Shown: in pieces, positions 1-64,000 of the stretch | How the letters are laid out: each line of letters opens with the position of its first letter | Position numbering within the stretch: position 1 is the stretch's first letter | Virus record (IMG/VR): IMGVR_UViG_3300045588_000033 | Span: 1-64,000 of that record | DNA: 64,000 nucleotides | Source of the DNA: a virus | Reading direction: 5' to 3' (one strand) | The notes under the pieces: model-generated | What the model saw: only the letters and a program-made list of their open reading frames with translations | Told to the model about the DNA's origin: nothing | Databases searched by the model: none | Position numbers and translations under genes: made by a program

Positions 1-330
1 AACCTCCTCACAACTTGGATTATTTACAAACCATTCTAAAAACTCATCATCAATAGATTGTACACCATCTAATGATTGGTCTGTTGTTAGGATTATTTTT
101 TTAAAGTCACTAATCCTATTATCTTTACCATGTACCGTTAATTTAGATACAACATTACAATAAGTATCATAGAACCAATCTCCTTCTTTAATTTCTTCAT
201 CATTAGTGATGTAGATGTGTTGACCATTAATAGTGTATTTACTAAGTACAGACTCACATAAAACTAACCCTGAATTTCCTAAATGTAACCTACTTGGTTT
301 ATCTGTTGGTAATAAGTGTAAATTTTTCAT
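1..330 (-). CDS. Hypothetical protein, C-terminus beyond the window
   Basis: Open frame on the minus strand from ATG at 330 running off the left edge (at least 110 aa, beginning MKNLHLLPTDKPSR). It has an alternating pattern of short polar loops and beta-type stretches and an acidic middle (ITNDEEIKEGDWFYDTY). It resembles small hypothetical proteins I associate with Bacteroidota phages and prophages, but no function is known to me. It starts one base after the stop of the 135-aa gene upstream, so it is the distal member of the minus-strand operon. Confidence 0.75.
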   Translation of the reverse strand, partial: MKNLHLLPTDKPSRLHLGNSGLVLCESVLSKYTINGQHIYITNDEEIKEGDWFYDTYCNVVSKLTVHGKDNRISDFKKIILTTDQSLDGVQSIDDEFLEWFVNNPSCEEV

Positions 331-331
331 A

Positions 332-739
332 TTACTTATGTTTTAATTTTGAAGTTAGTTCATCAACTTCAGATTGCTTTTTCTTTAACTCTGGTAATAA
401 TACCTCAAGTTTATGTTCTAAAACATCCTCTTCTGTTAAATGCCCAACATACTTAGTACCTCTTCTGCTATTTTTATCACTAAAAGCAATATAAAAAGAC
501 TCAGGTTTGTCTCCTATACCTGATGAAACTATATCAATACTATTACCATCAGGACGTATTTTACTTTGTCTATGCAGTATTTCAAATTCAACATATATCT
601 CCATGGGTTGCATATCTTTTTCTGTAAATCTATCAGAACGCATACCAACTACTGTTTTTTTTGAATAATTTCTTTTTTCAACATCATAGACATATACAGT
701 ACTTCCTAACTTTATATCTCTCCATTTTTCATTTGACAT
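332..739 (-). CDS. Hypothetical protein (135 aa)
   Basis: Not recognised. The N-terminal two thirds alternates beta-type segments (TVYVYDVEKR, MEIYVEFEIL). The last 25 residues form a Lys/Glu-rich helix (LPELKKKQSEVDELTSKLKHK region), which could be a short coiled coil. It lies between a 45-aa membrane peptide gene and the partial gene at the left edge with almost no spacing, so it is probably translated from one polycistronic message. Confidence 0.75.
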   Translation of the reverse strand: MSNEKWRDIKLGSTVYVYDVEKRNYSKKTVVGMRSDRFTEKDMQPMEIYVEFEILHRQSKIRPDGNSIDIVSSGIGDKPESFYIAFSDKNSRRGTKYVGHLTEEDVLEHKLEVLLPELKKKQSEVDELTSKLKHK

Positions 740-744
740 ACTAC

Positions 745-882
745 TTAATTTTTATTTTTCCATTCTTTCCATGTATCAAAGTCCTTGAGCTTTTCAAGTT
801 TCCTTTTCCATTGAGCTTTTAAACTCATTCCTATAGCCCACATAACAAACATGCCTGATAGATATCCTATTACAAATTCCAT
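745..882 (-). CDS. Small membrane protein (45 aa)
   Basis: Reading the minus strand from ATG at 882 gives 45 codons and a TAA at 745-747. Residues 3-20 (FVIGYLSGMFVMWAIGMS) form one hydrophobic helix, followed by a basic, Lys/Trp-rich cytoplasmic-type tail ending in KEWKNKN. The gene fits exactly in the gap between its neighbours, and its stop is 5 bases before the next ATG, which supports it being real. A single-span peptide of this kind could affect the host envelope, but no function can be assigned. Confidence 0.65.
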   Translation of the reverse strand: MEFVIGYLSGMFVMWAIGMSLKAQWKRKLEKLKDFDTWKEWKNKN

Positions 883-883
883 A

Positions 884-1111
884 TTACTTAATGTTTTCTA
901 GTGGATAACTGTTTAGGATTGAATCTTTATCAACACTGCCATCGCTGAGATGTATCTCAAGTTCCTTTAATCTGGCATTTTGACTAGCTTCTTTCAATGC
1001 TGCTTCTACATGAAGTTTAGCAAATTCAATCATCATAGGAGTTAATAAATCTGTCATTCCTACTACATTATTTTCTTTTAGAAATTGTTCCGCTGTTGGT
1101 ATTTTTTCCAT
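884..1111 (-). CDS. Conserved-type small hypothetical protein (75 aa)
   Basis: Starts MEKIPTAEQFLKENN and ends SILNSYPLENIK, a small-protein type I associate with Bacteroidota phages and prophages; its role is unknown. The middle is a likely amphipathic helix (MIEFAKLHVEAALKEA). The stop lies one base before the start of the next gene's spacer and the gene overlaps nothing, consistent with dense operon packing. Confidence 0.75.
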   Translation of the reverse strand: MEKIPTAEQFLKENNVVGMTDLLTPMMIEFAKLHVEAALKEASQNARLKELEIHLSDGSVDKDSILNSYPLENIK

Positions 1112-1112
1112 A

Positions 1113-1673
1113 CTATTTACGTTTTAAAATTAAACAACCATCTGCATCATGCTTAAAAAGCACACCATCAAAAGCTTTGTTGTGAGCTGCTTTCATAGTA
1201 TCTGTAACAGAATAGACTTCACCATCTTCAACTTCAACTATTTCAACATCCCATTCAGTTTGTTGTAGTGATTGGATATGTTTATTTCTTAGTTCAGTCA
1301 TTGAGGAACAATCTTTGTCTTTATCATCTTCACACCAATCCCAAACTCTATCCATCGCAATCCTTACATCCTCCTCACTAAACTTCTTATCACCAAGAAT
1401 TTTTAGAGCGTGATGCCAACCAGCCTTGAAGCCTATTGTATGTGACTTTGAATCTAAACTATTATTAAATAGAATGTTTATTTTATTCATACTTGCCTTA
1501 GCCAACTCATACAAATCATAACCATTCTCAACTTCTTTGCAGTTTTTGAGGGATAGAGAATAGAAACCATGTTCTTCTGTAAGTTCTTTATTAGTAATTG
1601 CATAGATGTCATCTATATCTCCTGTCAATGATACTATATATCCTTCCAACATTTTAATTAATTTTGCTTCCAT
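1113..1673 (-). CDS. Hypothetical protein with MEAKLIK N-terminus (186 aa)
   Basis: Acidic, helix-rich protein of no family I recognise. There is a charged central segment (DWCEDDKDKDC, around residues 112-122) and a C-terminal part that looks like a small beta domain (FDGVLFKHDADGCLILKRK). Its first seven residues, MEAKLIK, and the underlying bases are shared with the next upstream gene at 1678-2148, while the rest differs. It lies 4 bases after that gene's stop. Confidence 0.72.
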   Translation of the reverse strand: MEAKLIKMLEGYIVSLTGDIDDIYAITNKELTEEHGFYSLSLKNCKEVENGYDLYELAKASMNKINILFNNSLDSKSHTIGFKAGWHHALKILGDKKFSEEDVRIAMDRVWDWCEDDKDKDCSSMTELRNKHIQSLQQTEWDVEIVEVEDGEVYSVTDTMKAAHNKAFDGVLFKHDADGCLILKRK

Positions 1674-1677
1674 TTGA

Positions 1678-2148
1678 TCAATTCAATAGTTTATAAATGG
1701 TATCATAATCCATACCGTATTGATTACACTCATTTTCACCAACTGGTTCACATTTAACTAATCTTAGTTTATTATAATCATTAGTGAATGTTACTTTATA
1801 TCCATCATATCCATCACTAAATGCAATAAATTCCCATATATTATCATCTAGTTTTAATGTTTCTAAGTTTTCTGATTCGGAATCATAAAGAGATTTTGCT
1901 GTTGCATCATCAATATCATGAATATATCTAATAAATGATTCGAATTTCTTTTTCCATGATTTCTTAATCAATTCATAATTGGCAATATCAATCCCTAGGT
2001 GATGTAGCGCATCATTATCACGTTCATCATTTCTAGCATCAATTAGTTTTTTCAATATATCAATTACTGAATCACTATCAATTACAGCTATTTGTTCATC
2101 AAGTATTTGTAAAGCTTCTTCATGATCTTTAATTAATTTTGCTTCCAT
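1678..2148 (-). CDS. Hypothetical protein with MEAKLIK N-terminus (156 aa)
   Basis: Not recognised. It is acidic and probably mostly helical, with a C-terminal part predicted as beta (KVTFTNDYNKLRLVKCEP). The start codon region repeats that of the downstream neighbour (same MEAKLIK codons), suggesting a partial duplication or gene conversion limited to the 5' end. It is packed within the operon with 3 to 4 base spacers on both sides. Confidence 0.7.
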   Translation of the reverse strand: MEAKLIKDHEEALQILDEQIAVIDSDSVIDILKKLIDARNDERDNDALHHLGIDIANYELIKKSWKKKFESFIRYIHDIDDATAKSLYDSESENLETLKLDDNIWEFIAFSDGYDGYKVTFTNDYNKLRLVKCEPVGENECNQYGMDYDTIYKLLN

Positions 2149-2151
2149 CTT

Positions 2152-2370
2152 TTAATTATTTAAATGATTTAATTGCTCATAGATTATTTCTCTAATCTTC
2201 TCATCATAATGATGTAATAATTCAGTTATATCATCTCCAGATACAGTGTGAATTAATTCTAAATGCATATTTTCTAACTCTTGTTCATCAGATTCATACG
2301 CTGCAGTAAAGTAATATCCAACATTTAGTTGAACGTTTTCTAACTCTATTGTAATTGTCTTGCTGTTCAT
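2152..2370 (-). CDS. Hypothetical acidic protein (72 aa)
   Basis: Small acidic protein starting MNSKTITIELENVQLNVGYYF. The first 25 residues look like two beta strands, followed by helices ending IIYEQLNHLNN. It is one base away from the upstream gene, and no family is recognised. Its overall pattern resembles small phage-encoded regulators of host function, but nothing specific supports that. Confidence 0.68.
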   Translation of the reverse strand: MNSKTITIELENVQLNVGYYFTAAYESDEQELENMHLELIHTVSGDDITELLHHYDEKIREIIYEQLNHLNN

Positions 2371-2371
2371 T

Positions 2372-2569
2372 TTAAATAGTTTTAAATGATATTAATGCTA
2401 TCCATTTCTTTTCTTTAATCCATATTTGTTCAAATACAACTTTATGGTTATTTTTAGATGCATTAAGAGCATCAGCTTGATAAGAATCAACTTCCATTTC
2501 TAATGGATTGCCGTCTTCTAAATATTTAACAACCCATTTTTTACCTTTTTTAACTAATGTTCCTTCCAT
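2372..2569 (-). CDS. Small basic hypothetical protein (65 aa)
   Basis: I place the start at 2569 (MEGTLVKKGKKWVVKY) rather than at an in-frame ATG 33 bases upstream. The inner start follows the upstream gene's stop (2574) by 4 bases and has an A-rich leader, as its neighbours do. It looks like an all-beta, basic protein of a type that recurs in Bacteroidota phages (MEGTL.KKG..W.VKY pattern). Function unknown. Confidence 0.68.
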   Translation of the reverse strand: MEGTLVKKGKKWVVKYLEDGNPLEMEVDSYQADALNASKNNHKVVFEQIWIKEKKWIALISFKTI

Positions 2570-2573
2570 CTTT

Positions 2574-2852
2574 TTATTTTTTAAATTTAGGACTACATCC
2601 AAATAATATTGTATTTTTAAATGATTGCTTAAAAATCTTGTGTTTGATTTTATAAAGCTTAGTAGTATTTTCTACTATTTCATCAAAGACAGACTCTTCT
2701 ATCTCATAGTCCATAAAAGGTATCTCTCTTTGTCCTCTTTCATTTACTGTAGAGTTTTTCAACAACTCATCAAATGATGCAGCGGGAGTTGCATTTGCAA
2801 ACAACTCCCTATAACAATGCATTATTGCTTTATCAATGTTCTTATTTGTCAT
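2574..2852 (-). CDS. Hypothetical protein (92 aa)
   Basis: Start chosen at 2852 (MTNKNIDKAIMHCYRELF). This ATG overlaps the last codons of the upstream gene in an ATGACAAATAA arrangement, the usual sign of translational coupling. A longer frame further upstream would overlap that gene extensively. The protein is helical with a basic C-terminus (KIKHKIFKQSFKNT). Not recognised. Confidence 0.65.
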   Translation of the reverse strand: MTNKNIDKAIMHCYRELFANATPAASFDELLKNSTVNERGQREIPFMDYEIEESVFDEIVENTTKLYKIKHKIFKQSFKNTILFGCSPKFKK

Positions 2853-3093
2853 TCTTTTTTCTTTTAGTTTCCTCAAGAGGATTAAAATACTTATCCCATT
2901 TAGAAAAATGTATTGATTTAATAGTTGCTGCATCTATCATATCCATGTTACCTTTTTTTTCAGCAAGTTTTTCTAATGCTAAATGAATTAAATCTGCTGT
3001 AACATAATCTATATGAATTCCTACCATGTTAAGTGCTACTAATAAATAGTGCTGCTTATCTTCATAATCTTTAATTTCTACTTTTCTTTCCAT
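2842..3093 (-). CDS. Hypothetical protein (83 aa), first gene after the tRNA-like element
   Basis: Begins MERKVEIKDYEDKQHYLLVALNM; helical, with a long middle helix (ADLIHLALEKLAEKKG) and a highly basic tail (EETKRKKNDK). Its start is only 26 bases downstream of the 3' CCA of the tRNA-like element on the same strand. Cleavage of that element would therefore generate the 5' end of this operon's message. Not recognised. Confidence 0.7.
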   Translation of the reverse strand: MERKVEIKDYEDKQHYLLVALNMVGIHIDYVTADLIHLALEKLAEKKGNMDMIDAATIKSIHFSKWDKYFNPLEETKRKKNDK

Positions 3094-3119
3094 AATTTAG
3101 ATTTTAGATTGTTAATAAT

Positions 3120-3262
3120 TGGTGGCTCTAGTGGGAATCGAACCCACCTTGTATACTGTAATATGTAATATGAATATGAAGGAGAGCTACTCACCCATAC
3201 TTCTCTATTTATTACCTCTACCCACTCACAGTTCAGGAGCTACCTTTACCTGTTATAGAGCC
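3120..3262 (-). tRNA. tRNA-like element with encoded CCA and an insertion in the anticodon arm
   Basis: The minus-strand 3' half is textbook: T stem GTGGG/CCCAC around loop TTCGATT, acceptor strand TAGAGCC, discriminator A, then an encoded CCA ending at 3120. The matching 5' acceptor strand GGCTCTA lies at 3262-3256, followed by a D-arm-like CAGG/CCTG hairpin whose loop contains GG. A possible anticodon stem ACTGT/ACAGT is separated by about 65 bases instead of 7, and the variable loop is 7 to 8 bases. So this is either a tRNA with an intron or insertion, or a tRNA-like domain of a larger RNA. The anticodon cannot be read safely. Confidence 0.5.
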
Positions 3263-3386
3263 ATGTACGGGTCTTTCCCCGATTGTCACCATTGCCAATT
3301 TTGCGCATCAACTTGGACTTGCTTCCTAAAAGCTTTTTCTCCTATCTATTTAGAGCTGACCATTGGTTTTCACTCTCACTTCTTAA

Positions 3387-3452
3387 TCAGTGATTTACTT
3401 CACTTAAAATAAATGCTGCAAATACTACAATTGCAATTATAAGATATTCCAT
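3387..3452 (-). CDS. Candidate 21-aa membrane peptide
   Basis: Minus-strand ATG at 3452 reads MEYLIIAIVVFAAFILSEVNH, then TGA at 3389-3387. Almost the whole peptide is one hydrophobic helix, and it is preceded by an A/T-rich leader like those of other genes here. It sits between the large structured RNA and the tRNA-like element. At this length an open frame can occur by chance, so the hydrophobic pattern and leader are the only support. Confidence 0.4.
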   Translation of the reverse strand: MEYLIIAIVVFAAFILSEVNH

Positions 3453-3464
3453 TGTTATTTAATT

Positions 3465-4130
3465 TAATTAGTAGTCAGGACAGGAGCTGCCCCTGCACGT
3501 AACTTAGGTTTTCCGCTTTCACTTTTTTAGACCCTCCGTGAAATTGTTAGATGTGTCCTCACCAGTTATCCCTGTTACAGACCAAACTCTACCTCTTGCG
3601 TCTCTCATATTTCCGCCACCTGACTATATTACTATTAGCTCTTTAGCATTCTACTCCCAGCTCCGAGGAATTGTATCTTACTTAGCCCATCTCACCGCTG
3701 TACGGGTACTAAAGTTTACTAATAGTTGAGGTTGAGAATTCCTCTGTGTTATAGAGAACTTATACTCTAATTTTTAGTACTCCTCATCTCATAACGGTTT
3801 GCTTACCGTATCGGGAATAACACATTTAATAAAACTAAGGCGTATTACACTATACTACTTTCTCTTACGAGCCTGTGACAGTTCTAGCTGCCCATTTCCT
3901 TAGTTTTAACAACATACCCTGTCAGCCCAAGTTGCTGAATATATTATATAAGGCTTAAATCCTATACACGACTTTCACCCATGAGCCTAGTCTAATATCC
4001 TTCCACAAACAACTCCACCTTGGTATGGATTCTAACCTTCTTTAGACTCTTGCTTACGTAGGGCCCTATAGTTTTCTTTTAATATTGGTTATTCATTTGC
4101 TTCCAGCAGGGTAATTTTATACTGTGCCAA
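3465..4130 (-). ncRNA. Candidate large structured non-coding RNA
   Basis: About 650 bases without a credible gene on either strand, but dense in complementary segments. These include an exact 11-bp pair at 3830-3840 with 3898-3908, an 8-bp pair at 3706-3713 with 3773-3780, the hairpin 3794-3809 (ACGGT/ACCGT), and a CAGG/CCTG hairpin at 3481-3495. The minus strand is assigned because the neighbouring genes and tRNA-like element are on it and its loops are purine-rich. Known giant phage RNAs of this size that sit beside tRNAs are the GOLLD and ROOL classes. Membership is an inference that I could not test. Ends are approximate. Confidence 0.5.
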
Positions 4131-4169
4131 AATTGTAAAATAATTATGCGTTTGGCGGATTATAAATTT

Positions 4170-4224
4170 TCATAACAAGGTATAAGCGCAATTGAAAAAA
4201 ACTGCGCCTATACGGATGTTAGGT
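4170..4224 (-). other. attC-like site 1, after the winged-helix cassette gene
   Basis: On the minus strand the element starts ACCTAAC (fits RYYYAAC), ends GTTATGA, and between them has arms GTATAGGCGCA and TGCGCTTATAC that pair with a single mismatch (plus-strand 4180-4190 with 4203-4213). It begins one base after the stop of the gene at 4226-4537. Size (55 bases), terminal AAC/GTT and imperfect palindrome are the diagnostic layout of integron attC recombination sites. Confidence 0.5.
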
Positions 4225-4225
4225 G

Positions 4226-4537
4226 CTATTGTAAAGACAACCACTCCTCACCTTTAGCAGTTATTTCAAAATCTCCCCTACAACCACAGCTACAACCATC
4301 AACTAAACCACGTTTCATTAATTGCCTCATTTTTGCTAAAATCAATTTTTCAGAAGCAATATTTTTAGGCATTACATTTCTGACATCTCTATCATTTTCA
4401 AAATACCAGTTACACCAATGCCCTTTGTGTTTTAGCAAAAATTCCATAATAGGTTTGTCTGGTATCTCTTTACATTGAGAAACAACAGCACCTAACACGG
4501 GTTTGGCAAAAAAGCCGTTTTGTTCTTCGTTTGACAT
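4226..4537 (-). CDS. Winged-helix-like protein with a Cys cluster (103 aa), cassette gene
   Basis: Residues 28-100 read like a winged helix: helix PIMEFLLKHKG, a recognition-type helix SEKLILAKMRQLMKRGLVD, then a wing with CSCGCRGDFEITAKGEEWL. Cys82, Cys84 and Cys86 could bind metal. Proteins of this look occur in Bacteroidota, but no exact function is known to me. The gene fills one unit of the cassette array, ending one base before an attC-like site. Confidence 0.7.
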   Translation of the reverse strand: MSNEEQNGFFAKPVLGAVVSQCKEIPDKPIMEFLLKHKGHWCNWYFENDRDVRNVMPKNIASEKLILAKMRQLMKRGLVDGCSCGCRGDFEITAKGEEWLSLQ

Positions 4538-4574
4538 ATTGTTCTAATTTTTAAGTTTTGTGCTTCGATTTAGC

Positions 4575-4617
4575 TTTTCGTTTCGGCTTCTTCGCCAAGC
4601 CCGAACCCGTTAGCGGT
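4575..4617 (-). other. Weak attC-like site 2
   Basis: Between two small minus-strand genes lies a hairpin with TTCGGCTT (4582-4589) pairing with AAGCCCGAA (4597-4605) apart from one bulge. On the minus strand it is preceded by CCGCTAACGG, which supplies an AAC end. No clear GTT partner is visible, so this is the least convincing of the six sites. It could simply be a terminator hairpin. Confidence 0.3.
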
Positions 4618-4621
4618 CAGT

Positions 4622-4918
4622 TTAGTGAGAAGCATTGTAATAACCACTCCAAATTTTCTCTTTGCACTCAAATAAATTTGATAATTGTTTACCTAAATTA
4701 TATTCACGCATTGGGTTTCTGCAACTATCTATTTCTTTTTCTAAGTCTTTAATTCTTTGCTCGACCATTTGCTCAAACATTTCAGGAATATTATCTTGAA
4801 TTTCTTTTACTATTTCATTTTGAAATTTTGCCAAATCTTCTAATTCTTTACGTTTTGGAATACCTAACATAAATTTAGTAGTTAGCTTTAATAATTTATT
4901 TGTTACTTTTTTTGACAT
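4622..4918 (-). CDS. Hypothetical helical protein (98 aa), cassette gene
   Basis: Start set at 4918 (MSKKVTNKLLKLTTKFML). An ATG 36 bases upstream lies inside the attC-like element, and the inner start has the usual A-rich leader AAATAAATATT. The protein is almost all helix and highly charged (IVKEIQDNIPEMFEQMVEQRIKDL region), probably a coiled coil. Not recognised. It is bounded by attC-like sites on both sides. Confidence 0.65.
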   Translation of the reverse strand: MSKKVTNKLLKLTTKFMLGIPKRKELEDLAKFQNEIVKEIQDNIPEMFEQMVEQRIKDLEKEIDSCRNPMREYNLGKQLSNLFECKEKIWSGYYNASH

Positions 4919-4945
4919 AATATTTATTTGTTTAGAAAACCGAAC

Positions 4946-5080
4946 CGCTAACACTCGTTTTGTGCTATTACGGCAATTTCAGTTAATATTAAATTTTGTT
5001 GTTACGTTCACGTTTTTCGGTAGCCGAAAAACCTCTTTTCGCTTAGTGCCGTAACATCACAAAGCGAGATAACGTTATCA
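4946..5080 (-). other. attC-like site 3 (long form, about 135 bases)
   Basis: Arms at 4954-4975 and 5047-5068 are imperfect inverted repeats of 22 bases (CTCGTTTTGTGC... against ...GTGATGTTACGGCA on the opposite strand, three mismatches). Outside them lie CGCTAAC (4946-4952) and GTTATCA (5074-5080). The loop carries a perfect 8-bp hairpin (TTTTTCGG/CCGAAAAA, 5013-5031). Length and layout recall the long attC sites of superintegrons. The last three bases are the stop codon of the gene at 5078-5362. Confidence 0.55.
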
Positions 5081-5362
5081 AACATTGATACGTTTTCTGT
5101 AACCGTTGCAAATATCAAGAATGAAATCTATTCTGTTTTCTTCTGTATCAAAACCAGTCATCATTTCTTCAAGAGTATCTTTCAGTATTCCCACTTGCTC
5201 ATCAATAAGTTTGTGCTTTTGTTTTTGCAGATATTCTTCAGCGTATTGACTACACATCAATTGTATTTTATACCTTCCCATTTCAGAGTTCCCAAACTTA
5301 TCAATAATCTCGTAAGCCATTTCTTGAATGGTTTTCTCTCTATCTATTTTTACTCTTTCCAT
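5078..5362 (-). CDS. Hypothetical acidic helical protein (94 aa), cassette gene
   Basis: Begins MERVKIDREKTIQEMAYEIIDKFGNSEMG; predicted all-helical, with an acidic C-terminal half (LEEMMTGFDTEENRIDFILDI). Not recognised. Its stop codon overlaps attC-like site 3 and its start lies about 40 bases from site 4, the spacing expected of a one-gene cassette. Confidence 0.68.
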   Translation of the reverse strand: MERVKIDREKTIQEMAYEIIDKFGNSEMGRYKIQLMCSQYAEEYLQKQKHKLIDEQVGILKDTLEEMMTGFDTEENRIDFILDICNGYRKRINV

Positions 5363-5404
5363 AATTCGAATTTTAGTTCATTTATAATCTTTTCCGCAAC
5401 GCTT

Positions 5405-5458
5405 TGCTAACAATAGATAAGCGCAACTTTGCAGTCGCTTATCTATATCACGTTATAA
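5405..5458 (-). other. attC-like site 4
   Basis: A perfect 11-bp inverted repeat, ATAGATAAGCG (5413-5423) with CGCTTATCTAT (5436-5446). It is flanked on the minus strand by TTATAAC at one end and GTTAGCA at the other (plus-strand GCTAAC at 5406-5411 and GTTATAA at 5452-5458). It overlaps the stop codon of the gene at 5453-5695. This is the cleanest site of the set. Confidence 0.55.
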
Positions 5459-5695
5459 ATCAGTTTGCTTTTTACCAGTTCCTTTACACCAATCACAATC
5501 ACTTATCAATAGTTTGCCTGAACCTGAACAAGCAATGCAAACCGAACTTATAACAGTAGGTTGGTGCAATTTACTTAGTATCGCATCCGAAACAATATCG
5601 AAGTTATCTTCGTGTATCGCTTTTTCAGTTCTGCTACGGTCAATATATCCGCCATATTCTTTTAATAATTCAATAATTTCGTGCTTCGTTATCAT
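5453..5695 (-). CDS. DnaJ-type zinc-ribbon protein (80 aa), cassette gene
   Basis: Residues 1-45 are helical (MITKHEIIELLKEYGGYI). The C-terminal third has CIACSGSGK (Cys53, Cys56) and CDWCKGTGK (Cys67, Cys70), two CxxCxGxG repeats as in the DnaJ zinc-binding region, enough for one zinc site. Such mini-ribbons occur in many small phage and bacterial proteins; partner and role are unknown. It lies between attC-like sites 4 and 5. Confidence 0.72.
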   Translation of the reverse strand: MITKHEIIELLKEYGGYIDRSRTEKAIHEDNFDIVSDAILSKLHQPTVISSVCIACSGSGKLLISDCDWCKGTGKKQTDL

Positions 5696-5712
5696 AATAT
5701 TTTATTTTTAAT

Positions 5713-5746
5713 TCGTAAACTCCACCAACCTACATTACGTTATAAG
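5713..5746 (-). other. Weak attC-like site 5
   Basis: The minus strand shows CTTATAACGTAA, about 15 bases, then TTTACG, so short outer arms CGTAA/TTACG bracket the loop between two cassette genes. The AAC end matches the other sites, but the inner palindrome is missing and the GTT end reads GTTTACG. Support is mainly from position. Confidence 0.3.
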
Positions 5747-5749
5747 CAA

Positions 5750-6133
5750 TTATGCTTCTTTTAGTGGTAGCCAAATTTCGGTATCTACAAAGCATTTTTC
5801 TTTACCTGATAAAGCATTGTACTTTTTAACATAGTCTTCTGCTACTTCTTTTGTGGTACAAACAACGTCTTCATTATTATTATCGTACCATCTTACAATT
5901 GCATAACTTCCAATAACAGCATCTTGGCTCAATGCGAGTTTCTTTTCCATCCAATCAGAATATGCAGGTATGTTGTCGCTAAATACCAAATCTGTTTCAC
6001 GAGAATATTCAATCCTCAATTTCATTCTTTGTTCACTTACTTTATTCATTCTATTATATTTTTCGTTAATAATTCGCACTAAGCCAAGTTGCATTCCGTT
6101 ATATGCAACGCTACTTGACTGCTTCCAATTCAT
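5750..6133 (-). CDS. Hypothetical protein (127 aa), cassette gene
   Basis: Start at ATG 6133 (MNWKQSSSVAYNGMQ); an in-frame TTG one codon earlier is less likely. The N-terminal half is helical and basic (RIINEKYNRMNKVSEQRMK). The C-terminal half is mixed, with VIGSYAIVRWYDNNNEDVVC and a final beta-like segment WLPLKEA. No family recognised. It is flanked by attC-like sites 5 and 6. Confidence 0.66.
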   Translation of the reverse strand: MNWKQSSSVAYNGMQLGLVRIINEKYNRMNKVSEQRMKLRIEYSRETDLVFSDNIPAYSDWMEKKLALSQDAVIGSYAIVRWYDNNNEDVVCTTKEVAEDYVKKYNALSGKEKCFVDTEIWLPLKEA

Positions 6134-6144
6134 CAATTCGTTTT

Positions 6145-6200
6145 ATTTAACTGGACAAAAATACAGCCACAAATCAATGCAGCCGTATATTTTGTTTACA
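6145..6200 (-). other. attC-like site 6
   Basis: The minus strand reads TGTAAAC at one end and GTTAAAT (an exact GTTRRRY match) at the other. Inner arms ATACGGC and GGCTGTAT pair with G-T wobbles, and outer AACAAAA pairs with the TTTTTG-to-GTT stretch. It follows the stop of the 41-aa gene (6210) by 10 bases, so that gene and this site could together form one more cassette. Confidence 0.42.
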
Positions 6201-6209
6201 GTAACCTAT

Positions 6210-6335
6210 CTAAATAGTAAGTAATATATATACTGCATAACCTACAGCAAATAATCCTACTAATAATTGCAATAAAGGTAAACAACCTGCTGCTGCACTT
6301 TTGTTGTCTTCTTTGTTTTCTTCACTATTTTTCAT
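6210..6335 (-). CDS. Small membrane protein (41 aa)
   Basis: Minus-strand ATG at 6335 reads MKNSEENKEDNKSAAAGC, then a hydrophobic helix (LLQLLVGLFAVGYAVYILL, residues 21-39), and ends with TAG. A charged N-terminus followed by a single membrane span suggests an inner-membrane peptide with its tail outside the bilayer. It sits immediately before attC-like site 6. Function unknown. Confidence 0.6.
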   Translation of the reverse strand: MKNSEENKEDNKSAAAGCLPLLQLLVGLFAVGYAVYILLTI

Positions 6336-6354
6336 CTTGTTTATATTTAATTAA

Positions 6355-6618
6355 TTAATAAAAAGGATTTGATATTCCTAATTGTCTACAATAATTGTCT
6401 CTTTTACCTATTAAATCGTAGTCTTGGCTCTCTGCTAAGCTACTATAATAGCACATTTCCTCGTATTCTTCAATGTCTTCTTCAAGACATAGCACAGGAA
6501 AGTTATCAGTTATTAATTGAGCTCTATGCTCATTATCTTTGGGCTTATACTCAAGCTCTATTGCTCGTAAGTATACTCCCAATTCAGTAATAATTACTCT
6601 TGGTTTTGTTTCTTGCAT
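6355..6618 (-). CDS. Hypothetical acidic protein (87 aa)
   Basis: Begins MQETKPRVIITELGVYLRAIEL; two beta strands, then an acidic helical part (LEEDIEEYEEMCYYSSLAESQDYDLIGK) rich in Glu and Tyr. Not recognised. It is followed by the 41-aa membrane peptide gene, and upstream lies the terminator of the strongly isolated 171-aa gene, so it must have its own promoter or rely on read-through. Confidence 0.68.
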   Translation of the reverse strand: MQETKPRVIITELGVYLRAIELEYKPKDNEHRAQLITDNFPVLCLEEDIEEYEEMCYYSSLAESQDYDLIGKRDNYCRQLGISNPFY

Positions 6619-6664
6619 GATGGAGTTATTTAGGTGATACCGCTAAATTTTTTTTAAAGAAATA

Positions 6665-6695
6665 AAAGGGAGAATAGATTTACTATTCCCCCTTT
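6665..6695 (-). terminator. Rho-independent terminator of the 171-aa gene
   Basis: On the minus strand, right after the stop at 6704, AAAGGGGGAATAG pairs with CTATTCTCCCTTT (one mismatch) around a 5-base loop, followed by a T-rich stretch. Confidence 0.75.
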
Positions 6696-6703
6696 GCTTC
6701 AGA

Positions 6704-7219
6704 TTAAATACCTAATGCGTCAGCAATTGCTGAATTACCTGTAACAGCTTGACGAGTTGTCTCAGCGATTAAAGTATGCTTAGCCTCACCCAATACTACA
6801 GAAGTATTTACGTAGATATACAAACCATCTTTAGACATGATGAAATCACCGTCTTTACCTGCACGCTTTGCTCTTCTTTCAAAGTTAGCTACATCATAAT
6901 CTGATCCAGCAGTAGTCTCAGTAATTTGAAGATTCAAAGAACGATCATCTCCTGCAATTTTAGGATCAACCATATCAATTTCTAATTCTTCTCCTTCTGC
7001 TAATGCAGAAACATCTAGACCAAATTGTAATTGAACATCTGCAGGTTGTGCAGATAACCAAGCATAACGAGGCTTAGACTGATTAAATCTTTCGTCAGAA
7101 GCATTCAAGATGCCCAACAAACCTGTTGGAGTCTTTCCTGTTTCTACAATTTGAGAGAAAGTTAATTGTACTTTTCCACCTTTGATTCCTTTTGCTGATA
7201 CTAATGTTACTTTTTTCAT
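6704..7219 (-). CDS. Abundantly expressed acidic phage protein (171 aa); single-stranded DNA-binding protein is one guess
   Basis: Begins MKKVTLVSAKGIKGGKVQLTF. The first 90 residues look like an all-beta domain with Gly turns, then an acidic middle, RRAKRAGKDGDFIMSKDGLYIYV, and an Ala-rich tail ending ALGI. I recall close relatives in Bacteroidota phages but no firm function. A beta-barrel DNA-binding protein such as an SSB would fit, but no diagnostic motif is visible. It stands alone between a candidate promoter (7235-7242) and a strong terminator, which points to high, separately controlled expression. Confidence 0.75.
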   Translation of the reverse strand: MKKVTLVSAKGIKGGKVQLTFSQIVETGKTPTGLLGILNASDERFNQSKPRYAWLSAQPADVQLQFGLDVSALAEGEELEIDMVDPKIAGDDRSLNLQITETTAGSDYDVANFERRAKRAGKDGDFIMSKDGLYIYVNTSVVLGEAKHTLIAETTRQAVTGNSAIADALGI

Positions 7220-7234
7220 AATAATTTTGTTTTT

Positions 7235-7242
7235 TAAAGATA
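7235..7242 (-). promoter_or_regulatory. Candidate -7 promoter element
   Basis: TATCTTTA on the minus strand, one base off the Bacteroidota -7 consensus TAnnTTTG, 15 bases before the ATG at 7219 and followed by an A-rich leader. No convincing -33 TTTG is seen. Confidence 0.4.
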
Positions 7243-7719
7243 AATAATTTATAGATTTTGCTCTAAAACACAGACTTATAAAGTCTTTTCACATACACGA
7301 GCATGTACATAAAATGTAATTTGGTTGTATTTTTTCGACGATGCTAACAACCATTACTAATAAATGAAAGAACTGTTCATCGCAGTAAATAAATAGATTT
7401 CATTCTATTTAATTAAAAAAGATAGTGGGACACGCTTCTCCCACTAAGAACTTACCTAACCTAACTAAACTACTATAACCATTAAACTAGCACCCTTTGA
7501 CTTGTAAACAAGAATAGGGTCATATAGTAAGAGGTATTCTATACATGATATATAGACTGTGACACATTACTATTTGCTGAGAGCTCATTTGCATTGTATA
7601 GGACTATTTATGTCTCTATATGTTTTTAGTCTTGCTTTCTCAAGGCAACAATACATTACGTATTTCTACGTATATCCAATTTTTAAACAGGCTTATCAAT
7701 GTTTAGTCCTGTGGCATCC
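7243..7719. other. Gene-free stretch with hairpins
   Basis: About 480 bases without a plausible gene. It contains the palindrome GACTTATAAAGTC at 7273-7285 (repeated at 8087-8099), the terminator at 7424-7445, and a nested hairpin at 7492-7520 (ACCCT...CTTG TAAA CAAG...AGGGT). The rest, 7521-7719, is AT-rich with no structure I can define. It could be a leader or a small RNA of the minus-strand arm. Confidence 0.45.
7411..7445 (-). terminator. Terminator hairpin
   Basis: AGTGGGA (7424-7430) pairs exactly with TCCCACT (7439-7445). On the minus strand the stem is followed by ATCTTTTTTAATT, so it ends transcription coming from the gene at 7720-7974 or its leader. Confidence 0.65.
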
Positions 7720-7974
7720 TTAGTTTAATGCATGCTTGCGGTTAATAGCTGTATTAGCTATCACCGCTATTTTAATACCAGCTTCAAAAGTCCAAAGCTT
7801 GGTAAATTTATATTTAGTACGATCTGATTCCTTGTGTAAATACTTAGAATACAAATCATCCTCAATGTTTTTTATTAGCCCATCATCATCAGGAGAGATA
7901 ATGTTGTATACAAGAACATCATCTTCATCGAAAATAAGTTCTAATCTATATATGTAATCATTTTCAAAGTCCAT
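7720..7974 (-). CDS. Hypothetical acidic protein (84 aa)
   Basis: Begins MDFENDYIYRLELIFDEDDVLVYNIISPDDDG; the first half is strongly acidic with beta-type segments. The C-terminal part (FEAGIKIAVIANTAINRKHALN) is neutral to basic and mildly hydrophobic. No family recognised. It lies between two non-coding structured stretches. Confidence 0.62.
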   Translation of the reverse strand: MDFENDYIYRLELIFDEDDVLVYNIISPDDDGLIKNIEDDLYSKYLHKESDRTKYKFTKLWTFEAGIKIAVIANTAINRKHALN

Positions 7975-8142
7975 GATACAGTTTTTAAAGTTCTATTACT
8001 AAATTAATCTTTTATTTAGTACTAAATACTAAACAGAGATAATTAAAAGAATCTTCATCATTAAGCTATAAGATGGAGATTCTACTGACTTATAAAGTCT
8101 ATTAAGCAATACGATATAAGACTATTCGTTGCTCAATTTTCA

Positions 8143-8295
8143 TTAAGATATAGCTAATGTAGCTGTAATCCCAATTGCTGATGCAATTACTATTAGATCA
8201 CCTAAATGATTACCACCTAACATTAAGATTGTTCCTAATACCATAGTTACAAGCAATATTGCTGTGAATATGTGCGCTAAATTCTTTCTTTTCAT
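8143..8295 (-). CDS. Small membrane protein (50 aa)
   Basis: Minus-strand ATG at 8295 reads MKRKNLAHIFTAILLVTMVLG and continues through two hydrophobic helices (residues 8-26 and 33-49) separated by the turn GGNHLGD, then TAA. The positive N-terminus suggests both ends lie in the cytoplasm. Length and topology resemble small holin-like or envelope peptides, but the lysis genes are elsewhere, so the function is open. Confidence 0.62.
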   Translation of the reverse strand: MKRKNLAHIFTAILLVTMVLGTILMLGGNHLGDLIVIASAIGITATLAIS

Positions 8296-8417
8296 AATTT
8301 CTCTATTAATATTATTAATACTATTATTACTATCATTGTGTATAAGTAAAATATACCCACACTTCCATTTCTCTTCATAAGTTTAATTTTTAAGTTAATT
8401 AAAAATCCCTCTGCACT

Positions 8418-8553
8418 CAGTTGTAATATGTTGTTCCTACTATTTTTCCATGACTATGTTTCTTAATAAACTATTAGGATCTAGTCTATTAACTACTTTC
8501 ATAGAGGGCATTTCAACCTATACTTTGGCCAAAGCATCAACATATTACAACTG
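8418..8553. ncRNA. Hairpin-closed structured element
   Basis: A perfect 16-base inverted repeat (CAGTTGTAATATGTTG at 8418-8433, complement at 8538-8553) closes a 104-base loop that itself contains CTTTGGCCAAAG. No gene covers it. A stem this long strongly suggests a folded RNA or a protein-binding cruciform. The strand is uncertain, with minus more likely from the neighbouring genes. The rest of 8296-8602 shows nothing else I can name. Confidence 0.5.
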
Positions 8554-8602
8554 CTCACCCTTGGGAAGTGAGATTGGTGCATTACAAATATGAAGCTTAC
8601 TA

Positions 8603-8812
8603 TTATTCAGCTTCATATTTTTTAAAGTCATTTATTTCTGAGAGTAATCTACATACTCGGACATGACTAGGTCCAAATGTAATTTTATTGTTTGGCTGCA
8701 TTTGATTGAGGAGTTTTTCAAAAGATCCAATCTTTTTAAATCCTAAATAATTTGCAACAGCACAAAATCTTACAGTGAACCTTTGATTCGTAATATTTTT
8801 CTGTGAATACAT
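8603..8812 (-). CDS. Small basic hypothetical protein (69 aa)
   Basis: Begins MYSQKNITNQRFTVRFCAVANYLGF, basic, with PNNKITFGPSHVRVCRLLSEI in the middle. The pattern could be a compact DNA-binding fold, for example a short helix-turn-helix, but no motif is decisive. It stands alone between two structured non-coding stretches. Confidence 0.58.
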   Translation of the reverse strand: MYSQKNITNQRFTVRFCAVANYLGFKKIGSFEKLLNQMQPNNKITFGPSHVRVCRLLSEINDFKKYEAE

Positions 8813-8822
8813 TTCTTTAATT

Positions 8823-9057
8823 TAAATGTTAATAAATAATTAAGCCATACCCTTATTAAAGGATATGACTTGTTAACTCTTTAAGAGTTAGGGTTACGAG
8901 TCCAAGACTGGTTAGTAACCACACCGTTAACTACACACATAATTGAAAATCAATTAGTTAAGTATGAAAACAAGCACACTCACGTAGTGCTCAACGACAG
9001 TATATTCACAGACGAGTGAGTATATTCAATGTGTCTGACTCCGCAAAGCGGTGACCC
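8823..9057. other. Non-coding stretch with stacked inverted repeats
   Basis: Holds hairpins at 8846-8867 (CATACCCTT/AAGGATATG, one mismatch), 8875-8889 (exact palindrome AACTCTTTAAGAGTT), 8892-8920 (GGTTAC/GTAACC), a nested stem 8927-8932/8956-8961 around AATTGA/TCAATT, and 9041-9051 (CCGC AAA GCGG). It also has two direct copies of AGTATATTCA at 8999-9008 and 9019-9028. This suggests a structured RNA or a protein-binding region. No gene is seen. Confidence 0.45.
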
Positions 9058-9336
9058 TTAGAGGATCACTGCCTTGAAGTACTTAGAGTCAGGCTTAGCC
9101 ACGAACTCTACCTTCTTTGCGTAATCAACATCAAGCGGCAATGCTGTCTGCACTTGCTCCAGTGTGTACTGAGGCAGCATGAAGATAGAAGCAAGAGCAG
9201 TCCCACAAGACAAGCCGTTAAGCTCTTTGTCCTTACGAAAGACAACGAGCACGCGTGTCTCATACGCTCCTGTCATTGCGTCGTTCTCCCAAACTGGGCA
9301 TTGTGTTTCTTTAATTTGGTGGATTGAAATTTTCAT
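9058..9336 (-). CDS. Hypothetical protein of unusual base composition (92 aa)
   Basis: Begins MKISIHQIKETQCPVWENDAMTGAYETR; mixed alpha/beta, ending KPDSKYFKAVIL. No family recognised. Its DNA is visibly richer in G and C than its neighbours (30 of 60 bases in the row starting 9121), with codons such as GCG, CTC and ACG that are rare elsewhere here. That suggests recent acquisition or different codon selection. It is the outermost gene of the leftward arm. Confidence 0.66.
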   Translation of the reverse strand: MKISIHQIKETQCPVWENDAMTGAYETRVLVVFRKDKELNGLSCGTALASIFMLPQYTLEQVQTALPLDVDYAKKVEFVAKPDSKYFKAVIL

Positions 9337-9801
9337 TTTGTAATTTTTAGTGGGGGCGACATTGCCCGTCCAAGATTTAGTGGGGGTGGTTGACTGTGGT
9401 ACTAACCACTAGCTTGAAATCTAAGAAATCTAAAATAAAAAAATATAAAAAAAAATTATTTATAATCTAAAGGTAAGTGGCTAAACAGCGCTACATTTAT
9501 ACATTCGTACAAGTGCACCTACTGTGTAGGTTTACCTATACATTAGTCTAAAATCATAAAATACTATATAACAGTTAGTTACAATTTTCTACTACCATAA
9601 TTGGTAGGCTCTTACTACCATCAGAGTGATAGTAATAACCTAACAAGCACTGATAGTTGGACTACCACTTACATGATAGTACGTCTCATAACTATAATAA
9701 TTCAAAATTCCTAATAATATTTACATTATTATTAGCCTACTATTCCTTCATCATATTGAATTATTACATAACTTTACGAACAAGTTAAAAACAAGCACAC
9801 T
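9337..9801. promoter_or_regulatory. Divergent intergenic junction between the two transcription arms
   Basis: 465 bases without a gene, where leftward and rightward genes diverge, so it must hold promoters for both. It contains three partly symmetric elements: CTACCA/TGGTAG near 9593-9607, TTACTA/TAGTAA at 9612-9635, and ACTA/TAGT at 9661-9680. An AT-rich palindromic run follows at about 9711-9735. A replication origin is possible but no specific origin signature is seen. Confidence 0.5.
9627..9681 (+). promoter_or_regulatory. Cluster of TGATAGTA operator-like motifs
   Basis: TGATAGTA at 9627-9634 and 9674-9681 and TGATAGTT at 9651-9658, spaced about 23 bases apart (close to two helical turns). 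The same octamer recurs upstream of the winged-helix gene at 10725. Confidence 0.45.
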
Positions 9802-10605
9802 ATGAGCAAAAATAAAAGTAAAACTAAAAGCGTTAGAAAGAGAATGTTCTATGATATAGAGGTTTCTTATTTCATAGTTAGTGCTTGGAGATTAGGATAT
9901 AATCTTTCTATCCAACCACATCAGATTATTAAGTACCCTTCCGTAATTTGCCTATCATGGAAGTGGGAAGGTGAGGAAGAAGTTCATAATCTTAGATGGG
10001 ATGATGATCAGTGTGATAAAACTCTAATACAGGACTTTGTCAAGGAGCTTAATAAAGCCAATCAAATAGTAGCACATAACGGAGATAGATTTGATTTAAA
10101 ATGGTTACGCACAAGAGCAGTCCTACACGGGCTACACATGAACCCTAGATATGAAACTATAGATACTCTTAAAATAGCTAAGTCACAATTTAGTTTTGCT
10201 TCTAATAAACTAGATGAACTAGGAAAATACTTAGGAGTAGGACAGAAGATACCTACTGATTACTCTTTATGGGACAAAATATGCCAAGAGAAATCTGAAG
10301 ATGCACTTAACGATATGGTTAAATACTGCGATGAAGATGTTAGACTTTTAGAGCGAGTGTATCAAAAATTAAGACCTTACGCTAAGGCTCAGTTTAACTA
10401 CGGCAAACTTTACGGCAATGATAACTTTGCTTGCCCAGAATGTGGAAGTCTACACCCAAGGGTTACTAAATGCTACACTACTGCAATGGGAGTAAGAAGA
10501 TATTACTTGCAATGTAAAGAGAGCAAATGCCAAACTAATTACCCTGTAAGTAACCGTACGTACCTCAAAATGATAGAGCACCAAATACTAAATCCAATAA
10601 TTTAA
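9802..10605 (+). CDS. DnaQ-like (DEDDy) 3'-5' exonuclease with C-terminal zinc ribbon
   Basis: The RNase H-fold exonuclease motifs appear in order: FYDIEV (Asp18, Glu20), AHNGDRFD (Asp98), and YCDED (Tyr175, Asp179), the YxxxD signature of the DEDDy class that degrades DNA or RNA from the 3' end using two metal ions. After residue 205 comes a separate zinc-ribbon-like part with CPEC and a second pair C...KESKC. A role in DNA replication, repair or host nucleic-acid turnover is likely; no polymerase domain is attached. It is the first gene of the rightward arm. Its ATG directly follows an AAAACAAGCACACT leader that also occurs at 8967-8980. Confidence 0.85.
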   Translation: MSKNKSKTKSVRKRMFYDIEVSYFIVSAWRLGYNLSIQPHQIIKYPSVICLSWKWEGEEEVHNLRWDDDQCDKTLIQDFVKELNKANQIVAHNGDRFDLKWLRTRAVLHGLHMNPRYETIDTLKIAKSQFSFASNKLDELGKYLGVGQKIPTDYSLWDKICQEKSEDALNDMVKYCDEDVRLLERVYQKLRPYAKAQFNYGKLYGNDNFACPECGSLHPRVTKCYTTAMGVRRYYLQCKESKCQTNYPVSNRTYLKMIEHQILNPII

Positions 10606-10624
10606 CTATCTTATTTGTATATTT

Positions 10625-10647
10625 ATACTATCAAATTTGGATAGTAT
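10625..10647. promoter_or_regulatory. Operator-like inverted repeat upstream of the winged-helix gene
   Basis: ATACTATC (10625-10632) and GATAGTAT (10640-10647) form an exact inverted repeat around a 7-base spacer. A further TACTATCA lies at 10668-10675. These share the core of the octamers at 9627-9681, consistent with sites for a dimeric regulator. Confidence 0.5.
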
Positions 10648-10681
10648 CTATATTATTATGATATTTGTACTATCAATTATG

Positions 10682-10689
10682 TATATTTG
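10682..10689 (+). promoter_or_regulatory. Bacteroidota-type -7 promoter element
   Basis: TATATTTG matches TAnnTTTG exactly and lies just downstream of the operator-like repeats. Transcription would start near 10694, about 30 bases before the ATG at 10725. Confidence 0.5.
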
Positions 10690-10724
10690 CAATGTATAAG
10701 TACAGAGATAATAAAAATAGAAAA

Positions 10725-10997
10725 ATGGTAGCAGTGTATTTAGATACAAAGGAAAGCGTATTATTAAAATCAAACGATAGAACCTTCCATGTATTATTCT
10801 ATATCATGCGTCAATTAGATTTTGAGAAGAATTTATGGTACGCAGATAAACAAAATAAACTTGCCATCATGAATAAGTTAGGAATATCTCCTCCCACTTT
10901 AGATAAGCATTTAGCTTCTCTAAAAGAGCGGGACTTAATACGGACAGCAGAAACAAGGGGAAGATATAGATTAAATCTAGAAATCTTTTCATTGTAA
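10725..10997 (+). CDS. Winged-helix DNA-binding regulator (90 aa)
   Basis: Start set at 10725 (MVAVYLDTKESVLL) because the -7 element at 10682-10689 leaves an ATG at 10692 with no leader; 10692 (101 aa) remains possible. The core is a winged helix: helices ADKQNKLAIMNKLGI and recognition helix SPPTLDKHLASLKERDLI, then a wing TAETRGRYRLN, as in replication-initiator and MarR-like regulators. Exact inverted repeats just upstream suggest self-regulation. It probably sets the timing of the divergent junction or the structural arm. Confidence 0.78.
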   Translation: MVAVYLDTKESVLLKSNDRTFHVLFYIMRQLDFEKNLWYADKQNKLAIMNKLGISPPTLDKHLASLKERDLIRTAETRGRYRLNLEIFSL

Positions 10998-11007
10998 GGT
11001 TACTGGG

Positions 11008-11214
11008 GTGAGAATTGGAGAATTTATATCTGGTGATTTACAAGGATTATTTAAAAGAGAAGAGGCCTTGGAAGAAGATTTTATAGAGTTCTGCTTAAAG
11101 CATAACAAAGTATTTGAAGCTTCCTTTTGCATCAGCAACGACATAGGCCCTACTAAATTTATTTTACAAATTAATATTAACGATGAGCACAACGGAGAAT
11201 TTAAAGCAGATTAA
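11008..11214 (+). CDS. Hypothetical acidic protein (68 aa), GTG start
   Basis: Begins with GTG at 11008 (MRIGEFISGDLQGLFKREEALEED) and overlaps the next gene by 32 bases. Acidic, with a beta-like C-terminal part (KFILQININDEH). The overlap and the position between two clear genes support it, but the non-ATG start and small size lower confidence. Not recognised. Confidence 0.5.
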   Translation: MRIGEFISGDLQGLFKREEALEEDFIEFCLKHNKVFEASFCISNDIGPTKFILQININDEHNGEFKAD

Positions 11215-11566
11215 GACAGTATTAGCTACTTGCTTTTTAACAGCAACAGAAAAATGTTTAGCAGATGGTCTGCAGTTTAAGTATACATCTTATCCTATGA
11301 AGGATAATGAAAATGCTTGGGCAGTAGATATCATTGTTAAGGAAGCAGGGTACAGTGAGAGAACTATACAGCAGTTTAAATACTTACGACCTGATAACAT
11401 AGATGCTAAGAATATGGAATACCATGTTATCCTAGATGTACTAGGTTCCTTGGCACAAGGCGCATTAATCACATGGTATGAAGTAGCTAAGATGCTAGCA
11501 ACAGACGTAGATTTACAAAAAGTAATTATCGATGAAGCAAAGAAAAGTAATATCCCTTCCTACTAA
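11183..11566 (+). CDS. Hypothetical protein (127 aa) upstream of the packaging genes
   Basis: Predicted helical; begins MSTTENLKQIKTVLATCFLTATEKCLADGLQF. It contains AGYSERTIQQFKYL, which reads like a helix-turn-helix recognition segment, so a DNA-binding role is possible. It overlaps the next gene by 35 bases. Unrecognised genes of this size commonly precede the terminase genes in crAss-like phages. Confidence 0.7.
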   Translation: MSTTENLKQIKTVLATCFLTATEKCLADGLQFKYTSYPMKDNENAWAVDIIVKEAGYSERTIQQFKYLRPDNIDAKNMEYHVILDVLGSLAQGALITWYEVAKMLATDVDLQKVIIDEAKKSNIPSY

Positions 11567-12149
11567 CGAAGGAAAGATATATCGCCAGATTCTAGCCTTT
11601 ATGAATTTTATGCTCAATCTTACACCACAAGAGAGAGACGTATTAGCAGAGCTCATTAAATTAAATAATGAGTATGAAGCACTTCCTCCCGATAAGAGAG
11701 CTAAGTTTATTCTGTCTACTGATATGCGTAAAGAAATTAGGGATGTATTAAACATAGAGGAGAAACAATTTAATGTTATCCTGTCTAGACTTAAGAGCAC
11801 TAAGAAATCTTTCATGGGCACGCAGTTATTAAATGATCAAAATATGATTCATCCACAATTGCAATTTAAGCCTGACCAAGATGGATTCCAATTTGAAGTA
11901 AATCTTATCATGACTACTATTCCTCCAACTACTAAGAAGTTTACAGAGGAATTAGATGAAGCTATTATAGATAAGAACGAGGAGGAGCAAAAGTTTGTAG
12001 AAGAATCAATTTGGGGAGCAGATATAAAAGACCCTGCAATGGAGTATGCTAAAGCAGTTGTCAATTCTGAATATGACATTGATGCTTCTAAGGCTCCCGT
12101 ATTAGAGGAAGAAACTTTTGATTTTAGTATAGCACCGCCTAATGATTGA
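11532..12149 (+). CDS. Conserved crAss-like protein with a helix-turn-helix-like N-terminal domain (205 aa)
   Basis: Residues 15-95 form a helical domain (LTPQERDVLAELIKL, then STDMRKEIRDVLNIEEKQFNVILSRLK) that looks like a winged-helix DNA-binding unit. The remainder is acidic and probably flexible (EELDEAIIDKNEEEQKF), ending with SIAPPND. In crAss-like phages a comparable gene precedes the IHF-like gene and terminase. It overlaps the IHF-like gene by 8 bases. A regulatory or packaging-accessory role is inferred. Confidence 0.7.
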   Translation: MKQRKVISLPTNEGKIYRQILAFMNFMLNLTPQERDVLAELIKLNNEYEALPPDKRAKFILSTDMRKEIRDVLNIEEKQFNVILSRLKSTKKSFMGTQLLNDQNMIHPQLQFKPDQDGFQFEVNLIMTTIPPTTKKFTEELDEAIIDKNEEEQKFVEESIWGADIKDPAMEYAKAVVNSEYDIDASKAPVLEEETFDFSIAPPND

Positions 12150-12411
12150 ACAACGTAGATTACTGTTAGAAGTAGCAACTCGCCACGGAGTAAAGATAGG
12201 ACAAGCAGAAGAAGTTTGGAATTTACTTGGTGGTAAGATTGCTGAAGTGATTGCCGACATAGACAAGAAGAGCGACGAGCTTTATGATAAAGAAAAGTTT
12301 CCAGTAATCCATATAGATAATTTTGGTAAATTTATTCCTAATCAAAGAAAGATAAGACATGCTAATCATTGTTTAAATTTAAAAATAGAAAAAGATGAAC
12401 ATAACATTTGA
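12142..12411 (+). CDS. IHF/HU-like DNA-bending protein (89 aa)
   Basis: The C-terminal half contains FPVIHIDNFGKFIPNQRKIR, matching the HU/IHF turn that leads into the DNA-gripping beta arm (compare the GFGTF element of HU). The N-terminal half is two helices (RRLLLEVATRHG, QAEEVWNLLGGKIAEVIADI) as in HU. crAss-like phages encode IHF-like subunits near terminase and tail genes. It probably bends DNA during packaging or transcription. Confidence 0.68.
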   Translation: MIEQRRLLLEVATRHGVKIGQAEEVWNLLGGKIAEVIADIDKKSDELYDKEKFPVIHIDNFGKFIPNQRKIRHANHCLNLKIEKDEHNI

Positions 12412-12592
12412 AATAATTAAAGAAGATAAGACTGTTACGCCTGTGACTTTCTACGATATTACAGCAATAGGACAAGGGTCAGAAATAGGAACCTCAACAA
12501 TTTACAGCAATGGTATGCAGTTTACCTGCACACTTCCTATGGGAGAGTTATGGAATAAGCTAAAAAAGATTAAGGATGAAAGCGGCTCATGA
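12395..12592 (+). CDS. Hypothetical small protein (65 aa)
   Basis: Begins MNITFEIIKEDKTVTPVTFYDIT; mostly beta, with a C-terminal helix (LPMGELWNKLKKIKDESG). It overlaps both neighbours by about 17 bases, so it belongs to the packaging operon. Not recognised. Confidence 0.65.
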   Translation: MNITFEIIKEDKTVTPVTFYDITAIGQGSEIGTSTIYSNGMQFTCTLPMGELWNKLKKIKDESGS

Positions 12593-13097
12593 TAATAATT
12601 ATTGGGAAGTAAACTCAGAGTATTTATTACTGACTGAGTTTTCTCAGTTTTATAATAAAGATAAATCTAAAGGCAAAGAGGAAAGCTCAAGAGTAATGTG
12701 GGCTGTTAATTATGCTTTTAATCCTGAGTCTAAATTCTTTCATTATCCAAATAAATTAGAGGTATTATCTAAGGACTTTATAAAAATCGCTAAGTTTAAA
12801 TGGGATAGCATACAAAGTGTCATAGATGTATTTAAAAACCTAGTACTATCTGATGCAGAGAAATCATTAGTAAACTGGAGTGAGATAATGGTACTCAGAG
12901 ATAATTCCTTAAAGGATCTCTATAGAAATGCTATTCAAGCAGGGGACACTGACGAGTTAGTTAAACTAGATAAGATGTTGAGCAACACGCCTAAGATGTT
13001 TGAGGATTATAAGAAAATCAAGAGAGATTACGAAGAAGAGAAGACTACCAAAAAAGGTAAGTCTATTGCATCACTATCAGATAGCGGAGAAATATGA
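12576..13097 (+). CDS. Putative small terminase subunit (173 aa)
   Basis: Directly upstream of and overlapping TerL by 4 bases, the usual place for the DNA-recognition subunit of the packaging motor. The protein is helical: YLLLTEFSQFYNKDKSKG at the N-terminus, a central helical block, then a long charged coiled-coil-like segment (FEDYKKIKRDYEEEKTTKKGK) that could make the oligomer. No diagnostic motif, so this is assigned by position and shape. Confidence 0.55.
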   Translation: MKAAHDNNYWEVNSEYLLLTEFSQFYNKDKSKGKEESSRVMWAVNYAFNPESKFFHYPNKLEVLSKDFIKIAKFKWDSIQSVIDVFKNLVLSDAEKSLVNWSEIMVLRDNSLKDLYRNAIQAGDTDELVKLDKMLSNTPKMFEDYKKIKRDYEEEKTTKKGKSIASLSDSGEI

Positions 13098-15271
13098 TAA
13101 TAGAAAATTCTAATTTTAGACTTAAAGATATTCCTAATTATCATCCTGAATTAGAATACTATGAACGTATTGCTTTTTGGAAAGAAGAAAAGCGTAAGTG
13201 CATAGAAGGTTATTGGGTTGGTGGAAAATGGATGCCAGGGCCTCTATACTACTACATCAACTTTCACAATATACAATTTGAAGACGACACATCTGTAGCA
13301 CAAGCATTTGGTCTGCCTTTTCTACGCGATATAGATTGGGAATTATTTCTTATCTATGACGAGTGTAGGGGCTTTTCAGGATTCACAGGGGACAAGGTTT
13401 ATACATGCGATAGAAGATATGGCCCAGATAAGGCAATTTCTATTACGCTTAAAAGGATTACTGAAGCAGAATCTCAGAAAATGACTTACGTTCCCGCAAG
13501 AGAATACTTAAGAAGAAACCACGGTAAATCTTTAGGTAAGCCTTTATACAAAAATGCAGCAAAGCATTTTATGTCTATACAAGCGAGGGGGTCAGGTAAG
13601 TCTTATTCTACTTCAGCAATAGTTGCCCATAACTTCTTATTTGATGGAGCTACAGACTACGATGATTACTTATCAAGAAGAAAATTAAAACAATATACTT
13701 CGTCAGAAAGTATCATCGGTGCGATTGATACTAAATACACCGAACCATTAGTAGCTAAGGTAAAGACGGCATTTGAATTATTACCTGGGGGATTTTCCAT
13801 AGGTGATGAAGAATACCCCGCACCGCTATTCTCAAACTACACAGGGTCGCTACAGTCTAACAAATATATTACAGCAGCACTTTCTAAATCTAAATTATAC
13901 CATAGAACCTTTAAAGATAATCCACTAGCAGCCAATGGTACTCGTGCCAACTTAGTAGCACTAGATGAGGTAGGTTTCATGTATAATATAAAGGAATCTT
14001 GGGGAGCTATCGAAGCTATCCAAGCAGCAAAGGCTAAGAAAAATCTTGTAATATGGGCCCTAGGAACGGGGGGACTTGTATCAGGTAGAGCAGCATTATA
14101 TGCAGAAAGTATATTTAGAAATCCACAAGATTATAACTGCGTAGAATTTGATGATGTATTTGAACATAGAGGAAAGATAGGATACTTTGTGCCGTATTCT
14201 TTAGTACAAAATGAATTTAAGAAAGGCCCTAATCTAGAAACAGATGAAGCGCTAGCAAGAGTAAATATAGAATACAGACGATCTATTGCAAAAAAATCAC
14301 CAGACCCGACTGTATATCAGACAGAAATTATCAACGGACCGATGGTTCCGAGTGAAGCCTTCTTAGTTCTTGAAGGAGCATTCTTCCCTACGCTACAACT
14401 TAAAGAACAACTAGCTGAAGTAGAGGGAGGTAAGTATAAGAAATATACAGAAGCATCCTTTAAGGGTCACATATCTTTTAACTCTGCCAACGAACCTGAG
14501 TTTTTTACAGAGCAAGATGCACAACCTATTAGAAAGTTTCCACTTAACAACAATGATGATAAAAAAAGTTGCATAGAATTATGGGTAAAACCGCAAAAGA
14601 ATGACGAAGGTGTAGTGCCGAGAGGAGTGCACATCGCAGGAATCGACGTTGTAGATAAAGATAAATCCACTACTGATTCCTTACCGTCTATAATTATATT
14701 GAATCGTTTTACTCGACAAATAGTTGCCGAGTATACAGGGCGTACAGGGGAAGCAAAAGATTTCTATGAAGTATGTCGTAAGATGTTGTTGTATTATAAT
14801 GCAATAGGAATGTATGAGAAAAACCTTATTGGTCTCTACAATTACTTTGACCAAAATAAGTGTACTTACTTACTTGCAGATACACCTTATCAATTAAGAT
14901 CTACAGATACTTATAAAGCAGGAACTAATACTTCTAAAGGTATTAACGCATCTGGTACAGTCAATGCTGAAGCAAGAAATATGATTAAGTCTTGGTTGCA
15001 AGAGAGAATCTCAGAGAAATCTGAGACAAGAGTGTACGAGACATTATATTCTTCTGCTATGATAACAGAATTAGTAATGTGGAATCCTAGTGGCAACTTT
15101 GATAGAGTTTCTGCATTAGGTATGCTAATGTGGTTAGACTCTACAATGTTCAAAGAGAACGTTAAACTTAAAGACGATATTAAAGGTTTTATGGATAATC
15201 CATATTGGGATAAGATGGGTGTTTTAAAAAAGAAACCTATCAATACTATTAATTCCAATTTTTATCCATAA
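13094..15271 (+). CDS. terL: Terminase large subunit
   Basis: ATP-driven packaging motor and headful nuclease. Walker A is at residues 163-170 (QARGSGKS), Walker B is LVALDE around 287-292, and the RNase H-like nuclease begins with GIDVVDKD (Asp518). Length (725 aa) suits crAss-like TerL. An insertion-rich N-terminal region (aromatic-rich YYYINFHNIQF) precedes the ATPase. The stop lies 26 bases before the portal gene. The motor docks on the portal and pumps genome DNA into the prohead. Confidence 0.93.
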   Translation: MIIENSNFRLKDIPNYHPELEYYERIAFWKEEKRKCIEGYWVGGKWMPGPLYYYINFHNIQFEDDTSVAQAFGLPFLRDIDWELFLIYDECRGFSGFTGDKVYTCDRRYGPDKAISITLKRITEAESQKMTYVPAREYLRRNHGKSLGKPLYKNAAKHFMSIQARGSGKSYSTSAIVAHNFLFDGATDYDDYLSRRKLKQYTSSESIIGAIDTKYTEPLVAKVKTAFELLPGGFSIGDEEYPAPLFSNYTGSLQSNKYITAALSKSKLYHRTFKDNPLAANGTRANLVALDEVGFMYNIKESWGAIEAIQAAKAKKNLVIWALGTGGLVSGRAALYAESIFRNPQDYNCVEFDDVFEHRGKIGYFVPYSLVQNEFKKGPNLETDEALARVNIEYRRSIAKKSPDPTVYQTEIINGPMVPSEAFLVLEGAFFPTLQLKEQLAEVEGGKYKKYTEASFKGHISFNSANEPEFFTEQDAQPIRKFPLNNNDDKKSCIELWVKPQKNDEGVVPRGVHIAGIDVVDKDKSTTDSLPSIIILNRFTRQIVAEYTGRTGEAKDFYEVCRKMLLYYNAIGMYEKNLIGLYNYFDQNKCTYLLADTPYQLRSTDTYKAGTNTSKGINASGTVNAEARNMIKSWLQERISEKSETRVYETLYSSAMITELVMWNPSGNFDRVSALGMLMWLDSTMFKENVKLKDDIKGFMDNPYWDKMGVLKKKPINTINSNFYP

Positions 15272-15297
15272 ATTTGTATCTTAAATAAATTATCACT

Positions 15298-17739
15298 ATG
15301 AGTTCTCCAGTTAAAATGCAAGGATATATTAGTTTCCCTAGACAGAAGCTACCTGATTCCAAAAAAGATGACAATTGGTTTAAAAAGAATATAGACTTTG
15401 CAGAGCATTTGTTAACCTCTGATGTAAACCTGCGTTCTAACTTTAAGAATAAAAAAGCTAACTATAATTTAAGAGCTAATATAATCAACGTTAAGGATTT
15501 TGAAAAATTTATTAATCCAGACAATCTGGACCTTGAATCTCTTCCTGCATCTTTCCAGCATTTGGGCATTGAGAATTCTAAAATTAATTTATTATTAGGA
15601 GAGTACTCTAAAAGAAAAAAAGAATTTAAAGCATATATTTCTTCTAATGATAAAGATGGCATCACTAGAAAGGAAGAACAATTAATGGAACAAATTCGTG
15701 GTGAAGTAATTTCATTAATTAAAACTGATTCTATATCTGAAGAAGAAGTAAAGAAAAGACTTGATGCTCTAAACAAGTATCAGACTTACGATTTTCAAGA
15801 TATTGCAGAAATCACCGCTAATCAGATTCTCAAAAAAGAATATAAAGAAGGAGACTTTGATTTTCTATTTATGAGAACTTTTGAGGATCTATTAGTAGGT
15901 GGCGAAGAAATAATGTATTGCGGAGTATTAGGAGGTAACCCTGTTATGCGACGAGTTAACCCGATGAACTTATATACAATGGGAGGTAACTCTATGTATA
16001 TTGAGGACGCGGATATCATTGTTGAATACGGATATAAATCTGTAGGGCAAATAATAGATGATTATTGGGACCAACTTTCACCTGATGATGTAGACTTCTT
16101 AGAACGAGGAAAGACTGATGCTTCCGCTGGAGGTGGTGGTATAGGACTTAATCGTGATGTATCTGTTTATGATTACTATGGAGAGCAAGGAGCACTAAGT
16201 ATTTTCCATCCTAATGAAATGGGAACTAGAACTTTTTCAGGAGCTTTTGATACTTATGGAAACGTAAGGGTCTTGAAAGTATGTTGGAGGAGTAGAAGAA
16301 AGATAGGAGAATTAAAATATTATGACCAAGACGGTCAAGAACAGAAGGATTGGGTTCCTGAAGATTACAAACCTGACAAAGATAAAGGTGAAGAAGTAAA
16401 ATGGATATGGGTTAATGAATGGATGGAAGGTACTAAAATTGCTGACCACGTTTACACAGTAATGCGTCCTGTACCTTATGCTTCTAAATCTATAGTAAAT
16501 AAATCTAAAGGAACTCCTCCGTATGTAGGAAGTGTGAATAGTACCAATGATTATAAAGTGCAGTCATTGATGGATATAATGAAGCCATTAGCTTACTCTT
16601 ATGATATTGCTTATTACAAAAGAGAATTAGCTATTGCTACATATAAAGGGTCTTTCACTGCCCTAAACTCCTCACTGGTGCCATCTGGTTGGGATCCAAA
16701 AGAGTGGATGCGCTATGTAACTATTAATAAGTTTGCATGGTTAGACCCAACTAATGAGATTCTTAAAGGACCTTCACAAGGTAAATCTGCAGGAGCATTT
16801 AACACATTAACAGCACAGCAAATACAAGTAGGCGACCCTAATGAGATTGGCATGTATACTAATCTGATGCTAGATATAGAAAATACTTTAGGTAAAGTAG
16901 CAGGTGTAACAGGTGCGAGAGAAGGCCAAATACAAAATAGAGAAGCAGTAGGAAATGTAGAAAGAGAAGTTGCTCAAACAAATCACATTACTGAAAAGTG
17001 GTTTGCAATAGATGCTAACTTCCGTAAAAGAGTTCTTACTAAATTCTTAGAGGCTTGTAAATATGCATATAAGAAAAATCCTAAAAAGGGTCAGTTCTTA
17101 TTAGACGATATGAGCCAAGTGATGGTGAATAATTTTGATGAATTTGTTGCAACTGAATATGATATCCACATGTCTAATGCTACTGCAGATACACAATTGT
17201 ATAACGACCTAAGATCGCTAGCACAAGCCGCTATCCAAAATGGACAAGCTACTATTGCAGACTTAGCTGCTATATCGCAATCAGAATCTGTACAAGAAGT
17301 TGCTAGAAGACTAGACGAATCTGCTAGAAAAATCAAAGAGCAAAATGATGCAATGCAAGAAAAGCAATTAGCTGCCCAACAGGAAAATGCTAAATTGGCT
17401 ATGCAAGAGCAACAGGAGGCCCGAGCATTTGATGCAGGTGAAGCAGAAAAAGATAGAAATCTTAAGAGAGAAGAAATTGCCTCTAAAGAAAGAATGAACG
17501 AGCTGGATCATTTAGCAACACATGCTAGAGAAATAGATAGTAGATTAGGAAATGCTGAACTAGACACAGATGCTAATGGTGTAGGAGATTACTTAGACAT
17601 CAGAAGAACTGAGATAGATGAGCAATATAAACAGAGCCAAATAACATTAGGAGAACAAAAGCTACAAGAGCAAATAAGATCGAATAAAGCCAAAGAAGTG
17701 ATTGCTAATAAAAAAAGTAAATCAAATGGCACAACATAA
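15298..17739 (+). CDS. Portal protein (813 aa)
   Basis: Large protein following TerL, in the portal position of crAss-like phages and of matching size. The N-terminal 250 residues are mixed, the middle holds the stem/wing-like part with VAGVTGAREGQIQNREAVGNVE, and the last 200 residues are a long Gln/Glu/Lys-rich helical barrel-type coil (DAMQEKQLAAQQENAKLAM). It forms the dodecameric ring at the head vertex through which DNA passes. Assigned by order and architecture, not by a motif. Confidence 0.88.
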   Translation: MSSPVKMQGYISFPRQKLPDSKKDDNWFKKNIDFAEHLLTSDVNLRSNFKNKKANYNLRANIINVKDFEKFINPDNLDLESLPASFQHLGIENSKINLLLGEYSKRKKEFKAYISSNDKDGITRKEEQLMEQIRGEVISLIKTDSISEEEVKKRLDALNKYQTYDFQDIAEITANQILKKEYKEGDFDFLFMRTFEDLLVGGEEIMYCGVLGGNPVMRRVNPMNLYTMGGNSMYIEDADIIVEYGYKSVGQIIDDYWDQLSPDDVDFLERGKTDASAGGGGIGLNRDVSVYDYYGEQGALSIFHPNEMGTRTFSGAFDTYGNVRVLKVCWRSRRKIGELKYYDQDGQEQKDWVPEDYKPDKDKGEEVKWIWVNEWMEGTKIADHVYTVMRPVPYASKSIVNKSKGTPPYVGSVNSTNDYKVQSLMDIMKPLAYSYDIAYYKRELAIATYKGSFTALNSSLVPSGWDPKEWMRYVTINKFAWLDPTNEILKGPSQGKSAGAFNTLTAQQIQVGDPNEIGMYTNLMLDIENTLGKVAGVTGAREGQIQNREAVGNVEREVAQTNHITEKWFAIDANFRKRVLTKFLEACKYAYKKNPKKGQFLLDDMSQVMVNNFDEFVATEYDIHMSNATADTQLYNDLRSLAQAAIQNGQATIADLAAISQSESVQEVARRLDESARKIKEQNDAMQEKQLAAQQENAKLAMQEQQEARAFDAGEAEKDRNLKREEIASKERMNELDHLATHAREIDSRLGNAELDTDANGVGDYLDIRRTEIDEQYKQSQITLGEQKLQEQIRSNKAKEVIANKKSKSNGTT

Positions 17740-17816
17740 AGCTATAGGACTATAGATGAATTCATAAATAATTTATAGACTATGTATAAAAATTTTTTTA
17801 ATATTGTAACTAATTA

Positions 17817-19007
17817 ATGACAGCAAATATGGATGCAGATATCAATGACTTGTTTGAAGGACTTCAAATAATGTCGGCAGAAGAACTAAATTCAGCAGTA
17901 GAATCAAAAAATGAAGGCGGAGAACCTTCAGAAGATTCAACAGAAGAATTTACATTAACACCTGTAGTAGCGGAAAAAGGAGACGATACTACTACACGGG
18001 AAAGCAAAGCTACACAAGTAGCAGCAACAGAGACAAAAGATTCGGGTTCTAGCGAGAACAAGAATGAGATAGTTTACAAAGCATTAATGAAAGAACTTGT
18101 TACAGCAGGAGTCTTAACCGTCGAAGAGATGGAAAAGTTAGACGAGATGCCAGGAACATTTGATTCTATTAAAGATTTAGTAAGCAAAACAGTTGAAACA
18201 AATTTTAAGGCCAAAGAAGAGAATTGGAAAAAAGGCATGTCGTCTGCAAAGAAAAGATTTTTAGAAATCGAAGATGCATTTGATGATACCGACAACGCTA
18301 TTCTTATGGCACAAAGATTAGAGTTCTTTGATAGTGTTGGAGTAGAAGATATTAAAGCAGATGAAAATTTGCAGAAACAAATCTACTTTGAACAATTAAA
18401 AGCTAAAAACTTCTCAGATGCAGATGCATTAGAGGCGATAGATGATGCGTTAGCAGTAAATAAATTAGAGGAAAAGGCACTAAAGGCAATTCCTGAATTA
18501 AAGAACCAAGCGCAATCAGTTATTCAGGAGTCTAGAAGCAGTAAAGAGCTAAAGACTAAAGCAGCTCAAAAAGCACAGACAGATGCATTTGAGAATTTAT
18601 TAGGACACATTGATACAAGAGAATCTTTCATCGATGGTTTAAGTCTTAATAAAATTGCCAAGGATAAATTAAAAAGCAATATAGTAAACCCAGTTTACAC
18701 GGACCCTAAATCAGGGAAAGAGTTTAACAGTTTAATGTATAAACAACAAAGAAACCCTGTAGAGTTTGAGATGTTAATTAACTACTACGATACTATGGGA
18801 TTATTTAATTTAGATAAAGAAGGTAAGTTTAAACCAGATATTGCTAAATTAAAAGCAGTTGCTAAGACTGCCGCTATTAATGAACTAGATAAAGTTATAG
18901 CAGCTGAAGAGCAAAGAGGAGTAGGTAGAAATACCTCTATGGAAACTTCTCAAAAGACAGAAGGAATACTGAGTTTGCTTGAAAGAGCGACTAAGGGAAA
19001 TAAATAA
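17817..19007 (+). CDS. Putative scaffolding/assembly protein (396 aa)
   Basis: Lies between portal and major capsid genes, the standard position of a scaffold. The first 85 residues are acidic, low-complexity and probably disordered (many Glu, Ser, Thr). The rest is helical and charged with a basic, Gln-rich coiled segment (QAQSVIQESRSSKELKTKA), and it ends with a short helix SLLERATKGNK that could bind capsid protein. Function inferred from place and composition. Confidence 0.65.
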   Translation: MTANMDADINDLFEGLQIMSAEELNSAVESKNEGGEPSEDSTEEFTLTPVVAEKGDDTTTRESKATQVAATETKDSGSSENKNEIVYKALMKELVTAGVLTVEEMEKLDEMPGTFDSIKDLVSKTVETNFKAKEENWKKGMSSAKKRFLEIEDAFDDTDNAILMAQRLEFFDSVGVEDIKADENLQKQIYFEQLKAKNFSDADALEAIDDALAVNKLEEKALKAIPELKNQAQSVIQESRSSKELKTKAAQKAQTDAFENLLGHIDTRESFIDGLSLNKIAKDKLKSNIVNPVYTDPKSGKEFNSLMYKQQRNPVEFEMLINYYDTMGLFNLDKEGKFKPDIAKLKAVAKTAAINELDKVIAAEEQRGVGRNTSMETSQKTEGILSLLERATKGNK

Positions 19008-19042
19008 ATTATTCGTTTAACAATTAATAACAAAAGAAAAAA

Positions 19043-20554
19043 ATGGCTCAATTACTCCCATTACAAAGGTATGAAGCTAAAGACTACAATGGATTGGTTA
19101 CAGATAACCACTTCCATTCTTTGTATCAACAAAAACCACAGTTGATTAGCAATGTAATTAAACAAATTTACAAAACTAATCTTCAAGGTAAATTACGTGA
19201 ATTCGTAGATCGTTTCCCTGTTAAAGAGGTGGAACAAGAAAATGGTTTCTATAACTGGATGTTGCAAGGTCAACACGACAAGAATCTTCCTCTAGTAGAT
19301 GCTGAAACAATTGACGGACGTACTATTTCTGCAGGGACTTTCCCAGCAAATGTTGGTGCTAACGGAGAGCGTTTTTACTTAATCTTTGACGAACCGTTGT
19401 TTGAAGAAACTAACGTACTTCGTGGAGAAGTAGATGATTACCACTTGTTGGTTAAGAAATCTATGGACGCAGGTTCTCGTTACAAAGTTGAAGTTGAATT
19501 AGTAACTGATAGCTCTACTAAGTCTGTTCCTTCTGAGGAATTTTCTATCGGAGGTCGTTGGTCTAAATTCTACTCTTTGTCTCCATCTACTCTATCTTAC
19601 CAAGGTGCTAAGCCGTATTTTACATCTCCTTGGAGAATGGAAAATCGTCCTTCTACATTGCGTATGGAGTATGAAGTTGCAGGTAACACTATCAACAAAG
19701 GTAAAAACGAACCATTAGAGTTTGGATTTAACTACAAAGGTCAACAAGAATCAATCTGGATTAACTACCAAGATATGGTAGCTCATCACCAGTGTGAAGA
19801 AATGTTTGCTCGTATGTTGATGTACGGTAAGAAAAACTGGACAGCAGATCACAAGTATTTAAACAAAGATGACAAGACTAAATATGCTATCGAATCAGGT
19901 GCAGGTTTCTTCGAGCAAATTGCTCCATCTAATGTTCACCACTACAACACTTATGACCTTGATTGGCATTTAGAATTGTTGTTAGATATGGGTGTTGGTA
20001 AAATTGAAAGAGGTAAGCGTGTAATTCACTTGTTAACAGGAGAATTCGGTGCTATTGAAATCTCTAAGCAAATCCAAGCTAAATCAGGAACAGGAAAATT
20101 CACAGTAATTTCTGATAAATTCTTGATGTCTAACACAGATGCAGGTAACTTAGGCGGTAGTAACACTAAAGGTTTAATGGAACCACAGTGGAACGTGTAC
20201 GAATGGTACAACGGAGTTGTTATCAAAGTTGAAATCGTTGATTTCTTCGATGATGATGTTTACTTCCCACAACGTCACCCAGATGGAAAAGGTCTTGTTG
20301 AATCACACAGAATCCTTGCTTTGGATTATGGTGACAATGCGGGTATCTACCGAGTTAAGCCAAAAGGAGTTCCAGATTACAACTGGGCGTATATCCCAGG
20401 TATGAGAGATCCTTTCTCTCCTGCAGGTAAAGGTTCACCAAAGATGGTAGCTTCTCCAGTAGACGGTTACTCAGTACACTTCCAGAAGTGGGGTGGATTG
20501 ATGATCGAAGATCCTACAAAAGTAGTAGATTTACGTCTTTCAGTAGAAAGATAA
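19043..20554 (+). CDS. Major capsid protein (503 aa)
   Basis: Begins MAQLLPLQRYEAKDYNGLV and has the length and position of crAss-like major capsid proteins (HK97-like fold). A beta-rich core follows an N-arm, with FGFNYKGQQESIWINYQDM in the middle. Its codons favour CGT for Arg and C-ending forms such as AAC and TTC, unlike most genes here, as expected for the most abundant protein. A strong terminator follows the stop. Confidence 0.9.
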   Translation: MAQLLPLQRYEAKDYNGLVTDNHFHSLYQQKPQLISNVIKQIYKTNLQGKLREFVDRFPVKEVEQENGFYNWMLQGQHDKNLPLVDAETIDGRTISAGTFPANVGANGERFYLIFDEPLFEETNVLRGEVDDYHLLVKKSMDAGSRYKVEVELVTDSSTKSVPSEEFSIGGRWSKFYSLSPSTLSYQGAKPYFTSPWRMENRPSTLRMEYEVAGNTINKGKNEPLEFGFNYKGQQESIWINYQDMVAHHQCEEMFARMLMYGKKNWTADHKYLNKDDKTKYAIESGAGFFEQIAPSNVHHYNTYDLDWHLELLLDMGVGKIERGKRVIHLLTGEFGAIEISKQIQAKSGTGKFTVISDKFLMSNTDAGNLGGSNTKGLMEPQWNVYEWYNGVVIKVEIVDFFDDDVYFPQRHPDGKGLVESHRILALDYGDNAGIYRVKPKGVPDYNWAYIPGMRDPFSPAGKGSPKMVASPVDGYSVHFQKWGGLMIEDPTKVVDLRLSVER

Positions 20555-20571
20555 AAACTATAGGAAATGAT

Positions 20572-20606
20572 CCCCTCGGAGTTGAACGCCTCGAGGGGAC
20601 ATTTTT
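20572..20606 (+). terminator. Terminator after the major capsid gene
   Basis: CCCCTCG (20572-20578) pairs exactly with CGAGGGG (20592-20598), followed by ACATTTTT. It ends the capsid message and may let MCP accumulate separately from downstream genes. Confidence 0.85.
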
Positions 20607-20635
20607 AATAAAGAGAATTAATTAAGACAGCAAAA

Positions 20636-21574
20636 ATGGAAACAGCAAAAATTGAAAAACAAATTTATGGATCTTTTCTACAAAATAGAATCGTAGCTAT
20701 AAAGCCAGTAGAATCATCGGGGAAATGGGGTACCTTATTAGTACAAGGACAGGATAACAAAAAAGATCCTTTCATGTACAATAAAACAAAACGAAGCTTT
20801 CAAGTTCCGCTTAATAATGCAAACTTGGGAGGCGGAGTAAAAGTAATTTTGGACGACCAAAAGAGAGTTAAAGTTCAAAAATACATGGAGTCTTTTCCTA
20901 ACGGAATGACTCAAAAAGAGTTCTTTGAAAAAGAATTAGGTGTGGATTTAAACCCAACACTTAAGCAAGAGGATAACTTCTGGAGAACAGACAGAAGAGG
21001 ACGTGTAGTACTTACAAAAGAAGGTACAACATTAAATCTTAATCAGTCTTTAGATATGTTAAAGTATCTTATATTGTTAGCTGATAAAATGCGTATATCA
21101 CCATCTTACGATGATAGAACATTAAAAGCTACTTATGAGTTTATGATTGTAGACGAAAGCAAAGTAACTACTAAGAAATTAGAAGAAGCTAGTGTTAAAG
21201 CAAATGCTTTTGTTAAGTACGCAGAAATTACAAATAGTAAAACAGCTACAATAGGATTTATTAAATCTCTTGGTAGAACTATACCTGCTACAGCAAATGA
21301 CGAATGGTTAAAGAACGAAGTATTAAATATTGTAGACAGTAATCCTACATATTTCTTAGAAATTGTTAACCATCCACAATATGCTGAAAGAATCTTTGTA
21401 CAAGAAGCTGTAGAAGCTGGTGCAGTTATTCGTAAGGGTGAAAAAAGATACACACTTGATAATGGTGCTGAGTTAGGAGATATGACTGATGTTATTAACT
21501 ACTTACTTAACCCTGACAATCAAGAAGTAAAATTGAGAGTAAAAGCAAAAATTGATTTAGCAAAAAGAAATTAA
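20636..21574 (+). CDS. Conserved virion/assembly protein (312 aa)
   Basis: Follows the MCP terminator. It starts METAKIEKQIYGSFLQNRIVAIK, with a beta-rich N-terminal 100 residues and a helical second half ending LRVKAKIDLAKRN. In crAss-like phages a protein of unknown function sits here and is thought to be a structural or assembly factor. No motif is recognised. It is 3 bases from the next gene. Confidence 0.66.
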   Translation: METAKIEKQIYGSFLQNRIVAIKPVESSGKWGTLLVQGQDNKKDPFMYNKTKRSFQVPLNNANLGGGVKVILDDQKRVKVQKYMESFPNGMTQKEFFEKELGVDLNPTLKQEDNFWRTDRRGRVVLTKEGTTLNLNQSLDMLKYLILLADKMRISPSYDDRTLKATYEFMIVDESKVTTKKLEEASVKANAFVKYAEITNSKTATIGFIKSLGRTIPATANDEWLKNEVLNIVDSNPTYFLEIVNHPQYAERIFVQEAVEAGAVIRKGEKRYTLDNGAELGDMTDVINYLLNPDNQEVKLRVKAKIDLAKRN

Positions 21575-21577
21575 GAT

Positions 21578-22342
21578 ATGACTGCAAACCAAATGGCCGA
21601 TGAATTAGAATTGAAACTAGACAGAAGTGATAGTTTTGGTTCCCCTGGTTATGAAGATTTTGAATTATCTTCTGTACTAACAGAGGCTGAGCAGTTATAT
21701 GTTAAAAAATACTTTGACGAATTAAATAATAGAAAGGGTAAAGGCTTTCAAGAAACAGAAATTAGGGATCAAGGATTGGGAGCACTTATCAAAGATGCTC
21801 CTGCCCTAACCCCTTCTGCATCACAAGCAGGAATAATTGTGAACACAGATGTAACAGGAAAGTTCTTTGATTTACCGTTAGACCACATGTACACTATATA
21901 CGAAGAATGTACTATAGATAAGATGACATGCGGAACAACAAATAATATTGTAGGATATGTTGTCCAGATTGCTCACAACGAGATGCAGAGATTCAGTTGG
22001 AGCAAATATAAAAAACCTTTCTACAAATCCTCGGGAGATGCTAGAATATGGAGATCGGAATTCTCTAGACAGGTAACAGGTATATCACCTACTGCTCCTG
22101 CAACTGCTAAACGACATGAGTTGTTTACAGATGGTACTTTTAACATAAACATATACCACATGCGATATGTTAAAAATCCACAAGCAATTGTAGTAGATAG
22201 AGATACTCCTGCTAACCAACAAAATTGCGAGTTAGATACATCTACCCATACAGTTATAATAGATATAGCAATGGACTTAATGTATCAAAGAGTAAAAGAA
22301 CAAAAAATGCAAATAGTAGAACCTTTTAAGGAACTAGAATAA
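21578..22342 (+). CDS. Putative connector or virion structural protein (254 aa)
   Basis: Begins MTANQMADELELKLDRSDSFGSPGYED; acidic N-terminus, then a mixed fold with LPLDHMYTIYEECTIDKMTCGT and a C-terminal half IVVDRDTPANQQNCEL. Its place between the capsid-associated genes suggests a head completion or ring-type protein, but no residue is diagnostic. It lacks the codon bias of MCP, suggesting moderate copy number. Confidence 0.6.
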   Translation: MTANQMADELELKLDRSDSFGSPGYEDFELSSVLTEAEQLYVKKYFDELNNRKGKGFQETEIRDQGLGALIKDAPALTPSASQAGIIVNTDVTGKFFDLPLDHMYTIYEECTIDKMTCGTTNNIVGYVVQIAHNEMQRFSWSKYKKPFYKSSGDARIWRSEFSRQVTGISPTAPATAKRHELFTDGTFNINIYHMRYVKNPQAIVVDRDTPANQQNCELDTSTHTVIIDIAMDLMYQRVKEQKMQIVEPFKELE

Positions 22343-22376
22343 ATAAACAATAATATTAATTTAAAAACAAAACAAA

Positions 22377-23711
22377 ATGTTAAGAAAAGCAAACAATGTA
22401 TTTAGTGTATTGCTAAATGACGCTTCTAAATTGACGGCTAACTTGCCAGTAACAACTGCAGGTACAGTAGTATCTGACTCTAACCTTGAAGTAGGTGCGA
22501 TTGTTGTTACAGATTTAGGTTTACAAAGATTAAGTGCTGCAGAGTATACAGCATTAAATAACGGAGATCGTTTCCTAATCGTACAAGGAAAAGGTGTTGG
22601 AGTTCCTTTGATGAAGTCTCCAATCCTAACTAAAGGTAGTATTAAATTGTCTGCAGCTCGTTTTAAAGCAGCTGTTCAACAAGTTACTTCTTTCGGTTTT
22701 AATGGTACAACTGGAGCTTTGCCTACATCTAATAATACAGATTTCTGGATTAAGATTCGTAAGCAAGATAATGATGCTGCTAACCGTTCTCAACCAATGT
22801 CTCTTTTTGCTGGACCAGTTCGTACAGACGGTACAGGTACTCAAGCAGAATTGGCTATGTTGTTGGTAGAGTCAGGTTACAAAAACTTTACTGCTCAAGA
22901 GCCTGCAAATGGTTACTTGAAAATGGAAGCTATTTGTGCTGATGCAGGTGCTGCAATTACAGGAACGGCAACATCTTTAGGAGTTGTTTATAAGTCTAAA
23001 GGAGTTTCTATCATAGGTGGAACTGTAACTAACGTTGTCGTAGGCGATTTTATCCGTTTGGGTGGAACTACAACTACAACTCCAGTTTACCGTGTTACAG
23101 CTATTACTGCAACAATGATTACACTTGATGCTCCTTATGTTAGTGCAAGTGCTACTATCGCAATTGGTAGTGTAGAAGTTATTGCTGCTGCAACTGCTGC
23201 AACATCTGCATTCGGTGTTCGTGTTACAGGTGTACCTGCTAACTTTAATGTTAACACATTCCGTGATTATTACTCAAATCGTTTTACTGCAACTTTCTCT
23301 GATTCTTCTACATTGAAGACTCACACAATGGGAGCATTTAACGGTAACGGTGTATGGCAACAAGTTGCTATGGACGAGTACATGAACTACGGTTTTGAAG
23401 GACAAAACAACCAATTGGCTGTACCTTCTACACCTCGTGACCAAGCAGTTAAAATCCCAGGAGTTAATGGATCAACTACACTTACTTCTAAGTATTGTGC
23501 ATTGAACATTTCTTGGGAAGAATCAATTTCTGGTCTTGTTACTATGGCAGGTGGAAAAGGAAATGTAGTAATCTACATTAACCTTACTAACGATGCAGGT
23601 TTAGGAAAAATTTCTACACCAACAACAACAACAGGAAATGAACTTATCACTGTATTCGGTGGACCTACTGCTTTCGGAGTAGCTGCTCTTACAGATTTAG
23701 ATGAGATTTAA
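22377..23711 (+). CDS. Abundant virion protein, possible auxiliary capsid protein (444 aa)
   Basis: Almost all beta, Thr/Ala/Gly-rich, starting MLRKANNVFSVLLNDASK. The middle (residues 190-290) reads like an Ig- or Ig-like insertion (GTATSLGVVYKSKGVSIIGG through SVEVIAAATAATS), and the C-terminal domain has NISWEESISGLVTMAGGKG. Codon use resembles that of the capsid gene (CGT, TTC), implying high expression. A terminator follows. In crAss-like virions an auxiliary capsid protein of this kind decorates the head; this is an inference. Confidence 0.6.
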   Translation: MLRKANNVFSVLLNDASKLTANLPVTTAGTVVSDSNLEVGAIVVTDLGLQRLSAAEYTALNNGDRFLIVQGKGVGVPLMKSPILTKGSIKLSAARFKAAVQQVTSFGFNGTTGALPTSNNTDFWIKIRKQDNDAANRSQPMSLFAGPVRTDGTGTQAELAMLLVESGYKNFTAQEPANGYLKMEAICADAGAAITGTATSLGVVYKSKGVSIIGGTVTNVVVGDFIRLGGTTTTTPVYRVTAITATMITLDAPYVSASATIAIGSVEVIAAATAATSAFGVRVTGVPANFNVNTFRDYYSNRFTATFSDSSTLKTHTMGAFNGNGVWQQVAMDEYMNYGFEGQNNQLAVPSTPRDQAVKIPGVNGSTTLTSKYCALNISWEESISGLVTMAGGKGNVVIYINLTNDAGLGKISTPTTTTGNELITVFGGPTAFGVAALTDLDEI

Positions 23712-23730
23712 TTTGTAATTCTCCAACCCC

Positions 23731-23780
23731 AGTAGCCTGCCACGGAATTTTGCTGTCGAGTGGTGGGCTACTATATTTTT
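23731..23780 (+). terminator. Terminator after the auxiliary capsid gene
   Basis: AGTAGCC (23731-23737) pairs exactly with GGCTACT (23766-23772), with CCAC/GTGG inside, followed by ATATTTTT. Confidence 0.82.
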
Positions 23781-23803
23781 AACTATTACAAATACTCCGC
23801 AAA

Positions 23804-24937
23804 ATGGATATCGAAAAAAAATATATTAAAAATGCTTTTAATGAAACTTCTGACCTTATCGATGTTTTTAAAAGTATAGAAGATGATACAGTTGTTTATA
23901 AAAATAAGTATGGTATCCTTATTCCACTAGGAAGTACTGGTACGCCAGATTTTGCTAATGTTTACGATAATTTAGTTGCTAATAGTACTAACTCTAATAC
24001 TACCGCAGTTTTAAAGTACGGAGTAAATGTATTTACTACAGTTACTGTTACTGACTATGCCGCTAAATTACCTCAACCTAAAACTGGACGAACAACAATC
24101 ATAGTAAATAATTCTGATGGTATTATTACTTTATATCCTTCTAACATAGGGGGAAGAATCAATAATTATGCTATTAATGTTCCTGCAACAGTTCCACCAG
24201 ACGGCAAACCTTATACATTTTACTGTATAGAGAATCCTTTACCTGGAGCTTGGACATGGAGCGCGCCTGCAACTACTCAATATGTATCGGATGTTATCAC
24301 TATTCCTACTTTAGTATCTGGAGGAACTCTTGCAACTAATCCTGTCTATTCTATTTATAATAGCACAAACTATGTAAATAGAGGCCCAATGTTTGGAGCT
24401 TTTGCTGAATCTTCAGGTGGAAAAAATAAACCTTTAGTATTTAGTAATGCTTCTGGAGTATATTTTAAATTTGATCCATACGCTACAGGTATAGCAAAAA
24501 TAAAAGTGTATACTAACTTACTAAATAAATCAACATTTACTTTAGCAGGTTCTTTAGGAAGTGGCTATTACGATACTACTACAGGTGAACATCAAAATAA
24601 TGTATATATTACATCAGGAAATTTAACTGGATACCAAGATACTAATAGTATTATGCCAGGTACTCCTGTAGGTACTTATGTGTCTGCTAATATAGGAGAC
24701 CCAGGAACTCGTTATGGGGAATTAGTATTACCTGCGGGCATTAGTTCTCAGGGAGGTATAGTATCAAATATTATAGGGGATAAGTTTTTATCTCAGTCTA
24801 TTAACCCTAGCACAGGAGTATTAGCGGATGTATGGGCAACAGGTTATTTAAATTTAGAAATAGAGCCATTATCTAGTGTTGGAAATTATGGAACACTTTC
24901 TAATGTCAAGTTTCAGTTTGCTATTGAATACTACTAA
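23804..24937 (+). CDS. Fibre-type protein with shared N-terminal anchor (377 aa)
   Basis: The first 45 residues (MDIEKKYIKNAFNETSDLID...VFKSIE...KYGILIPLG) are shared with the next gene, whereas the remainder is a beta-rich, Thr/Ser/Gly-rich domain. That layout is typical of phage fibres: a constant module binds the virion and a variable C-terminal part binds the receptor or forms a trimer. The C-terminal half has repeated beta motifs but no known lectin motif. The location after the capsid genes suits a head or tail fibre. Confidence 0.66.
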   Translation: MDIEKKYIKNAFNETSDLIDVFKSIEDDTVVYKNKYGILIPLGSTGTPDFANVYDNLVANSTNSNTTAVLKYGVNVFTTVTVTDYAAKLPQPKTGRTTIIVNNSDGIITLYPSNIGGRINNYAINVPATVPPDGKPYTFYCIENPLPGAWTWSAPATTQYVSDVITIPTLVSGGTLATNPVYSIYNSTNYVNRGPMFGAFAESSGGKNKPLVFSNASGVYFKFDPYATGIAKIKVYTNLLNKSTFTLAGSLGSGYYDTTTGEHQNNVYITSGNLTGYQDTNSIMPGTPVGTYVSANIGDPGTRYGELVLPAGISSQGGIVSNIIGDKFLSQSINPSTGVLADVWATGYLNLEIEPLSSVGNYGTLSNVKFQFAIEYY

Positions 24938-24973
24938 ATAATTATAATTAAATTATTACAAATATTTCCCAAA

Positions 24974-25288
24974 ATGAACGTTGAAAAAAAATATATCAAA
25001 GATGCACAAAATGAAGATGGTTTAGAAATAGATATTTTCAAAAGCATTGAAAATGGTGTAGTAGGATATAGAAATAAATATGGAATTGTTATTCCACTAA
25101 GTAATGTAGATAATACTGATACAACTATAACAAACTCAATTTGGGCTAATGGCTTTAAAATTGTAGGATGTATCTCAGAAGATTTAACATTACCTAGTAA
25201 CTCTAATTTGCAGTATACATCTCCATTAGCTATGTGTGCAGGATACACATTAACAGTTCCATCAGGAACAACTTTAACAATCGTATAA
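24974..25288 (+). CDS. Short paralogue with the same anchor (104 aa)
   Basis: The N-terminal 43 residues (MNVEKKYIKDAQNEDGLEID...FKSIEN...KYGIVIPLS) match the anchor of the preceding 377-aa protein. After them is only a short beta domain ending in a Thr/Pro-rich strand (TLTVPSGTTLTIV), so it is a mini-fibre or capping protein. Upstream sequences (ATTATAATTAAATTATTACAAAT and similar) are also alike, supporting duplication. Confidence 0.7.
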   Translation: MNVEKKYIKDAQNEDGLEIDIFKSIENGVVGYRNKYGIVIPLSNVDNTDTTITNSIWANGFKIVGCISEDLTLPSNSNLQYTSPLAMCAGYTLTVPSGTTLTIV

Positions 25289-25298
25289 TATATAAATT

Positions 25299-26099
25299 AT
25301 GAGTCAAATTAACGTAGATACAGTATTGCCGTTTAGTGGCGACTTAGTAAAAGTAAATGGAGTTGTTACTCAAAAAACATCAGGAGATACAATCCAATTA
25401 ACTGATTTTGCAGTATCAACAACTGCTACAATTTCTACATTTTTAGGAGTTAGATCTGGGCAAGGAAATGCAGGAAGCTCGAATACATTTATTGGTTACT
25501 ATGCAGGTAGAAATGCAACAAATGGACTCGGTGTTTTTGTAGGTAATCAAGCAGGTCAATCTTGTACAGGATTAGCAAATACTTTTGTTGGAAATAATGC
25601 AGGAGCAACTGTAACAGGAGATTTAAATGTATACGTTGGAAATGGAGCAGGAAATATTGCAGGTTCAGGATCTAATAATATTGCCATTGGTAATCAATCA
25701 ATGCCTGCAACAATAACAACTTCTAATTCAATTACATTAGGTAACTCATCTCATAATATTCTTCGTTGTGCTCAAACTTCAATCACATCATTATCTGATG
25801 CAAGAGATAAAAAAGATGTAAAAGAATTATCAATTGGCCTTGACTTTGTTAAAGGATTAAAACCAGTTGAATTTGTATGGGATGAGAGATCGGAAGAAGG
25901 AAGACATGATATTAAAGATTTTGGTTTTATTGCACAAGATCTTAAAAAATCACAAGAAGATGCTGACTTAGTTGAAACTTTAAAATTGGTTTATGAAGAA
26001 AACCCTGAAAAATTAGAGGCTTCTTACGGTAAATTAATTCCTATTTTAGTTAAAGCTATTCAGGAGTTATCTGCAGAAATTGAATTACTAAAAAAATAA
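25299..26099 (+). CDS. Tail-fibre protein with C-terminal Peptidase_S74 chaperone (266 aa)
   Basis: The N-terminal 40 residues form a beta anchor, then an NTFIG...AG-type repeat of about 20 residues (several copies, residues 60-150) gives a trimeric beta-roll. From Ser166-Asp167 onward comes SDARDKKDVKELSIGLDFV, then LKPVEFVWDER and GFIAQDLKK, the intramolecular chaperone domain that trimerises fibres and cuts itself between Ser and Asp. The last 30 residues form the coiled coil (LVKAIQELSAEIELLKK). A terminator follows. Confidence 0.85.
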   Translation: MSQINVDTVLPFSGDLVKVNGVVTQKTSGDTIQLTDFAVSTTATISTFLGVRSGQGNAGSSNTFIGYYAGRNATNGLGVFVGNQAGQSCTGLANTFVGNNAGATVTGDLNVYVGNGAGNIAGSGSNNIAIGNQSMPATITTSNSITLGNSSHNILRCAQTSITSLSDARDKKDVKELSIGLDFVKGLKPVEFVWDERSEEGRHDIKDFGFIAQDLKKSQEDADLVETLKLVYEENPEKLEASYGKLIPILVKAIQELSAEIELLKK

Positions 26100-26108
26100 T
26101 TAATTTAT

Positions 26109-26142
26109 AATTAGGTTGTATTACTTCTAGTACAACCTAATT
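26109..26142 (+). terminator. Terminator after the S74 fibre gene
   Basis: A perfect 12-bp hairpin: AATTAGGTTGTA (26109-26120) pairs with TACAACCTAATT (26131-26142), followed by an A/T-rich run ATTTAAATA. Confidence 0.82.
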
Positions 26143-26164
26143 ATTTAAATACATAAATTTTTAT

Positions 26165-26172
26165 TATCTTTG
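26165..26172 (+). promoter_or_regulatory. Bacteroidota-type -7 promoter element
   Basis: TATCTTTG is an exact TAnnTTTG match, directly after a strong terminator and 14 bases before the ATG at 26187. It starts the second fibre block. Confidence 0.62.
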
Positions 26173-26186
26173 ATAAACTTTAAAAC

Positions 26187-27017
26187 ATGGCATTAGTACC
26201 TAAAATATCGCTTACCCTTGGAAATAAATGTAACTTAGTTAATTTATATGAAGAGACTAATGCTTATAACCTAACTACTAATCCTACAGGATGGGGAACT
26301 CCTAATATAGATACAGCTGCTGTAGTATCAGCAACTGTAAATGTTTACCCTTGGACTTATACTCCAGCTATTAATGCTTTTGGTACAGGAACAATCTCAG
26401 GAACTACTTTTACAGATGTATCGCATTTATCAGGTACTTTTGTTGTAGGGCAATACTTAACAGGTATCGGAGTAACTCCAGGTACTAAAATAGTAGCATT
26501 AATAACAGGTACAGGAGCTAATGACGGAGGAACTTATCAAGTTAATATCTCTCAGTCAGTATTATCTACTGTTATAATGGGAGTATCTGTTTTAGAGCAG
26601 TTTATCTTTAAAAATTCTACTATCAATTTATATACTGGACAAATAGGAAATCCTACTCCAGTTCCTTTTACCGCTTTAATTGACCAATCATGGAGTCAGT
26701 CAGACGGTATATATCAAGTAGTTTATTCTGTATTAACATCAACAACAGAGTATACTAATGATACACAATATGAACTATTCTTGTGCAATGTATGTAATTG
26801 CAAAGATAGACTTGTTGTTGCTTTAATAGATGCATGTGATTCTATCACTGTAAGAAAATTAAAAGACCAAGTAGATCAAATGGAAATTTTTATCTACGGA
26901 ATACAATCTGCATTTGCATGCGGAGATTTTGATACTGCAGAAGCTATTCTTACTGCGGCTAGTACTTACTGCCAAACAATTGTAGATTGTGGTTGCGGTT
27001 GTAATGGAGGATGTTAA
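26187..27017 (+). CDS. Beta-rich structural protein with Cys-rich C-terminus (276 aa)
   Basis: Begins MALVPKISLTLGNKCNLVNLYEETNAYN. The middle (residues 85-140) carries a GTISGTTFTDVSHLSGTF insert rich in Thr and Gly. After residue 200 the protein is strongly Cys-rich (CNVCNCKDR, CDSITVRK, CQTIVDCGCGCNGGC). The first gene after a terminator and promoter, it and the next two genes form a Cys-rich trio that may be linked by disulfide bonds or metal. Probable fibre or baseplate-like part; no family recognised. Confidence 0.62.
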   Translation: MALVPKISLTLGNKCNLVNLYEETNAYNLTTNPTGWGTPNIDTAAVVSATVNVYPWTYTPAINAFGTGTISGTTFTDVSHLSGTFVVGQYLTGIGVTPGTKIVALITGTGANDGGTYQVNISQSVLSTVIMGVSVLEQFIFKNSTINLYTGQIGNPTPVPFTALIDQSWSQSDGIYQVVYSVLTSTTEYTNDTQYELFLCNVCNCKDRLVVALIDACDSITVRKLKDQVDQMEIFIYGIQSAFACGDFDTAEAILTAASTYCQTIVDCGCGCNGGC

Positions 27018-27034
27018 TATAAATATAAAGAATT

Positions 27035-27670
27035 ATGTGTGGATGTAAAGATTGTCAAGGAATTACTTTATTAAGTGGAAATGACGGAAAAGGAATAGTA
27101 AGTGTTACTTCTAATGGTAACGGAACTTTCACTTATTTATACACAGATGGGACAACTTATATTACGCCCAACTTAAATGGAGCAAACGGTACTAATGGTA
27201 CTAACGGAGCAACAGGTGCTACGGGCGCAACAGGTCCACAAGGTCCTGCTGGAGTTTGTCCTTGTGAGCAAGTATTTTACACTACAGAAAGATTGGGAAT
27301 AGGAAGTGTAGCTACTAGTCCATTATTGAGTACCATTACTGGAACTAGTTACACAGTACCTGTAGGAACACCTACAGCTTTGTATAAAGTTAGTTATTCG
27401 GCACAAATAACTTATCAAATTGAGTCTGCATTTACAGGAGGATTAATATCTTATAATATTTTTAATAATGGAGTAATAATAGATGCCCAAGTAAATAGAG
27501 TTTCTTCATTTTATTCTACATTTTTACAAAATATGGTATTTAATACATCAGTTCTTCTTTCTGATATTTCATTGTCAGCAGGAGATACTATAGATATTAA
27601 AGGATCATCAACCAATTCTGATAAAATATATTTAGGATTTGGAATATTTATACTTGATAAAATTAGCTAA
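27035..27670 (+). CDS. Collagen-like fibre protein with Cys motifs (211 aa)
   Basis: Starts MCGCKDCQGITLLSGND. At residues 49-73 it has a run of nine GXX triplets (GAN, GTN, GTN, GAT, GAT, GAT, GPQ, GPA, G), a short collagen-like trimerisation rod, then CPCEQ and a C-terminal beta domain of about 130 residues with an Ig-like or jelly-roll alternation. Such rods are common in phage fibres. The C-terminal domain probably binds the receptor or forms a tip. Confidence 0.72.
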   Translation: MCGCKDCQGITLLSGNDGKGIVSVTSNGNGTFTYLYTDGTTYITPNLNGANGTNGTNGATGATGATGPQGPAGVCPCEQVFYTTERLGIGSVATSPLLSTITGTSYTVPVGTPTALYKVSYSAQITYQIESAFTGGLISYNIFNNGVIIDAQVNRVSSFYSTFLQNMVFNTSVLLSDISLSAGDTIDIKGSSTNSDKIYLGFGIFILDKIS

Positions 27671-27915
27671 TGGCGATGTGCGATGATTATTCGTTATTAG
27701 TTTGGGATAAACAATGCGAGTTTGGTAAAGCAACATTTAAATACATGCAGCAATTGCAGTTCGGCAATGCATGCTGCGAGACACTAGATAAATTAAAAAA
27801 TAAGCGTAGAGCTTTAGAAATTCTTAACTGCTACGATACTAGAGATATAGAAAATAATACTACTATATACAACACTTTAACTTACCAACAGATTAAAAAC
27901 TTATTAAATTCTTAA
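27670..27915 (+). CDS. Small Cys-containing protein (81 aa)
   Basis: Overlaps the collagen-like gene's stop codon. Begins MAMCDDYSLLVWDKQCEFG and contains ACCETLDKLKNKRRALEILNCY, so at least five Cys residues. Predicted helical. It completes the Cys-rich trio and is likely a partner of the two preceding proteins. Confidence 0.66.
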   Translation: MAMCDDYSLLVWDKQCEFGKATFKYMQQLQFGNACCETLDKLKNKRRALEILNCYDTRDIENNTTIYNTLTYQQIKNLLNS

Positions 27916-27917
27916 TT

Positions 27918-28313
27918 ATGTCACAAAAAGAAGTAGCCATAGTAGGCCATAATAATACAAGAGCACAAGTAACAGGTCAAGAAGAATTACTTGTAAAAGT
28001 AAACTCTATAGGGTCTACTACAGGTTTAGCTACAGAAGTTACATTACAACAAGTAGAAGTAAACACTTCTCCTTACGCAAGAGTACCAAGCATGATTAGA
28101 ACATCTTTATCAGGTGCTTTAACTCCTAATATTTATAGTGCATCTGTAGCTAACGTAGGTACATTAGATGGATTATTTTTAGGAGCTATACTTAAGAGTG
28201 GTGAAATCATTAATATTTCAGCAGGAGATATAAACAATTACTTTGCAAGTAATGTCATTACATATAATGCAATTGGAACAGAGTTTATTATAACTTATAT
28301 AACTGCGGTATAA
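27918..28313 (+). CDS. Hypothetical fibre-associated protein (131 aa)
   Basis: Begins MSQKEVAIVGHNNTRAQVTGQEELLVKVN; beta-rich, with SASVANVGTLDGLFLGAILKSGEIIN, and ends in a beta strand FIITYITAV. The stop overlaps the next ATG. It may act as an adaptor or tip module for the 455-aa protein that follows. Confidence 0.62.
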   Translation: MSQKEVAIVGHNNTRAQVTGQEELLVKVNSIGSTTGLATEVTLQQVEVNTSPYARVPSMIRTSLSGALTPNIYSASVANVGTLDGLFLGAILKSGEIINISAGDINNYFASNVITYNAIGTEFIITYITAV

Positions 28314-29680
28314 TGAATTCTAAAACAAGAATATTTAAGTTTGTACCTACAACTGTATCAGGGCCTTTTAAAGTAAGGGTAGTTGCTGACGGTGGTAGTG
28401 TTGAATCAGAATCTTGTTTAAATGCTCAGGCTAAAGTATTATCTGACTCAGGTATATTAAGAGAGTGTAGTTTATTTATTACTCCTAATGGATATAAGAC
28501 AAGTAAACTATATGCTCAAACTCCATCCAACGGCAACGGAGACTTAACATGGACACGAAATAGTGAAACAACAAGGGTAAATAGTGCGAGGTTAATTGAG
28601 AATGTACTAGCAAACGTACCACGCTTAGACTATTCTTTGGGCGGTTGTCCAAGTATTTTATTAGAACCTCAGAGGACTAATCTGGCACTAAACTCAGGCG
28701 ATGCACTAAGTGGTGGTGGGACTGGAGGTGTGGTCGTTGCTGATCAGATTACGGCACCTGACGGCAGCTTGGCTGATTTCTTTAAAGAGGACACAAGTAA
28801 TGGTGAGCATTATGCGGGTGACAGAACTTTTTCCGTTACTGCTGGAACCACATATACATGGTCGTTTTATGCCAAGCTTGGGTTGACAGGGGAGGTCCGA
28901 CGCGTGTGCGTGAGAACTGGTCTTCAAGGCCCAGCAAATGTTATTTTCGATCTTGAAACAGGTGACAGTACTGTAATTGGAGGTGCTATTTCTTTCGGCA
29001 GTAGTTCTGCTGGAAATGGATGGTGGCGTTGCTGGATTGTGTTCATAGCAACTGGCACTGGAGTAGCTGTGTTTCGTCAGCAATTAGCAAAAGGCGTTAG
29101 CACTGGTTACATAGGTAACGGCACCTCAGGTCTATTTCTCTGGGGCGCTCAACTGGAAGCAGGAGCCTACCCAACATCCTACATCCCAACAGTTGCAAGT
29201 ACATTTACAAGGGTTGCGGATACATTTAGCCGAAACAACATATTTACAAATGGGCTAATTTCTGCAAGTGGTGGAACATGGTTTATTGAATTGAATAATA
29301 ATTTATTATTGACAAGAGATGCAATAGGAAATGGTATTTGGATTGGAGATAACAATACATCAAGCACAACTGGAAATTCATTAAACATTAGACACAACGG
29401 ATTGACTGCAAGATTAATTATAAATAAGTGTATTAATGGTACGTTAACACCGTTATACACCACTTTGACAAACACTATTAAAATAGCAATTGATTGGAAT
29501 GGTACAACTGCAGATGTCTTTGTGAATGGTGTTAAGGTTGTAACAAATACTGCCTTTGCAGTTACTAATATGGAATTCTTAAATGGTAATGGTATAGACG
29601 TTACAAAATACATCAAACAAATGTGGCTTGAAAATGTTCCAATGTCCGACACTAAATTAATAGCAGCAACAACATTATGA
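28313..29680 (+). CDS. Receptor-binding/fibre protein with imported GC-rich domain (455 aa)
   Basis: The N-terminal 50 residues form a beta domain, then a junction of low-complexity repeats (TWTRNSETTRVNSARLIENV). Residues about 125-290 read like a lectin or carbohydrate-binding module (TNLALNSGDALSGGG, TYTWSFYAKLG, GYIGNGTSGLFLWGAQLEAG). The C-terminal 150 residues are concanavalin-like (GTWFIELNNN, TADVFVNGVKV). The DNA from about 28680 to 29200 is clearly richer in GC than its flanks, so the lectin part was probably acquired from another phage or host. A tail fibre tip is the likeliest role. Confidence 0.72.
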   Translation: MNSKTRIFKFVPTTVSGPFKVRVVADGGSVESESCLNAQAKVLSDSGILRECSLFITPNGYKTSKLYAQTPSNGNGDLTWTRNSETTRVNSARLIENVLANVPRLDYSLGGCPSILLEPQRTNLALNSGDALSGGGTGGVVVADQITAPDGSLADFFKEDTSNGEHYAGDRTFSVTAGTTYTWSFYAKLGLTGEVRRVCVRTGLQGPANVIFDLETGDSTVIGGAISFGSSSAGNGWWRCWIVFIATGTGVAVFRQQLAKGVSTGYIGNGTSGLFLWGAQLEAGAYPTSYIPTVASTFTRVADTFSRNNIFTNGLISASGGTWFIELNNNLLLTRDAIGNGIWIGDNNTSSTTGNSLNIRHNGLTARLIINKCINGTLTPLYTTLTNTIKIAIDWNGTTADVFVNGVKVVTNTAFAVTNMEFLNGNGIDVTKYIKQMWLENVPMSDTKLIAATTL

Positions 29681-29949
29681 TATACCAACTCAAATATCCA
29701 ACAAAAGAAGTAGCAATAAAAGACTTGCTACAAAAAGGAGTGTATACCAAAGATATGCAGTTCGGAAATAACATTCAAGCGGTTGTAGAAATCGGTTTAA
29801 TTGTAGATACTCCAGCAGTAATGGAAGACATGGAAATAGTTACAGAAGCTATCTATTTTGATGGTTACCACTTTGATATAATGACTGATGAAGTACTTGA
29901 ATTTGATTATATTGTAACACCAAAAAACCAAAGTCATAAATTCTTATAA
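29677..29949 (+). CDS. Hypothetical small protein (90 aa)
   Basis: Begins MIYQLKYPTKEVAIKDLLQKG; mixed alpha/beta, acidic near the middle (PAVMEDMEIVTEAIYFDGYH), ending KNQSHKFL. Overlaps the previous stop by 4 bases. A chaperone or accessory protein for the adjacent fibre is possible. Not recognised. Confidence 0.64.
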   Translation: MIYQLKYPTKEVAIKDLLQKGVYTKDMQFGNNIQAVVEIGLIVDTPAVMEDMEIVTEAIYFDGYHFDIMTDEVLEFDYIVTPKNQSHKFL

Positions 29950-29951
29950 TC

Positions 29952-30506
29952 ATGGCAACAGATATCCAAATAGTAAAACCGCAATTACCTCAGTATCAAC
30001 CAGGATTATTTGCACAAACTGCATTAGGCACTGTAATAACTAATACTATTGCAGAAACTTCTCTTATAGGCCCAGGAGTGGGTACATTATCCGTTCCTGC
30101 AAATGGTTTTAAAGTAGGAGATAGTTTTTCACTTAAGATGTGTGGAAAGTTATCTTGTGCAAACAATGAAACAATACAGGTTAGAATTAAATCTAATGGA
30201 GTTGTTATTGGAGACTTTGGAGTATTTCCAATGAAGATTGCTACAAGTAAGTTTTTTGAACTAATAGCAGACTTCACAGTTACTAAAATTGGTGCAGCAG
30301 GTGTTGCAGAATTATTTGTCAATGGTCAATATAGTTATAATCACAATGCAGCTGGTGTATTAGATGGAACTAACTTTGCATTAATATCTAATACCGTATT
30401 TGATACTACTATAAATAATACTCTTACTATTACAGCACAATGGGGATTAGCAAATGCTGCTAATGCTATTCAATCACAAAACTTTGTATTATCTAAAACT
30501 TATTAA
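29952..30506 (+). CDS. Fibre protein with MATDIQIVKP anchor (184 aa)
   Basis: Starts with the anchor MATDIQIVKPQLPQYQ; the next gene begins with nearly the same peptide (MPTDIQIVKPDL). The rest is a beta sandwich with VRIKSNGVVIGDFGVF and QWGLANAANAIQSQNF, comparable to single-domain phage tip or capping proteins. It is 3 bases from the next gene. Confidence 0.66.
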   Translation: MATDIQIVKPQLPQYQPGLFAQTALGTVITNTIAETSLIGPGVGTLSVPANGFKVGDSFSLKMCGKLSCANNETIQVRIKSNGVVIGDFGVFPMKIATSKFFELIADFTVTKIGAAGVAELFVNGQYSYNHNAAGVLDGTNFALISNTVFDTTINNTLTITAQWGLANAANAIQSQNFVLSKTY

Positions 30507-30509
30507 AAT

Positions 30510-31997
30510 ATGCCTACTGATATTCAAATTGTAAAACCAGATTTAATAATAGAAGGAAATAATATTGCTACTCCTAAGAGGGCTGCATTAAATTTTATAA
30601 ATGCTACAGTAACAGATGATGCTATTAATAATCAGACTAATGTTACTATACCACCATCAGGAATCACAATAGGCACAACACCAATCACTTCAGGAGTTGC
30701 AGGTCGTGTGTTGTTTGAGGGTAGTGGGAATGTAGTGCAGGAAGATGCTAACTTTACATACGATGAAACATTAAAAAGATTAACTTTAAAAGCAGTTGGC
30801 GCACTATCTACCGACATAGCATTCCGCATTAGAAACTCAGCAGATACACTTGACATAATCCGTGCAAATGGAGCAGGGGATGTGTTTGTTGGGTTAGGTG
30901 CGGGAAGGGTTAGTACGGGAAGTGGTAATACAGCTATTGGATTTCAATCTCTTTTTTCAAATACTTCCAGTGGTAGTAACACTGCTATTGGTAATAATTC
31001 ACTATTGAATTCTACAGGCGCTAGTAATACAGCTCTTGGATTTCAATCACTTTATACAAATTCATCAGGAGGAGGAAATGTAGCAATTGGAGCAAACTCA
31101 CTTTTAAGTAATACGACAGGAAACAATAATGTTTCAAATGGTTTTGGATCACTTAATTTTAACACAACAGGGAGTAATAATGTTGCTGATGGTTTTTATG
31201 CAGGTCGCTTCATAGCAGACGGCACAACAGCAAACACTATTACAAATAACTCAATCTACCTAGGCAACAACACTAAAGCCCTTGCAAACAACCAAACAAA
31301 CCAAATAGTTATAGGAGATAGTGCTACGGGTTTAGGTTCAAACACAGCGGTACTTGGAAATGACTCAATTACATTAACTGGGTTAAAAGGTAACGTAGCT
31401 ATTGGTGCAACAAGTGCTAGTGCTAAACTAGACATCAAATCCCAAGGAGCGTTAAGTACGGATGTTGCGTTTAGAGTTAGGAATAGTGCGGATACTTCAA
31501 ACTTAATGAGTGTTCAAGGTGATGGAAATGTTAACTTTTTAACTAGGACAAACTTAGGTTTTCAAGGAATGACAACAACGGGCGGAGCATTATTTGTCTA
31601 CGCTGGTAATTCTGCGGATTTCATGTCGAGATGGATAAATACAGTTGGAAATCCTTGTATTGATTTTAGAACAAATGCAGATGGTGGGCAAATAATTTTA
31701 AGAAATCATTTAGGAGTTACTTCACTTACTTTGGACGGTAGATTTTCTAACGCTGTTGATTTTGCAGATAGTAGAGATATCGGATTCGGAACGGGTGGAG
31801 GTACTCGAATCGGTTACGCAACAAATCAAAAACTTGCATTTTGGAACGCAACACCAATAGTTCAGCCAACAACCGCAGTAACAGCAGCTACTTTAACAAG
31901 CAATTTAGGGACAATATTAACAGACACAGATACATTTGATGGCTATACAATGAAACAAGTTGTAAAAGCATTAAGAAATATGGGTATATTAGCGTAA
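30510..31997 (+). CDS. Long fibre with NTAIG-type beta-roll repeats (495 aa)
   Basis: Begins MPTDIQIVKPDLIIEG. A unit GALSTDIAFRIRNSADT recurs at about residues 95 and 310. Between them are about five NTAIGFQSLFSNTSSGSN-type repeats of 20-24 residues forming a trimeric beta-roll like YadA heads and S74-type fibres. There is no S74 domain at the C-terminus, which ends VVKALRNMGILA, a short coiled-coil-like helix. A long receptor-binding fibre is likely. Confidence 0.76.
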   Translation: MPTDIQIVKPDLIIEGNNIATPKRAALNFINATVTDDAINNQTNVTIPPSGITIGTTPITSGVAGRVLFEGSGNVVQEDANFTYDETLKRLTLKAVGALSTDIAFRIRNSADTLDIIRANGAGDVFVGLGAGRVSTGSGNTAIGFQSLFSNTSSGSNTAIGNNSLLNSTGASNTALGFQSLYTNSSGGGNVAIGANSLLSNTTGNNNVSNGFGSLNFNTTGSNNVADGFYAGRFIADGTTANTITNNSIYLGNNTKALANNQTNQIVIGDSATGLGSNTAVLGNDSITLTGLKGNVAIGATSASAKLDIKSQGALSTDVAFRVRNSADTSNLMSVQGDGNVNFLTRTNLGFQGMTTTGGALFVYAGNSADFMSRWINTVGNPCIDFRTNADGGQIILRNHLGVTSLTLDGRFSNAVDFADSRDIGFGTGGGTRIGYATNQKLAFWNATPIVQPTTAVTAATLTSNLGTILTDTDTFDGYTMKQVVKALRNMGILA

Positions 31998-32022
31998 AAT
32001 TTAACAATTAAAAACAAATAAA

Positions 32023-32334
32023 ATGGGTTTAAAAATCAAAGCAACAAAAGAAAAGACAATCAAGTACATGGATTTGTCGGGTGAAGTGCAAGAGTTAACA
32101 AGTGTTTACGCACGTGTAGAGTGGGCAGCTAGAGAAAATGGAACAAAAGTTGAGGCTGCGTTTCCTTACATCTTTGTAAGCAAAGAAGCGTTTAAGTTAG
32201 GAGCTTCAATGATTCAAACAGACATTCCAACAAGTGCAAATGGAGAAGTTGTAATACAAGACAACCAAACTGTGCATGAACTTTGTAAAGTTGAACTTGA
32301 AAAGTTGGGTTACGAAGTTGAAATAGACTTGTAA
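32023..32334 (+). CDS. Hypothetical small protein (103 aa)
   Basis: Begins MGLKIKATKEKTIKYMDLSGEVQ; beta-rich, with VYARVEWAARENGTKVEAAFP and an acidic C-terminus (LEKLGYEVEIDL). It lies between the fibre and lysis genes, and its stop overlaps the spanin gene's start. Not recognised. Confidence 0.64.
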   Translation: MGLKIKATKEKTIKYMDLSGEVQELTSVYARVEWAARENGTKVEAAFPYIFVSKEAFKLGASMIQTDIPTSANGEVVIQDNQTVHELCKVELEKLGYEVEIDL

Positions 32335-32879
32335 TGCAATTTGATGTAAGACATATAATTACTTTATTCTTTGCTACTTTAATTAGCATAGTAATGTTGT
32401 ACATGTTATCTGGCTGTCACAATGCCAAATATCATTTAGATAAGTTCTATGCTAAAGGTGGAGTAATAACGTGTGACACCACTTATATCAAGACTACAGA
32501 CACTATATACATTAAGGGAGTTGACGGAAAAGACTCCCTCATATATGTTGTCAAAAATATACCATGTCCAAAGGCTACTGTAGAAACAAGATGGATGACA
32601 AGATTTGATAATAGAAGATTCAAAGACTCTTTAAAGATAATGGCAGGAATGTATTCTGATTCTTTAAGAGCAGCTATTAAAAACAATAGAATAGATTCCA
32701 GAGAAGAAAAAATTAAGAATTCACAAGAAGAGAAAACAAATAGAACTCAAATAAAAGAAGAAAATAGAAATTATCCTTGGTGGATGATATTTCTTTCAGT
32801 TATGGGTACTATCTTTATAGTTATTATTTTAACCAAAGTATTGATAAGATATATCAAACTACAAGCACCATTAATATGA
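32334..32879 (+). CDS. Unimolecular spanin (181 aa)
   Basis: N-terminal signal helix (residues 8-24) followed by the lipobox LSGC, with Cys28 as the lipidation site. The periplasmic body is charged and helical in its second half (DSLRAAIKNNRIDSREEKIKNSQEEK). A C-terminal inner-membrane helix (WWMIFLSVMGTIFIVIIL) spans residues 148-168. A lipoprotein anchored in the outer membrane and an inner-membrane tail in one chain is the hallmark of u-spanins, which fuse the two membranes at the end of lysis. It sits directly before the holin and endolysin. Confidence 0.74.
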   Translation: MQFDVRHIITLFFATLISIVMLYMLSGCHNAKYHLDKFYAKGGVITCDTTYIKTTDTIYIKGVDGKDSLIYVVKNIPCPKATVETRWMTRFDNRRFKDSLKIMAGMYSDSLRAAIKNNRIDSREEKIKNSQEEKTNRTQIKEENRNYPWWMIFLSVMGTIFIVIILTKVLIRYIKLQAPLI

Positions 32880-33373
32880 AAACGAATTTAATACTTATAG
32901 CTTTGTCAATCTTTTCTTTTTTTGCTCCAATAGAGCTTTGTACAATTATCTTAATGGGTATTATATTATTAGACACAGTAATAAAATTAATATCTTTAAA
33001 AAAGATAGCGTGTGTAGAAGGTAGGAAATTCAGGGATCTATTTAAATCTAAAATGCTTAGAAGAGGATATATATTTAAAGCAGCAGGATACTACATCCTT
33101 GCAGGAGCTTTATTTCCTTTAGACTTCTACGCATTAACTCCATTTAGTTCTAGCCTACTAAGCGCATTGGGATATTCATTTGTAATACCTACACCAGCTT
33201 TGTTTACTAATATGTTATTGTGTATATTTGCTTTAATGGAATTGTCTAGTATCAACGAAAATTGGTTCGATATTAGTGGTAATAACATTTTAAAAAGTAC
33301 ATTTAGTATTGTTAGAAAGATTAGAGCAACGATAACTAAAGTGTCAGACACTTGGAAAAACATTAAAAATTAA
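32876..33373 (+). CDS. Holin-like membrane protein (165 aa)
   Basis: Start set at 32876 (MKTNLILIALSIFSFFAPIE), where ATG overlaps the spanin stop TGA. An upstream in-frame start would overlap the spanin gene by about 100 bases. Hydrophobic helices at residues 3-18, 20-38, about 65-90 and about 100-118 are separated by basic loops (KKIACVEGRKFRDL). It looks like a Bacteroidota phage holin of several spans that opens the inner membrane so the endolysin can act. Confidence 0.72.
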   Translation: MKTNLILIALSIFSFFAPIELCTIILMGIILLDTVIKLISLKKIACVEGRKFRDLFKSKMLRRGYIFKAAGYYILAGALFPLDFYALTPFSSSLLSALGYSFVIPTPALFTNMLLCIFALMELSSINENWFDISGNNILKSTFSIVRKIRATITKVSDTWKNIKN

Positions 33374-33376
33374 GAT

Positions 33377-33895
33377 ATGAGTTATAGTTTTTTAAATACT
33401 GAAAAATCACCAAAGCTTTTAGTTGAAGCAGTAAAAATGCTTGGTACTAAAGAAATTGTAGGTAAGCAACATAATCCTGTTATTATGGGATGGGCTAAAG
33501 AAACTGGTTTAGAAAAAGTTTATACAGCCGATGAAATTCCTTGGTGTGGATTAGCTATTGCGTATGCTTGTCATAAAGCAGGTGTGGAAGTAGTAGATAA
33601 ACCTCTTTGGGCACTTAACTGGGCTAAATATGGAACTAAAGTAAATGAACCTATGTTAGGTGATATTCTTACATTTAAAAGAGATGGTGGCGGGCATGTA
33701 GGAATTTATGTTGGAGAAGACAAAGATTGTTATCATGTACTTGGTGGAAACCAAGGAAACGCTATGAATGTAATAAGAATATTAAAATCAAGATTGCACC
33801 AAGCTAGAAGAACTAAATGGAAGGTTGCTCAACCTGCAAATGTTCGTAAAGTATTGTTAGATGCTAAAGGTATAATCAGTAAAAATGAAGCATAA
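33377..33895 (+). CDS. Endolysin, NlpC/P60 or CHAP-like amidase (172 aa)
   Basis: Peptidoglycan hydrolase with a papain-like active site: Cys57 in IPWCGLAIAY and His107 in GGGHVGIYVG, with GGNQGNAMNV following as the third element. Length and layout match the single-domain cell-wall amidases of Bacteroidota phages. The basic C-terminal tail (RRTKWKVAQPANVRK) may bind the wall. It directly follows spanin and holin, so the three form the lysis cassette. Confidence 0.85.
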   Translation: MSYSFLNTEKSPKLLVEAVKMLGTKEIVGKQHNPVIMGWAKETGLEKVYTADEIPWCGLAIAYACHKAGVEVVDKPLWALNWAKYGTKVNEPMLGDILTFKRDGGGHVGIYVGEDKDCYHVLGGNQGNAMNVIRILKSRLHQARRTKWKVAQPANVRKVLLDAKGIISKNEA

Positions 33896-34053
33896 TGAAA
33901 ATTAGAAACAATTGGAGAAGCAGTAGAAGACAATGGGACAAATTGTCTTTAAGATTAAGAGTAGCATATTTTGATATATTTACTGTAGAAATAGATATCT
34001 CAAGAGAATTCTATATGTTGACAATTTTAAACATAACTATTAAAAATAGATAA
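33895..34053 (+). CDS. Small basic protein (52 aa)
   Basis: ATG at 33895 overlaps the endolysin stop. It reads MKIRNNWRSSRRQWDKLSLR, then a more hydrophobic part ending NITIKNR. The basic N-terminus could bind nucleic acid or lipid. Not recognised. The coupling supports that it is real. Confidence 0.55.
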   Translation: MKIRNNWRSSRRQWDKLSLRLRVAYFDIFTVEIDISREFYMLTILNITIKNR

Positions 34054-34055
34054 TT

Positions 34056-34196
34056 ATGGCTAAGATTAAAGACAGTGCTACAGGAAAGGAAACTACTACT
34101 AAAGTTTATAGACCAGGTGTACATGCTAAATCTAAAAGTTCTAAATTAAAGAGCTCACGTAACTACAAAAAAGCTAACGTAGGCCAAGGAAGATAA
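34056..34196 (+). CDS. Conserved small basic protein of crAss-like phages (46 aa)
   Basis: Starts MAKIKDSATGKETTTKVYRP, then GVHAKSKSSKLKSSRNYKK and ends GQGR. It is highly basic, Lys/Ser-rich and probably disordered. I recall the same PGVHAK.K.SKLK.S.NYKK pattern in other Bacteroidota phages near the lysis or tail genes, so it is likely an abundant, conserved virion or nucleic-acid-binding peptide. Its exact role is not known to me. Confidence 0.66.
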   Translation: MAKIKDSATGKETTTKVYRPGVHAKSKSSKLKSSRNYKKANVGQGR

Positions 34197-34212
34197 TTTA
34201 AAAAATTAATCG

Positions 34213-34220
34213 TATATTTG
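34213..34220 (+). promoter_or_regulatory. Bacteroidota-type -7 promoter element
   Basis: TATATTTG, an exact TAnnTTTG match, lies 5 bases before the ATG at 34226. Transcription would start at or next to the start codon, implying a leaderless or nearly leaderless message for the tail block. Confidence 0.5.
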
Positions 34221-34225
34221 CTATT

Positions 34226-34933
34226 ATGTTATCATTACAAGATTTACAGGCTCAGATAGATGAATCACTTGCGATTAACTCCGTAGAGTCATCCTTCTCG
34301 TATGAATTTTATACAGATTTAATTAATGAGCAAAGATCATTGTGGTTACGCAATGAGTACAATAAAAACAGAAGCATCGATCCGTATGTAATACAGGATC
34401 TAAATTGCATCGAACTAGAATTAGTAAACCCTATACAATGCTGTGTCGCAGTGCCTGCAGGTTGCAAAGTTTTACGAACTAAATTAAAGATTCCAAATAC
34501 AATAGAGTTTTTCTTTACTAAAGGAATCGTTTCTGTAGGTTCTCCCGATATAATGAAGCCAAGAGCTTTATTGGTAGATTATTCTAGAGTGCCTTACGTA
34601 GGTAGCGGCAGAACTAATCAAAATGCTGTTTATGCTTTTTTATACGGAGGGTACATGTACATTACGTCTAAGAGTAGTAGCCATCTAATGATGAAGTACA
34701 TCACCATCAGAGGAATATTTGAAGACCCTACTTCTTTGGGAGAATTTATCAATTGCTCTACTAATCAGACTTGTTGGACTCCAGCAGACCCTTATCCAAT
34801 TAATCAATGGATGTGGGCATATATTAAGCCACAGATATTACAACAATTACTACAGAAAGGTGCAGCACCATACGATGATGCTAACAATGCGCAAGATGCA
34901 AGAATAGATGTTCCCACTCAACCTGCTAGATAA
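34226..34933 (+). CDS. Ring/adaptor-type tail structural protein (235 aa)
   Basis: First gene of the tail block. Begins MLSLQDLQAQIDESLAINSVESSFSYEFYTDLINEQRSLW; the first half is helical and the rest beta-rich with VAVPAGCKVLRTKLKIPNTIE. The C-terminus is polar (DARIDVPTQPAR). crAss-like phages place ring proteins of this size before the IHF-like and tail tube genes. Named by position; no motif decides it. Confidence 0.6.
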   Translation: MLSLQDLQAQIDESLAINSVESSFSYEFYTDLINEQRSLWLRNEYNKNRSIDPYVIQDLNCIELELVNPIQCCVAVPAGCKVLRTKLKIPNTIEFFFTKGIVSVGSPDIMKPRALLVDYSRVPYVGSGRTNQNAVYAFLYGGYMYITSKSSSHLMMKYITIRGIFEDPTSLGEFINCSTNQTCWTPADPYPINQWMWAYIKPQILQQLLQKGAAPYDDANNAQDARIDVPTQPAR

Positions 34934-35475
34934 TGGAAATGGCTAACATATATTTAAAAAGAGGCAAAGGGAAAATTGCTGGCAATATTAAGAAGGATGA
35001 TTTCTTTTCTTATTATAAAAGCAATGCTAGAGAATCCCTATTGCCTAAAGATAAATATAATGCGTTTATTAAGGATTTACTAAATACCTTTAGTACAGCT
35101 ATAGTTGATAACAATCTAGAGTTAAAGATTACTAAAGTAGGAAAGTTAAGAATAAAGAGTAGTCATTTGAATTTCTTTAAAGCTAATGGGGAGAAATCCA
35201 AAAGCTTAAAACCTAATTGGAAAGCTACTTGGGAATTTTGGCAAAGTAAATACCCAGGATTAACAAGAGACGAGATTGTAGAAATAAAAGATAAGAAAGT
35301 TATTTATCACGAGAATGAGCATTCTAACCAAGAGTTTTATGAGCATTACTGGGATAAAGCAACAATTAATTTAAAGTATAAAAGTTTTTATGTATTTAAA
35401 GCATCAAGACAATATTCTAGATTAATTGCTAAAATAGTTAAAGAACCGAATCGTAAAGTATTTTATTATGGATAA
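34933..35475 (+). CDS. Second IHF-like protein (180 aa)
   Basis: Contains a HU/IHF-like core: FIKDLLNTFSTAIVDNNLELKITKVGKLRIKSSHLN matches the helix plus VGKLR beta arm start, and it is followed by a long basic tail (KSKSLKPNWKATWEFW). A second start (MANIY...) lies 6 bases in. In crAss-like genomes a gene of this kind is conserved inside the tail module, probably acting in DNA packing or ejection. It overlaps the next gene by 8 bases. Confidence 0.68.
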   Translation: MEMANIYLKRGKGKIAGNIKKDDFFSYYKSNARESLLPKDKYNAFIKDLLNTFSTAIVDNNLELKITKVGKLRIKSSHLNFFKANGEKSKSLKPNWKATWEFWQSKYPGLTRDEIVEIKDKKVIYHENEHSNQEFYEHYWDKATINLKYKSFYVFKASRQYSRLIAKIVKEPNRKVFYYG

Positions 35476-35743
35476 CGAAACAATGGAAAACGAAGGCTCC
35501 TCTAAAAGTGTGGAGACTGTAGTAAAGACTACTAGAAAAGAATTTGAAGACGGAGGTTACGAAGAAACACGCGTTGAAGAAGTTGAAGGTGGATTTATTA
35601 CAACCGTTTGTACTCGTAAAAAAGTAAACGGAGAGTGGGAATATAAAGATGAAAAATCAGTAAGCGTAGAAGATCCTACTAAAGATACTTCATCTGAAGG
35701 AATCGCAAGTAGACTAGAAAGCATACTTAAAGGTATAGTATAA
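35468..35743 (+). CDS. Acidic linker-type protein (91 aa)
   Basis: Very acidic, with repeats of Glu/Asp (EFEDGGYEETRVEEVEGG) and a beta part (FITTVCTRKKVNGEWEYKD), ending in a helix (SRLESILKGIV) that may bind a partner. It overlaps both neighbours. Not recognised; tail assembly chaperone is a guess from its location. Confidence 0.58.
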   Translation: MDNETMENEGSSKSVETVVKTTRKEFEDGGYEETRVEEVEGGFITTVCTRKKVNGEWEYKDEKSVSVEDPTKDTSSEGIASRLESILKGIV

Positions 35744-36567
35744 TGTACGCAGGAAAAACAGTTTCTTATAAAGCAATCCTTGATAAATGTATCAGGGATT
35801 TCGGCTTTAACTATGATATCCACGAAGAAGAAGGAATAGAATGGTTAGCAGAATTTATGGCACACACTAATGTAGGCGTGACTATGGAGGAAAAGATTGC
35901 TTATGTTGAATCTTGTGACGGTAGAGCAGACTTGCCATTTGACTTATATAAAATAGGCCAAGTAGCTCACATGGAAGGAATAACAACAATAGAAGAAGCT
36001 GAATGCGGGCACGGTAGAATGTATCCAATGCGTTGGAAAACAGATTACTTCCACAAAAGATATCACAAAGATACTAGAGACTATACTACCGAAGGTAGAG
36101 AAACTTACACTGTAGGTCAAGGATACATTTTCCCATCTTTTAATAAAGGTATTATGGCGATGAGTTATTCGGCTATACCTACAGACGATTGTGGCTATCC
36201 TACTATTCCTGCAGAACAACAATGGATGGAAGCAGGAGCTCACTATATTGCTCATAAAATAGCAAGAAAACTTTGGTTACGTAACGAATTATCGGGAGAT
36301 AAATTCCAAATTATAGAACGAGATAAAGAATGGTACTTTGCTCAAGCAGTAAACCATGCTAAACAATGGAACGGTGTTGATGAAGCAGAAAGTGTTAAGA
36401 ACAGTGTAGTAAGAACTATACCTGATTTACAGGCGCATGCTTCTTTCTTTGCTAATATGCAATTGCCAGAACAAAGAAAGTTTAGACCGAAAGCAGGTAC
36501 AGGTTTAGTATCTACTATTAACGTATTAACTCAGAATGCACAAGGAAGTAACCCAGCTACTACATAA
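35743..36567 (+). CDS. Tail tubular protein, P22 gp4-like (274 aa)
   Basis: Helical protein starting MYAGKTVSYKAILDKCIRDFGF. Its length and place right before the giant tail stabilisation gene match the gp4-like adaptor of crAss-like phages, which seals the portal and carries the tail. Aromatic-rich stretches (MYPMRWKTDYFHKRYHKDT) and an extended C-terminus (KAGTGLVSTINVLTQNA) fit an insertion into a neighbouring ring. Assigned by order; no catalytic motif. Confidence 0.66.
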   Translation: MYAGKTVSYKAILDKCIRDFGFNYDIHEEEGIEWLAEFMAHTNVGVTMEEKIAYVESCDGRADLPFDLYKIGQVAHMEGITTIEEAECGHGRMYPMRWKTDYFHKRYHKDTRDYTTEGRETYTVGQGYIFPSFNKGIMAMSYSAIPTDDCGYPTIPAEQQWMEAGAHYIAHKIARKLWLRNELSGDKFQIIERDKEWYFAQAVNHAKQWNGVDEAESVKNSVVRTIPDLQAHASFFANMQLPEQRKFRPKAGTGLVSTINVLTQNAQGSNPATT

Positions 36568-39500
36568 TGGAAAGACACATAAATACATACCAAGGATTAA
36601 ATAAAGATACTGCTTATGATAGTATACAATCTGAATTATATATTGATGCCAAAGATATTAGGATAACTACTACTAATGGAGAATCTATGGGAGCCTTTAC
36701 TAACATTAAAGGTAACCAAGAAGCTTTTACTATTCCTAATGCCTACGGAGCAGGTCTACCTTTTGGACCATGGGCAGCTGTAGGAATCCCTCAAATAATA
36801 GGATACACTACTATAAGAAATAGGATAGTATTATTTGTAGCAGATGATTCAGAGGCAAACGGTTGGATTTATGTAGTTGAATATAATACAGCTACCAGAG
36901 AAATACTTCCTGGATTTCCAGTATTAAAATATTATAGTCCAATCTTAAACTTTAGTAAGAAATGGCCAATAGAAGCATTAGGTCTATATGAATCTAACTG
37001 CATTCAAAAAGTATATTGGACAGATTACAATAATTACTTTAGAAGTATTAATTTAGAAGATGCTAACTTACTTACATTCCCAGCTTCTTCTGTAGATATT
37101 TTTCCAGACATTACTTATACTCAACCGCTTTTAAAAGTAATAGCAGGTGGGGGAATAGGTGTGTATGCGGGTGAGTACCAAGTAGCTTATAGATTAATTA
37201 CATCTGATGGTAAAGAAACTTTAGTTTCTCCTCCAAGTAATTTAGTACATGTTGTTTCCGATTCGGAAACTACTCAATCTGCTTTTTACAACGGAGATTT
37301 AAATGCTACAATAGATACAGGTAAAAGTTTAAGTTTCCAAGTAGATACAAGTAACTACGGAGATTTTAATGAAATAGAATTTATAGTAATATATCATTCT
37401 TCTCAAGTATCATCGCCTGTAGTTAATAGTATAGAAAAGATAAGTATAAATAATCAAACTACTATTAGTTTTACTTATACAGGAAATGAAGGAGCTATAG
37501 TACCTATTGAATTATTAACATTTACAGCTAAGAATAATCCATTTAAAACTCCTAAAACAATTACTCCTAAAGATAGTTCTTTAGTAATTGCTAATATTAA
37601 AAGTTCTACTGTATCTATAGCAAGTTTATTAGGGCCTAATGAAACTTTTGATTCTAGAACTAATAGATTCTTAAATGACGGAGTAACTTTGCCACATCCA
37701 CTAACAGGTAATCCAGAACAAATAGATGAAGCTAAAACTAAGAATGCTTTTAATGTATCTGTGGATCCTTCTTATAGTGCTAAACCATCTATAGGATTTA
37801 ACTCAGATGCGCATTGGGATACTGAATGGCAAACTGCAAAGCAATTTAAATATAAAATTGATGGAGCTACTTTAGGAGGAGATGGTCCTAATATTTCTTA
37901 TGAATTTCATTTAGAAGCTTTTACTTTAGACTCCGCTGTCCCAGGATTCTCAGAAGGAATTCCTACTGTTCCAAATACTCCAGATTTTGTATTAACTCAT
38001 AATCTTAATGACGGTTATGGTACTTACGAGAATACTACTTACCCTAATTTTGCCTCTCCGTTTTTATCGGGGCTAATGCGGGGTTATAAACGGGGGGAAA
38101 CTTATCGTTTTGGTATAGTACTGTATACTACTAAAGGAGAAGCTACTTTTGTAGAATACATTGGCGACATCAAGTTTCCAGATATTTCAGAAAGAAACAG
38201 CACTGAAACTATTCCAGGGACTGGGATAAACTATTGGCCATTATCCTTATCTCCTGCGGATACGGCACAACCACGTACTGTCGGATACTCATTAGGAATA
38301 AAATTTAATATAGATTTTTCTAGTTGTCCTTTATTAGAATCTCAAATAGAAAGTTATCAAATAGTAAGAGTACAAAGACAAGATGCCGATAAGCGCAGAT
38401 ATTCTCAAGGTTTAGTAAAAGGATTTTATTTTGCTCCTATTTTAGAAGGTGATGCAGAAGATTTTAATTTACAAATAAATGGCAGCAGCAATGCCTTACA
38501 TTTATATCCTTATTATCCAGTAGATAGTGGGACTAATTTATCTAATGCTACTTTTGCCACTCTAGAAGATCAAGAATACGATCCTTCTCCTTATACTCCT
38601 GTATATGCAGATTATAAAGTTAAAGGACAATACTTAGGGTTTTATTCCCCAGATTTATCATTTAAATTTGGAGATAGTAATACCGCAATGACAGCTTTAA
38701 GCAACAACCCTTGTATGCTAGTAACAGGAGCTTACTACGACTACATGAACTCTTATATTCCAATAGGTGGAAGAGATTTTTCTGCACAAGGTTTGGGACA
38801 ACATTGTTTTGATCAAAGATTAACTTCCAGAAGTACTTATCCAACTAGTTTTAATAGTATAGAAAATATTAAACAATTTGCAGATTTAACTTATATGCAA
38901 ATGCCTGATACTGCTAGCTATGAAAACAGTGTTACTTCTGATTACGGAGGATCTTATATGCGCAATTATTACGCAATAGATGATTACAATAAAAAACCTG
39001 ATGTAAATTTAAATAAACCACAGGATGGTGCTTCTAATACAGATGTGCCTACTATAAATAAAGCTGGAACAAGTATTATTGGAAGAATTAAAAGGATTAC
39101 TATAGACCCTTTAATAGGTACATCCGTAACTCCTTCTGCTTTCGATTATTTTAAAGCCCCTTATACAAATTATATACACGTCAAGACTATAACTTCAGGT
39201 GCGCCTAATATCGGTATATCAGATTCTACTTTTCCTATTATAGATTATGTACTTCCTAAAAGTGAGGTGTACGGAGGATATAATCAAAGTGCGTTAGAAA
39301 CTAATATCTTCATAGGAGCTTCACCTGTAATAGCTAAAACAAATCTTAATCCTAAAGTATTTGGTGGAGATATTTTTGTAAACATGTTTACGCTACAGAC
39401 ACAGACTGTTGATTTTAATACAGACTTTTATGCTGATAATAAATATCACCAAGATAATACTGAGACACAAGCTTACCCAGTAGAAACACAATTAAATTTA

Positions 39501-40961
39501 GAATTAGCTGCAGGATCTACTTTAAGAACAGAAGTTAAATATACTTTTAGTGGCGAACAACAAACGCACTTTAGACAAGAAACAGAAAATTCTTTTACTA
39601 ATTACGGTAAGACTAGTTCATTAATGTATGCTTATAATAATGTTTACTCTAGAGATAACTACGATGTAACTTTCTTTATAGAACCTGTCAACGGCAATAA
39701 CTGTTCTATAAAAGTAAATGATGTTAGGGCTTATTTATCTAGTGTAAAAATTAATGGTGAGACTATAGATTCTTGGACAAAGTTTGGTGCTAATAATTAT
39801 TATGATATAGATGACTACGGTCCTATTAATAAAATAATTAACTGGAAAGACACTGTGCATTTTGTGCAAGATAGGGGGATAGGAATTTACGCTATTAATA
39901 GAGCTGCCGTAACTACTACTGCTGACGGAGTTCCTACTCAACTAGGTACAGGATTAGGTTTTGGTAAGCATCAATATTTTTCTAAAGAAAATGGATCTAT
40001 TCACCAATGGGGAGTTAAGACTACTAATTCGGGTTTATACATATTTGATGCTATTAGAAGAAAATTACTAGTAGGTGTTGGCGGAGGGCAGTTAACTATG
40101 TTATCGGAGATAACAGGTTTACATTCATTATTTCAACAATTGCCTGAAACTACTTTTTTACGTAAAGAAAATGATGGAGATAATCCTATATTAGGAAAAG
40201 GAATTACTATTGGAAAAGACCCTATTAATGATGAGGTTATATTTACTTTCTTAGAAGAAGCTAACTATTTAACTTTAGGTTTAAATACTACTTACCTAGT
40301 AGGAAGTGTTATTTATCTAGGAGAAGGTTACGGATATGTTGAAGTAACTACTCAATTTACTACAGGAAGTAATAAACTATTAAATATAGGAATTGCTTTA
40401 GCAAACTCCGTTGCTTATACTCCTAAAAATGTTTCTATAGTATACGATGAATTAGCACAAAAATTCTCTTCTATATATTCAGCAACTCCTACACTGTGGA
40501 TAGACAACGGTGATATATTATTAAGTCCTAATCCAACAGCCAATAATGTAATCTATACTCACAATATAGGAAACTACGGAGAATTTTATGATAATGTAGA
40601 AGAAGCTTCTGTTACATTAGTAATTAATCCGCAGGCAGATATTAATAAAATACTAAGAACATTAGAATTTAATTCTATCGTCAGAGATGATGCTAAAGTA
40701 ATTGACAGAAATATCACTATTACAGCATTTAGAATACAAACACAAGTACAGGATACAGGTAAGGTATTATTTTCATCAGGTAGAATTAAACGTAAATTTG
40801 ATAAATGGAGAGTTAAAATTCCTAGAGATATAAACACAACTAATCAAAAAGGACGTTTAAGAAGTTCACATTTTATTGTAACTTTATACTTTGACAATAC
40901 GGCAAACAAACAACTTATAATGAATCGTTTAATGTCTTACTTCGATTATCAGATATTCTAA
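36567..40961 (+). CDS. Tail stabilisation/muzzle protein, P22 gp10-like (1464 aa)
   Basis: A very large beta-rich protein starting MERHINTYQGLNKDTAYDSIQ, with an amphipathic N-terminus (DINTYQGLNKDTA type) as in gp10-like proteins. It contains several immunoglobulin-like or beta-propeller-like segments (for example GGIGVYAGEYQVAYRLIT, LEDQEYDPSPYTP) and a C-terminal beta domain. crAss-like phages have a protein of about this size forming the tail muzzle. Its stop overlaps the next gene's ATG. Confidence 0.72.
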   Translation: MERHINTYQGLNKDTAYDSIQSELYIDAKDIRITTTNGESMGAFTNIKGNQEAFTIPNAYGAGLPFGPWAAVGIPQIIGYTTIRNRIVLFVADDSEANGWIYVVEYNTATREILPGFPVLKYYSPILNFSKKWPIEALGLYESNCIQKVYWTDYNNYFRSINLEDANLLTFPASSVDIFPDITYTQPLLKVIAGGGIGVYAGEYQVAYRLITSDGKETLVSPPSNLVHVVSDSETTQSAFYNGDLNATIDTGKSLSFQVDTSNYGDFNEIEFIVIYHSSQVSSPVVNSIEKISINNQTTISFTYTGNEGAIVPIELLTFTAKNNPFKTPKTITPKDSSLVIANIKSSTVSIASLLGPNETFDSRTNRFLNDGVTLPHPLTGNPEQIDEAKTKNAFNVSVDPSYSAKPSIGFNSDAHWDTEWQTAKQFKYKIDGATLGGDGPNISYEFHLEAFTLDSAVPGFSEGIPTVPNTPDFVLTHNLNDGYGTYENTTYPNFASPFLSGLMRGYKRGETYRFGIVLYTTKGEATFVEYIGDIKFPDISERNSTETIPGTGINYWPLSLSPADTAQPRTVGYSLGIKFNIDFSSCPLLESQIESYQIVRVQRQDADKRRYSQGLVKGFYFAPILEGDAEDFNLQINGSSNALHLYPYYPVDSGTNLSNATFATLEDQEYDPSPYTPVYADYKVKGQYLGFYSPDLSFKFGDSNTAMTALSNNPCMLVTGAYYDYMNSYIPIGGRDFSAQGLGQHCFDQRLTSRSTYPTSFNSIENIKQFADLTYMQMPDTASYENSVTSDYGGSYMRNYYAIDDYNKKPDVNLNKPQDGASNTDVPTINKAGTSIIGRIKRITIDPLIGTSVTPSAFDYFKAPYTNYIHVKTITSGAPNIGISDSTFPIIDYVLPKSEVYGGYNQSALETNIFIGASPVIAKTNLNPKVFGGDIFVNMFTLQTQTVDFNTDFYADNKYHQDNTETQAYPVETQLNLELAAGSTLRTEVKYTFSGEQQTHFRQETENSFTNYGKTSSLMYAYNNVYSRDNYDVTFFIEPVNGNNCSIKVNDVRAYLSSVKINGETIDSWTKFGANNYYDIDDYGPINKIINWKDTVHFVQDRGIGIYAINRAAVTTTADGVPTQLGTGLGFGKHQYFSKENGSIHQWGVKTTNSGLYIFDAIRRKLLVGVGGGQLTMLSEITGLHSLFQQLPETTFLRKENDGDNPILGKGITIGKDPINDEVIFTFLEEANYLTLGLNTTYLVGSVIYLGEGYGYVEVTTQFTTGSNKLLNIGIALANSVAYTPKNVSIVYDELAQKFSSIYSATPTLWIDNGDILLSPNPTANNVIYTHNIGNYGEFYDNVEEASVTLVINPQADINKILRTLEFNSIVRDDAKVIDRNITITAFRIQTQVQDTGKVLFSSGRIKRKFDKWRVKIPRDINTTNQKGRLRSSHFIVTLYFDNTANKQLIMNRLMSYFDYQIF

Positions 40962-41803
40962 TGAAAAAAACTCCTAAAAATATACCAAGCCCTTATAAGT
41001 TCCCAGGTACACCTATCTTTAGAGATACTACTGCTTTACCTTTTGCTGACGGAGGCCCATTAAACGATAGGACTAATCATGGTGAAATATTAAACAGTGT
41101 TTATGCATCTGCTTTAGGTAATTACTATGCAAATGGAGGAATGCTTAAAAGAGCAGATGGTTCTTATTCTCCTCGTGGATTATGGGATAATATTAGAGCT
41201 AATGCTGGGTCTGGAAAAGCGCCTACTAAAGAAATGTTAGCGCAAGAAAAAAAGATTAGTAGAAACTATAAAGACGGAGGACAATTTCAAGGTAATTATT
41301 CTTTACCTGAAGATAGTTTTAGACAAGGAGGAAATAATTTACACGATAGTATTTATGCATCTTCTCCTCAACAGTACCCAGGGATTTATAATTTAGGAGG
41401 TAATTTAGATGATAGACAACAAATGTATATGCCACTTGACCATGTTACTCGTAACGGTGGAAGTATACTATCAATGTCTAATACTCCACAAATGGAAGGA
41501 GAAGGAAAAGATTTGACTTATCCTGAAGATTCTTATACTTATGCTGATGGAGGACCTTTATATACTTATGCAGGCAGACCTGGAGCTAAGTATCAAAAAG
41601 ATACTCAAGGAAATTGGTTAATAAATACAAGTGGAGAAGAATTTACTCCTATAAAAGACCCGACAGGAAAGAGAAGTGCAATCTTAAATAAGAATGCTAC
41701 TATTTATACAAATCCTGCTAAGTTTAAAAGAGAGTATGATCCTTTGTTAGATATTCCTGCTGCTTTATCAAATCCTGAACAAGAAAAACCTAAAGGATTA
41801 TAA
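40961..41803 (+). CDS. Structural protein with repeated (F/Y)ADGG motifs (280 aa)
   Basis: Contains at least seven copies of an [FY]x[DN]GG-type motif: FADGGPL (28-34), YANGGML (56-62), YKDGGQF, RQGGNN, YNLGGNL, RNGGSI and YADGGPL (194-200). They are spaced 20 to 45 residues apart along an otherwise Pro/Gly/Asn-rich, probably unfolded chain. The same motif recurs in the next, 1392-aa protein. It is likely a repeated binding or processing site. No enzyme domain is seen. Confidence 0.66.
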   Translation: MKKTPKNIPSPYKFPGTPIFRDTTALPFADGGPLNDRTNHGEILNSVYASALGNYYANGGMLKRADGSYSPRGLWDNIRANAGSGKAPTKEMLAQEKKISRNYKDGGQFQGNYSLPEDSFRQGGNNLHDSIYASSPQQYPGIYNLGGNLDDRQQMYMPLDHVTRNGGSILSMSNTPQMEGEGKDLTYPEDSYTYADGGPLYTYAGRPGAKYQKDTQGNWLINTSGEEFTPIKDPTGKRSAILNKNATIYTNPAKFKREYDPLLDIPAALSNPEQEKPKGL

Positions 41804-41828
41804 TATTAAAAAAATAAATAAAAAATTG

Positions 41829-41836
41829 TATCTTTA
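41829..41836 (+). promoter_or_regulatory. Candidate -7 promoter element
   Basis: TATCTTTA, one mismatch to TAnnTTTG, 17 bases before the ATG at 41854 in the only spacer of this block. Confidence 0.42.
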
Positions 41837-41853
41837 CACATAAAATTGCGTAT

Positions 41854-44800
41854 ATGTCTGATAATTTAACTTACGGTGATATTCCTCCTCAAATACAGCA
41901 GTATTTGGCTAGGCCTGGTGTTAATAAACAAAAGGCTTTAGAATGGTTTAATTTAGGTATATCTGAACCACAGACATATAACCAAGCTAAGTTATTAGCA
42001 GAAGCTGTTGGTAATTCTCCTGAGCAAGCAAAAGTAGTTGCAGGACAATGGCAATTAGAATCAGGAGGCGGTGCTAGCGTAGGTGCTAATTATAATTATT
42101 TTGGTATTAAATCACACGATAAAGCTACAAGAGATAAGTTAAGTGCGAGAGGTATAGCAGTAACTGCAGGAGCAGAAACAGGAACAGGTGAAGTTTTTGG
42201 CGGTAAGAAAGTAAAACAACAATCTAGTTTCATGGAGTTTCCTAGTTCTTTTGATGCTTTTCAAGCTCATAGAGTATTCTTAGAAACAAATCCTAGATAT
42301 GAAGGAGCCTTAGCAGCAGAGACTGCTAAAGATTTTGCCCTAGGTTTAGAAGCAGCTGGCTATGCTACTGCTCCTAATTATGGCAGCACTTTGTATAATA
42401 GTTATGTAGCACCTAAAGAAAAAAGACCTGCTTCAGGTGATGTACGCCCAGCAAGTTTAGGTAAAACTAAATCTAAGTTAGGAACTTCTTTACCTAATCA
42501 GCAGCCTATAGTACTTCCAAGTATGCAAACTAAATCTCCTGAACTTATTACAGATACTTTAGGAGTTAGACCAGAAATTTCTACTAGCCCTTCTCAAGCT
42601 AATTATATTCCAGAAAACTCTGCACCAATAGTAATGCCTGAAAGTCAAGCTATGAAGTTGACTACTCCCGCAGGATGGTTCGGTAGTGGTAAAAGTATTT
42701 TTGCAAATGGAGGACATTTATATCCAGATGGAGGAAAAGTAGGTTCTTCAAGTGGCTATGCTGCATCTAGAAATCCTAATGCATGGAGAGCAGAGTATGC
42801 TCCTCTAAGTTATAATTATAATGACTATTTAAATTCTGTAGGATATAGAGTAGGAGTAAGTACTCCTAATGTTTTTCCTAATATATCAGGTAAAAAGTCT
42901 AGTAAAATAGATGCTAAATTTCCAGCATCTATAGACGTATATCAAGATTATCACGATAGTAGTAGAGCTTTTGAAAAAGATCCTACTAAATATAATATAC
43001 CTGGAGAATACGAAGGTATTAATACACCCACAGCTATTAATCCTCTTGATATAAGCCATATTCCCTATGAACGTGGAGTACGGCCTGCTAATTTAGGTAT
43101 TGAAGGTAGATTTGGCGTACATGGTTTACCTGGTTCTGCTAATGCAGAAGGCAGTAGAGTTAATGCAAGACTAGAGGCTATAGCAGGCTATAGTAAACAT
43201 AAAAAAGGATACGCAGGATTTGAACCAGGAGTAGATTGGAAATATAGTAAAAAAGATCCAGGAAATCTAAACGGTATGCTAAATACCAAAATAGGTGCAG
43301 GATGGCCTTTACAAGTTACTGGTAAAGCTCCTTATAGTTATGTAGACACTTATGCACCTAATGTGCCTGAAAATACAGCGCCAACTGATGTAGGCAAGTA
43401 TGAAGAAATATTAGGAAAGGGAGCTCCTAGTAGAATGCAGATGGGGCCTAAATTTACAGCTCAAGCAGATTTTACTGCTAGTAAAGGCCCGTTAAGAGGT
43501 GCTCAAATTGGTGCTAGAGGTAGTGCATTATTTGATTATAATTCAGGTGAAAATACTTATCATAGTGTAAACACTTTAAATTCCGATTCAACAGCAGTTC
43601 TAGGACAGGCAGGTAATGTAGATTTTGCAAGAAAGCAACCTATTTTAAATGCTGAGATATTTGGAAGTTACCCTATAAAAGCTGCTGCACAAAAATTAAA
43701 TATACAAGATAAAATAGCGGCAGCTAAAGAAAAAGACGATAGAATATTTAATGATGTTACTATAAGCGGCCCTAGTGGAAATATGGGGATGCCTAGTTTT
43801 AATAAAACAATACCAACAAATAATAATCCAGTTGGCGCTATGCCAGGATTCTCGCCAGAAACAAACTCACCTGTTTCTGAAGAATTTACACAAGAAAGAT
43901 ATAATACAAATCCTATGATGGAATATGCAAAAGGCGGCAACATGTACGCTAACGGAGGTTCTTTTAACAACAAAGGTTTTAGATCACTGCCTACTAATGT
44001 GCAGAATAAAATTAAATCTAACTCATTTGCTGATGGCGGTCCTATGGGACAGTTAACAGAATTTAATGGTGGAGGAACTCACGAAGAGAATCCATTAGGA
44101 GGAATACCTCAAGGTACAGCTCCTGACGGTGCTGTAAATTTAGTAGAGTCTGGTGAGACTAAATTAAATGCTGAGAATTATATTTTCTCTGACCAAATTA
44201 AAATAACAAAAGAAATTGCTAAAGAATTTAATCTTCCTGAGAAATTAGTAGGAAGAACTTACGCAGAAGCATCTAAGAAAGTTAACTATTCTGACTCTAG
44301 AAGAGAACCAGGATACGATACTATTCAAGATAATAGTAGCAAGAAGAATTTAGATACATTAATGCGAGGACAAGAACTTCAAAAACAAATGGAAGTTCAA
44401 AAAAAATTAGGAGAAATTCAATCTTTAGACCCTAATGCATTAGCACAAATAGCACAATCTTACCAACCACAAGGAATGCCTCCACAAGGAGGAGCTCCTC
44501 AAGGTATGGAACAAGAAATGCCTCAAGGACAACCATCTCCTGAAGAAATGGCGATGATGCAACAAGGTCAAGGACAACCTCCTATGGATCCAGCAATGAT
44601 GGAACAAATGATGGCTCAACAAGGAGGACAACCTATGACAATGCAATACGGAGGACCAATGTCCTATAAGTGTGGCGGTAATATGTATGACTTTGGTGGT
44701 ACTATGCGTACTATTGGTTCAGGTGCTTACGGTGTTGGTGAAGGTCTTTTAGATACTTTAACTATGGGAGCAACTGATGCTTTAACAGATAAAGGATACG

Positions 44801-46032
44801 AAGCTTTAAATAATATGGGCAATCTTTCCGATACAGAAAAAGAAAAAAATGCTTCTGTTAGAGGATTTAGTAATGCTGCTGGCGCTATAGGTGGAGCAGT
44901 TTTAACTGGTGGGGCTACTACAGGAGCTGCAATTTCTGAAGGTTCAGAAGGACTAGCTACGGGATTAACTGGTCTAAAAGGTACTAACGAAAAGTTTGAC
45001 AATATTGCAAACTCACTTGGACAAGTAGGTTCGATAGCAGGAGGTTTTGTAGGAGGAAATCCTAGTGAAGCTATGGGAGCAATGGCTGGAAGTAAAGGAG
45101 CAAATGCTTTAATGCAGTTAGGAAGTAATCCAATGGCAGGAAATATTGCTAATATGGGACAAATGGCTAGTAATTTTGCTGATGGCGGGCACTTATATCC
45201 TGGCAATTACCCAACCTATAAAGACAATGCTGGCCCAATGGGACAACCATTAACTAATATGTACGCAGGTGGTGGATATAAAGAAGAGGATATCTATAGT
45301 CCTGACCCTAATTCAATAGTTACAGATGATACCTTAGCGCAGGAAGCTTATGATGCAAAAAATTATTTAGCAGGATTACCGAATCCTGATGGATCTTATA
45401 GTCCTATTTCAGGATTTAAAACTGATCAATCTACTACAAATATGCCTTCTGGATATACAGAAAATCTAGGAACTTATGCTGCAGGCATGGCTCCTATTAT
45501 CTATAATGCTTATCAAGGATTCTTAGCTAAAAAATCACCTTTGCCGAGTATTGAATCCATGACTGCTAGTTATGATCCTTACCGACAAAATATAGCACCA
45601 CAGTTAACAGCTGCAGATAGAGCTTTAGCAACTAGTCAACGTGCTGCTAAAGATGTTGCATCTGGAGGTGGGAGTTATATGGCTAACATGCAAAATTCTG
45701 CTAATCAATATAGAGATTATATTGATGAAGTAACTACAGGGAGAGAAAATGCTTACGGCCTTGCTAAACAAGAAGCTGACAAGTATAAAAATAAAAACAA
45801 AGTAGATGCTACTATGGCTAGATGGCAATTAGAAGCGCAGATGAAAGCTGCTAGACAAGAACATCAAAAAGAAGCATTATCGGGTATTAAATCTTATAGT
45901 GACGCACAAAAACAAAATGCTTTAGCAAGTGATTTTAATACAATGGCTGGTGAAGGTAATTATAGTTATGTTTACACTCCTTATTTAAAATCTTTGCAAG
46001 AAAAAAATAAAGGAAAGAAATCTAATAAATAA
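41854..46032 (+). CDS. Virion glucosaminidase-domain protein (1392 aa)
   Basis: N-terminal 180 residues are a FlgJ/GH73-type glucosaminidase: GQWQLESGGG (Glu69, catalytic type), YFGIK (82-86), then KQQSSFMEFPS and AGYATAPNYG. This would cut peptidoglycan during genome injection. Beyond it lie repeats of FANGGHLYPDGG and YANGGSF, a THEENPLGGIPQG segment, a Pro/Gln/Met-rich run (about 865-930), Gly/Ala-rich hydrophobic parts (GGAVLTGGATTGAAI), and a helical C-terminus ending KKSNK. It may be a multi-domain ejection or cargo protein. Fragment boundaries between domains could be processed by a protease. Confidence 0.72.
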   Translation: MSDNLTYGDIPPQIQQYLARPGVNKQKALEWFNLGISEPQTYNQAKLLAEAVGNSPEQAKVVAGQWQLESGGGASVGANYNYFGIKSHDKATRDKLSARGIAVTAGAETGTGEVFGGKKVKQQSSFMEFPSSFDAFQAHRVFLETNPRYEGALAAETAKDFALGLEAAGYATAPNYGSTLYNSYVAPKEKRPASGDVRPASLGKTKSKLGTSLPNQQPIVLPSMQTKSPELITDTLGVRPEISTSPSQANYIPENSAPIVMPESQAMKLTTPAGWFGSGKSIFANGGHLYPDGGKVGSSSGYAASRNPNAWRAEYAPLSYNYNDYLNSVGYRVGVSTPNVFPNISGKKSSKIDAKFPASIDVYQDYHDSSRAFEKDPTKYNIPGEYEGINTPTAINPLDISHIPYERGVRPANLGIEGRFGVHGLPGSANAEGSRVNARLEAIAGYSKHKKGYAGFEPGVDWKYSKKDPGNLNGMLNTKIGAGWPLQVTGKAPYSYVDTYAPNVPENTAPTDVGKYEEILGKGAPSRMQMGPKFTAQADFTASKGPLRGAQIGARGSALFDYNSGENTYHSVNTLNSDSTAVLGQAGNVDFARKQPILNAEIFGSYPIKAAAQKLNIQDKIAAAKEKDDRIFNDVTISGPSGNMGMPSFNKTIPTNNNPVGAMPGFSPETNSPVSEEFTQERYNTNPMMEYAKGGNMYANGGSFNNKGFRSLPTNVQNKIKSNSFADGGPMGQLTEFNGGGTHEENPLGGIPQGTAPDGAVNLVESGETKLNAENYIFSDQIKITKEIAKEFNLPEKLVGRTYAEASKKVNYSDSRREPGYDTIQDNSSKKNLDTLMRGQELQKQMEVQKKLGEIQSLDPNALAQIAQSYQPQGMPPQGGAPQGMEQEMPQGQPSPEEMAMMQQGQGQPPMDPAMMEQMMAQQGGQPMTMQYGGPMSYKCGGNMYDFGGTMRTIGSGAYGVGEGLLDTLTMGATDALTDKGYEALNNMGNLSDTEKEKNASVRGFSNAAGAIGGAVLTGGATTGAAISEGSEGLATGLTGLKGTNEKFDNIANSLGQVGSIAGGFVGGNPSEAMGAMAGSKGANALMQLGSNPMAGNIANMGQMASNFADGGHLYPGNYPTYKDNAGPMGQPLTNMYAGGGYKEEDIYSPDPNSIVTDDTLAQEAYDAKNYLAGLPNPDGSYSPISGFKTDQSTTNMPSGYTENLGTYAAGMAPIIYNAYQGFLAKKSPLPSIESMTASYDPYRQNIAPQLTAADRALATSQRAAKDVASGGGSYMANMQNSANQYRDYIDEVTTGRENAYGLAKQEADKYKNKNKVDATMARWQLEAQMKAARQEHQKEALSGIKSYSDAQKQNALASDFNTMAGEGNYSYVYTPYLKSLQEKNKGKKSNK

Positions 46033-46040
46033 GATTAATT

Positions 46041-48857
46041 ATGATAACTCCATATTCTACTCCATTAAAAACTGAATATAAACCTTTAGGTTTAGAAGCA
46101 TTTGCTCAACCTTTATCCCAAATGTCTGAAAAATTAGAAACTGCTAAAAGTTTAGCAGCTAATGCAGACTTCGAGATGAGCAGATTAAATCAAGATGACC
46201 CTAGAAGTAAGGAGTTAATGGAATTGTTGAATCAAAAAAGTTCTGAAATAGCTTCTAACTTAAATACTTCAAAGAATTACCGCCAAGCTACACAGCAAAT
46301 AATGGATTTAAACAAAATGTTTACTAAAGATCCAGAATTGCAATCTATTAAAAGTAACTATGAAGGTTATAAAAAAATGGAGCAAGAGCATAAAGATATG
46401 GTTGCTAAAGGAACTATAACTCAAAGAGATCTTGATACTTGGAAAATGAAAACTTTAGGAGAGTTTAAAGGCACTGGATTTAATCAAAAAGGTGGAGATT
46501 ATACTACTATAAGCTTACAACCTCGTATGAAGAATATGGAGGAGGAAATGCGTAAAGAATCTTTAGAATTAGCTAGAATGGCTGTAACACAGCATTATCA
46601 AAATCCAGGAGTAGATACACAAGTAGAAATATCTCCTGGAGTTACACAACGTATTGAAACTAAAATAGATTATAGAGACTTAAATCAAGTAGCAGGAGAA
46701 ATTCAACGTATGCTAGCTACTTCTGATAAATACAAAGATTGGGTACAAGAAGATGCTGATTATACTTTCTATGCAAATTCTCAAGGAGAAAAAGGAGAAG
46801 AATTTAGAGATAATATTATTGACGGAACTGTAGGAATTTTACAAACTCAACTTGCAGCAGCTGTTAAAAGCAAAAATCCTGAACAAGTTACTGCTCTTAC
46901 TCAGGAATTAAACAGTACTTTACAAGAAATAGAAGAAGCTAAACTTAATAGCAATGAAGTAGAATTAGCTAAAAAGTATTATAAGCAAGCAGCTAATAAT
47001 AGATTTGCGCAATTAGGTGTTGCTGCTGCAGATTTAGTAGATTTTAAAGATGTAAGTAAGGACATTATTGAAAAAGTTGATGCAGGTGTTAAAGCAAAAT
47101 TAGATGCAAGCACAGCCTTACTTAAAGATTTTAAATCTATAGATACAGATATAGCTACTGCAGATCTAGATAAGAAAAATATGCCTTTCTCAGGTGGAAG
47201 TAGTACAAGTTCTGTGGAAGAAGAAGTACTTATTTTAAATAATAAAAATACTTATGAAAGAATTAGAGATACTAAAGTAGAAACGGTTCCTACTTTAAAA
47301 CAATTTGTAGGAGGTAATAACTTAGATCCTAATTATAATGAAATATTAGAAACTGCTAAAGATATTTATGTAGTAAATAACGGATTAGAGAAATTTGAGC
47401 CAGCTATTAAAGATGTTGATGCTAAAATAGCAGCTGAAAACTTAAAATTAAACAAAGCGGTAACGCCTGAAGAAAAAGCAGAACAAGCAGCAAAAATAAA
47501 GGTATTAAATCAAGATAGAAATCAATTACAATTAGCTCGTGCTGATACGGGAATAGTTCTAGAAAATCTTATTGTAAGAAATATAGCAGGCGATGAAGAA
47601 TTAACTTCTTTGTGGAAAGAAGCTGGTAGAGATACTCCAACATTCTTAGGAATGTTACAAGAAGCTAATATTAAATATCTTGAAAAAGTTAAAAGTAATA
47701 TAATAGATCCAAATGCTAAAATAGATCCTTTATCCAAAGAAGGACAATTACAGGCTGAAGCAGCTGCCAAAGGATTAGTAATTGACTACCAATTACCGTC
47801 AATTCCAGGAATAGGAGTTAAAAAAGGTAAATTAGTGGATTTCTCTGAAACATTAATGGCCAATTATAAAGAAAATATATCTAATAAATTACCTTCAGGA
47901 GTTACTCCATTAGAAGCAATAGGTAATGAAAATTTAGATAACTACACTGGAGGAGTAGTAGAAAACCTAAAGAAGAATATATTAGCCAATCAAGGGGGTG
48001 CTTCCAAAGTTGATCGAGTATCTTTCAATAAAACAAAAGGTACTACAGAACCGATGGTAGGAAAAAATAACTACGATTTAAATGCTTACGAGCAAGAATT
48101 CCATTATGTAGGAAACAATCAAGATGGTACTCAAGTTCTTAGATACGTATTAAAAAGAGAATTCCAAAATGCAGAAACTGCTAAGAGTGCAGTAGCTTCG
48201 GCAATTAGAACTCAAAAACAATTGCCTGAAAATACTATTGTATCGGATAAAGAAATTAATGCTTGGAAAGCAGCTAACCCTACTGACATTTATATTACAC
48301 CTACGGGGCAATCAAAGAGTCTAGATATCGCAGCAGCGGCAAAAGAAAGCTATGTTGAATATGCTAATGCGATGCTAGATGTAGGAAGTGAAAAAATGTT
48401 TGATAATGTAAATAACTTTGCATCAATACATTTGATATCTGATCCAGCTAGAAGAATAGCATATACAGAAATGGCAGGAAGATTGCAAGATGCTGTAGAA
48501 AATAAATATACATCAACCGAATTAATTCAAGCACCTGCTGCATATAGTCAAAATCAAGATGGAACTCAATCAGGGTTTGTAATAAGATACAAAGTAGAAT
48601 CTGGAGAAGTAGTAGCTAGTATCAATAGAGTAACTATTCCTAAAGGGGGTGGCCAAGCTATATACAGTGATGTTATTGCTAGAAAAACTTTAGATGCTGC
48701 TGGTAATTTACCTACGCAATTAGTAGCAATGGATTTAATGTACGGTACAGGTGCTGAAAGAGATTTAATACAAGAGACTACAGGTTGGCAACAATCTACT
48801 TTTGTTCCTGCATTTAAATCTTCTAAGTTTACTACTGTATACAACGCATCGTACTAG
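46041..48857 (+). CDS. Large helical virion cargo-type protein (938 aa)
   Basis: Starts MITPYSTPLKTEYKPLGLEA. The first 400 residues are coiled-coil-like and charged (SEKLETAKSLAANADFEMSR). The middle is Ala/Lys-rich (NLKLNKAVTPEEKAEQAAKI), and the C-terminal 250 residues are mixed. Ends with TAG. No enzyme motif is seen. In crAss-like phages this place is taken by proteins packed in the capsid or tail and injected with the DNA. Confidence 0.62.
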   Translation: MITPYSTPLKTEYKPLGLEAFAQPLSQMSEKLETAKSLAANADFEMSRLNQDDPRSKELMELLNQKSSEIASNLNTSKNYRQATQQIMDLNKMFTKDPELQSIKSNYEGYKKMEQEHKDMVAKGTITQRDLDTWKMKTLGEFKGTGFNQKGGDYTTISLQPRMKNMEEEMRKESLELARMAVTQHYQNPGVDTQVEISPGVTQRIETKIDYRDLNQVAGEIQRMLATSDKYKDWVQEDADYTFYANSQGEKGEEFRDNIIDGTVGILQTQLAAAVKSKNPEQVTALTQELNSTLQEIEEAKLNSNEVELAKKYYKQAANNRFAQLGVAAADLVDFKDVSKDIIEKVDAGVKAKLDASTALLKDFKSIDTDIATADLDKKNMPFSGGSSTSSVEEEVLILNNKNTYERIRDTKVETVPTLKQFVGGNNLDPNYNEILETAKDIYVVNNGLEKFEPAIKDVDAKIAAENLKLNKAVTPEEKAEQAAKIKVLNQDRNQLQLARADTGIVLENLIVRNIAGDEELTSLWKEAGRDTPTFLGMLQEANIKYLEKVKSNIIDPNAKIDPLSKEGQLQAEAAAKGLVIDYQLPSIPGIGVKKGKLVDFSETLMANYKENISNKLPSGVTPLEAIGNENLDNYTGGVVENLKKNILANQGGASKVDRVSFNKTKGTTEPMVGKNNYDLNAYEQEFHYVGNNQDGTQVLRYVLKREFQNAETAKSAVASAIRTQKQLPENTIVSDKEINAWKAANPTDIYITPTGQSKSLDIAAAAKESYVEYANAMLDVGSEKMFDNVNNFASIHLISDPARRIAYTEMAGRLQDAVENKYTSTELIQAPAAYSQNQDGTQSGFVIRYKVESGEVVASINRVTIPKGGGQAIYSDVIARKTLDAAGNLPTQLVAMDLMYGTGAERDLIQETTGWQQSTFVPAFKSSKFTTVYNASY

Positions 48858-48898
48858 GAAGTACTTATTAAGAATTTCTAAATAACAATAATTTTATT

Positions 48899-48906
48899 TA
48901 TCTTTG
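48899..48906 (+). promoter_or_regulatory. Bacteroidota-type -7 promoter element
   Basis: TATCTTTG, an exact TAnnTTTG match, lies 16 bases before the ATG at 48923, within the 65-base gap that follows the 938-aa gene. Confidence 0.62.
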
Positions 48907-48922
48907 ATTAATATAAACATTC

Positions 48923-51900
48923 ATGGAAGAAGATATAGATAAGCCAGTTAAGGTAAAAGGAGTAGACACTGGTAAAGAAGGTGGGACCTATTCTTCTGTA
49001 TTGCCTAAAACTAAATCTTCCGATGCTTACCGAGAAGCTAAAACTTCTGAAGAAGATTTTATACAGAAGTTAGGAAATATTGCTGAGACTTCTTCTAAAA
49101 CTACTATTGCAGGGACTGACTTCAATGTTGACGTAAGAGCTAGAGCTCTATATACTCCTATGAATTTGGCTAGCGGTATACGTGACCCAAATGAACGTGC
49201 TAAATTCTTAAACGAGCACGGGAACAAAATGGTTAAATTAATGGGCCAAGATGAATATGGCATCAGATTTAATCGTGAAATAAAAGATGTTGCAGCTTAT
49301 AAAGAAAAATTATATGATAAACATGTAGATAAATTTCTAGATGATTTAGATGAAAATCAAGGATTTCTGGCAGAAGCTGCTAATACTGCAGTAAAACTTG
49401 TAGGAGGAACTGCTGTAGCTGTAGGAGGATTAATACCTTTAGTATATGGTTTAGGAAAAGGATTAATTACTTGGGACGCTAAGAATATTTTCAATAACGG
49501 AATGTTTGATGCATGGGAAACCGTGGATCAAGGGATAAGTAATAAGTTTGCAGTATATGGAGGATCAGATTATGATTTAGACGAAACAGGAGCTCAAAAA
49601 GGTTTCTTCTCTAGATTTATATCTCATCCAATGAAATCTCTTAATGCAGATATAGCACCTGCAGTTTCTTTTGTAGCTAGTGCAGTTATTACTGAATTAT
49701 TAGCAGGAGCAGCAGCACCATTTACAGGCGGGGGGTCAGTGATAGCAGCAAATGCTATGTTGGCTGCAAGAGCTACTAGATTATTTGGAGGAGGAGCAAA
49801 AGCAGCACTACAAGTAGGAATAAAAGGTACTAACCTACTACTTCCTAAGGGTATGAAGGCTATTCGAGGTTTGGAAACTTTGAGTGACTATCAACAAGCT
49901 AAAAAGTTAGTAGTACTTTCTAAAAAATATAGAGAAACTTTAGGCACAGCAACTTCTATGGTAAGAAGTGCTGGTTATGAGTCTTCTTTAATTGCCAGAG
50001 ATACTTATGAAAGTACTTTGGAAAGTATGCTAAGTAAGCATGCAGAATTAAATGTAGATGCACAAGGTAACTCTATACAGCCTACAGAAGCAGAAATGGC
50101 ATTATATACTCAAAAAGCAGAAGATGCTTCTGAGTATGCTTGGTTTACTAATATTCCATTAGTAGGCTTTTCTAATATGATGCAATTTCCTAAGATTTTT
50201 GCAGGAGGGTATAAAGTAAATAAAGCATTATCTAAATTAAATCCAATAAAAGCTTCAGGAACTGTAATTAACAAAGAAGGTGTTAGAGTTGCTCGTTCAG
50301 AAGTATTAGGTAAATGGGGACGTACTGCCGTTGTAGGCGGTGCAATGGTAAAGTCAGGTATTACTGAAGGATTTGAAGAATTCTCTCAAGGAGTACTTGA
50401 GCATGGTTTAGCTGATTATTATACTGCAAAATATACTAAAAATTCTAGAGATACTTCTATTGGCTTAGTGTCAGCAATGAATACTGCTGCTAGAAATTAT
50501 GCAGGATCAACTGAGGGACAAGATTCTATGGCTATAGGATTCCTAATGGGGATGTTGGGAATACGTTTACCTATGAGGGTTAATAAAGACACAGGTAAAT
50601 TAGAAAAAGGTTGGGAAGTTTATGGTGGAGCATTCCAAGCTCGTAGAGATGTTAAAGAAAAATGGGCTAAAGATAAGATTAATGCTGATTACCTTAATGC
50701 GCATTCTACCCAAGATGCATTAAAAGCCAATTATAACAACATGGCTCGTGCGGTTACTACTCAGGAAGAACAAGATCTTGCAGAAAGTAGTGGAGATTTA
50801 TTTACTTATAAGAATAAGGAACATGAGCAAATGCACTCATTTGTTTCTACAAGAATAGAACTAGGATTAGAAGATACTATTTTTCAAGATTTAGATGCAT
50901 ACGAAGCATTACCTCTTGATGTATTTAACGAACAATTTAGTACTAAAGAAGTTAAAGAATTTACTGAAGAATCTAGAAAAGAAGTACTAGACAAAGCTAG
51001 ACAAGATACAAAGAGTGTTATAAAAGCAACTGAAGAAATAGATGCGTTATTTAATGATAACACTACTTTTGTAGATTTCTTAACTAGAAAAGATTATAAA
51101 GGTTTACAAGATCCTAAAAATATTACACAGGCTCTAAAAGAACAAATGATTTACTTACATTCTGCTAATAGTAATCTAGAAGGAAGAGAAGTTAAATTAG
51201 GTGAGGATGTGCAGAAGCTGACTAACGGTGAGATTTTACCTATGTTATTTAATAATATAGTAGGAAGAATAGCAGGTATTAAGAAGGACGACGGTAGTGC
51301 AGAAATGATTACATCGGCAGCAGAGTTATACAAAGCTGCTATGCAAGAATGGCAATCAAAAGACCCTAACGGTTATAATTTTCATGCAAAAGAAGTTGGG
51401 CCTATTCTACAAGACATAGTAAAAATTAAAGTAAAAAGAGAGCAGTTAAGTAATTTATACAAAGTATTATTTACTAAATCAGGTGCTAAAAACTTTGCAC
51501 AATTCTATGAATTATTAGAAAGCCACTACATTGATGAGGCGAATAAAAAGGTTTTAGAAAAAATAGCTGAAGATGCTAAGACTGCTAAAACTTCTCAAAA
51601 AGTCGATAAATTAAATAGAGATGAAAAATCTGTATCTGGAGAAACTCCAATTATGGATGCAAAAACTAAAGCAGAATTAGAGCAAGCTGACCAAGAATTA
51701 AATTCACTTTTTACAGAAACTATTCCTGAAGATGTTATTAAGAACTCGGATTTAGAAACATTAATACCTTCAGCATCTGCTAATACTATATTAGAGATAC
51801 TAGCAACTAAACCTGCTATTTTTAGATTACTAAAAAAGAGTCTATTAAACAAAGGAATTATATTAGGAGACACTGTTGATGAAGCTTTGCAGAATCTAAC

Positions 51901-52858
51901 AATGGACCCAAAATTAGGATTTAACATTGTAGCTGAATATAATAATATTAGAGCATCACTTTTGGCTAATGCCCCAGCAGTTAATGTAATATTAAACTTT
52001 GCGGATTCTAAAGACAGCAGTCAACCTAATCCTGGTGCAGAGAAAGTATTAACTCCTGAAGAAGAATTAGCAATAGAATTGGGTAGATTACAAGCTAAGT
52101 TTAACCCTGGGGATACGGTAACAGCTTCGGCAATTATAGGGGTAACTCACCATAAAGAAATAAAAAATAAGAAACTTACAAGAGACCCTAAAACAGGTAA
52201 ATTTATTAAAAAAGAAACTGATCAGCCTGTAGATAATGCTTTACTAAACTCTACTGAATTTTTATCTAATAAAGAATTAGAAGAGAAGTTTAAATATGCA
52301 GAATTTAAAATAGAAAAAACTATTCCTTGGAAAGATCGTAAAGGCAACACAGTAGAAATTACTGATGATAATATTAGAATAGGTGTTTATCACGAAGGAG
52401 TATTCTTAATGGATTTACCTGCTTTTCAAGAAGGTATGCCTGCAAATTTCTTAGCACTTCGTAAAGCTATTATAGCTCAAGAAACTGGAGTAGCAGCACC
52501 AAGTACTACTACTGCGACGGAAACAATTACAAAACAAAAAGTTCGTTTAAAAAATGTTATTAATGATTTTTCTATAGACGCACAAGCATTATTAAATAAT
52601 CCTAATCCTACTATAGAAGAATATAATGCCGTAATAAGTAACTATGAATTTGATTTATCTGCAGATTTACCTAGTAAAAAATTACGAGCTAATATAGAAT
52701 CCCAATTAAAAGATATTAAAAATACTTTTAAAATTACAATTCCAACTGCTACACCAAGAAGATCGGAAATAGATGAAAATTTTGATAATATAATAGAACA
52801 ATTACTTAAATCAAAAGTTAATGTGTTCTTTAAAGAAGAATTTAAAAAAGAATGTTAA
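48923..52858 (+). CDS. Large virion ejection-type protein (1311 aa)
   Basis: Hydrophobic and Gly/Ala-rich stretches near the N-terminus (VKLVGGTAVAVGGLIPLVYG; ASAVITELLAGAAAPFTGGG) could enter the membrane. Then a middle with EGFEEFSQGVLEHGLADYY, and a long charged helical C-terminal half that is mostly Lys/Glu. The final 300 residues have a mixed beta domain (IEKTIPWKDRKGNTVEITDD). No enzyme motif is evident. Position next to the RNA polymerase gene and the membrane-active look suggest a pore or conduit for genome and polymerase entry. Confidence 0.62.
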   Translation: MEEDIDKPVKVKGVDTGKEGGTYSSVLPKTKSSDAYREAKTSEEDFIQKLGNIAETSSKTTIAGTDFNVDVRARALYTPMNLASGIRDPNERAKFLNEHGNKMVKLMGQDEYGIRFNREIKDVAAYKEKLYDKHVDKFLDDLDENQGFLAEAANTAVKLVGGTAVAVGGLIPLVYGLGKGLITWDAKNIFNNGMFDAWETVDQGISNKFAVYGGSDYDLDETGAQKGFFSRFISHPMKSLNADIAPAVSFVASAVITELLAGAAAPFTGGGSVIAANAMLAARATRLFGGGAKAALQVGIKGTNLLLPKGMKAIRGLETLSDYQQAKKLVVLSKKYRETLGTATSMVRSAGYESSLIARDTYESTLESMLSKHAELNVDAQGNSIQPTEAEMALYTQKAEDASEYAWFTNIPLVGFSNMMQFPKIFAGGYKVNKALSKLNPIKASGTVINKEGVRVARSEVLGKWGRTAVVGGAMVKSGITEGFEEFSQGVLEHGLADYYTAKYTKNSRDTSIGLVSAMNTAARNYAGSTEGQDSMAIGFLMGMLGIRLPMRVNKDTGKLEKGWEVYGGAFQARRDVKEKWAKDKINADYLNAHSTQDALKANYNNMARAVTTQEEQDLAESSGDLFTYKNKEHEQMHSFVSTRIELGLEDTIFQDLDAYEALPLDVFNEQFSTKEVKEFTEESRKEVLDKARQDTKSVIKATEEIDALFNDNTTFVDFLTRKDYKGLQDPKNITQALKEQMIYLHSANSNLEGREVKLGEDVQKLTNGEILPMLFNNIVGRIAGIKKDDGSAEMITSAAELYKAAMQEWQSKDPNGYNFHAKEVGPILQDIVKIKVKREQLSNLYKVLFTKSGAKNFAQFYELLESHYIDEANKKVLEKIAEDAKTAKTSQKVDKLNRDEKSVSGETPIMDAKTKAELEQADQELNSLFTETIPEDVIKNSDLETLIPSASANTILEILATKPAIFRLLKKSLLNKGIILGDTVDEALQNLTMDPKLGFNIVAEYNNIRASLLANAPAVNVILNFADSKDSSQPNPGAEKVLTPEEELAIELGRLQAKFNPGDTVTASAIIGVTHHKEIKNKKLTRDPKTGKFIKKETDQPVDNALLNSTEFLSNKELEEKFKYAEFKIEKTIPWKDRKGNTVEITDDNIRIGVYHEGVFLMDLPAFQEGMPANFLALRKAIIAQETGVAAPSTTTATETITKQKVRLKNVINDFSIDAQALLNNPNPTIEEYNAVISNYEFDLSADLPSKKLRANIESQLKDIKNTFKITIPTATPRRSEIDENFDNIIEQLLKSKVNVFFKEEFKKEC

Positions 52859-52860
52859 TT

Positions 52861-53334
52861 ATGGAAAATTTATTAAGTGAAATAGAACAAAAAGAACTAA
52901 ACAAGTTTGGTTTACTAGAACTAACTGCTTCTCAGAATTACTTACATCTTAGTAATAGGATGAAAACTTTAGGCTATTTCGGTGCTGAAAAGTTTTTCTT
53001 AAGTGAATCTAATAGTGAAAGAGATCACTATGGTAAAATTGAAAAATTTGCTAATGATTTAGGCGGAGAAGTATCAGTAGAATCTTTGGTAAAAGTAACT
53101 AGCACTGTAAGTAATATTAAAGAAGCCTTAGAACATGCTTACCAAATGGAAAAAGATTTGATGATGGAGTACGAGAAAGCAGCAATACGCACCGACTTAT
53201 CATTAAAAGTTGTACTTTTGTTGCAAGACTTCACAACGCATCAAGTAGGAGCAGTAGGTGAATATGGAGATTTACTTGCTAGGTTAGCTCTTACAGATAA
53301 TATGTTGTTGTTCGATCAAGAACTTGGTAATTAA
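52861..53334 (+). CDS. Ferritin-like protein (157 aa)
   Basis: Start set at 52861 (MENLLSEIEQKELNKFG); an earlier ATG at 52852 overlaps the preceding gene's stop. Four ferroxidase-type residues fall at the spacing of E. coli FtnA shifted by three: Glu20, Glu53, His56 (ERDH) and Glu97. A four-helix bundle is predicted, with AEKFFLSESNSERDHYGK in the second helix. If it binds iron it would oxidise Fe(II) and store or detoxify it. It lies between two giant virion genes. The expected Gln and Glu of the last helix are less clear. Confidence 0.72.
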   Translation: MENLLSEIEQKELNKFGLLELTASQNYLHLSNRMKTLGYFGAEKFFLSESNSERDHYGKIEKFANDLGGEVSVESLVKVTSTVSNIKEALEHAYQMEKDLMMEYEKAAIRTDLSLKVVLLLQDFTTHQVGAVGEYGDLLARLALTDNMLLFDQELGN

Positions 53335-53345
53335 AAAATTAAATT

Positions 53346-56300
53346 ATGGCTTGTCAATACTGGTATAATAATGCTTGGCGTTCTGAAGAAGAATTTAAGA
53401 ATATTTTAGATAGTGGATTATTAGACAATTTAATCAAGGATAAGAAAGTATCTATCCCAGGGTTAAAAGCTGATGCCAAAAAAGCTAGAGAATTTGCTAA
53501 GGCTGGTATTAAAAAACAACCATTAAGATTACGTATTATAAATAAAATACAAGCACGTATTAATAATGAGAGAGAGCCTATAACAGGTGCTTTTGTTAAT
53601 AATAATCCTGTAAAAGTTTTAGCTCAGGCAACTGCTGAGAAAAAACAAAAAAATCCTAAAGCGGCTCAAATTCCTTTTTTAATTGTAATTAAGGTTAAAG
53701 GAGAGCTGAAAGTAGGTAAAGAAACTAAGAATACTGAAAAACTTAGAAACGAGATATTAAATTCAAAAATATCTGGAACTATTGTTGAGAATCTAAAAGA
53801 AGGTATTCCTTATATGATGGTTCCCTCTGCATACGGATTATACCCTATACAGATGAAATCTCACGCTGTTAAAGATACAACAGCATTTACGGGATTAAAA
53901 ACTGCAGTTAAGGCCCTACAAACAGCCAATCCTCAAGATTTCTTCCTTACTAAAAAGAACATTGAGAAAATGTTATACCAGACTACTATTGACATAGAAG
54001 CTGGTAAATATAAAGTAGTAAGACAAGACCCTACAACTAAATTAGCAGTTACTAAGTTATTTAGCACTGCTGAGGAAACTAGTGCTTATTTAGGCAATTT
54101 ATTATATCGTTGTGACTATACCAAGATTAACTCAGTAGTAGGAGGAACAGACTATAATACACAATTAGCTAATATTGGAGCAGTCTCTACAGATTTATTT
54201 TCTGAAGACGGCAACTTCTTTAACTCTAGTTCTTTTGTAATAGAAGCTTACCAAATATCTCCTGAAGATAAAGCAACTTTAGAATTACTTATAGAATCTA
54301 AAGTAGGGCCTAATCCTGCTTCTGTATCTTTTTCTAATGCAGTAGCACAACAAAATACTACAGCTCCTGCAGCAAGTATTAATAAAGCAGACGAAAGTCC
54401 TATCTTTAATACTCCTATAGACCAAGTAAATGCTGCTATTGCAGCTTCTACTGGAGAAATTATACGTGATTATACAATTGCCCCAAATACTAATTTTCCT
54501 ATTGCTAGAGTTATTGCTTCTGTAAAAGATGGAGTAGTTACGGTACAATCTATCCAGTTAATTTCTAAATCTAAGCAAGTAAATCAAAGTGATAAAATTA
54601 CAATTTCTCCTAAAAAACCTACATCCAAGCAACAACAAGCTGCTACTAAAGCATTTTTTGAATCTAAAGATATTATTGCTATAAAAGAAAAAGCTACCAA
54701 AACTCCTGCACCGACAGGTGTTGTAGATTGGTTAAATTTAATATCTAAAGCAACTTCTTCAAAAGAATTAGATGCTATTGTCGATCAGATAGACAAAGCA
54801 GATGCTATGACGCAAGCTTTGATGGAAGACATAGCTACTACAAGACTTATATTACCTGAAACTTCTCCTACTACAAAAAGTCCTTCTGCAATTACTGCAG
54901 CACTGCAGCAGATGGTGGATCAAGAGTTAACTGATTTAGCGCCAGAAGTAGAAGAAGAAGGAATGGATACTTTAGAAGGGATGATAGCTCGTTCTAAAGA
55001 AACAGTTGCTGAAGAACCTATAGCTGAAGAATCTATGGATTTTGGATCTTTATTTGACGATGAAGTAGATATTGAGGGTAAAACTTTAGAAGAAGTTCCT
55101 AATGCTGTTAAAACAAGATTAAGACAAACTCCTAAAACAGACGGAACTAAGTGGTCTAAAAAAGAAGAGATTACCAAATTAAGAGAAATGATTGGTAATC
55201 GTAGTAAAAAAAATAATGGTAAAGTAAGAATATTTAAATCTTTAGAAGCTTTAGAAGAATATTTACCTGCAGAGACTTACGAAATGCTTCTTGAAGCAAG
55301 AAAACATGGAAAACAACTTCACGGTGTATTTACAGAAGCAGCGTTGTATTTAAGTGAAAATGCAGCAGCAGGAACTACTTATCACGAAGCTTTCCACGTA
55401 ATATTTAATTTAGCCCTACCTCTAGAAACAAGAGTTAAGATTCTAAATGAAGCATTAGAAAAATATCCAGAAGAATTACCCCTAGTAAAAGTAGTAGATG
55501 CATCAGGTAAGGAAACTTTCAGAATGCCTACTTTTATTGAAATAGAAGAATTACTTGCTGATAAATTTATGGACTACGTTATGTCCAAAGAAGAAGATAA
55601 ATTTGGAGATAAAGACTTTGAATTTACTACTTTAGGTAAGACTTTTAGAGGTATGTATAGAATGTTGGAAGTATTCTTCCACCCTTCTAGAAAAATAGAT
55701 ATAGACCAATTATTTGAAGATATAAATTGGGGAGTATATAAGTACTCTGTCAATTTTAGAAATACAGTATTGCCATTCCAAGTTAAACTTAAACAAACTG
55801 ATCCCGATCATAAATATGATAACGGTGAGGAAGAGCGTCAAGCTTTTGTTTACATGCAATCTAGAATGGATGATATTTTTGATGTTTATAGAAGTATCAG
55901 CATTGAAAACGAGAATAAGACTGAAAGAGAGATTATTAATACCATGGGAGTAGATAAATTCTACACACAGTTATTAAGTAATATCTTTGCAGATGCTAAA
56001 TTAAACAGAAATAATAGTGCAGGACAATACATAATGAAATTGTACTCTGTGTTAACTAACGGAGGTACTGCTGCATCAACTGTTGAAATAGAAGGTAAAT
56101 TATTTAAACAATTTAATAAACCTACAGACTTACTACAAAGATTTAATCAATCTTTAGTACTAAGAGGTTTACACATGAGCTACAAAGGTGCAGTCGCTGC
56201 CAAGGATAATTTAATTGGCGATAGTGCTAATCCTATAGAAACTAACGAAGAAAATACAAAATCGGAAGCATGGATGAAAGGGAACATAGAAATGGACCCT

Positions 56301-59300
56301 AGAGACAGCATGAGTCAGAAACTCAAAAGTTTCTTTGCTACTATTCCTAAATTTGTTTCCAATAGAAAGGACGCTAGGCCTCTACTAAACGTATTTAATG
56401 TACAAGAAAAAGAAGAAGGCGGTAAAGTATTTGGTTACCTATTATCTCGTATTTCTGATAGTTATTCTGTAGAAAATATGATGGAAAAGCTTCAAGCTAT
56501 TAAAACTGAGAAGCCCTACATTGTGCACATTATAGAAAAAATGGAACAAGATTCCACATTGAAAACAGAATTGTGGCTAGCAATAGGACAAAAGCATTTT
56601 GCTACTTTCTCATTTGCTTATGATGATAATGGTGAATACAAAATAATTAAATCTAATAGAAAGAATTTTGGAAATATAGTTAGAGACGAAATTATTGGTG
56701 GATTCTTAATACAAGGTAATCCATTGTTTGAAAAAGATGCAAAAGGCCGAACTAATTTTGAAGATATTAATTTAGAAAAAGTAGATGCTTTATTAGAAGC
56801 TCTTACAAATATTAAGTTAAGTGCTTCTACAATAAATAAAGCAGAAGGAAATACTAAAAAAGCTGCTGAATTATTATTTAAAGTGCTTTCTAATACAATT
56901 ACTAAAGTCAATATTAATATTTCTCCTGAAGATATTTACACAGTGTGGAATCCTGAAACAGGAAAAGCTTCTTGGAAAAATATTGAAAATTTAATAAATA
57001 CCTTAATAGATATCACTACTGAGTTAAGCAATAATAAAAATCCATTCTTAGGTTTAAAACCAGACGAGTTAATAGTAGATAGGAAAGTAAAGGGAGATAA
57101 GAATTCTATAGAAAAATTAGGTAGAATTTTACAACCTGCTTTAGAAAAAGAAGTAGTTTCTGCATTTAGAAATATAGAGGGAAATACTGTGTACAATTTA
57201 ATTTTATCTAATTTCTTAAATAAACAATTAGATAAGTTTAAAAATGAAGAATCTTTTCAAGAGTATTTAGAACAAATATCTAAAGATTCTTTACTAAGCA
57301 ATCTTCCATTTATAAAAGATTTAAATGACCCAGACTCTGGAGTTATGAAGGCTCTAAATGTAATTATATTAGACGGTCTAGCTAGAAAAGGTAAGAAGAA
57401 GTCGGTAACTTACGAGAAGATGTCGGATATAGAAATGATGGCTACAGAGTTAGCAATGTTTCAGAATTCAAATTCTCAATCAAAAGCAAAATACAAATTA
57501 CCAATTCCTTCAGATGCGCCAACAATTCCATTCTTGGAATCAAGTAAGTTTACAAAAGAAGAATTAGTAGATAAGTTAACTGCTACAGCTAAGGCAGAAT
57601 TTTCTAGAATTACTAAATTACGAAGTAATACTAATAAAGACCTTGCATTAATACCTAATTATTTAGAAAAAGGTGTAGACTTTCAAATATTATCTTTTTT
57701 AAATAGTAAGATTGATAAAACTAAGGTATTTAATGAAAAGCAAGTTAGAGCTCTAATAGAGGAATTCTTAAATAATAAATTTATACAAGACCATATTGCA
57801 TATTACAAGAAAAAAGGTATTATAACTGCAGTAAATCCAACTACAGGAGAAATTGCTTTTGCTGACGGTTTAATAAGTAAGAGTGTAAAAAACAAAACTG
57901 AGTTCTTTAAAGACTTTTTGTATAACACTTATTATATGAATACTCAGTTAACTACAGTATTTGGGGGAGATCCTGCTTTTTATAAGAGCACTGTAGATTA
58001 TCAGAAAAGATATAAGCAAATTATGAGTCCAGGTATCTACACAGATACTGCAAATTTACCTGATACTTATAATGCTATTATTCTTAATGATGAAGAAGCT
58101 CCTACAGCTAAAGAAACTGTAGAAGTTATAGTAGAATTAATTAAAAATTCTGATTTAAATAAAGAAGAAAAAGCAGAATTAACAGCTTTATGGAAAACGG
58201 CTAAGCACAATCTTACAGATGCTGCTACTTTTATTAGTCCTTTACGTAAGAAGCAACAATTGCAAGGATTAAAAAGATGGACTCCTCCACACGAAGATGC
58301 TTATCAACGGGAAATTAAAGGCTTGCCTTCTTTGCCTGAAGATTTAAATTTATTCCAACCAGAAAAACCTTTCTTCTTTACGCAAAGAATAGTTAATGGG
58401 ACAGTTGTTCCTACGCAAATTAAAAACTCTGAGATAGTTCTTACAAGAGAATTAGCTTATAAAAAAGATACAGACGGTAATTTTAAATTTCCTAAGTTAG
58501 TTGCTATTTATAATACTTTAATGAATGGTATAGAAACTGAAGAAGGAGTTACTAGAATAGATACTGCTATTTTTGAATCAGCTGTTAAAGTAGGCGCTTT
58601 AGGTAATTCTACTAATGCTAAAGGCAAAGTAAGATTTACTTCTTACGAATTACAAGAAGACGGTACTTACGCTTTACCTGCAGATACTCAAGTAATAACT
58701 CTTAAAAGTGAAGAATGGAGATTACAGCAAGAAACTCCTGAACACTACATAGACTCAGAAGGTAACTTTGGTACCCAGTTGAGAAACCTTGCTATTGGAG
58801 ATATGGACCTTACAGGTACGTATAATATTAACGGCAAAAGTATGACAGGCGAAGACGTTGCTAAGTTATACCAAGAATTAATTGCTGAAGATTTAAAATC
58901 TTCTTTTGAAGAATTAAAAGAAGTATTTGAAAACAAGGATGGCTCAATAGATTACGAGCGTCTAGCAGAAATGCTTAGAAAAGAGGTTATAAGTAGAGAC
59001 ATGGGTCAAGAATATTTAGATGCATTAGCACCTATTAAAGATGCCATGGGGAATACTACTACTACTCTTCCTTTGTACCATCCTTTGATTTCTTACAAAA
59101 TGATGGCAGTAATGAACTCTTTCTTTCAGAATAGAGTTACTAAGCAAAAAATTGCAGGAGGTGCAGTAATTAATGCTTCTTCTTACGGTGTAAATGAAGA
59201 CTTAAAGTTTAAAGTAGATAAAAAACTAGGTAAAATTACTCTTCAAGCAATGATGCCTTGGACATCCAGAAAGTATTTCCCATTAGATGCTAATGGAGAA

Positions 59301-62300
59301 GTAGATATGGCTGCTATTAAAGCAAATGCTCCAGAATTATTAAGAATTATTGGATATAGAATTCCTAACGAAGATAAGTACTCAACATTTAATATTGAGA
59401 TAGTAGGATTTACTCCACCAAATATGGGGGGATTAATGATGCTGCCTGTAGAGGTAACCACTTTAGCGGGGCTTGACTTTGATATTGACAAAATGTATAT
59501 GATGGCTAGGTCATTCTATGTCAATAAGAGAGGTAATCCTGTTTATATTAAATACGTAGATAAAGTAGAATCTGAAGAAGATGCACAGACTTTAGCTAAA
59601 AATATATTCTCTAATTTTAAAGATTATAAAAGATTTGTTCTTAAGAATGTTGAAGCCAAGAACGTCGATAAGATGTTAGAAGGACGAACAGATTTATTAG
59701 ACAAGTTAGCTCTTGACCCTGCTATAATGGCGGATAAAGAGGATATCAGCAAATCTATTAAAGAATTAAAAGAAGAGAAAAAAGCTGCTATCTTACTACA
59801 CGGCCCAGATAGTAGATTTGTAAAGTATATTCAAGATAGTTTAGATGATTTATACCTAGCTATTTCCGATGCTGTCCCTTTTAATGAAACACAAACTCCT
59901 TTAACAGCTAAACACGAAGAAGCAATTAACTTTATTGCTAAGAAATTATTAGACAAAGATTTTAATGCTGTAGAATTTAATTCATCATTAGCAAGAGATA
60001 ATAAAAAATTAGAGATTATTCAAGGTATTTTTGAGAATAAGAACACTGCATTGTCTATACTTAACCCTGGAAACTTTGACTCTCTTAAAGAAAATGCTGC
60101 TAGAATTAGATTGCTACAAGCAGGAAAAGAAGTAGAAGGATTAACTAGAGCACAACTTATTAAAGAAACAGAAGCACTAGATAACGAAGAAGATTTTAAT
60201 ATTAACTATCCTTCTACGCAACTAGAGCTATTCAGAAGAAATATGACGGGTAAGCAGTTGATTGGTATTTTTGCTAATCACAATACTCACCATGCTAAAG
60301 CGCAATATACTGACTTGCAATTAAAAACTCCAATTGTTATAAACGGAGTTTCTTATTCTATGTTGAATCAAGTTAAGAATGAACAAGGATCTCGTATTTC
60401 AAAATCACTAGCAACTGACTTAGCAGCTGTAGTGGATACTGCAAAAGATCCAATTGCATCTTTCTTAAATATGAATACGTTTACTGCTAATACACAAGCA
60501 CTGTTGCAGCGATTAGGAGTAAATGATAGAACAGTTTTTGCTCTATTGAACCAGCCTATTATTTTGGAATTAACTCAAAAGTATTTTAACGATAAAGGGT
60601 CGCTATCTGAGGAAAAGCACTTAATGGAAATTAAAGCAAAGTGGCTAAAAACTTTAACAGAAAAGCTAGAAGGAGCAGATATAGATTTAAAAGAATATAA
60701 AGATAATTTAGAATTAAATTTAGAAACTCTAGAAAATAATATCTATCCTAGTAAGACCTTAGAATATTATGCTGAACAATATAGAGCTATTAATGCTTTT
60801 GAAGTTTACTATAAATATGCTACTGAATTAGGCACAGGTGTACAAGCTGCTAAAGTTGATACAACTGGAGTAGGCCCTACAAGTGCTACTAACTTCATCA
60901 TAGTTAATAAGCAAAATAGATTACTAGAAAAAATAAAAGGAAATTCTAATACTATAATTGGATTAGACGAAGTATTTAAAACAGGTACTCGTCAAATAAT
61001 GATTCCTGCATTTAATAAATGGGGTATAGAAGGTCCTATTAATATTCTTAATAAAATATTTGCATCTATTGGTAATTTTAATGCTCAAGGAGAATTAAAT
61101 TTCTCTTCTCTTGGAGAATTAAAAAATTGGTTCGACAAGCAAAAAGGTGATTTTTCTTCTTTAACTGAAAAAGAAGCAGGAATGATTGACATAAATTACA
61201 TCAATTTCTTGGCAAGTAAATTTCCTTTCTTTGACTACAGCAAAAGTGCTAATATTCTAAATAATTTACCCGATGCTTTAGTCGCTTTTAAAAAGGAAAT
61301 GCCTACTAATTCTCCTTATAGTTCATTGCTGAATTCTTTGTATGTAGTAGCTCCCGACGGTAGTTCTAATATCAAAAGAATTGACTTTTACACTACAGGT
61401 AAAAATTCTCTAGATACTCAGAGAAGTAGAGAAGCTTGGGAAAGAATGTTAATAGATGAGAATCCTGCAGTAAAAGAATTGGCACTTAAATTAGTTCAAT
61501 ATACTTTCTTCTCTGCAGGTTACGGATTTGGACCATTTACTTTTGCTAATATAGTTCCAGTTAAGTTTTGGACAAATAAATATCAAATAGAAAATAATAT
61601 TGTAGATTCTAAGGGAAGACCATTTAATCTTTTCTTATCGTCTGCTTTAGAGTCTGATTTCTTGAAAAATGATCCAGTAGTTGCGGATAGATTTAAGAAA
61701 CAATTTATTCAAAATTACGCAGATAAAGAGCAGTTTACTAAAACTGTTAAAGTAGACAAGGTATTTACACCAGGTGCAGGAAAAACTAAAGAACAATTAG
61801 ATTTCGATACTACAATGGCTGCCAAAGAAGCTCCACAAGGAGTTATTATGACTGCTAAAGGTAATTTAATTGTTAATAGAGATAAGAATCCTCAATTGCT
61901 TCCTTTTGGTCTTAAAGCTGCTCCTGTAAAATATATTAAAGTTTATAATAAAAAAGGAGGATTTACTTTATACGAATATAAAGAAACTGCTTTTGACCAA
62001 AAAAACAATGATATTTATGAAGGAAAAACTAAAATAGACACTGTAACATATTTCCCTATAAATACTTTAGGTACTTCAAACTTTGCTTTAGAATTTAATT
62101 ATAATGATGATATTTCAAAGTCAATACTTGAGGGTACTAAAAAAGTGGCAACTGCTAGTCCTATATCACAAATGGACGCAGAAATGGACAGAATAACTCA
62201 AGAATCACTAGCAGGCATAGAACAAGATGCCTTACAAGATATTAGATCTCTAAGTCCTACTACTGCTCCAACTACTAGCACTAGCCCTTTAGATCTTTTA

Positions 62301-62549
62301 GGACAAATGGCAGATAGAAATTTAGAACCTGAAAAAGAAACTCCTGCAGCTACTAAATCTCCATTAGATTTACTCGGGCAGATGGCAGATACAAGTAGAA
62401 ACGCTGAGGGATTGTTTGAAAAATTAGGAGGAGATTCTTATAAAGAATATACAGATGCAGGCGGTACTGAGATAAGTAAAAAAGATTTCTTATCTTTAAG
62501 CCAACAATCTCAGGATAATGCAATATTTCAAGCTAAAAATTGTAAATAA
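53346..62549 (+). CDS. Virion RNA polymerase (3067 aa)
   Basis: Giant protein matching the crAss-like virion RNA polymerase. The catalytic loop reads LDFDIDKMYMM (Asp2044, Asp2046, Asp2048), the DxDxD metal-binding triad shared with two-barrel RNA polymerases and found in crAss-like phages. An HEAFH zincin motif (His680, Glu681, His684; TTYHEAFHVIFN) marks an embedded metallopeptidase domain. The N-terminus starts MACQYWYNNAWRSEEEF, as I recall for these proteins. It is injected with the DNA to transcribe early genes. The C-terminus has two SPLDLLGQMAD repeats (about 2980 and 3005). Longer than the 2180-aa phi14:2 gp66. Confidence 0.88.
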   Translation: MACQYWYNNAWRSEEEFKNILDSGLLDNLIKDKKVSIPGLKADAKKAREFAKAGIKKQPLRLRIINKIQARINNEREPITGAFVNNNPVKVLAQATAEKKQKNPKAAQIPFLIVIKVKGELKVGKETKNTEKLRNEILNSKISGTIVENLKEGIPYMMVPSAYGLYPIQMKSHAVKDTTAFTGLKTAVKALQTANPQDFFLTKKNIEKMLYQTTIDIEAGKYKVVRQDPTTKLAVTKLFSTAEETSAYLGNLLYRCDYTKINSVVGGTDYNTQLANIGAVSTDLFSEDGNFFNSSSFVIEAYQISPEDKATLELLIESKVGPNPASVSFSNAVAQQNTTAPAASINKADESPIFNTPIDQVNAAIAASTGEIIRDYTIAPNTNFPIARVIASVKDGVVTVQSIQLISKSKQVNQSDKITISPKKPTSKQQQAATKAFFESKDIIAIKEKATKTPAPTGVVDWLNLISKATSSKELDAIVDQIDKADAMTQALMEDIATTRLILPETSPTTKSPSAITAALQQMVDQELTDLAPEVEEEGMDTLEGMIARSKETVAEEPIAEESMDFGSLFDDEVDIEGKTLEEVPNAVKTRLRQTPKTDGTKWSKKEEITKLREMIGNRSKKNNGKVRIFKSLEALEEYLPAETYEMLLEARKHGKQLHGVFTEAALYLSENAAAGTTYHEAFHVIFNLALPLETRVKILNEALEKYPEELPLVKVVDASGKETFRMPTFIEIEELLADKFMDYVMSKEEDKFGDKDFEFTTLGKTFRGMYRMLEVFFHPSRKIDIDQLFEDINWGVYKYSVNFRNTVLPFQVKLKQTDPDHKYDNGEEERQAFVYMQSRMDDIFDVYRSISIENENKTEREIINTMGVDKFYTQLLSNIFADAKLNRNNSAGQYIMKLYSVLTNGGTAASTVEIEGKLFKQFNKPTDLLQRFNQSLVLRGLHMSYKGAVAAKDNLIGDSANPIETNEENTKSEAWMKGNIEMDPRDSMSQKLKSFFATIPKFVSNRKDARPLLNVFNVQEKEEGGKVFGYLLSRISDSYSVENMMEKLQAIKTEKPYIVHIIEKMEQDSTLKTELWLAIGQKHFATFSFAYDDNGEYKIIKSNRKNFGNIVRDEIIGGFLIQGNPLFEKDAKGRTNFEDINLEKVDALLEALTNIKLSASTINKAEGNTKKAAELLFKVLSNTITKVNINISPEDIYTVWNPETGKASWKNIENLINTLIDITTELSNNKNPFLGLKPDELIVDRKVKGDKNSIEKLGRILQPALEKEVVSAFRNIEGNTVYNLILSNFLNKQLDKFKNEESFQEYLEQISKDSLLSNLPFIKDLNDPDSGVMKALNVIILDGLARKGKKKSVTYEKMSDIEMMATELAMFQNSNSQSKAKYKLPIPSDAPTIPFLESSKFTKEELVDKLTATAKAEFSRITKLRSNTNKDLALIPNYLEKGVDFQILSFLNSKIDKTKVFNEKQVRALIEEFLNNKFIQDHIAYYKKKGIITAVNPTTGEIAFADGLISKSVKNKTEFFKDFLYNTYYMNTQLTTVFGGDPAFYKSTVDYQKRYKQIMSPGIYTDTANLPDTYNAIILNDEEAPTAKETVEVIVELIKNSDLNKEEKAELTALWKTAKHNLTDAATFISPLRKKQQLQGLKRWTPPHEDAYQREIKGLPSLPEDLNLFQPEKPFFFTQRIVNGTVVPTQIKNSEIVLTRELAYKKDTDGNFKFPKLVAIYNTLMNGIETEEGVTRIDTAIFESAVKVGALGNSTNAKGKVRFTSYELQEDGTYALPADTQVITLKSEEWRLQQETPEHYIDSEGNFGTQLRNLAIGDMDLTGTYNINGKSMTGEDVAKLYQELIAEDLKSSFEELKEVFENKDGSIDYERLAEMLRKEVISRDMGQEYLDALAPIKDAMGNTTTTLPLYHPLISYKMMAVMNSFFQNRVTKQKIAGGAVINASSYGVNEDLKFKVDKKLGKITLQAMMPWTSRKYFPLDANGEVDMAAIKANAPELLRIIGYRIPNEDKYSTFNIEIVGFTPPNMGGLMMLPVEVTTLAGLDFDIDKMYMMARSFYVNKRGNPVYIKYVDKVESEEDAQTLAKNIFSNFKDYKRFVLKNVEAKNVDKMLEGRTDLLDKLALDPAIMADKEDISKSIKELKEEKKAAILLHGPDSRFVKYIQDSLDDLYLAISDAVPFNETQTPLTAKHEEAINFIAKKLLDKDFNAVEFNSSLARDNKKLEIIQGIFENKNTALSILNPGNFDSLKENAARIRLLQAGKEVEGLTRAQLIKETEALDNEEDFNINYPSTQLELFRRNMTGKQLIGIFANHNTHHAKAQYTDLQLKTPIVINGVSYSMLNQVKNEQGSRISKSLATDLAAVVDTAKDPIASFLNMNTFTANTQALLQRLGVNDRTVFALLNQPIILELTQKYFNDKGSLSEEKHLMEIKAKWLKTLTEKLEGADIDLKEYKDNLELNLETLENNIYPSKTLEYYAEQYRAINAFEVYYKYATELGTGVQAAKVDTTGVGPTSATNFIIVNKQNRLLEKIKGNSNTIIGLDEVFKTGTRQIMIPAFNKWGIEGPINILNKIFASIGNFNAQGELNFSSLGELKNWFDKQKGDFSSLTEKEAGMIDINYINFLASKFPFFDYSKSANILNNLPDALVAFKKEMPTNSPYSSLLNSLYVVAPDGSSNIKRIDFYTTGKNSLDTQRSREAWERMLIDENPAVKELALKLVQYTFFSAGYGFGPFTFANIVPVKFWTNKYQIENNIVDSKGRPFNLFLSSALESDFLKNDPVVADRFKKQFIQNYADKEQFTKTVKVDKVFTPGAGKTKEQLDFDTTMAAKEAPQGVIMTAKGNLIVNRDKNPQLLPFGLKAAPVKYIKVYNKKGGFTLYEYKETAFDQKNNDIYEGKTKIDTVTYFPINTLGTSNFALEFNYNDDISKSILEGTKKVATASPISQMDAEMDRITQESLAGIEQDALQDIRSLSPTTAPTTSTSPLDLLGQMADRNLEPEKETPAATKSPLDLLGQMADTSRNAEGLFEKLGGDSYKEYTDAGGTEISKKDFLSLSQQSQDNAIFQAKNCK

Positions 62550-62558
62550 ATTTATTTT

Positions 62559-64000
62559 ATGTCACATTGTATAAATACTTCACATCCAGAATATTTAGAG
62601 TTATTACTTCAAACTGAATTAAGTCCAGGTGTTTTAAAAGCTAAAATAGCTACTTGGATGGATAATAATACTGCGGATAGATTTCCTACAGTCTCTGATA
62701 TATTAGATGCTACAGATGATGTTTTATACAATATAGAAAAAGAAACGCATGCTTCCGCAAAAGCTAAAATACTTAAAAAAGTAAATGCTAATAAAGAAGG
62801 TTATGTTTCTCCCTTTAAATATCCAGAACTACTTACATTAGTAGGAATGTATAATAGGAGTCAGCCTAAAAAATCTTTAGAATTACTTAAAGCAGCTTCA
62901 GGAAATTATTATATTAATGTTATAGGCACTGCATTACAACTAACTTCTAAAACTAACGAACAACCTATAAAGGAATTAGAAACTAAATTAAGAAGTTGGG
63001 CAAGAACCCATGGTATCGCTATTGAAGCGATGGAAGATTTAATGAGAAGATTTGATGGTCGCTATAAAGACGGAGCATTAGGATTAGCAGATTTTACTAA
63101 ACAATTAATAGGATTAGCAGACGGTGCTAAAATGGATACTCTGCCTGAAGAAATTGCTCACTTTGCAGTTAGAATCTTAAAAGATAGAGGAGATATAGCG
63201 GTACTAAGAGCATTGGAAGTAGTTAATTTAACTACTGAATATGCAGAAGTATTAGAAGAATACGAAGGTGTTTATACTACCGAAGAGCAATTTAGGGAAG
63301 AAGCATTGGGTAAAATACTAGCCAAAGAAATAGTAGGTCAATATACTAAGCCAGAGGTTGCAAGACCAGAAACCAAAGGATTCCTTGCATATTTAAATGC
63401 TATAAAGGAAAGATTTTTAAAGTGGGTAAAAACTAATTTCAGCAAAGGCACACCTGCTAGAACAGATTTAGAGAATTTTATACAACCATTAGCGCAATCT
63501 ATATTGCAAAATGAGCGATTGGGAGAAATACAAGTGCAAAGAGAATTAGATGTGCTATATCAATTGCCTAAAGAGGAAGAAGAAGAAATTCCCGAAGCAG
63601 AACAGCCTGTAGATTTAGCAATGGAAAGAAAACAAAAATTCTTACAAGAAGCTAAATTACAGATGATAAATCGTATGACGCAATTAGAGCGTGGTGCTAA
63701 AAGTCAGTTAGCTATAGACAGATTAAAATCAGAAATAACAATATTAGAATATCAAATAAGCACTGGACAATTAGATGCAGCTATAAGTAGTTTTGTTATA
63801 TTGGCTCAAAAAGAATTAGGTCAAATTTATAATGTATTAGAAAAAGGAATAGATAGCAGCACTATGAATCCTGGAGTAATTGTAATGTCCAAAGGATTTA
63901 TAGATATGTATTCTAATTTATTTAATACTTTCCTAGCAGATATCTACGATTGGAGAGTTCCTAAAGAAGTTCGACAAGACTTAATAAATACTATCCAAAC
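62559..64000 (+). CDS. Large virion protein with a zincin-like motif, 3' end beyond window
   Basis: ATG at 62559 opens a frame of at least 480 codons running off the right edge. Begins MSHCINTSHPEYLELLLQTEL; helical throughout, with an acidic stretch LPKEEEEEIPEAEQPVD. The segment DTLPEEIAHFAV (residues 193-204) looks like a degenerate HExxH metallopeptidase helix in which the first His is replaced by Glu (Glu197, Glu198, His201). It sits right after the virion polymerase, so a co-injected partner is plausible. The rest cannot be judged. Confidence 0.7.
   Translation, partial: MSHCINTSHPEYLELLLQTELSPGVLKAKIATWMDNNTADRFPTVSDILDATDDVLYNIEKETHASAKAKILKKVNANKEGYVSPFKYPELLTLVGMYNRSQPKKSLELLKAASGNYYINVIGTALQLTSKTNEQPIKELETKLRSWARTHGIAIEAMEDLMRRFDGRYKDGALGLADFTKQLIGLADGAKMDTLPEEIAHFAVRILKDRGDIAVLRALEVVNLTTEYAEVLEEYEGVYTTEEQFREEALGKILAKEIVGQYTKPEVARPETKGFLAYLNAIKERFLKWVKTNFSKGTPARTDLENFIQPLAQSILQNERLGEIQVQRELDVLYQLPKEEEEEIPEAEQPVDLAMERKQKFLQEAKLQMINRMTQLERGAKSQLAIDRLKSEITILEYQISTGQLDAAISSFVILAQKELGQIYNVLEKGIDSSTMNPGVIVMSKGFIDMYSNLFNTFLADIYDWRVPKEVRQDLINTIQ

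Follow-up and report, generated by a model that had tools for sequence, protein, structure and literature searches.

A probable integron-like cassette array at a variable site of a crAss-like phage, with related elements in Bacteroidota

The minus-strand stretch 6101-4173 of the window (the 64,000 nucleotides of IMG/VR record IMGVR_UViG_3300045588_000033 analysed here) is very probably part of an integron-like system that Bacteroidota share with their phages, with five mobile cassettes and a terminal site located at a variable spot of a crAss-like phage. The unit of this system is a hairpin element bounded by YYYTAAC...GTTARRR boxes together with one small gene, and comparisons of loci show that units and genes are exchanged among phages, the breakpoints falling exactly on the boxes. 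An earlier sequence-only reading had described an integron-like array inside a crAss-like phage; covariance matches, exact single-cassette breakpoints and an empty site in a close relative bear this out. As to kind, the idea of an integron is correct, but the array does not qualify as a classical integron, which is defined by an IntI with its IntI-specific additional domain (PMC9668308).

The phage and its variable site

The phage was identified as crAss-like (Crassvirales) by its major capsid protein (PF23898, E 2e-83) and its large terminase (phrog_6681, E 3e-85). The variable site is flanked upstream by a conserved backbone gene of 87 aa (6355..6618, minus strand) and downstream by conserved non-coding backbone without strand assignment (3119..4167), which was also seen in the relatives L003 and L006. 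Between these flanks the content varies among related phages. In the close crAss-like relative L006 the site is empty and the 87-aa gene lies less than 100 nt from the other flank; two further close relatives have one small gene (L003) and a radical-SAM-like gene (L005) at this position, and two other elements are found in the more distant crAss-like phage L016. A PF00589 recombinase is absent from the 91.5-kb phage record, which may be incomplete. Therefore, mobility of the array would require a recombinase in trans, as had been suggested when no integrase was seen in the window.

Elements and cassettes of the array

Six hairpin elements, all on the minus (gene) strand, lie within 6101-4173. 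They have attC-type boxes (RYYYAAC / GTTRRRY; core TAAC/GTTA) and a hairpin fold, and on the gene strand they follow the design TAAC-N5-stem...stem-N1-GTTA, in which pairing is asymmetric with 5 nt vs 1 nt beside the boxes. A strict scan for TAAC, 5 nt, stem, ..., stem, 1 nt, GTTA retrieved five of the six and nothing else on both strands of the 64 kb, while dinucleotide shuffles of the region gave a mean of 0.024 matches. A covariance model, which is our own and not that of IntegronFinder, was trained on 58 elements from other contigs and none from the array. It found all six elements at exact coordinates on the minus strand, five with E-values from 3.8e-17 to 7.5e-5 and the sixth with E 1.1, and thereby confirmed the earlier count; the sole additional match within the window had E 8.9.

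The elements found by both methods are E1 (6101-5914, 188 nt, covariance E 7e-7), E2 (5742-5551, 192 nt, E 1.8e-6), E3 (5455-5408, 48 nt, short class, E 7.5e-5), E4 (5077-4949, 129 nt, E 9.1e-14) and E5 (4612-4493, 120 nt, the commonest phage class, E 3.8e-17). The terminal element E6 (4221-4173), which forms the junction with the phage backbone, was missed by the strict scan; its right spacer has ~3 nt, and it is the covariance match with E 1.1 (rank 6 of 7). When folded as single-stranded DNA, the stretches 5455-5408 (z -4.25), 5077-4949 (z -3.67) and 4224-4173 (z -4.5) were clearly more stable than shuffles (z -3.7 to -4.5), and these are the three imperfect palindromes that had been called very clear before. 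The stretch 4612-4493 was weakly better than shuffles (z -1.9). The sequences of the array's own elements are strongly divergent among themselves; in Flavobacterium phage filifjonk9-1, an element with 76% likeness to E5 separates two DNA methylase genes. A tRNA identity of the hairpins was rejected, as ARAGORN detects none.

All five cassettes are likewise on the minus strand. In cassette 1 (5743..6101), E1 is joined to gene 6049-5750; of its 99 aa, the first ~48 are encoded within E1. The 127-aa gene proposed earlier more likely starts here, at 6049, inside its own element. In cassette 2 (5456..5742), E2 is followed by gene 5695-5453 (80 aa), which starts within E2 and whose product has the DnaJ-type CxxCxGxG ribbon that had been recognized before and is present, though weak (Pfam E 4e-4). 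Cassette 3 (5078..5455; E3 and gene 5362-5078, 94 aa) and cassette 4 (4613..5077; E4 and gene 4918-4622, 98 aa) carry genes with no assigned function. Cassette 5 (4222..4612) joins E5 to gene 4537-4226 (103 aa), whose first ~18 aa are encoded within the element. The described alternation of genes with non-coding elements needs correction: the arms of E1, E2 and E5 are widely separated and the next ORF begins between them, and E6 is without an ORF. A winged helix among the products is only weakly suggested (phrog transcription-regulator match, E 0.011), and the possible 41-aa member, an ORF at 6210-6335, lies outside the array. No promoter was identified.

Relatives of the cassettes show different combinations of element and gene. 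Locus L307 has only E1 and the first 48 aa in common with cassette 1 and continues with another gene, and L362 shares E2 (85%) without the gene downstream of it. As to the search for the same cassettes in other phages, the gene of cassette 4 was recovered: the stretch 4953-4608 has 94.5% DNA identity in L360, a different phage, where it stands behind a different element, and the match is cut exactly at the boxes, from TGTTAGCGG to CCGCTAACG. This gene was found again in L361, outside any element. Past its element-encoded part, the cassette 5 protein has relatives that are free phage genes (L274, L275). Of 33 loci with a match to the 103-aa protein, 31 align with its N-terminal part only, mostly with the element-encoded start alone. 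A predicted example of an element-encoded N-terminus is MSNEEQNGFFAKPVLGAV.

The element family in phages and chromosomes

Among the matches listed, elements of the same design occur in more than 100 viral and more than 100 Bacteroidota genome stretches. In 58 diverse elements, which were preselected for pairing at 11 stem positions so that circularity is lowest for the last two pairs, 95.7% of cells are paired, all 12 inner-stem pairs have changes in both partners, and the covariation score is 0.697 vs 0.164 after shuffling and no more than 0.135 after sliding. The TAAC/GTTA boxes of these elements are invariant and the stem letters freely variable. In the genome loci, spacers of 5:1 were found at 177 sites and those of 1:5 at 172, which are the same sites on the other strand, compared with 4-17 sites for the remaining spacer combinations. 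The exact DNA pattern represents one sub-variant, so its matches in three of 296 Bacteroidota genomes, the centre genome among them, say little on the prevalence of the whole family; this sub-variant is rare in species-level samples. Cassette ends are complementary, and the cargo elsewhere often consists of DNA methylases.

The sequence-only reading had placed an attC behind each gene, as in classical integrons, whose genes read away from attI. In phages the order is reversed: in 147 of 158 cases, array included, the gene lies behind its own element, and in all six informative pairs the upstream element stays with the gene and the downstream element differs. Chromosomal cassettes have the classical gene order in 81 of 86 cases; a first reading with the element before the gene also in chromosomes was rejected after ORF directions had been counted. 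An ATG that is open through the right end was found in 54% of phage elements, 31% of chromosomal elements and 21% of shuffles.

Phage elements, in which the start codon of the next gene is often found, could control the translation of that gene, and the hairpins might be RNA-level signals such as terminators, attenuators or translation-control leaders that have spread as useful regulatory parts. We regard this as very improbable. Rfam, searched with gathering thresholds and with E-values up to 1, gave no relevant match, a cis-regulatory role does not predict that the elements of chromosomal arrays lie on the opposite side of their genes, and invariant boxes combined with free stem letters fit a DNA site bound by a protein. 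The elements may nevertheless have a side role in expression.

Evidence of cassette movement

The genome comparisons indicate movement of single cassettes, with the breakpoints located in the core box. L037 and L146 have an 820-bp block in common, and L094 and L122 one of 997 bp, each with 100% identity, extending from TAACG to the next TAACG and lying between unrelated flanks. A multi-gene difference between the phages filifjonk9-1 and mumin6-1 begins and ends at TAACGTT; the sequences flanking it are 99.9% and 99.6% identical. The box that is cut would be the left TAAC box according to most exact cases, whereas in the L360 exchange both ends lie at boxes and the element was left behind.

Small phage genes could also be shuffled by ordinary homologous recombination between similar hairpins, with no dedicated recombinase sites involved. 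Phages recombine promiscuously, many elements have up to 120 similar bases in common, and the difference between filifjonk9-1 and mumin6-1 lies between two related elements. Still, we consider this explanation improbable, because the breakpoints fall within a box of 5 bases, which is too short for homology, and the flanks to the left and right are unrelated, because the elements of the array are strongly dissimilar to each other, and because arrays are accompanied by a recombinase and an attI-like site.

Recombinases and attI-like sites of related arrays

In chromosomes, a tyrosine recombinase and a conserved attI-like site lie next to the arrays. Classical attI is the point of cassette entry; the attI-like sites are recognized by sequence in the related platforms and are absent from the window. 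Of 17 platform loci, 16 have the recombinase beside the array in a uniform geometry, compared with stray matches near 18 other recombinases; ten of the 17 were chosen for a recombinase seen near elements, and seven come from genomes chosen only for an element. Similarly, the covariance model gave one match in 340 kb around other recombinases vs 23 in six platform-candidate loci. The chromosomal attI-like sequence TAACTnnnTTATA lies 76-127 nt from the recombinase stop in 14 of 16 cases. Some phages carry a related recombinase. In 13 of 13 cases its start codon is preceded, at a distance of 53-56 nt, by YTAAC and then a TATATGTA-like motif; most loci of sufficient length also have elements upstream. 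The putative attI-like site paired with the recombinase of phage contig L348 is TAACTATTATATGTA, and that paired with the Pelobium manganitolerans (L208) recombinase is TAACTnnnTTATA. Isolated phages yielded no close relative of the phage recombinase (best 36% identity).

Scored against TIGR02249 and PRK15417, with IntI1 serving as the positive control, the array recombinase does not qualify as an IntI: against TIGR02249 it reached 207 bits at a cut-off of 265 (IntI1 control, 507). Chromosomal and phage forms have no match to TIGR02249 positions about 180-238 and lack the IntI-specific domain, one of the points on which the earlier reading does not hold. In a tree they stand apart from IntI1, whose branch is long. 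The best family match, at 218.7 bits (cut-off 220), is NF040815, the XerA-like simple tyrosine recombinases that NCBIfam names 'site-specific tyrosine recombinase/integron integrase', and the solved structures nearest by sequence are XerC/XerA-like proteins and IntI4. Unlike XerA-like recombinases, the array recombinase is associated with arrays and an attI-like site, and its chromosomal forms have an additional N-terminal part of ~70 residues.

Discussion

Class 1 and chromosomal integrons resemble the present system in their tandem small genes, each with a folded site and RYYYAAC/GTTRRRY-type boxes, in single-cassette movement with the breakpoint in the box, and in a tyrosine recombinase beside an attI-like site. 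The array, with six sites in our own model and no recombinase, may also be a CALIN, which IntegronFinder defines by two or more attC sites in its own model and no intI. It could be an integrase-less attC cluster of this kind that has strayed from an IntI-type integron. Its GTTRRRY/RYYYAAC-like boxes, the complementary cassette ends and the classical gene order of chromosomal arrays would fit, and attC clusters are known in phages: Qi et al. 2023 found such clusters there, and IntI1 used one of two tested Polaribacter phage sites (PMC9892861). We nevertheless judge this origin unlikely. Spacers are 5:1 throughout the family and not a near-symmetric pair, whereas the class 1 aadA1 site is best described by about 7:7, and the covariance model did not match a class 1 integron array, so the elements are not the classical attC sites assumed before. 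Furthermore, the gene order in phages is reversed, phage genes often begin within the site, and the recombinase is without the IntI-specific domain.

The phage CALINs of that study (PMC9892861) are similar to our array in being phage cassettes without an integrase, and they have DNA methylases among their cargo; the study is not known to describe a separate Bacteroidota site family, element-encoded N-termini or a dedicated phage recombinase. Among its phages, Polaribacter phage P12002L has a Bacteroidota host, and its TAACG...TGTTA hairpins between methylase genes resemble the 49-nt class, which suggests kinship with the element family; as its sites are unmatched by the covariance model, P12002L was not counted as a member. 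The reversed chromosomal integrons of Treponema (PMC3607928) are of intI type as described, in contrast to the recombinase found here.

For the integron-like system proposed here, we assume that the element would fold as a single strand and be cut by the recombinase within the TAAC/GTTA box, in analogy to IntI and attC. The phage with the array would rely on a recombinase in trans, supplied by a chromosomal platform of the host or by a co-infecting phage with its own. With the phage element placed before the gene and about half of the elements carrying a start codon and first residues, a captured gene would receive a ready-made translation start. Since DNA methylases are common as cargo elsewhere, a counter-defence role of the five array genes is likely by analogy. 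Going further, we lean towards an integron lineage proper to Bacteroidota phages, characterized by a recombinase without the IntI-specific domain, its own attI-like site, a hairpin before the gene that provides start codon and first residues, and N-terminal segments fused to new genes; crAss-like phages would draw from this pool without having a recombinase. No description of such a system was found in the literature, which is weak evidence because only open-licence papers were covered. Integron searches rely on IntI and the classical attC model and would therefore miss or mislabel a system in which the IntI-specific domain is absent and the site geometry differs.

This raises the question of how a phage benefits from a recombination site at the 5' end of a gene that encodes part of the protein. 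If the proposal is true, cassette gene capture would be far commoner in phages than the few reported cases suggest, crAss-like phages would be connected to phages unrelated to them as well as to Bacteroidota chromosomes, and phages would have a means for fast change of methylases and other small accessory genes.

Hairpin elements in the window and beyond

Six hairpin elements and the five small genes between them follow one another on the minus strand from 6101 to 4173. Read on the gene strand, an element consists of TAAC, five unpaired bases, a stem arm, a loop of very different length among the six, the other stem arm, one base and GTTA; in the last element (4221-4173) the right spacer is about three bases instead of one. 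A strict scan for this design gave five matches in the array and none elsewhere on either strand of the window, compared with a mean of 0.024 for the shuffled array region. A covariance model built from 58 elements, all from other contigs, recovered 6/6 elements at the same coordinates, five with E-values of 4e-17 to 7.5e-5 and the last one with 1.1; the only further match in the 64 kb had an E-value of 8.9. The six elements proposed in the sequence-only reading were all found (E 4e-17 to 1.1) by this independently trained model.

The number of stretches containing a 23-base pattern from one arm is at least 119 for viruses and at least 116 for bacterial genomes; among the matches listed, almost every genome title is from the Bacteroidota. 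Scanning these listed stretches revealed hundreds of elements with the same 5:1 spacing, frequently grouped into arrays of two to nine; the preferred element lengths are 49, 73, 78, 87-88, 120 and 126-128 bases. The 5:1 spacing is specific: the genome loci contain 177 such sites versus 4-17 for other spacings, with 1:5 left out as it denotes the same sites on the opposite strand. Stem pairing is kept in 95.7% of cells despite freely varying letters, a count that is partly circular because the scan itself selects pairing at eleven positions. All 12 inner stem pairs have changed on both sides, and stem covariation is 0.697 versus 0.164 after shuffling. No such circularity affects the model's recovery of the window elements. 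At stem position 5, in the middle of an otherwise intact stem, 274 of 471 elements have a conserved C-A mismatch, which perhaps plays a role like that of the extrahelical bases in attC.

Cassette anatomy and movement

Counted from one TAAC to the next, the minus-strand units are 6101-5743 (cassette 1), 5742-5456 (cassette 2), 5455-5078 (cassette 3), 5077-4613 (cassette 4) and 4612-4222 (cassette 5), followed by the bare terminal element 4221-4173, which has no gene. Cassettes 2, 4 and 5 have a start complementary to their end (e.g. GTTAGGTGCTGTTGT and ACAATAGCACCTAAC), in which they are similar to integron cassettes. In cassettes 1, 2 and 5 the open reading frame begins within the hairpin and continues into the gene across the hairpin's right arm and box. 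Only the first 13-49 residues of the 103-aa protein (cassette 5) are aligned in 31 of the 33 viral loci matching it, and most of these matches are limited to the 13-18 residues encoded by the element. Locus L307 has the cassette 1 element and a 48-residue start in common with the window, followed by a different gene, and L362 has element 2 and its coded start, diverging just behind. Judging from these alignments, the start within the hairpin is therefore evidently no annotation accident. The rest of the 103-aa protein was found without an element in L274 and L275, and L361 has the 98-aa cassette 4 gene as a plain phage gene. An ATG whose reading frame stays open across the element's right end is present in 54% of phage, 31% of chromosomal and 21% of shuffled elements.

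When cassettes with the same gene were compared between loci, the upstream element was kept and the downstream one changed in 6/6 informative pairs. Two of these pairs are exact: L037/L146 and L094/L122 have 820 bp and 997 bp, respectively, in common at 100% identity; both blocks run from a TAACG start to TAACG in the following element, and beyond them the sequences are unrelated. The Flavobacterium phage isolates filifjonk9-1 and mumin6-1 differ by ~1.6 kb with TAACGTT at both ends, between flanks of 99.9% and 99.6% identity. In L360, a viral contig of 30 kb that is possibly a fragment and contains no crAss capsid gene, window positions 4953-4608 were found again at 94.5%, behind a different element and with TGTTAGCGG and CCGCTAACG as limits. 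This recurrence shows that the moving unit can also be the gene by itself, apparently cut at the box on either side.

The variable site in the phage

The crAss-like label of the 91.5-kb virus record containing the window is borne out by a Crassvirus capsid protein (PF23898, E 2e-83 in a profile search) and by the large terminase, which also matches crAss-like phages. Among relatives of the phage, both array flanks almost adjoin in L006, a single small gene lies at the site in L003, a radical-SAM-like gene in L005, and two different elements in the corresponding region of L016; the crAss capsid protein is present in L003, L006 and L016, the three that were checked. Because the contents of the site differ in this way, the array is an addition to a place at which small genes are exchanged in this phage lineage. 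The radical-SAM-like protein at this spot (L005 4548-5405, also in L004) has a CxxxCxYC-type motif. The non-coding stretch 3119-4163 of the window, conserved in L003 and L006, opens, on the minus strand, with what resembles the T-arm and acceptor end of a tRNA (GGTTCGATTCCCACTAGAGCCACCA), despite which ARAGORN found no tRNA in it.

Recombinases beside the arrays

A tyrosine recombinase recurs beside chromosomal arrays. The elements are located 3' of it, in a constant orientation, at 16 of 17 loci; ten of the 17 were picked because the recombinase had already been seen there, and seven lie in genomes picked only for having an element, six of which agree. The seventh has a recombinase of a different type and no array. 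The surroundings of 18 other recombinases from these genomes yielded nothing beyond stray element matches. Between array and recombinase, 76-127 bases from the recombinase stop, 14/16 loci have a conserved TAACTnnnTTATA-like motif, the obvious candidate for attI. Environmental phages encode a relative of about 275 residues, with YTAAC and then a TATATGTA-like motif 53-56 bases 5' of the start codon in 13/13 loci and same-strand elements upstream in most loci of sufficient length.

In the phylogenetic tree, 15 chromosomal and 10 phage recombinases form two well-supported groups apart from XerC/D and IntI1, the placement of IntI1 being unsure because of its long branch. With NCBIfam profiles, the array recombinases are nearest to the XerA-like family and miss the integron-integrase cut-offs; the IntI-specific region had no match in them, and the IntI1 control passed. 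Flavobacterium silvisoli (L199/L312) has an array of about a dozen elements beside an unusually long recombinase (580 aa) with a repeated N-terminal part, placed outside the main chromosomal group in the tree. The complete chromosome of Bacteroidetes bacterium UKL13-3 (L321-L323) encodes three nearly identical recombinase copies, each accompanied by one or more elements and an attI-like site of its own. Many plasmids of Proteobacteria, including Klebsiella, Aeromonas and Acinetobacter, encode short recombinases of about 245 residues whose identity to the catalytic part of the array recombinase from Bacteroidota is 50-53%.

Relation to integrons and proposed role

The sequence-only reading had placed an attC after each gene. 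Chromosomal arrays have this classical order (81/86), but phage arrays do not, as the element precedes its gene in 147 of 158 cases. Genes in phage arrays are read toward the attI-like site, with the recombinase next; transcription runs all one way in phage and chromosomal arrays alike. The system has the working principle of integrons, whereas its recombinase, its site geometry and, in phages, its gene polarity fail the classical definition. It is therefore a variant of the integron: the integron-like character proposed for the array holds for the principle, classical membership does not.

Qi et al. (2023, PMC9892861) describe integrase-less attC clusters in phages and, for a Polaribacter phage, use of one of two tested sites by IntI1. 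The Polaribacter sites resemble the 49-base class of elements but gave no match to the covariance model, and kinship is thus a lead. A search of open-licence papers gave no description of the 5:1 site family or its recombinase, nor of phage cassettes in reversed order or of N-termini coded by the element.

By analogy with integrons, the element would fold as a single strand, the recombinase would exchange strands within the TAAC/GTTA box, and the unit would leave one array and enter another array or an attI-like site. A profile search found no PF00589 protein in the crAss-like phage record, so the phage would use a recombinase from its host or a co-infecting phage, consistent with the source in trans that had been proposed. 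The start codon of the element would make a captured gene translatable anywhere, independently of a promoter at the recombinase platform. A counter-defence role, which the window's five genes might share, is suggested by methylases being the commonest large genes near phage elements.
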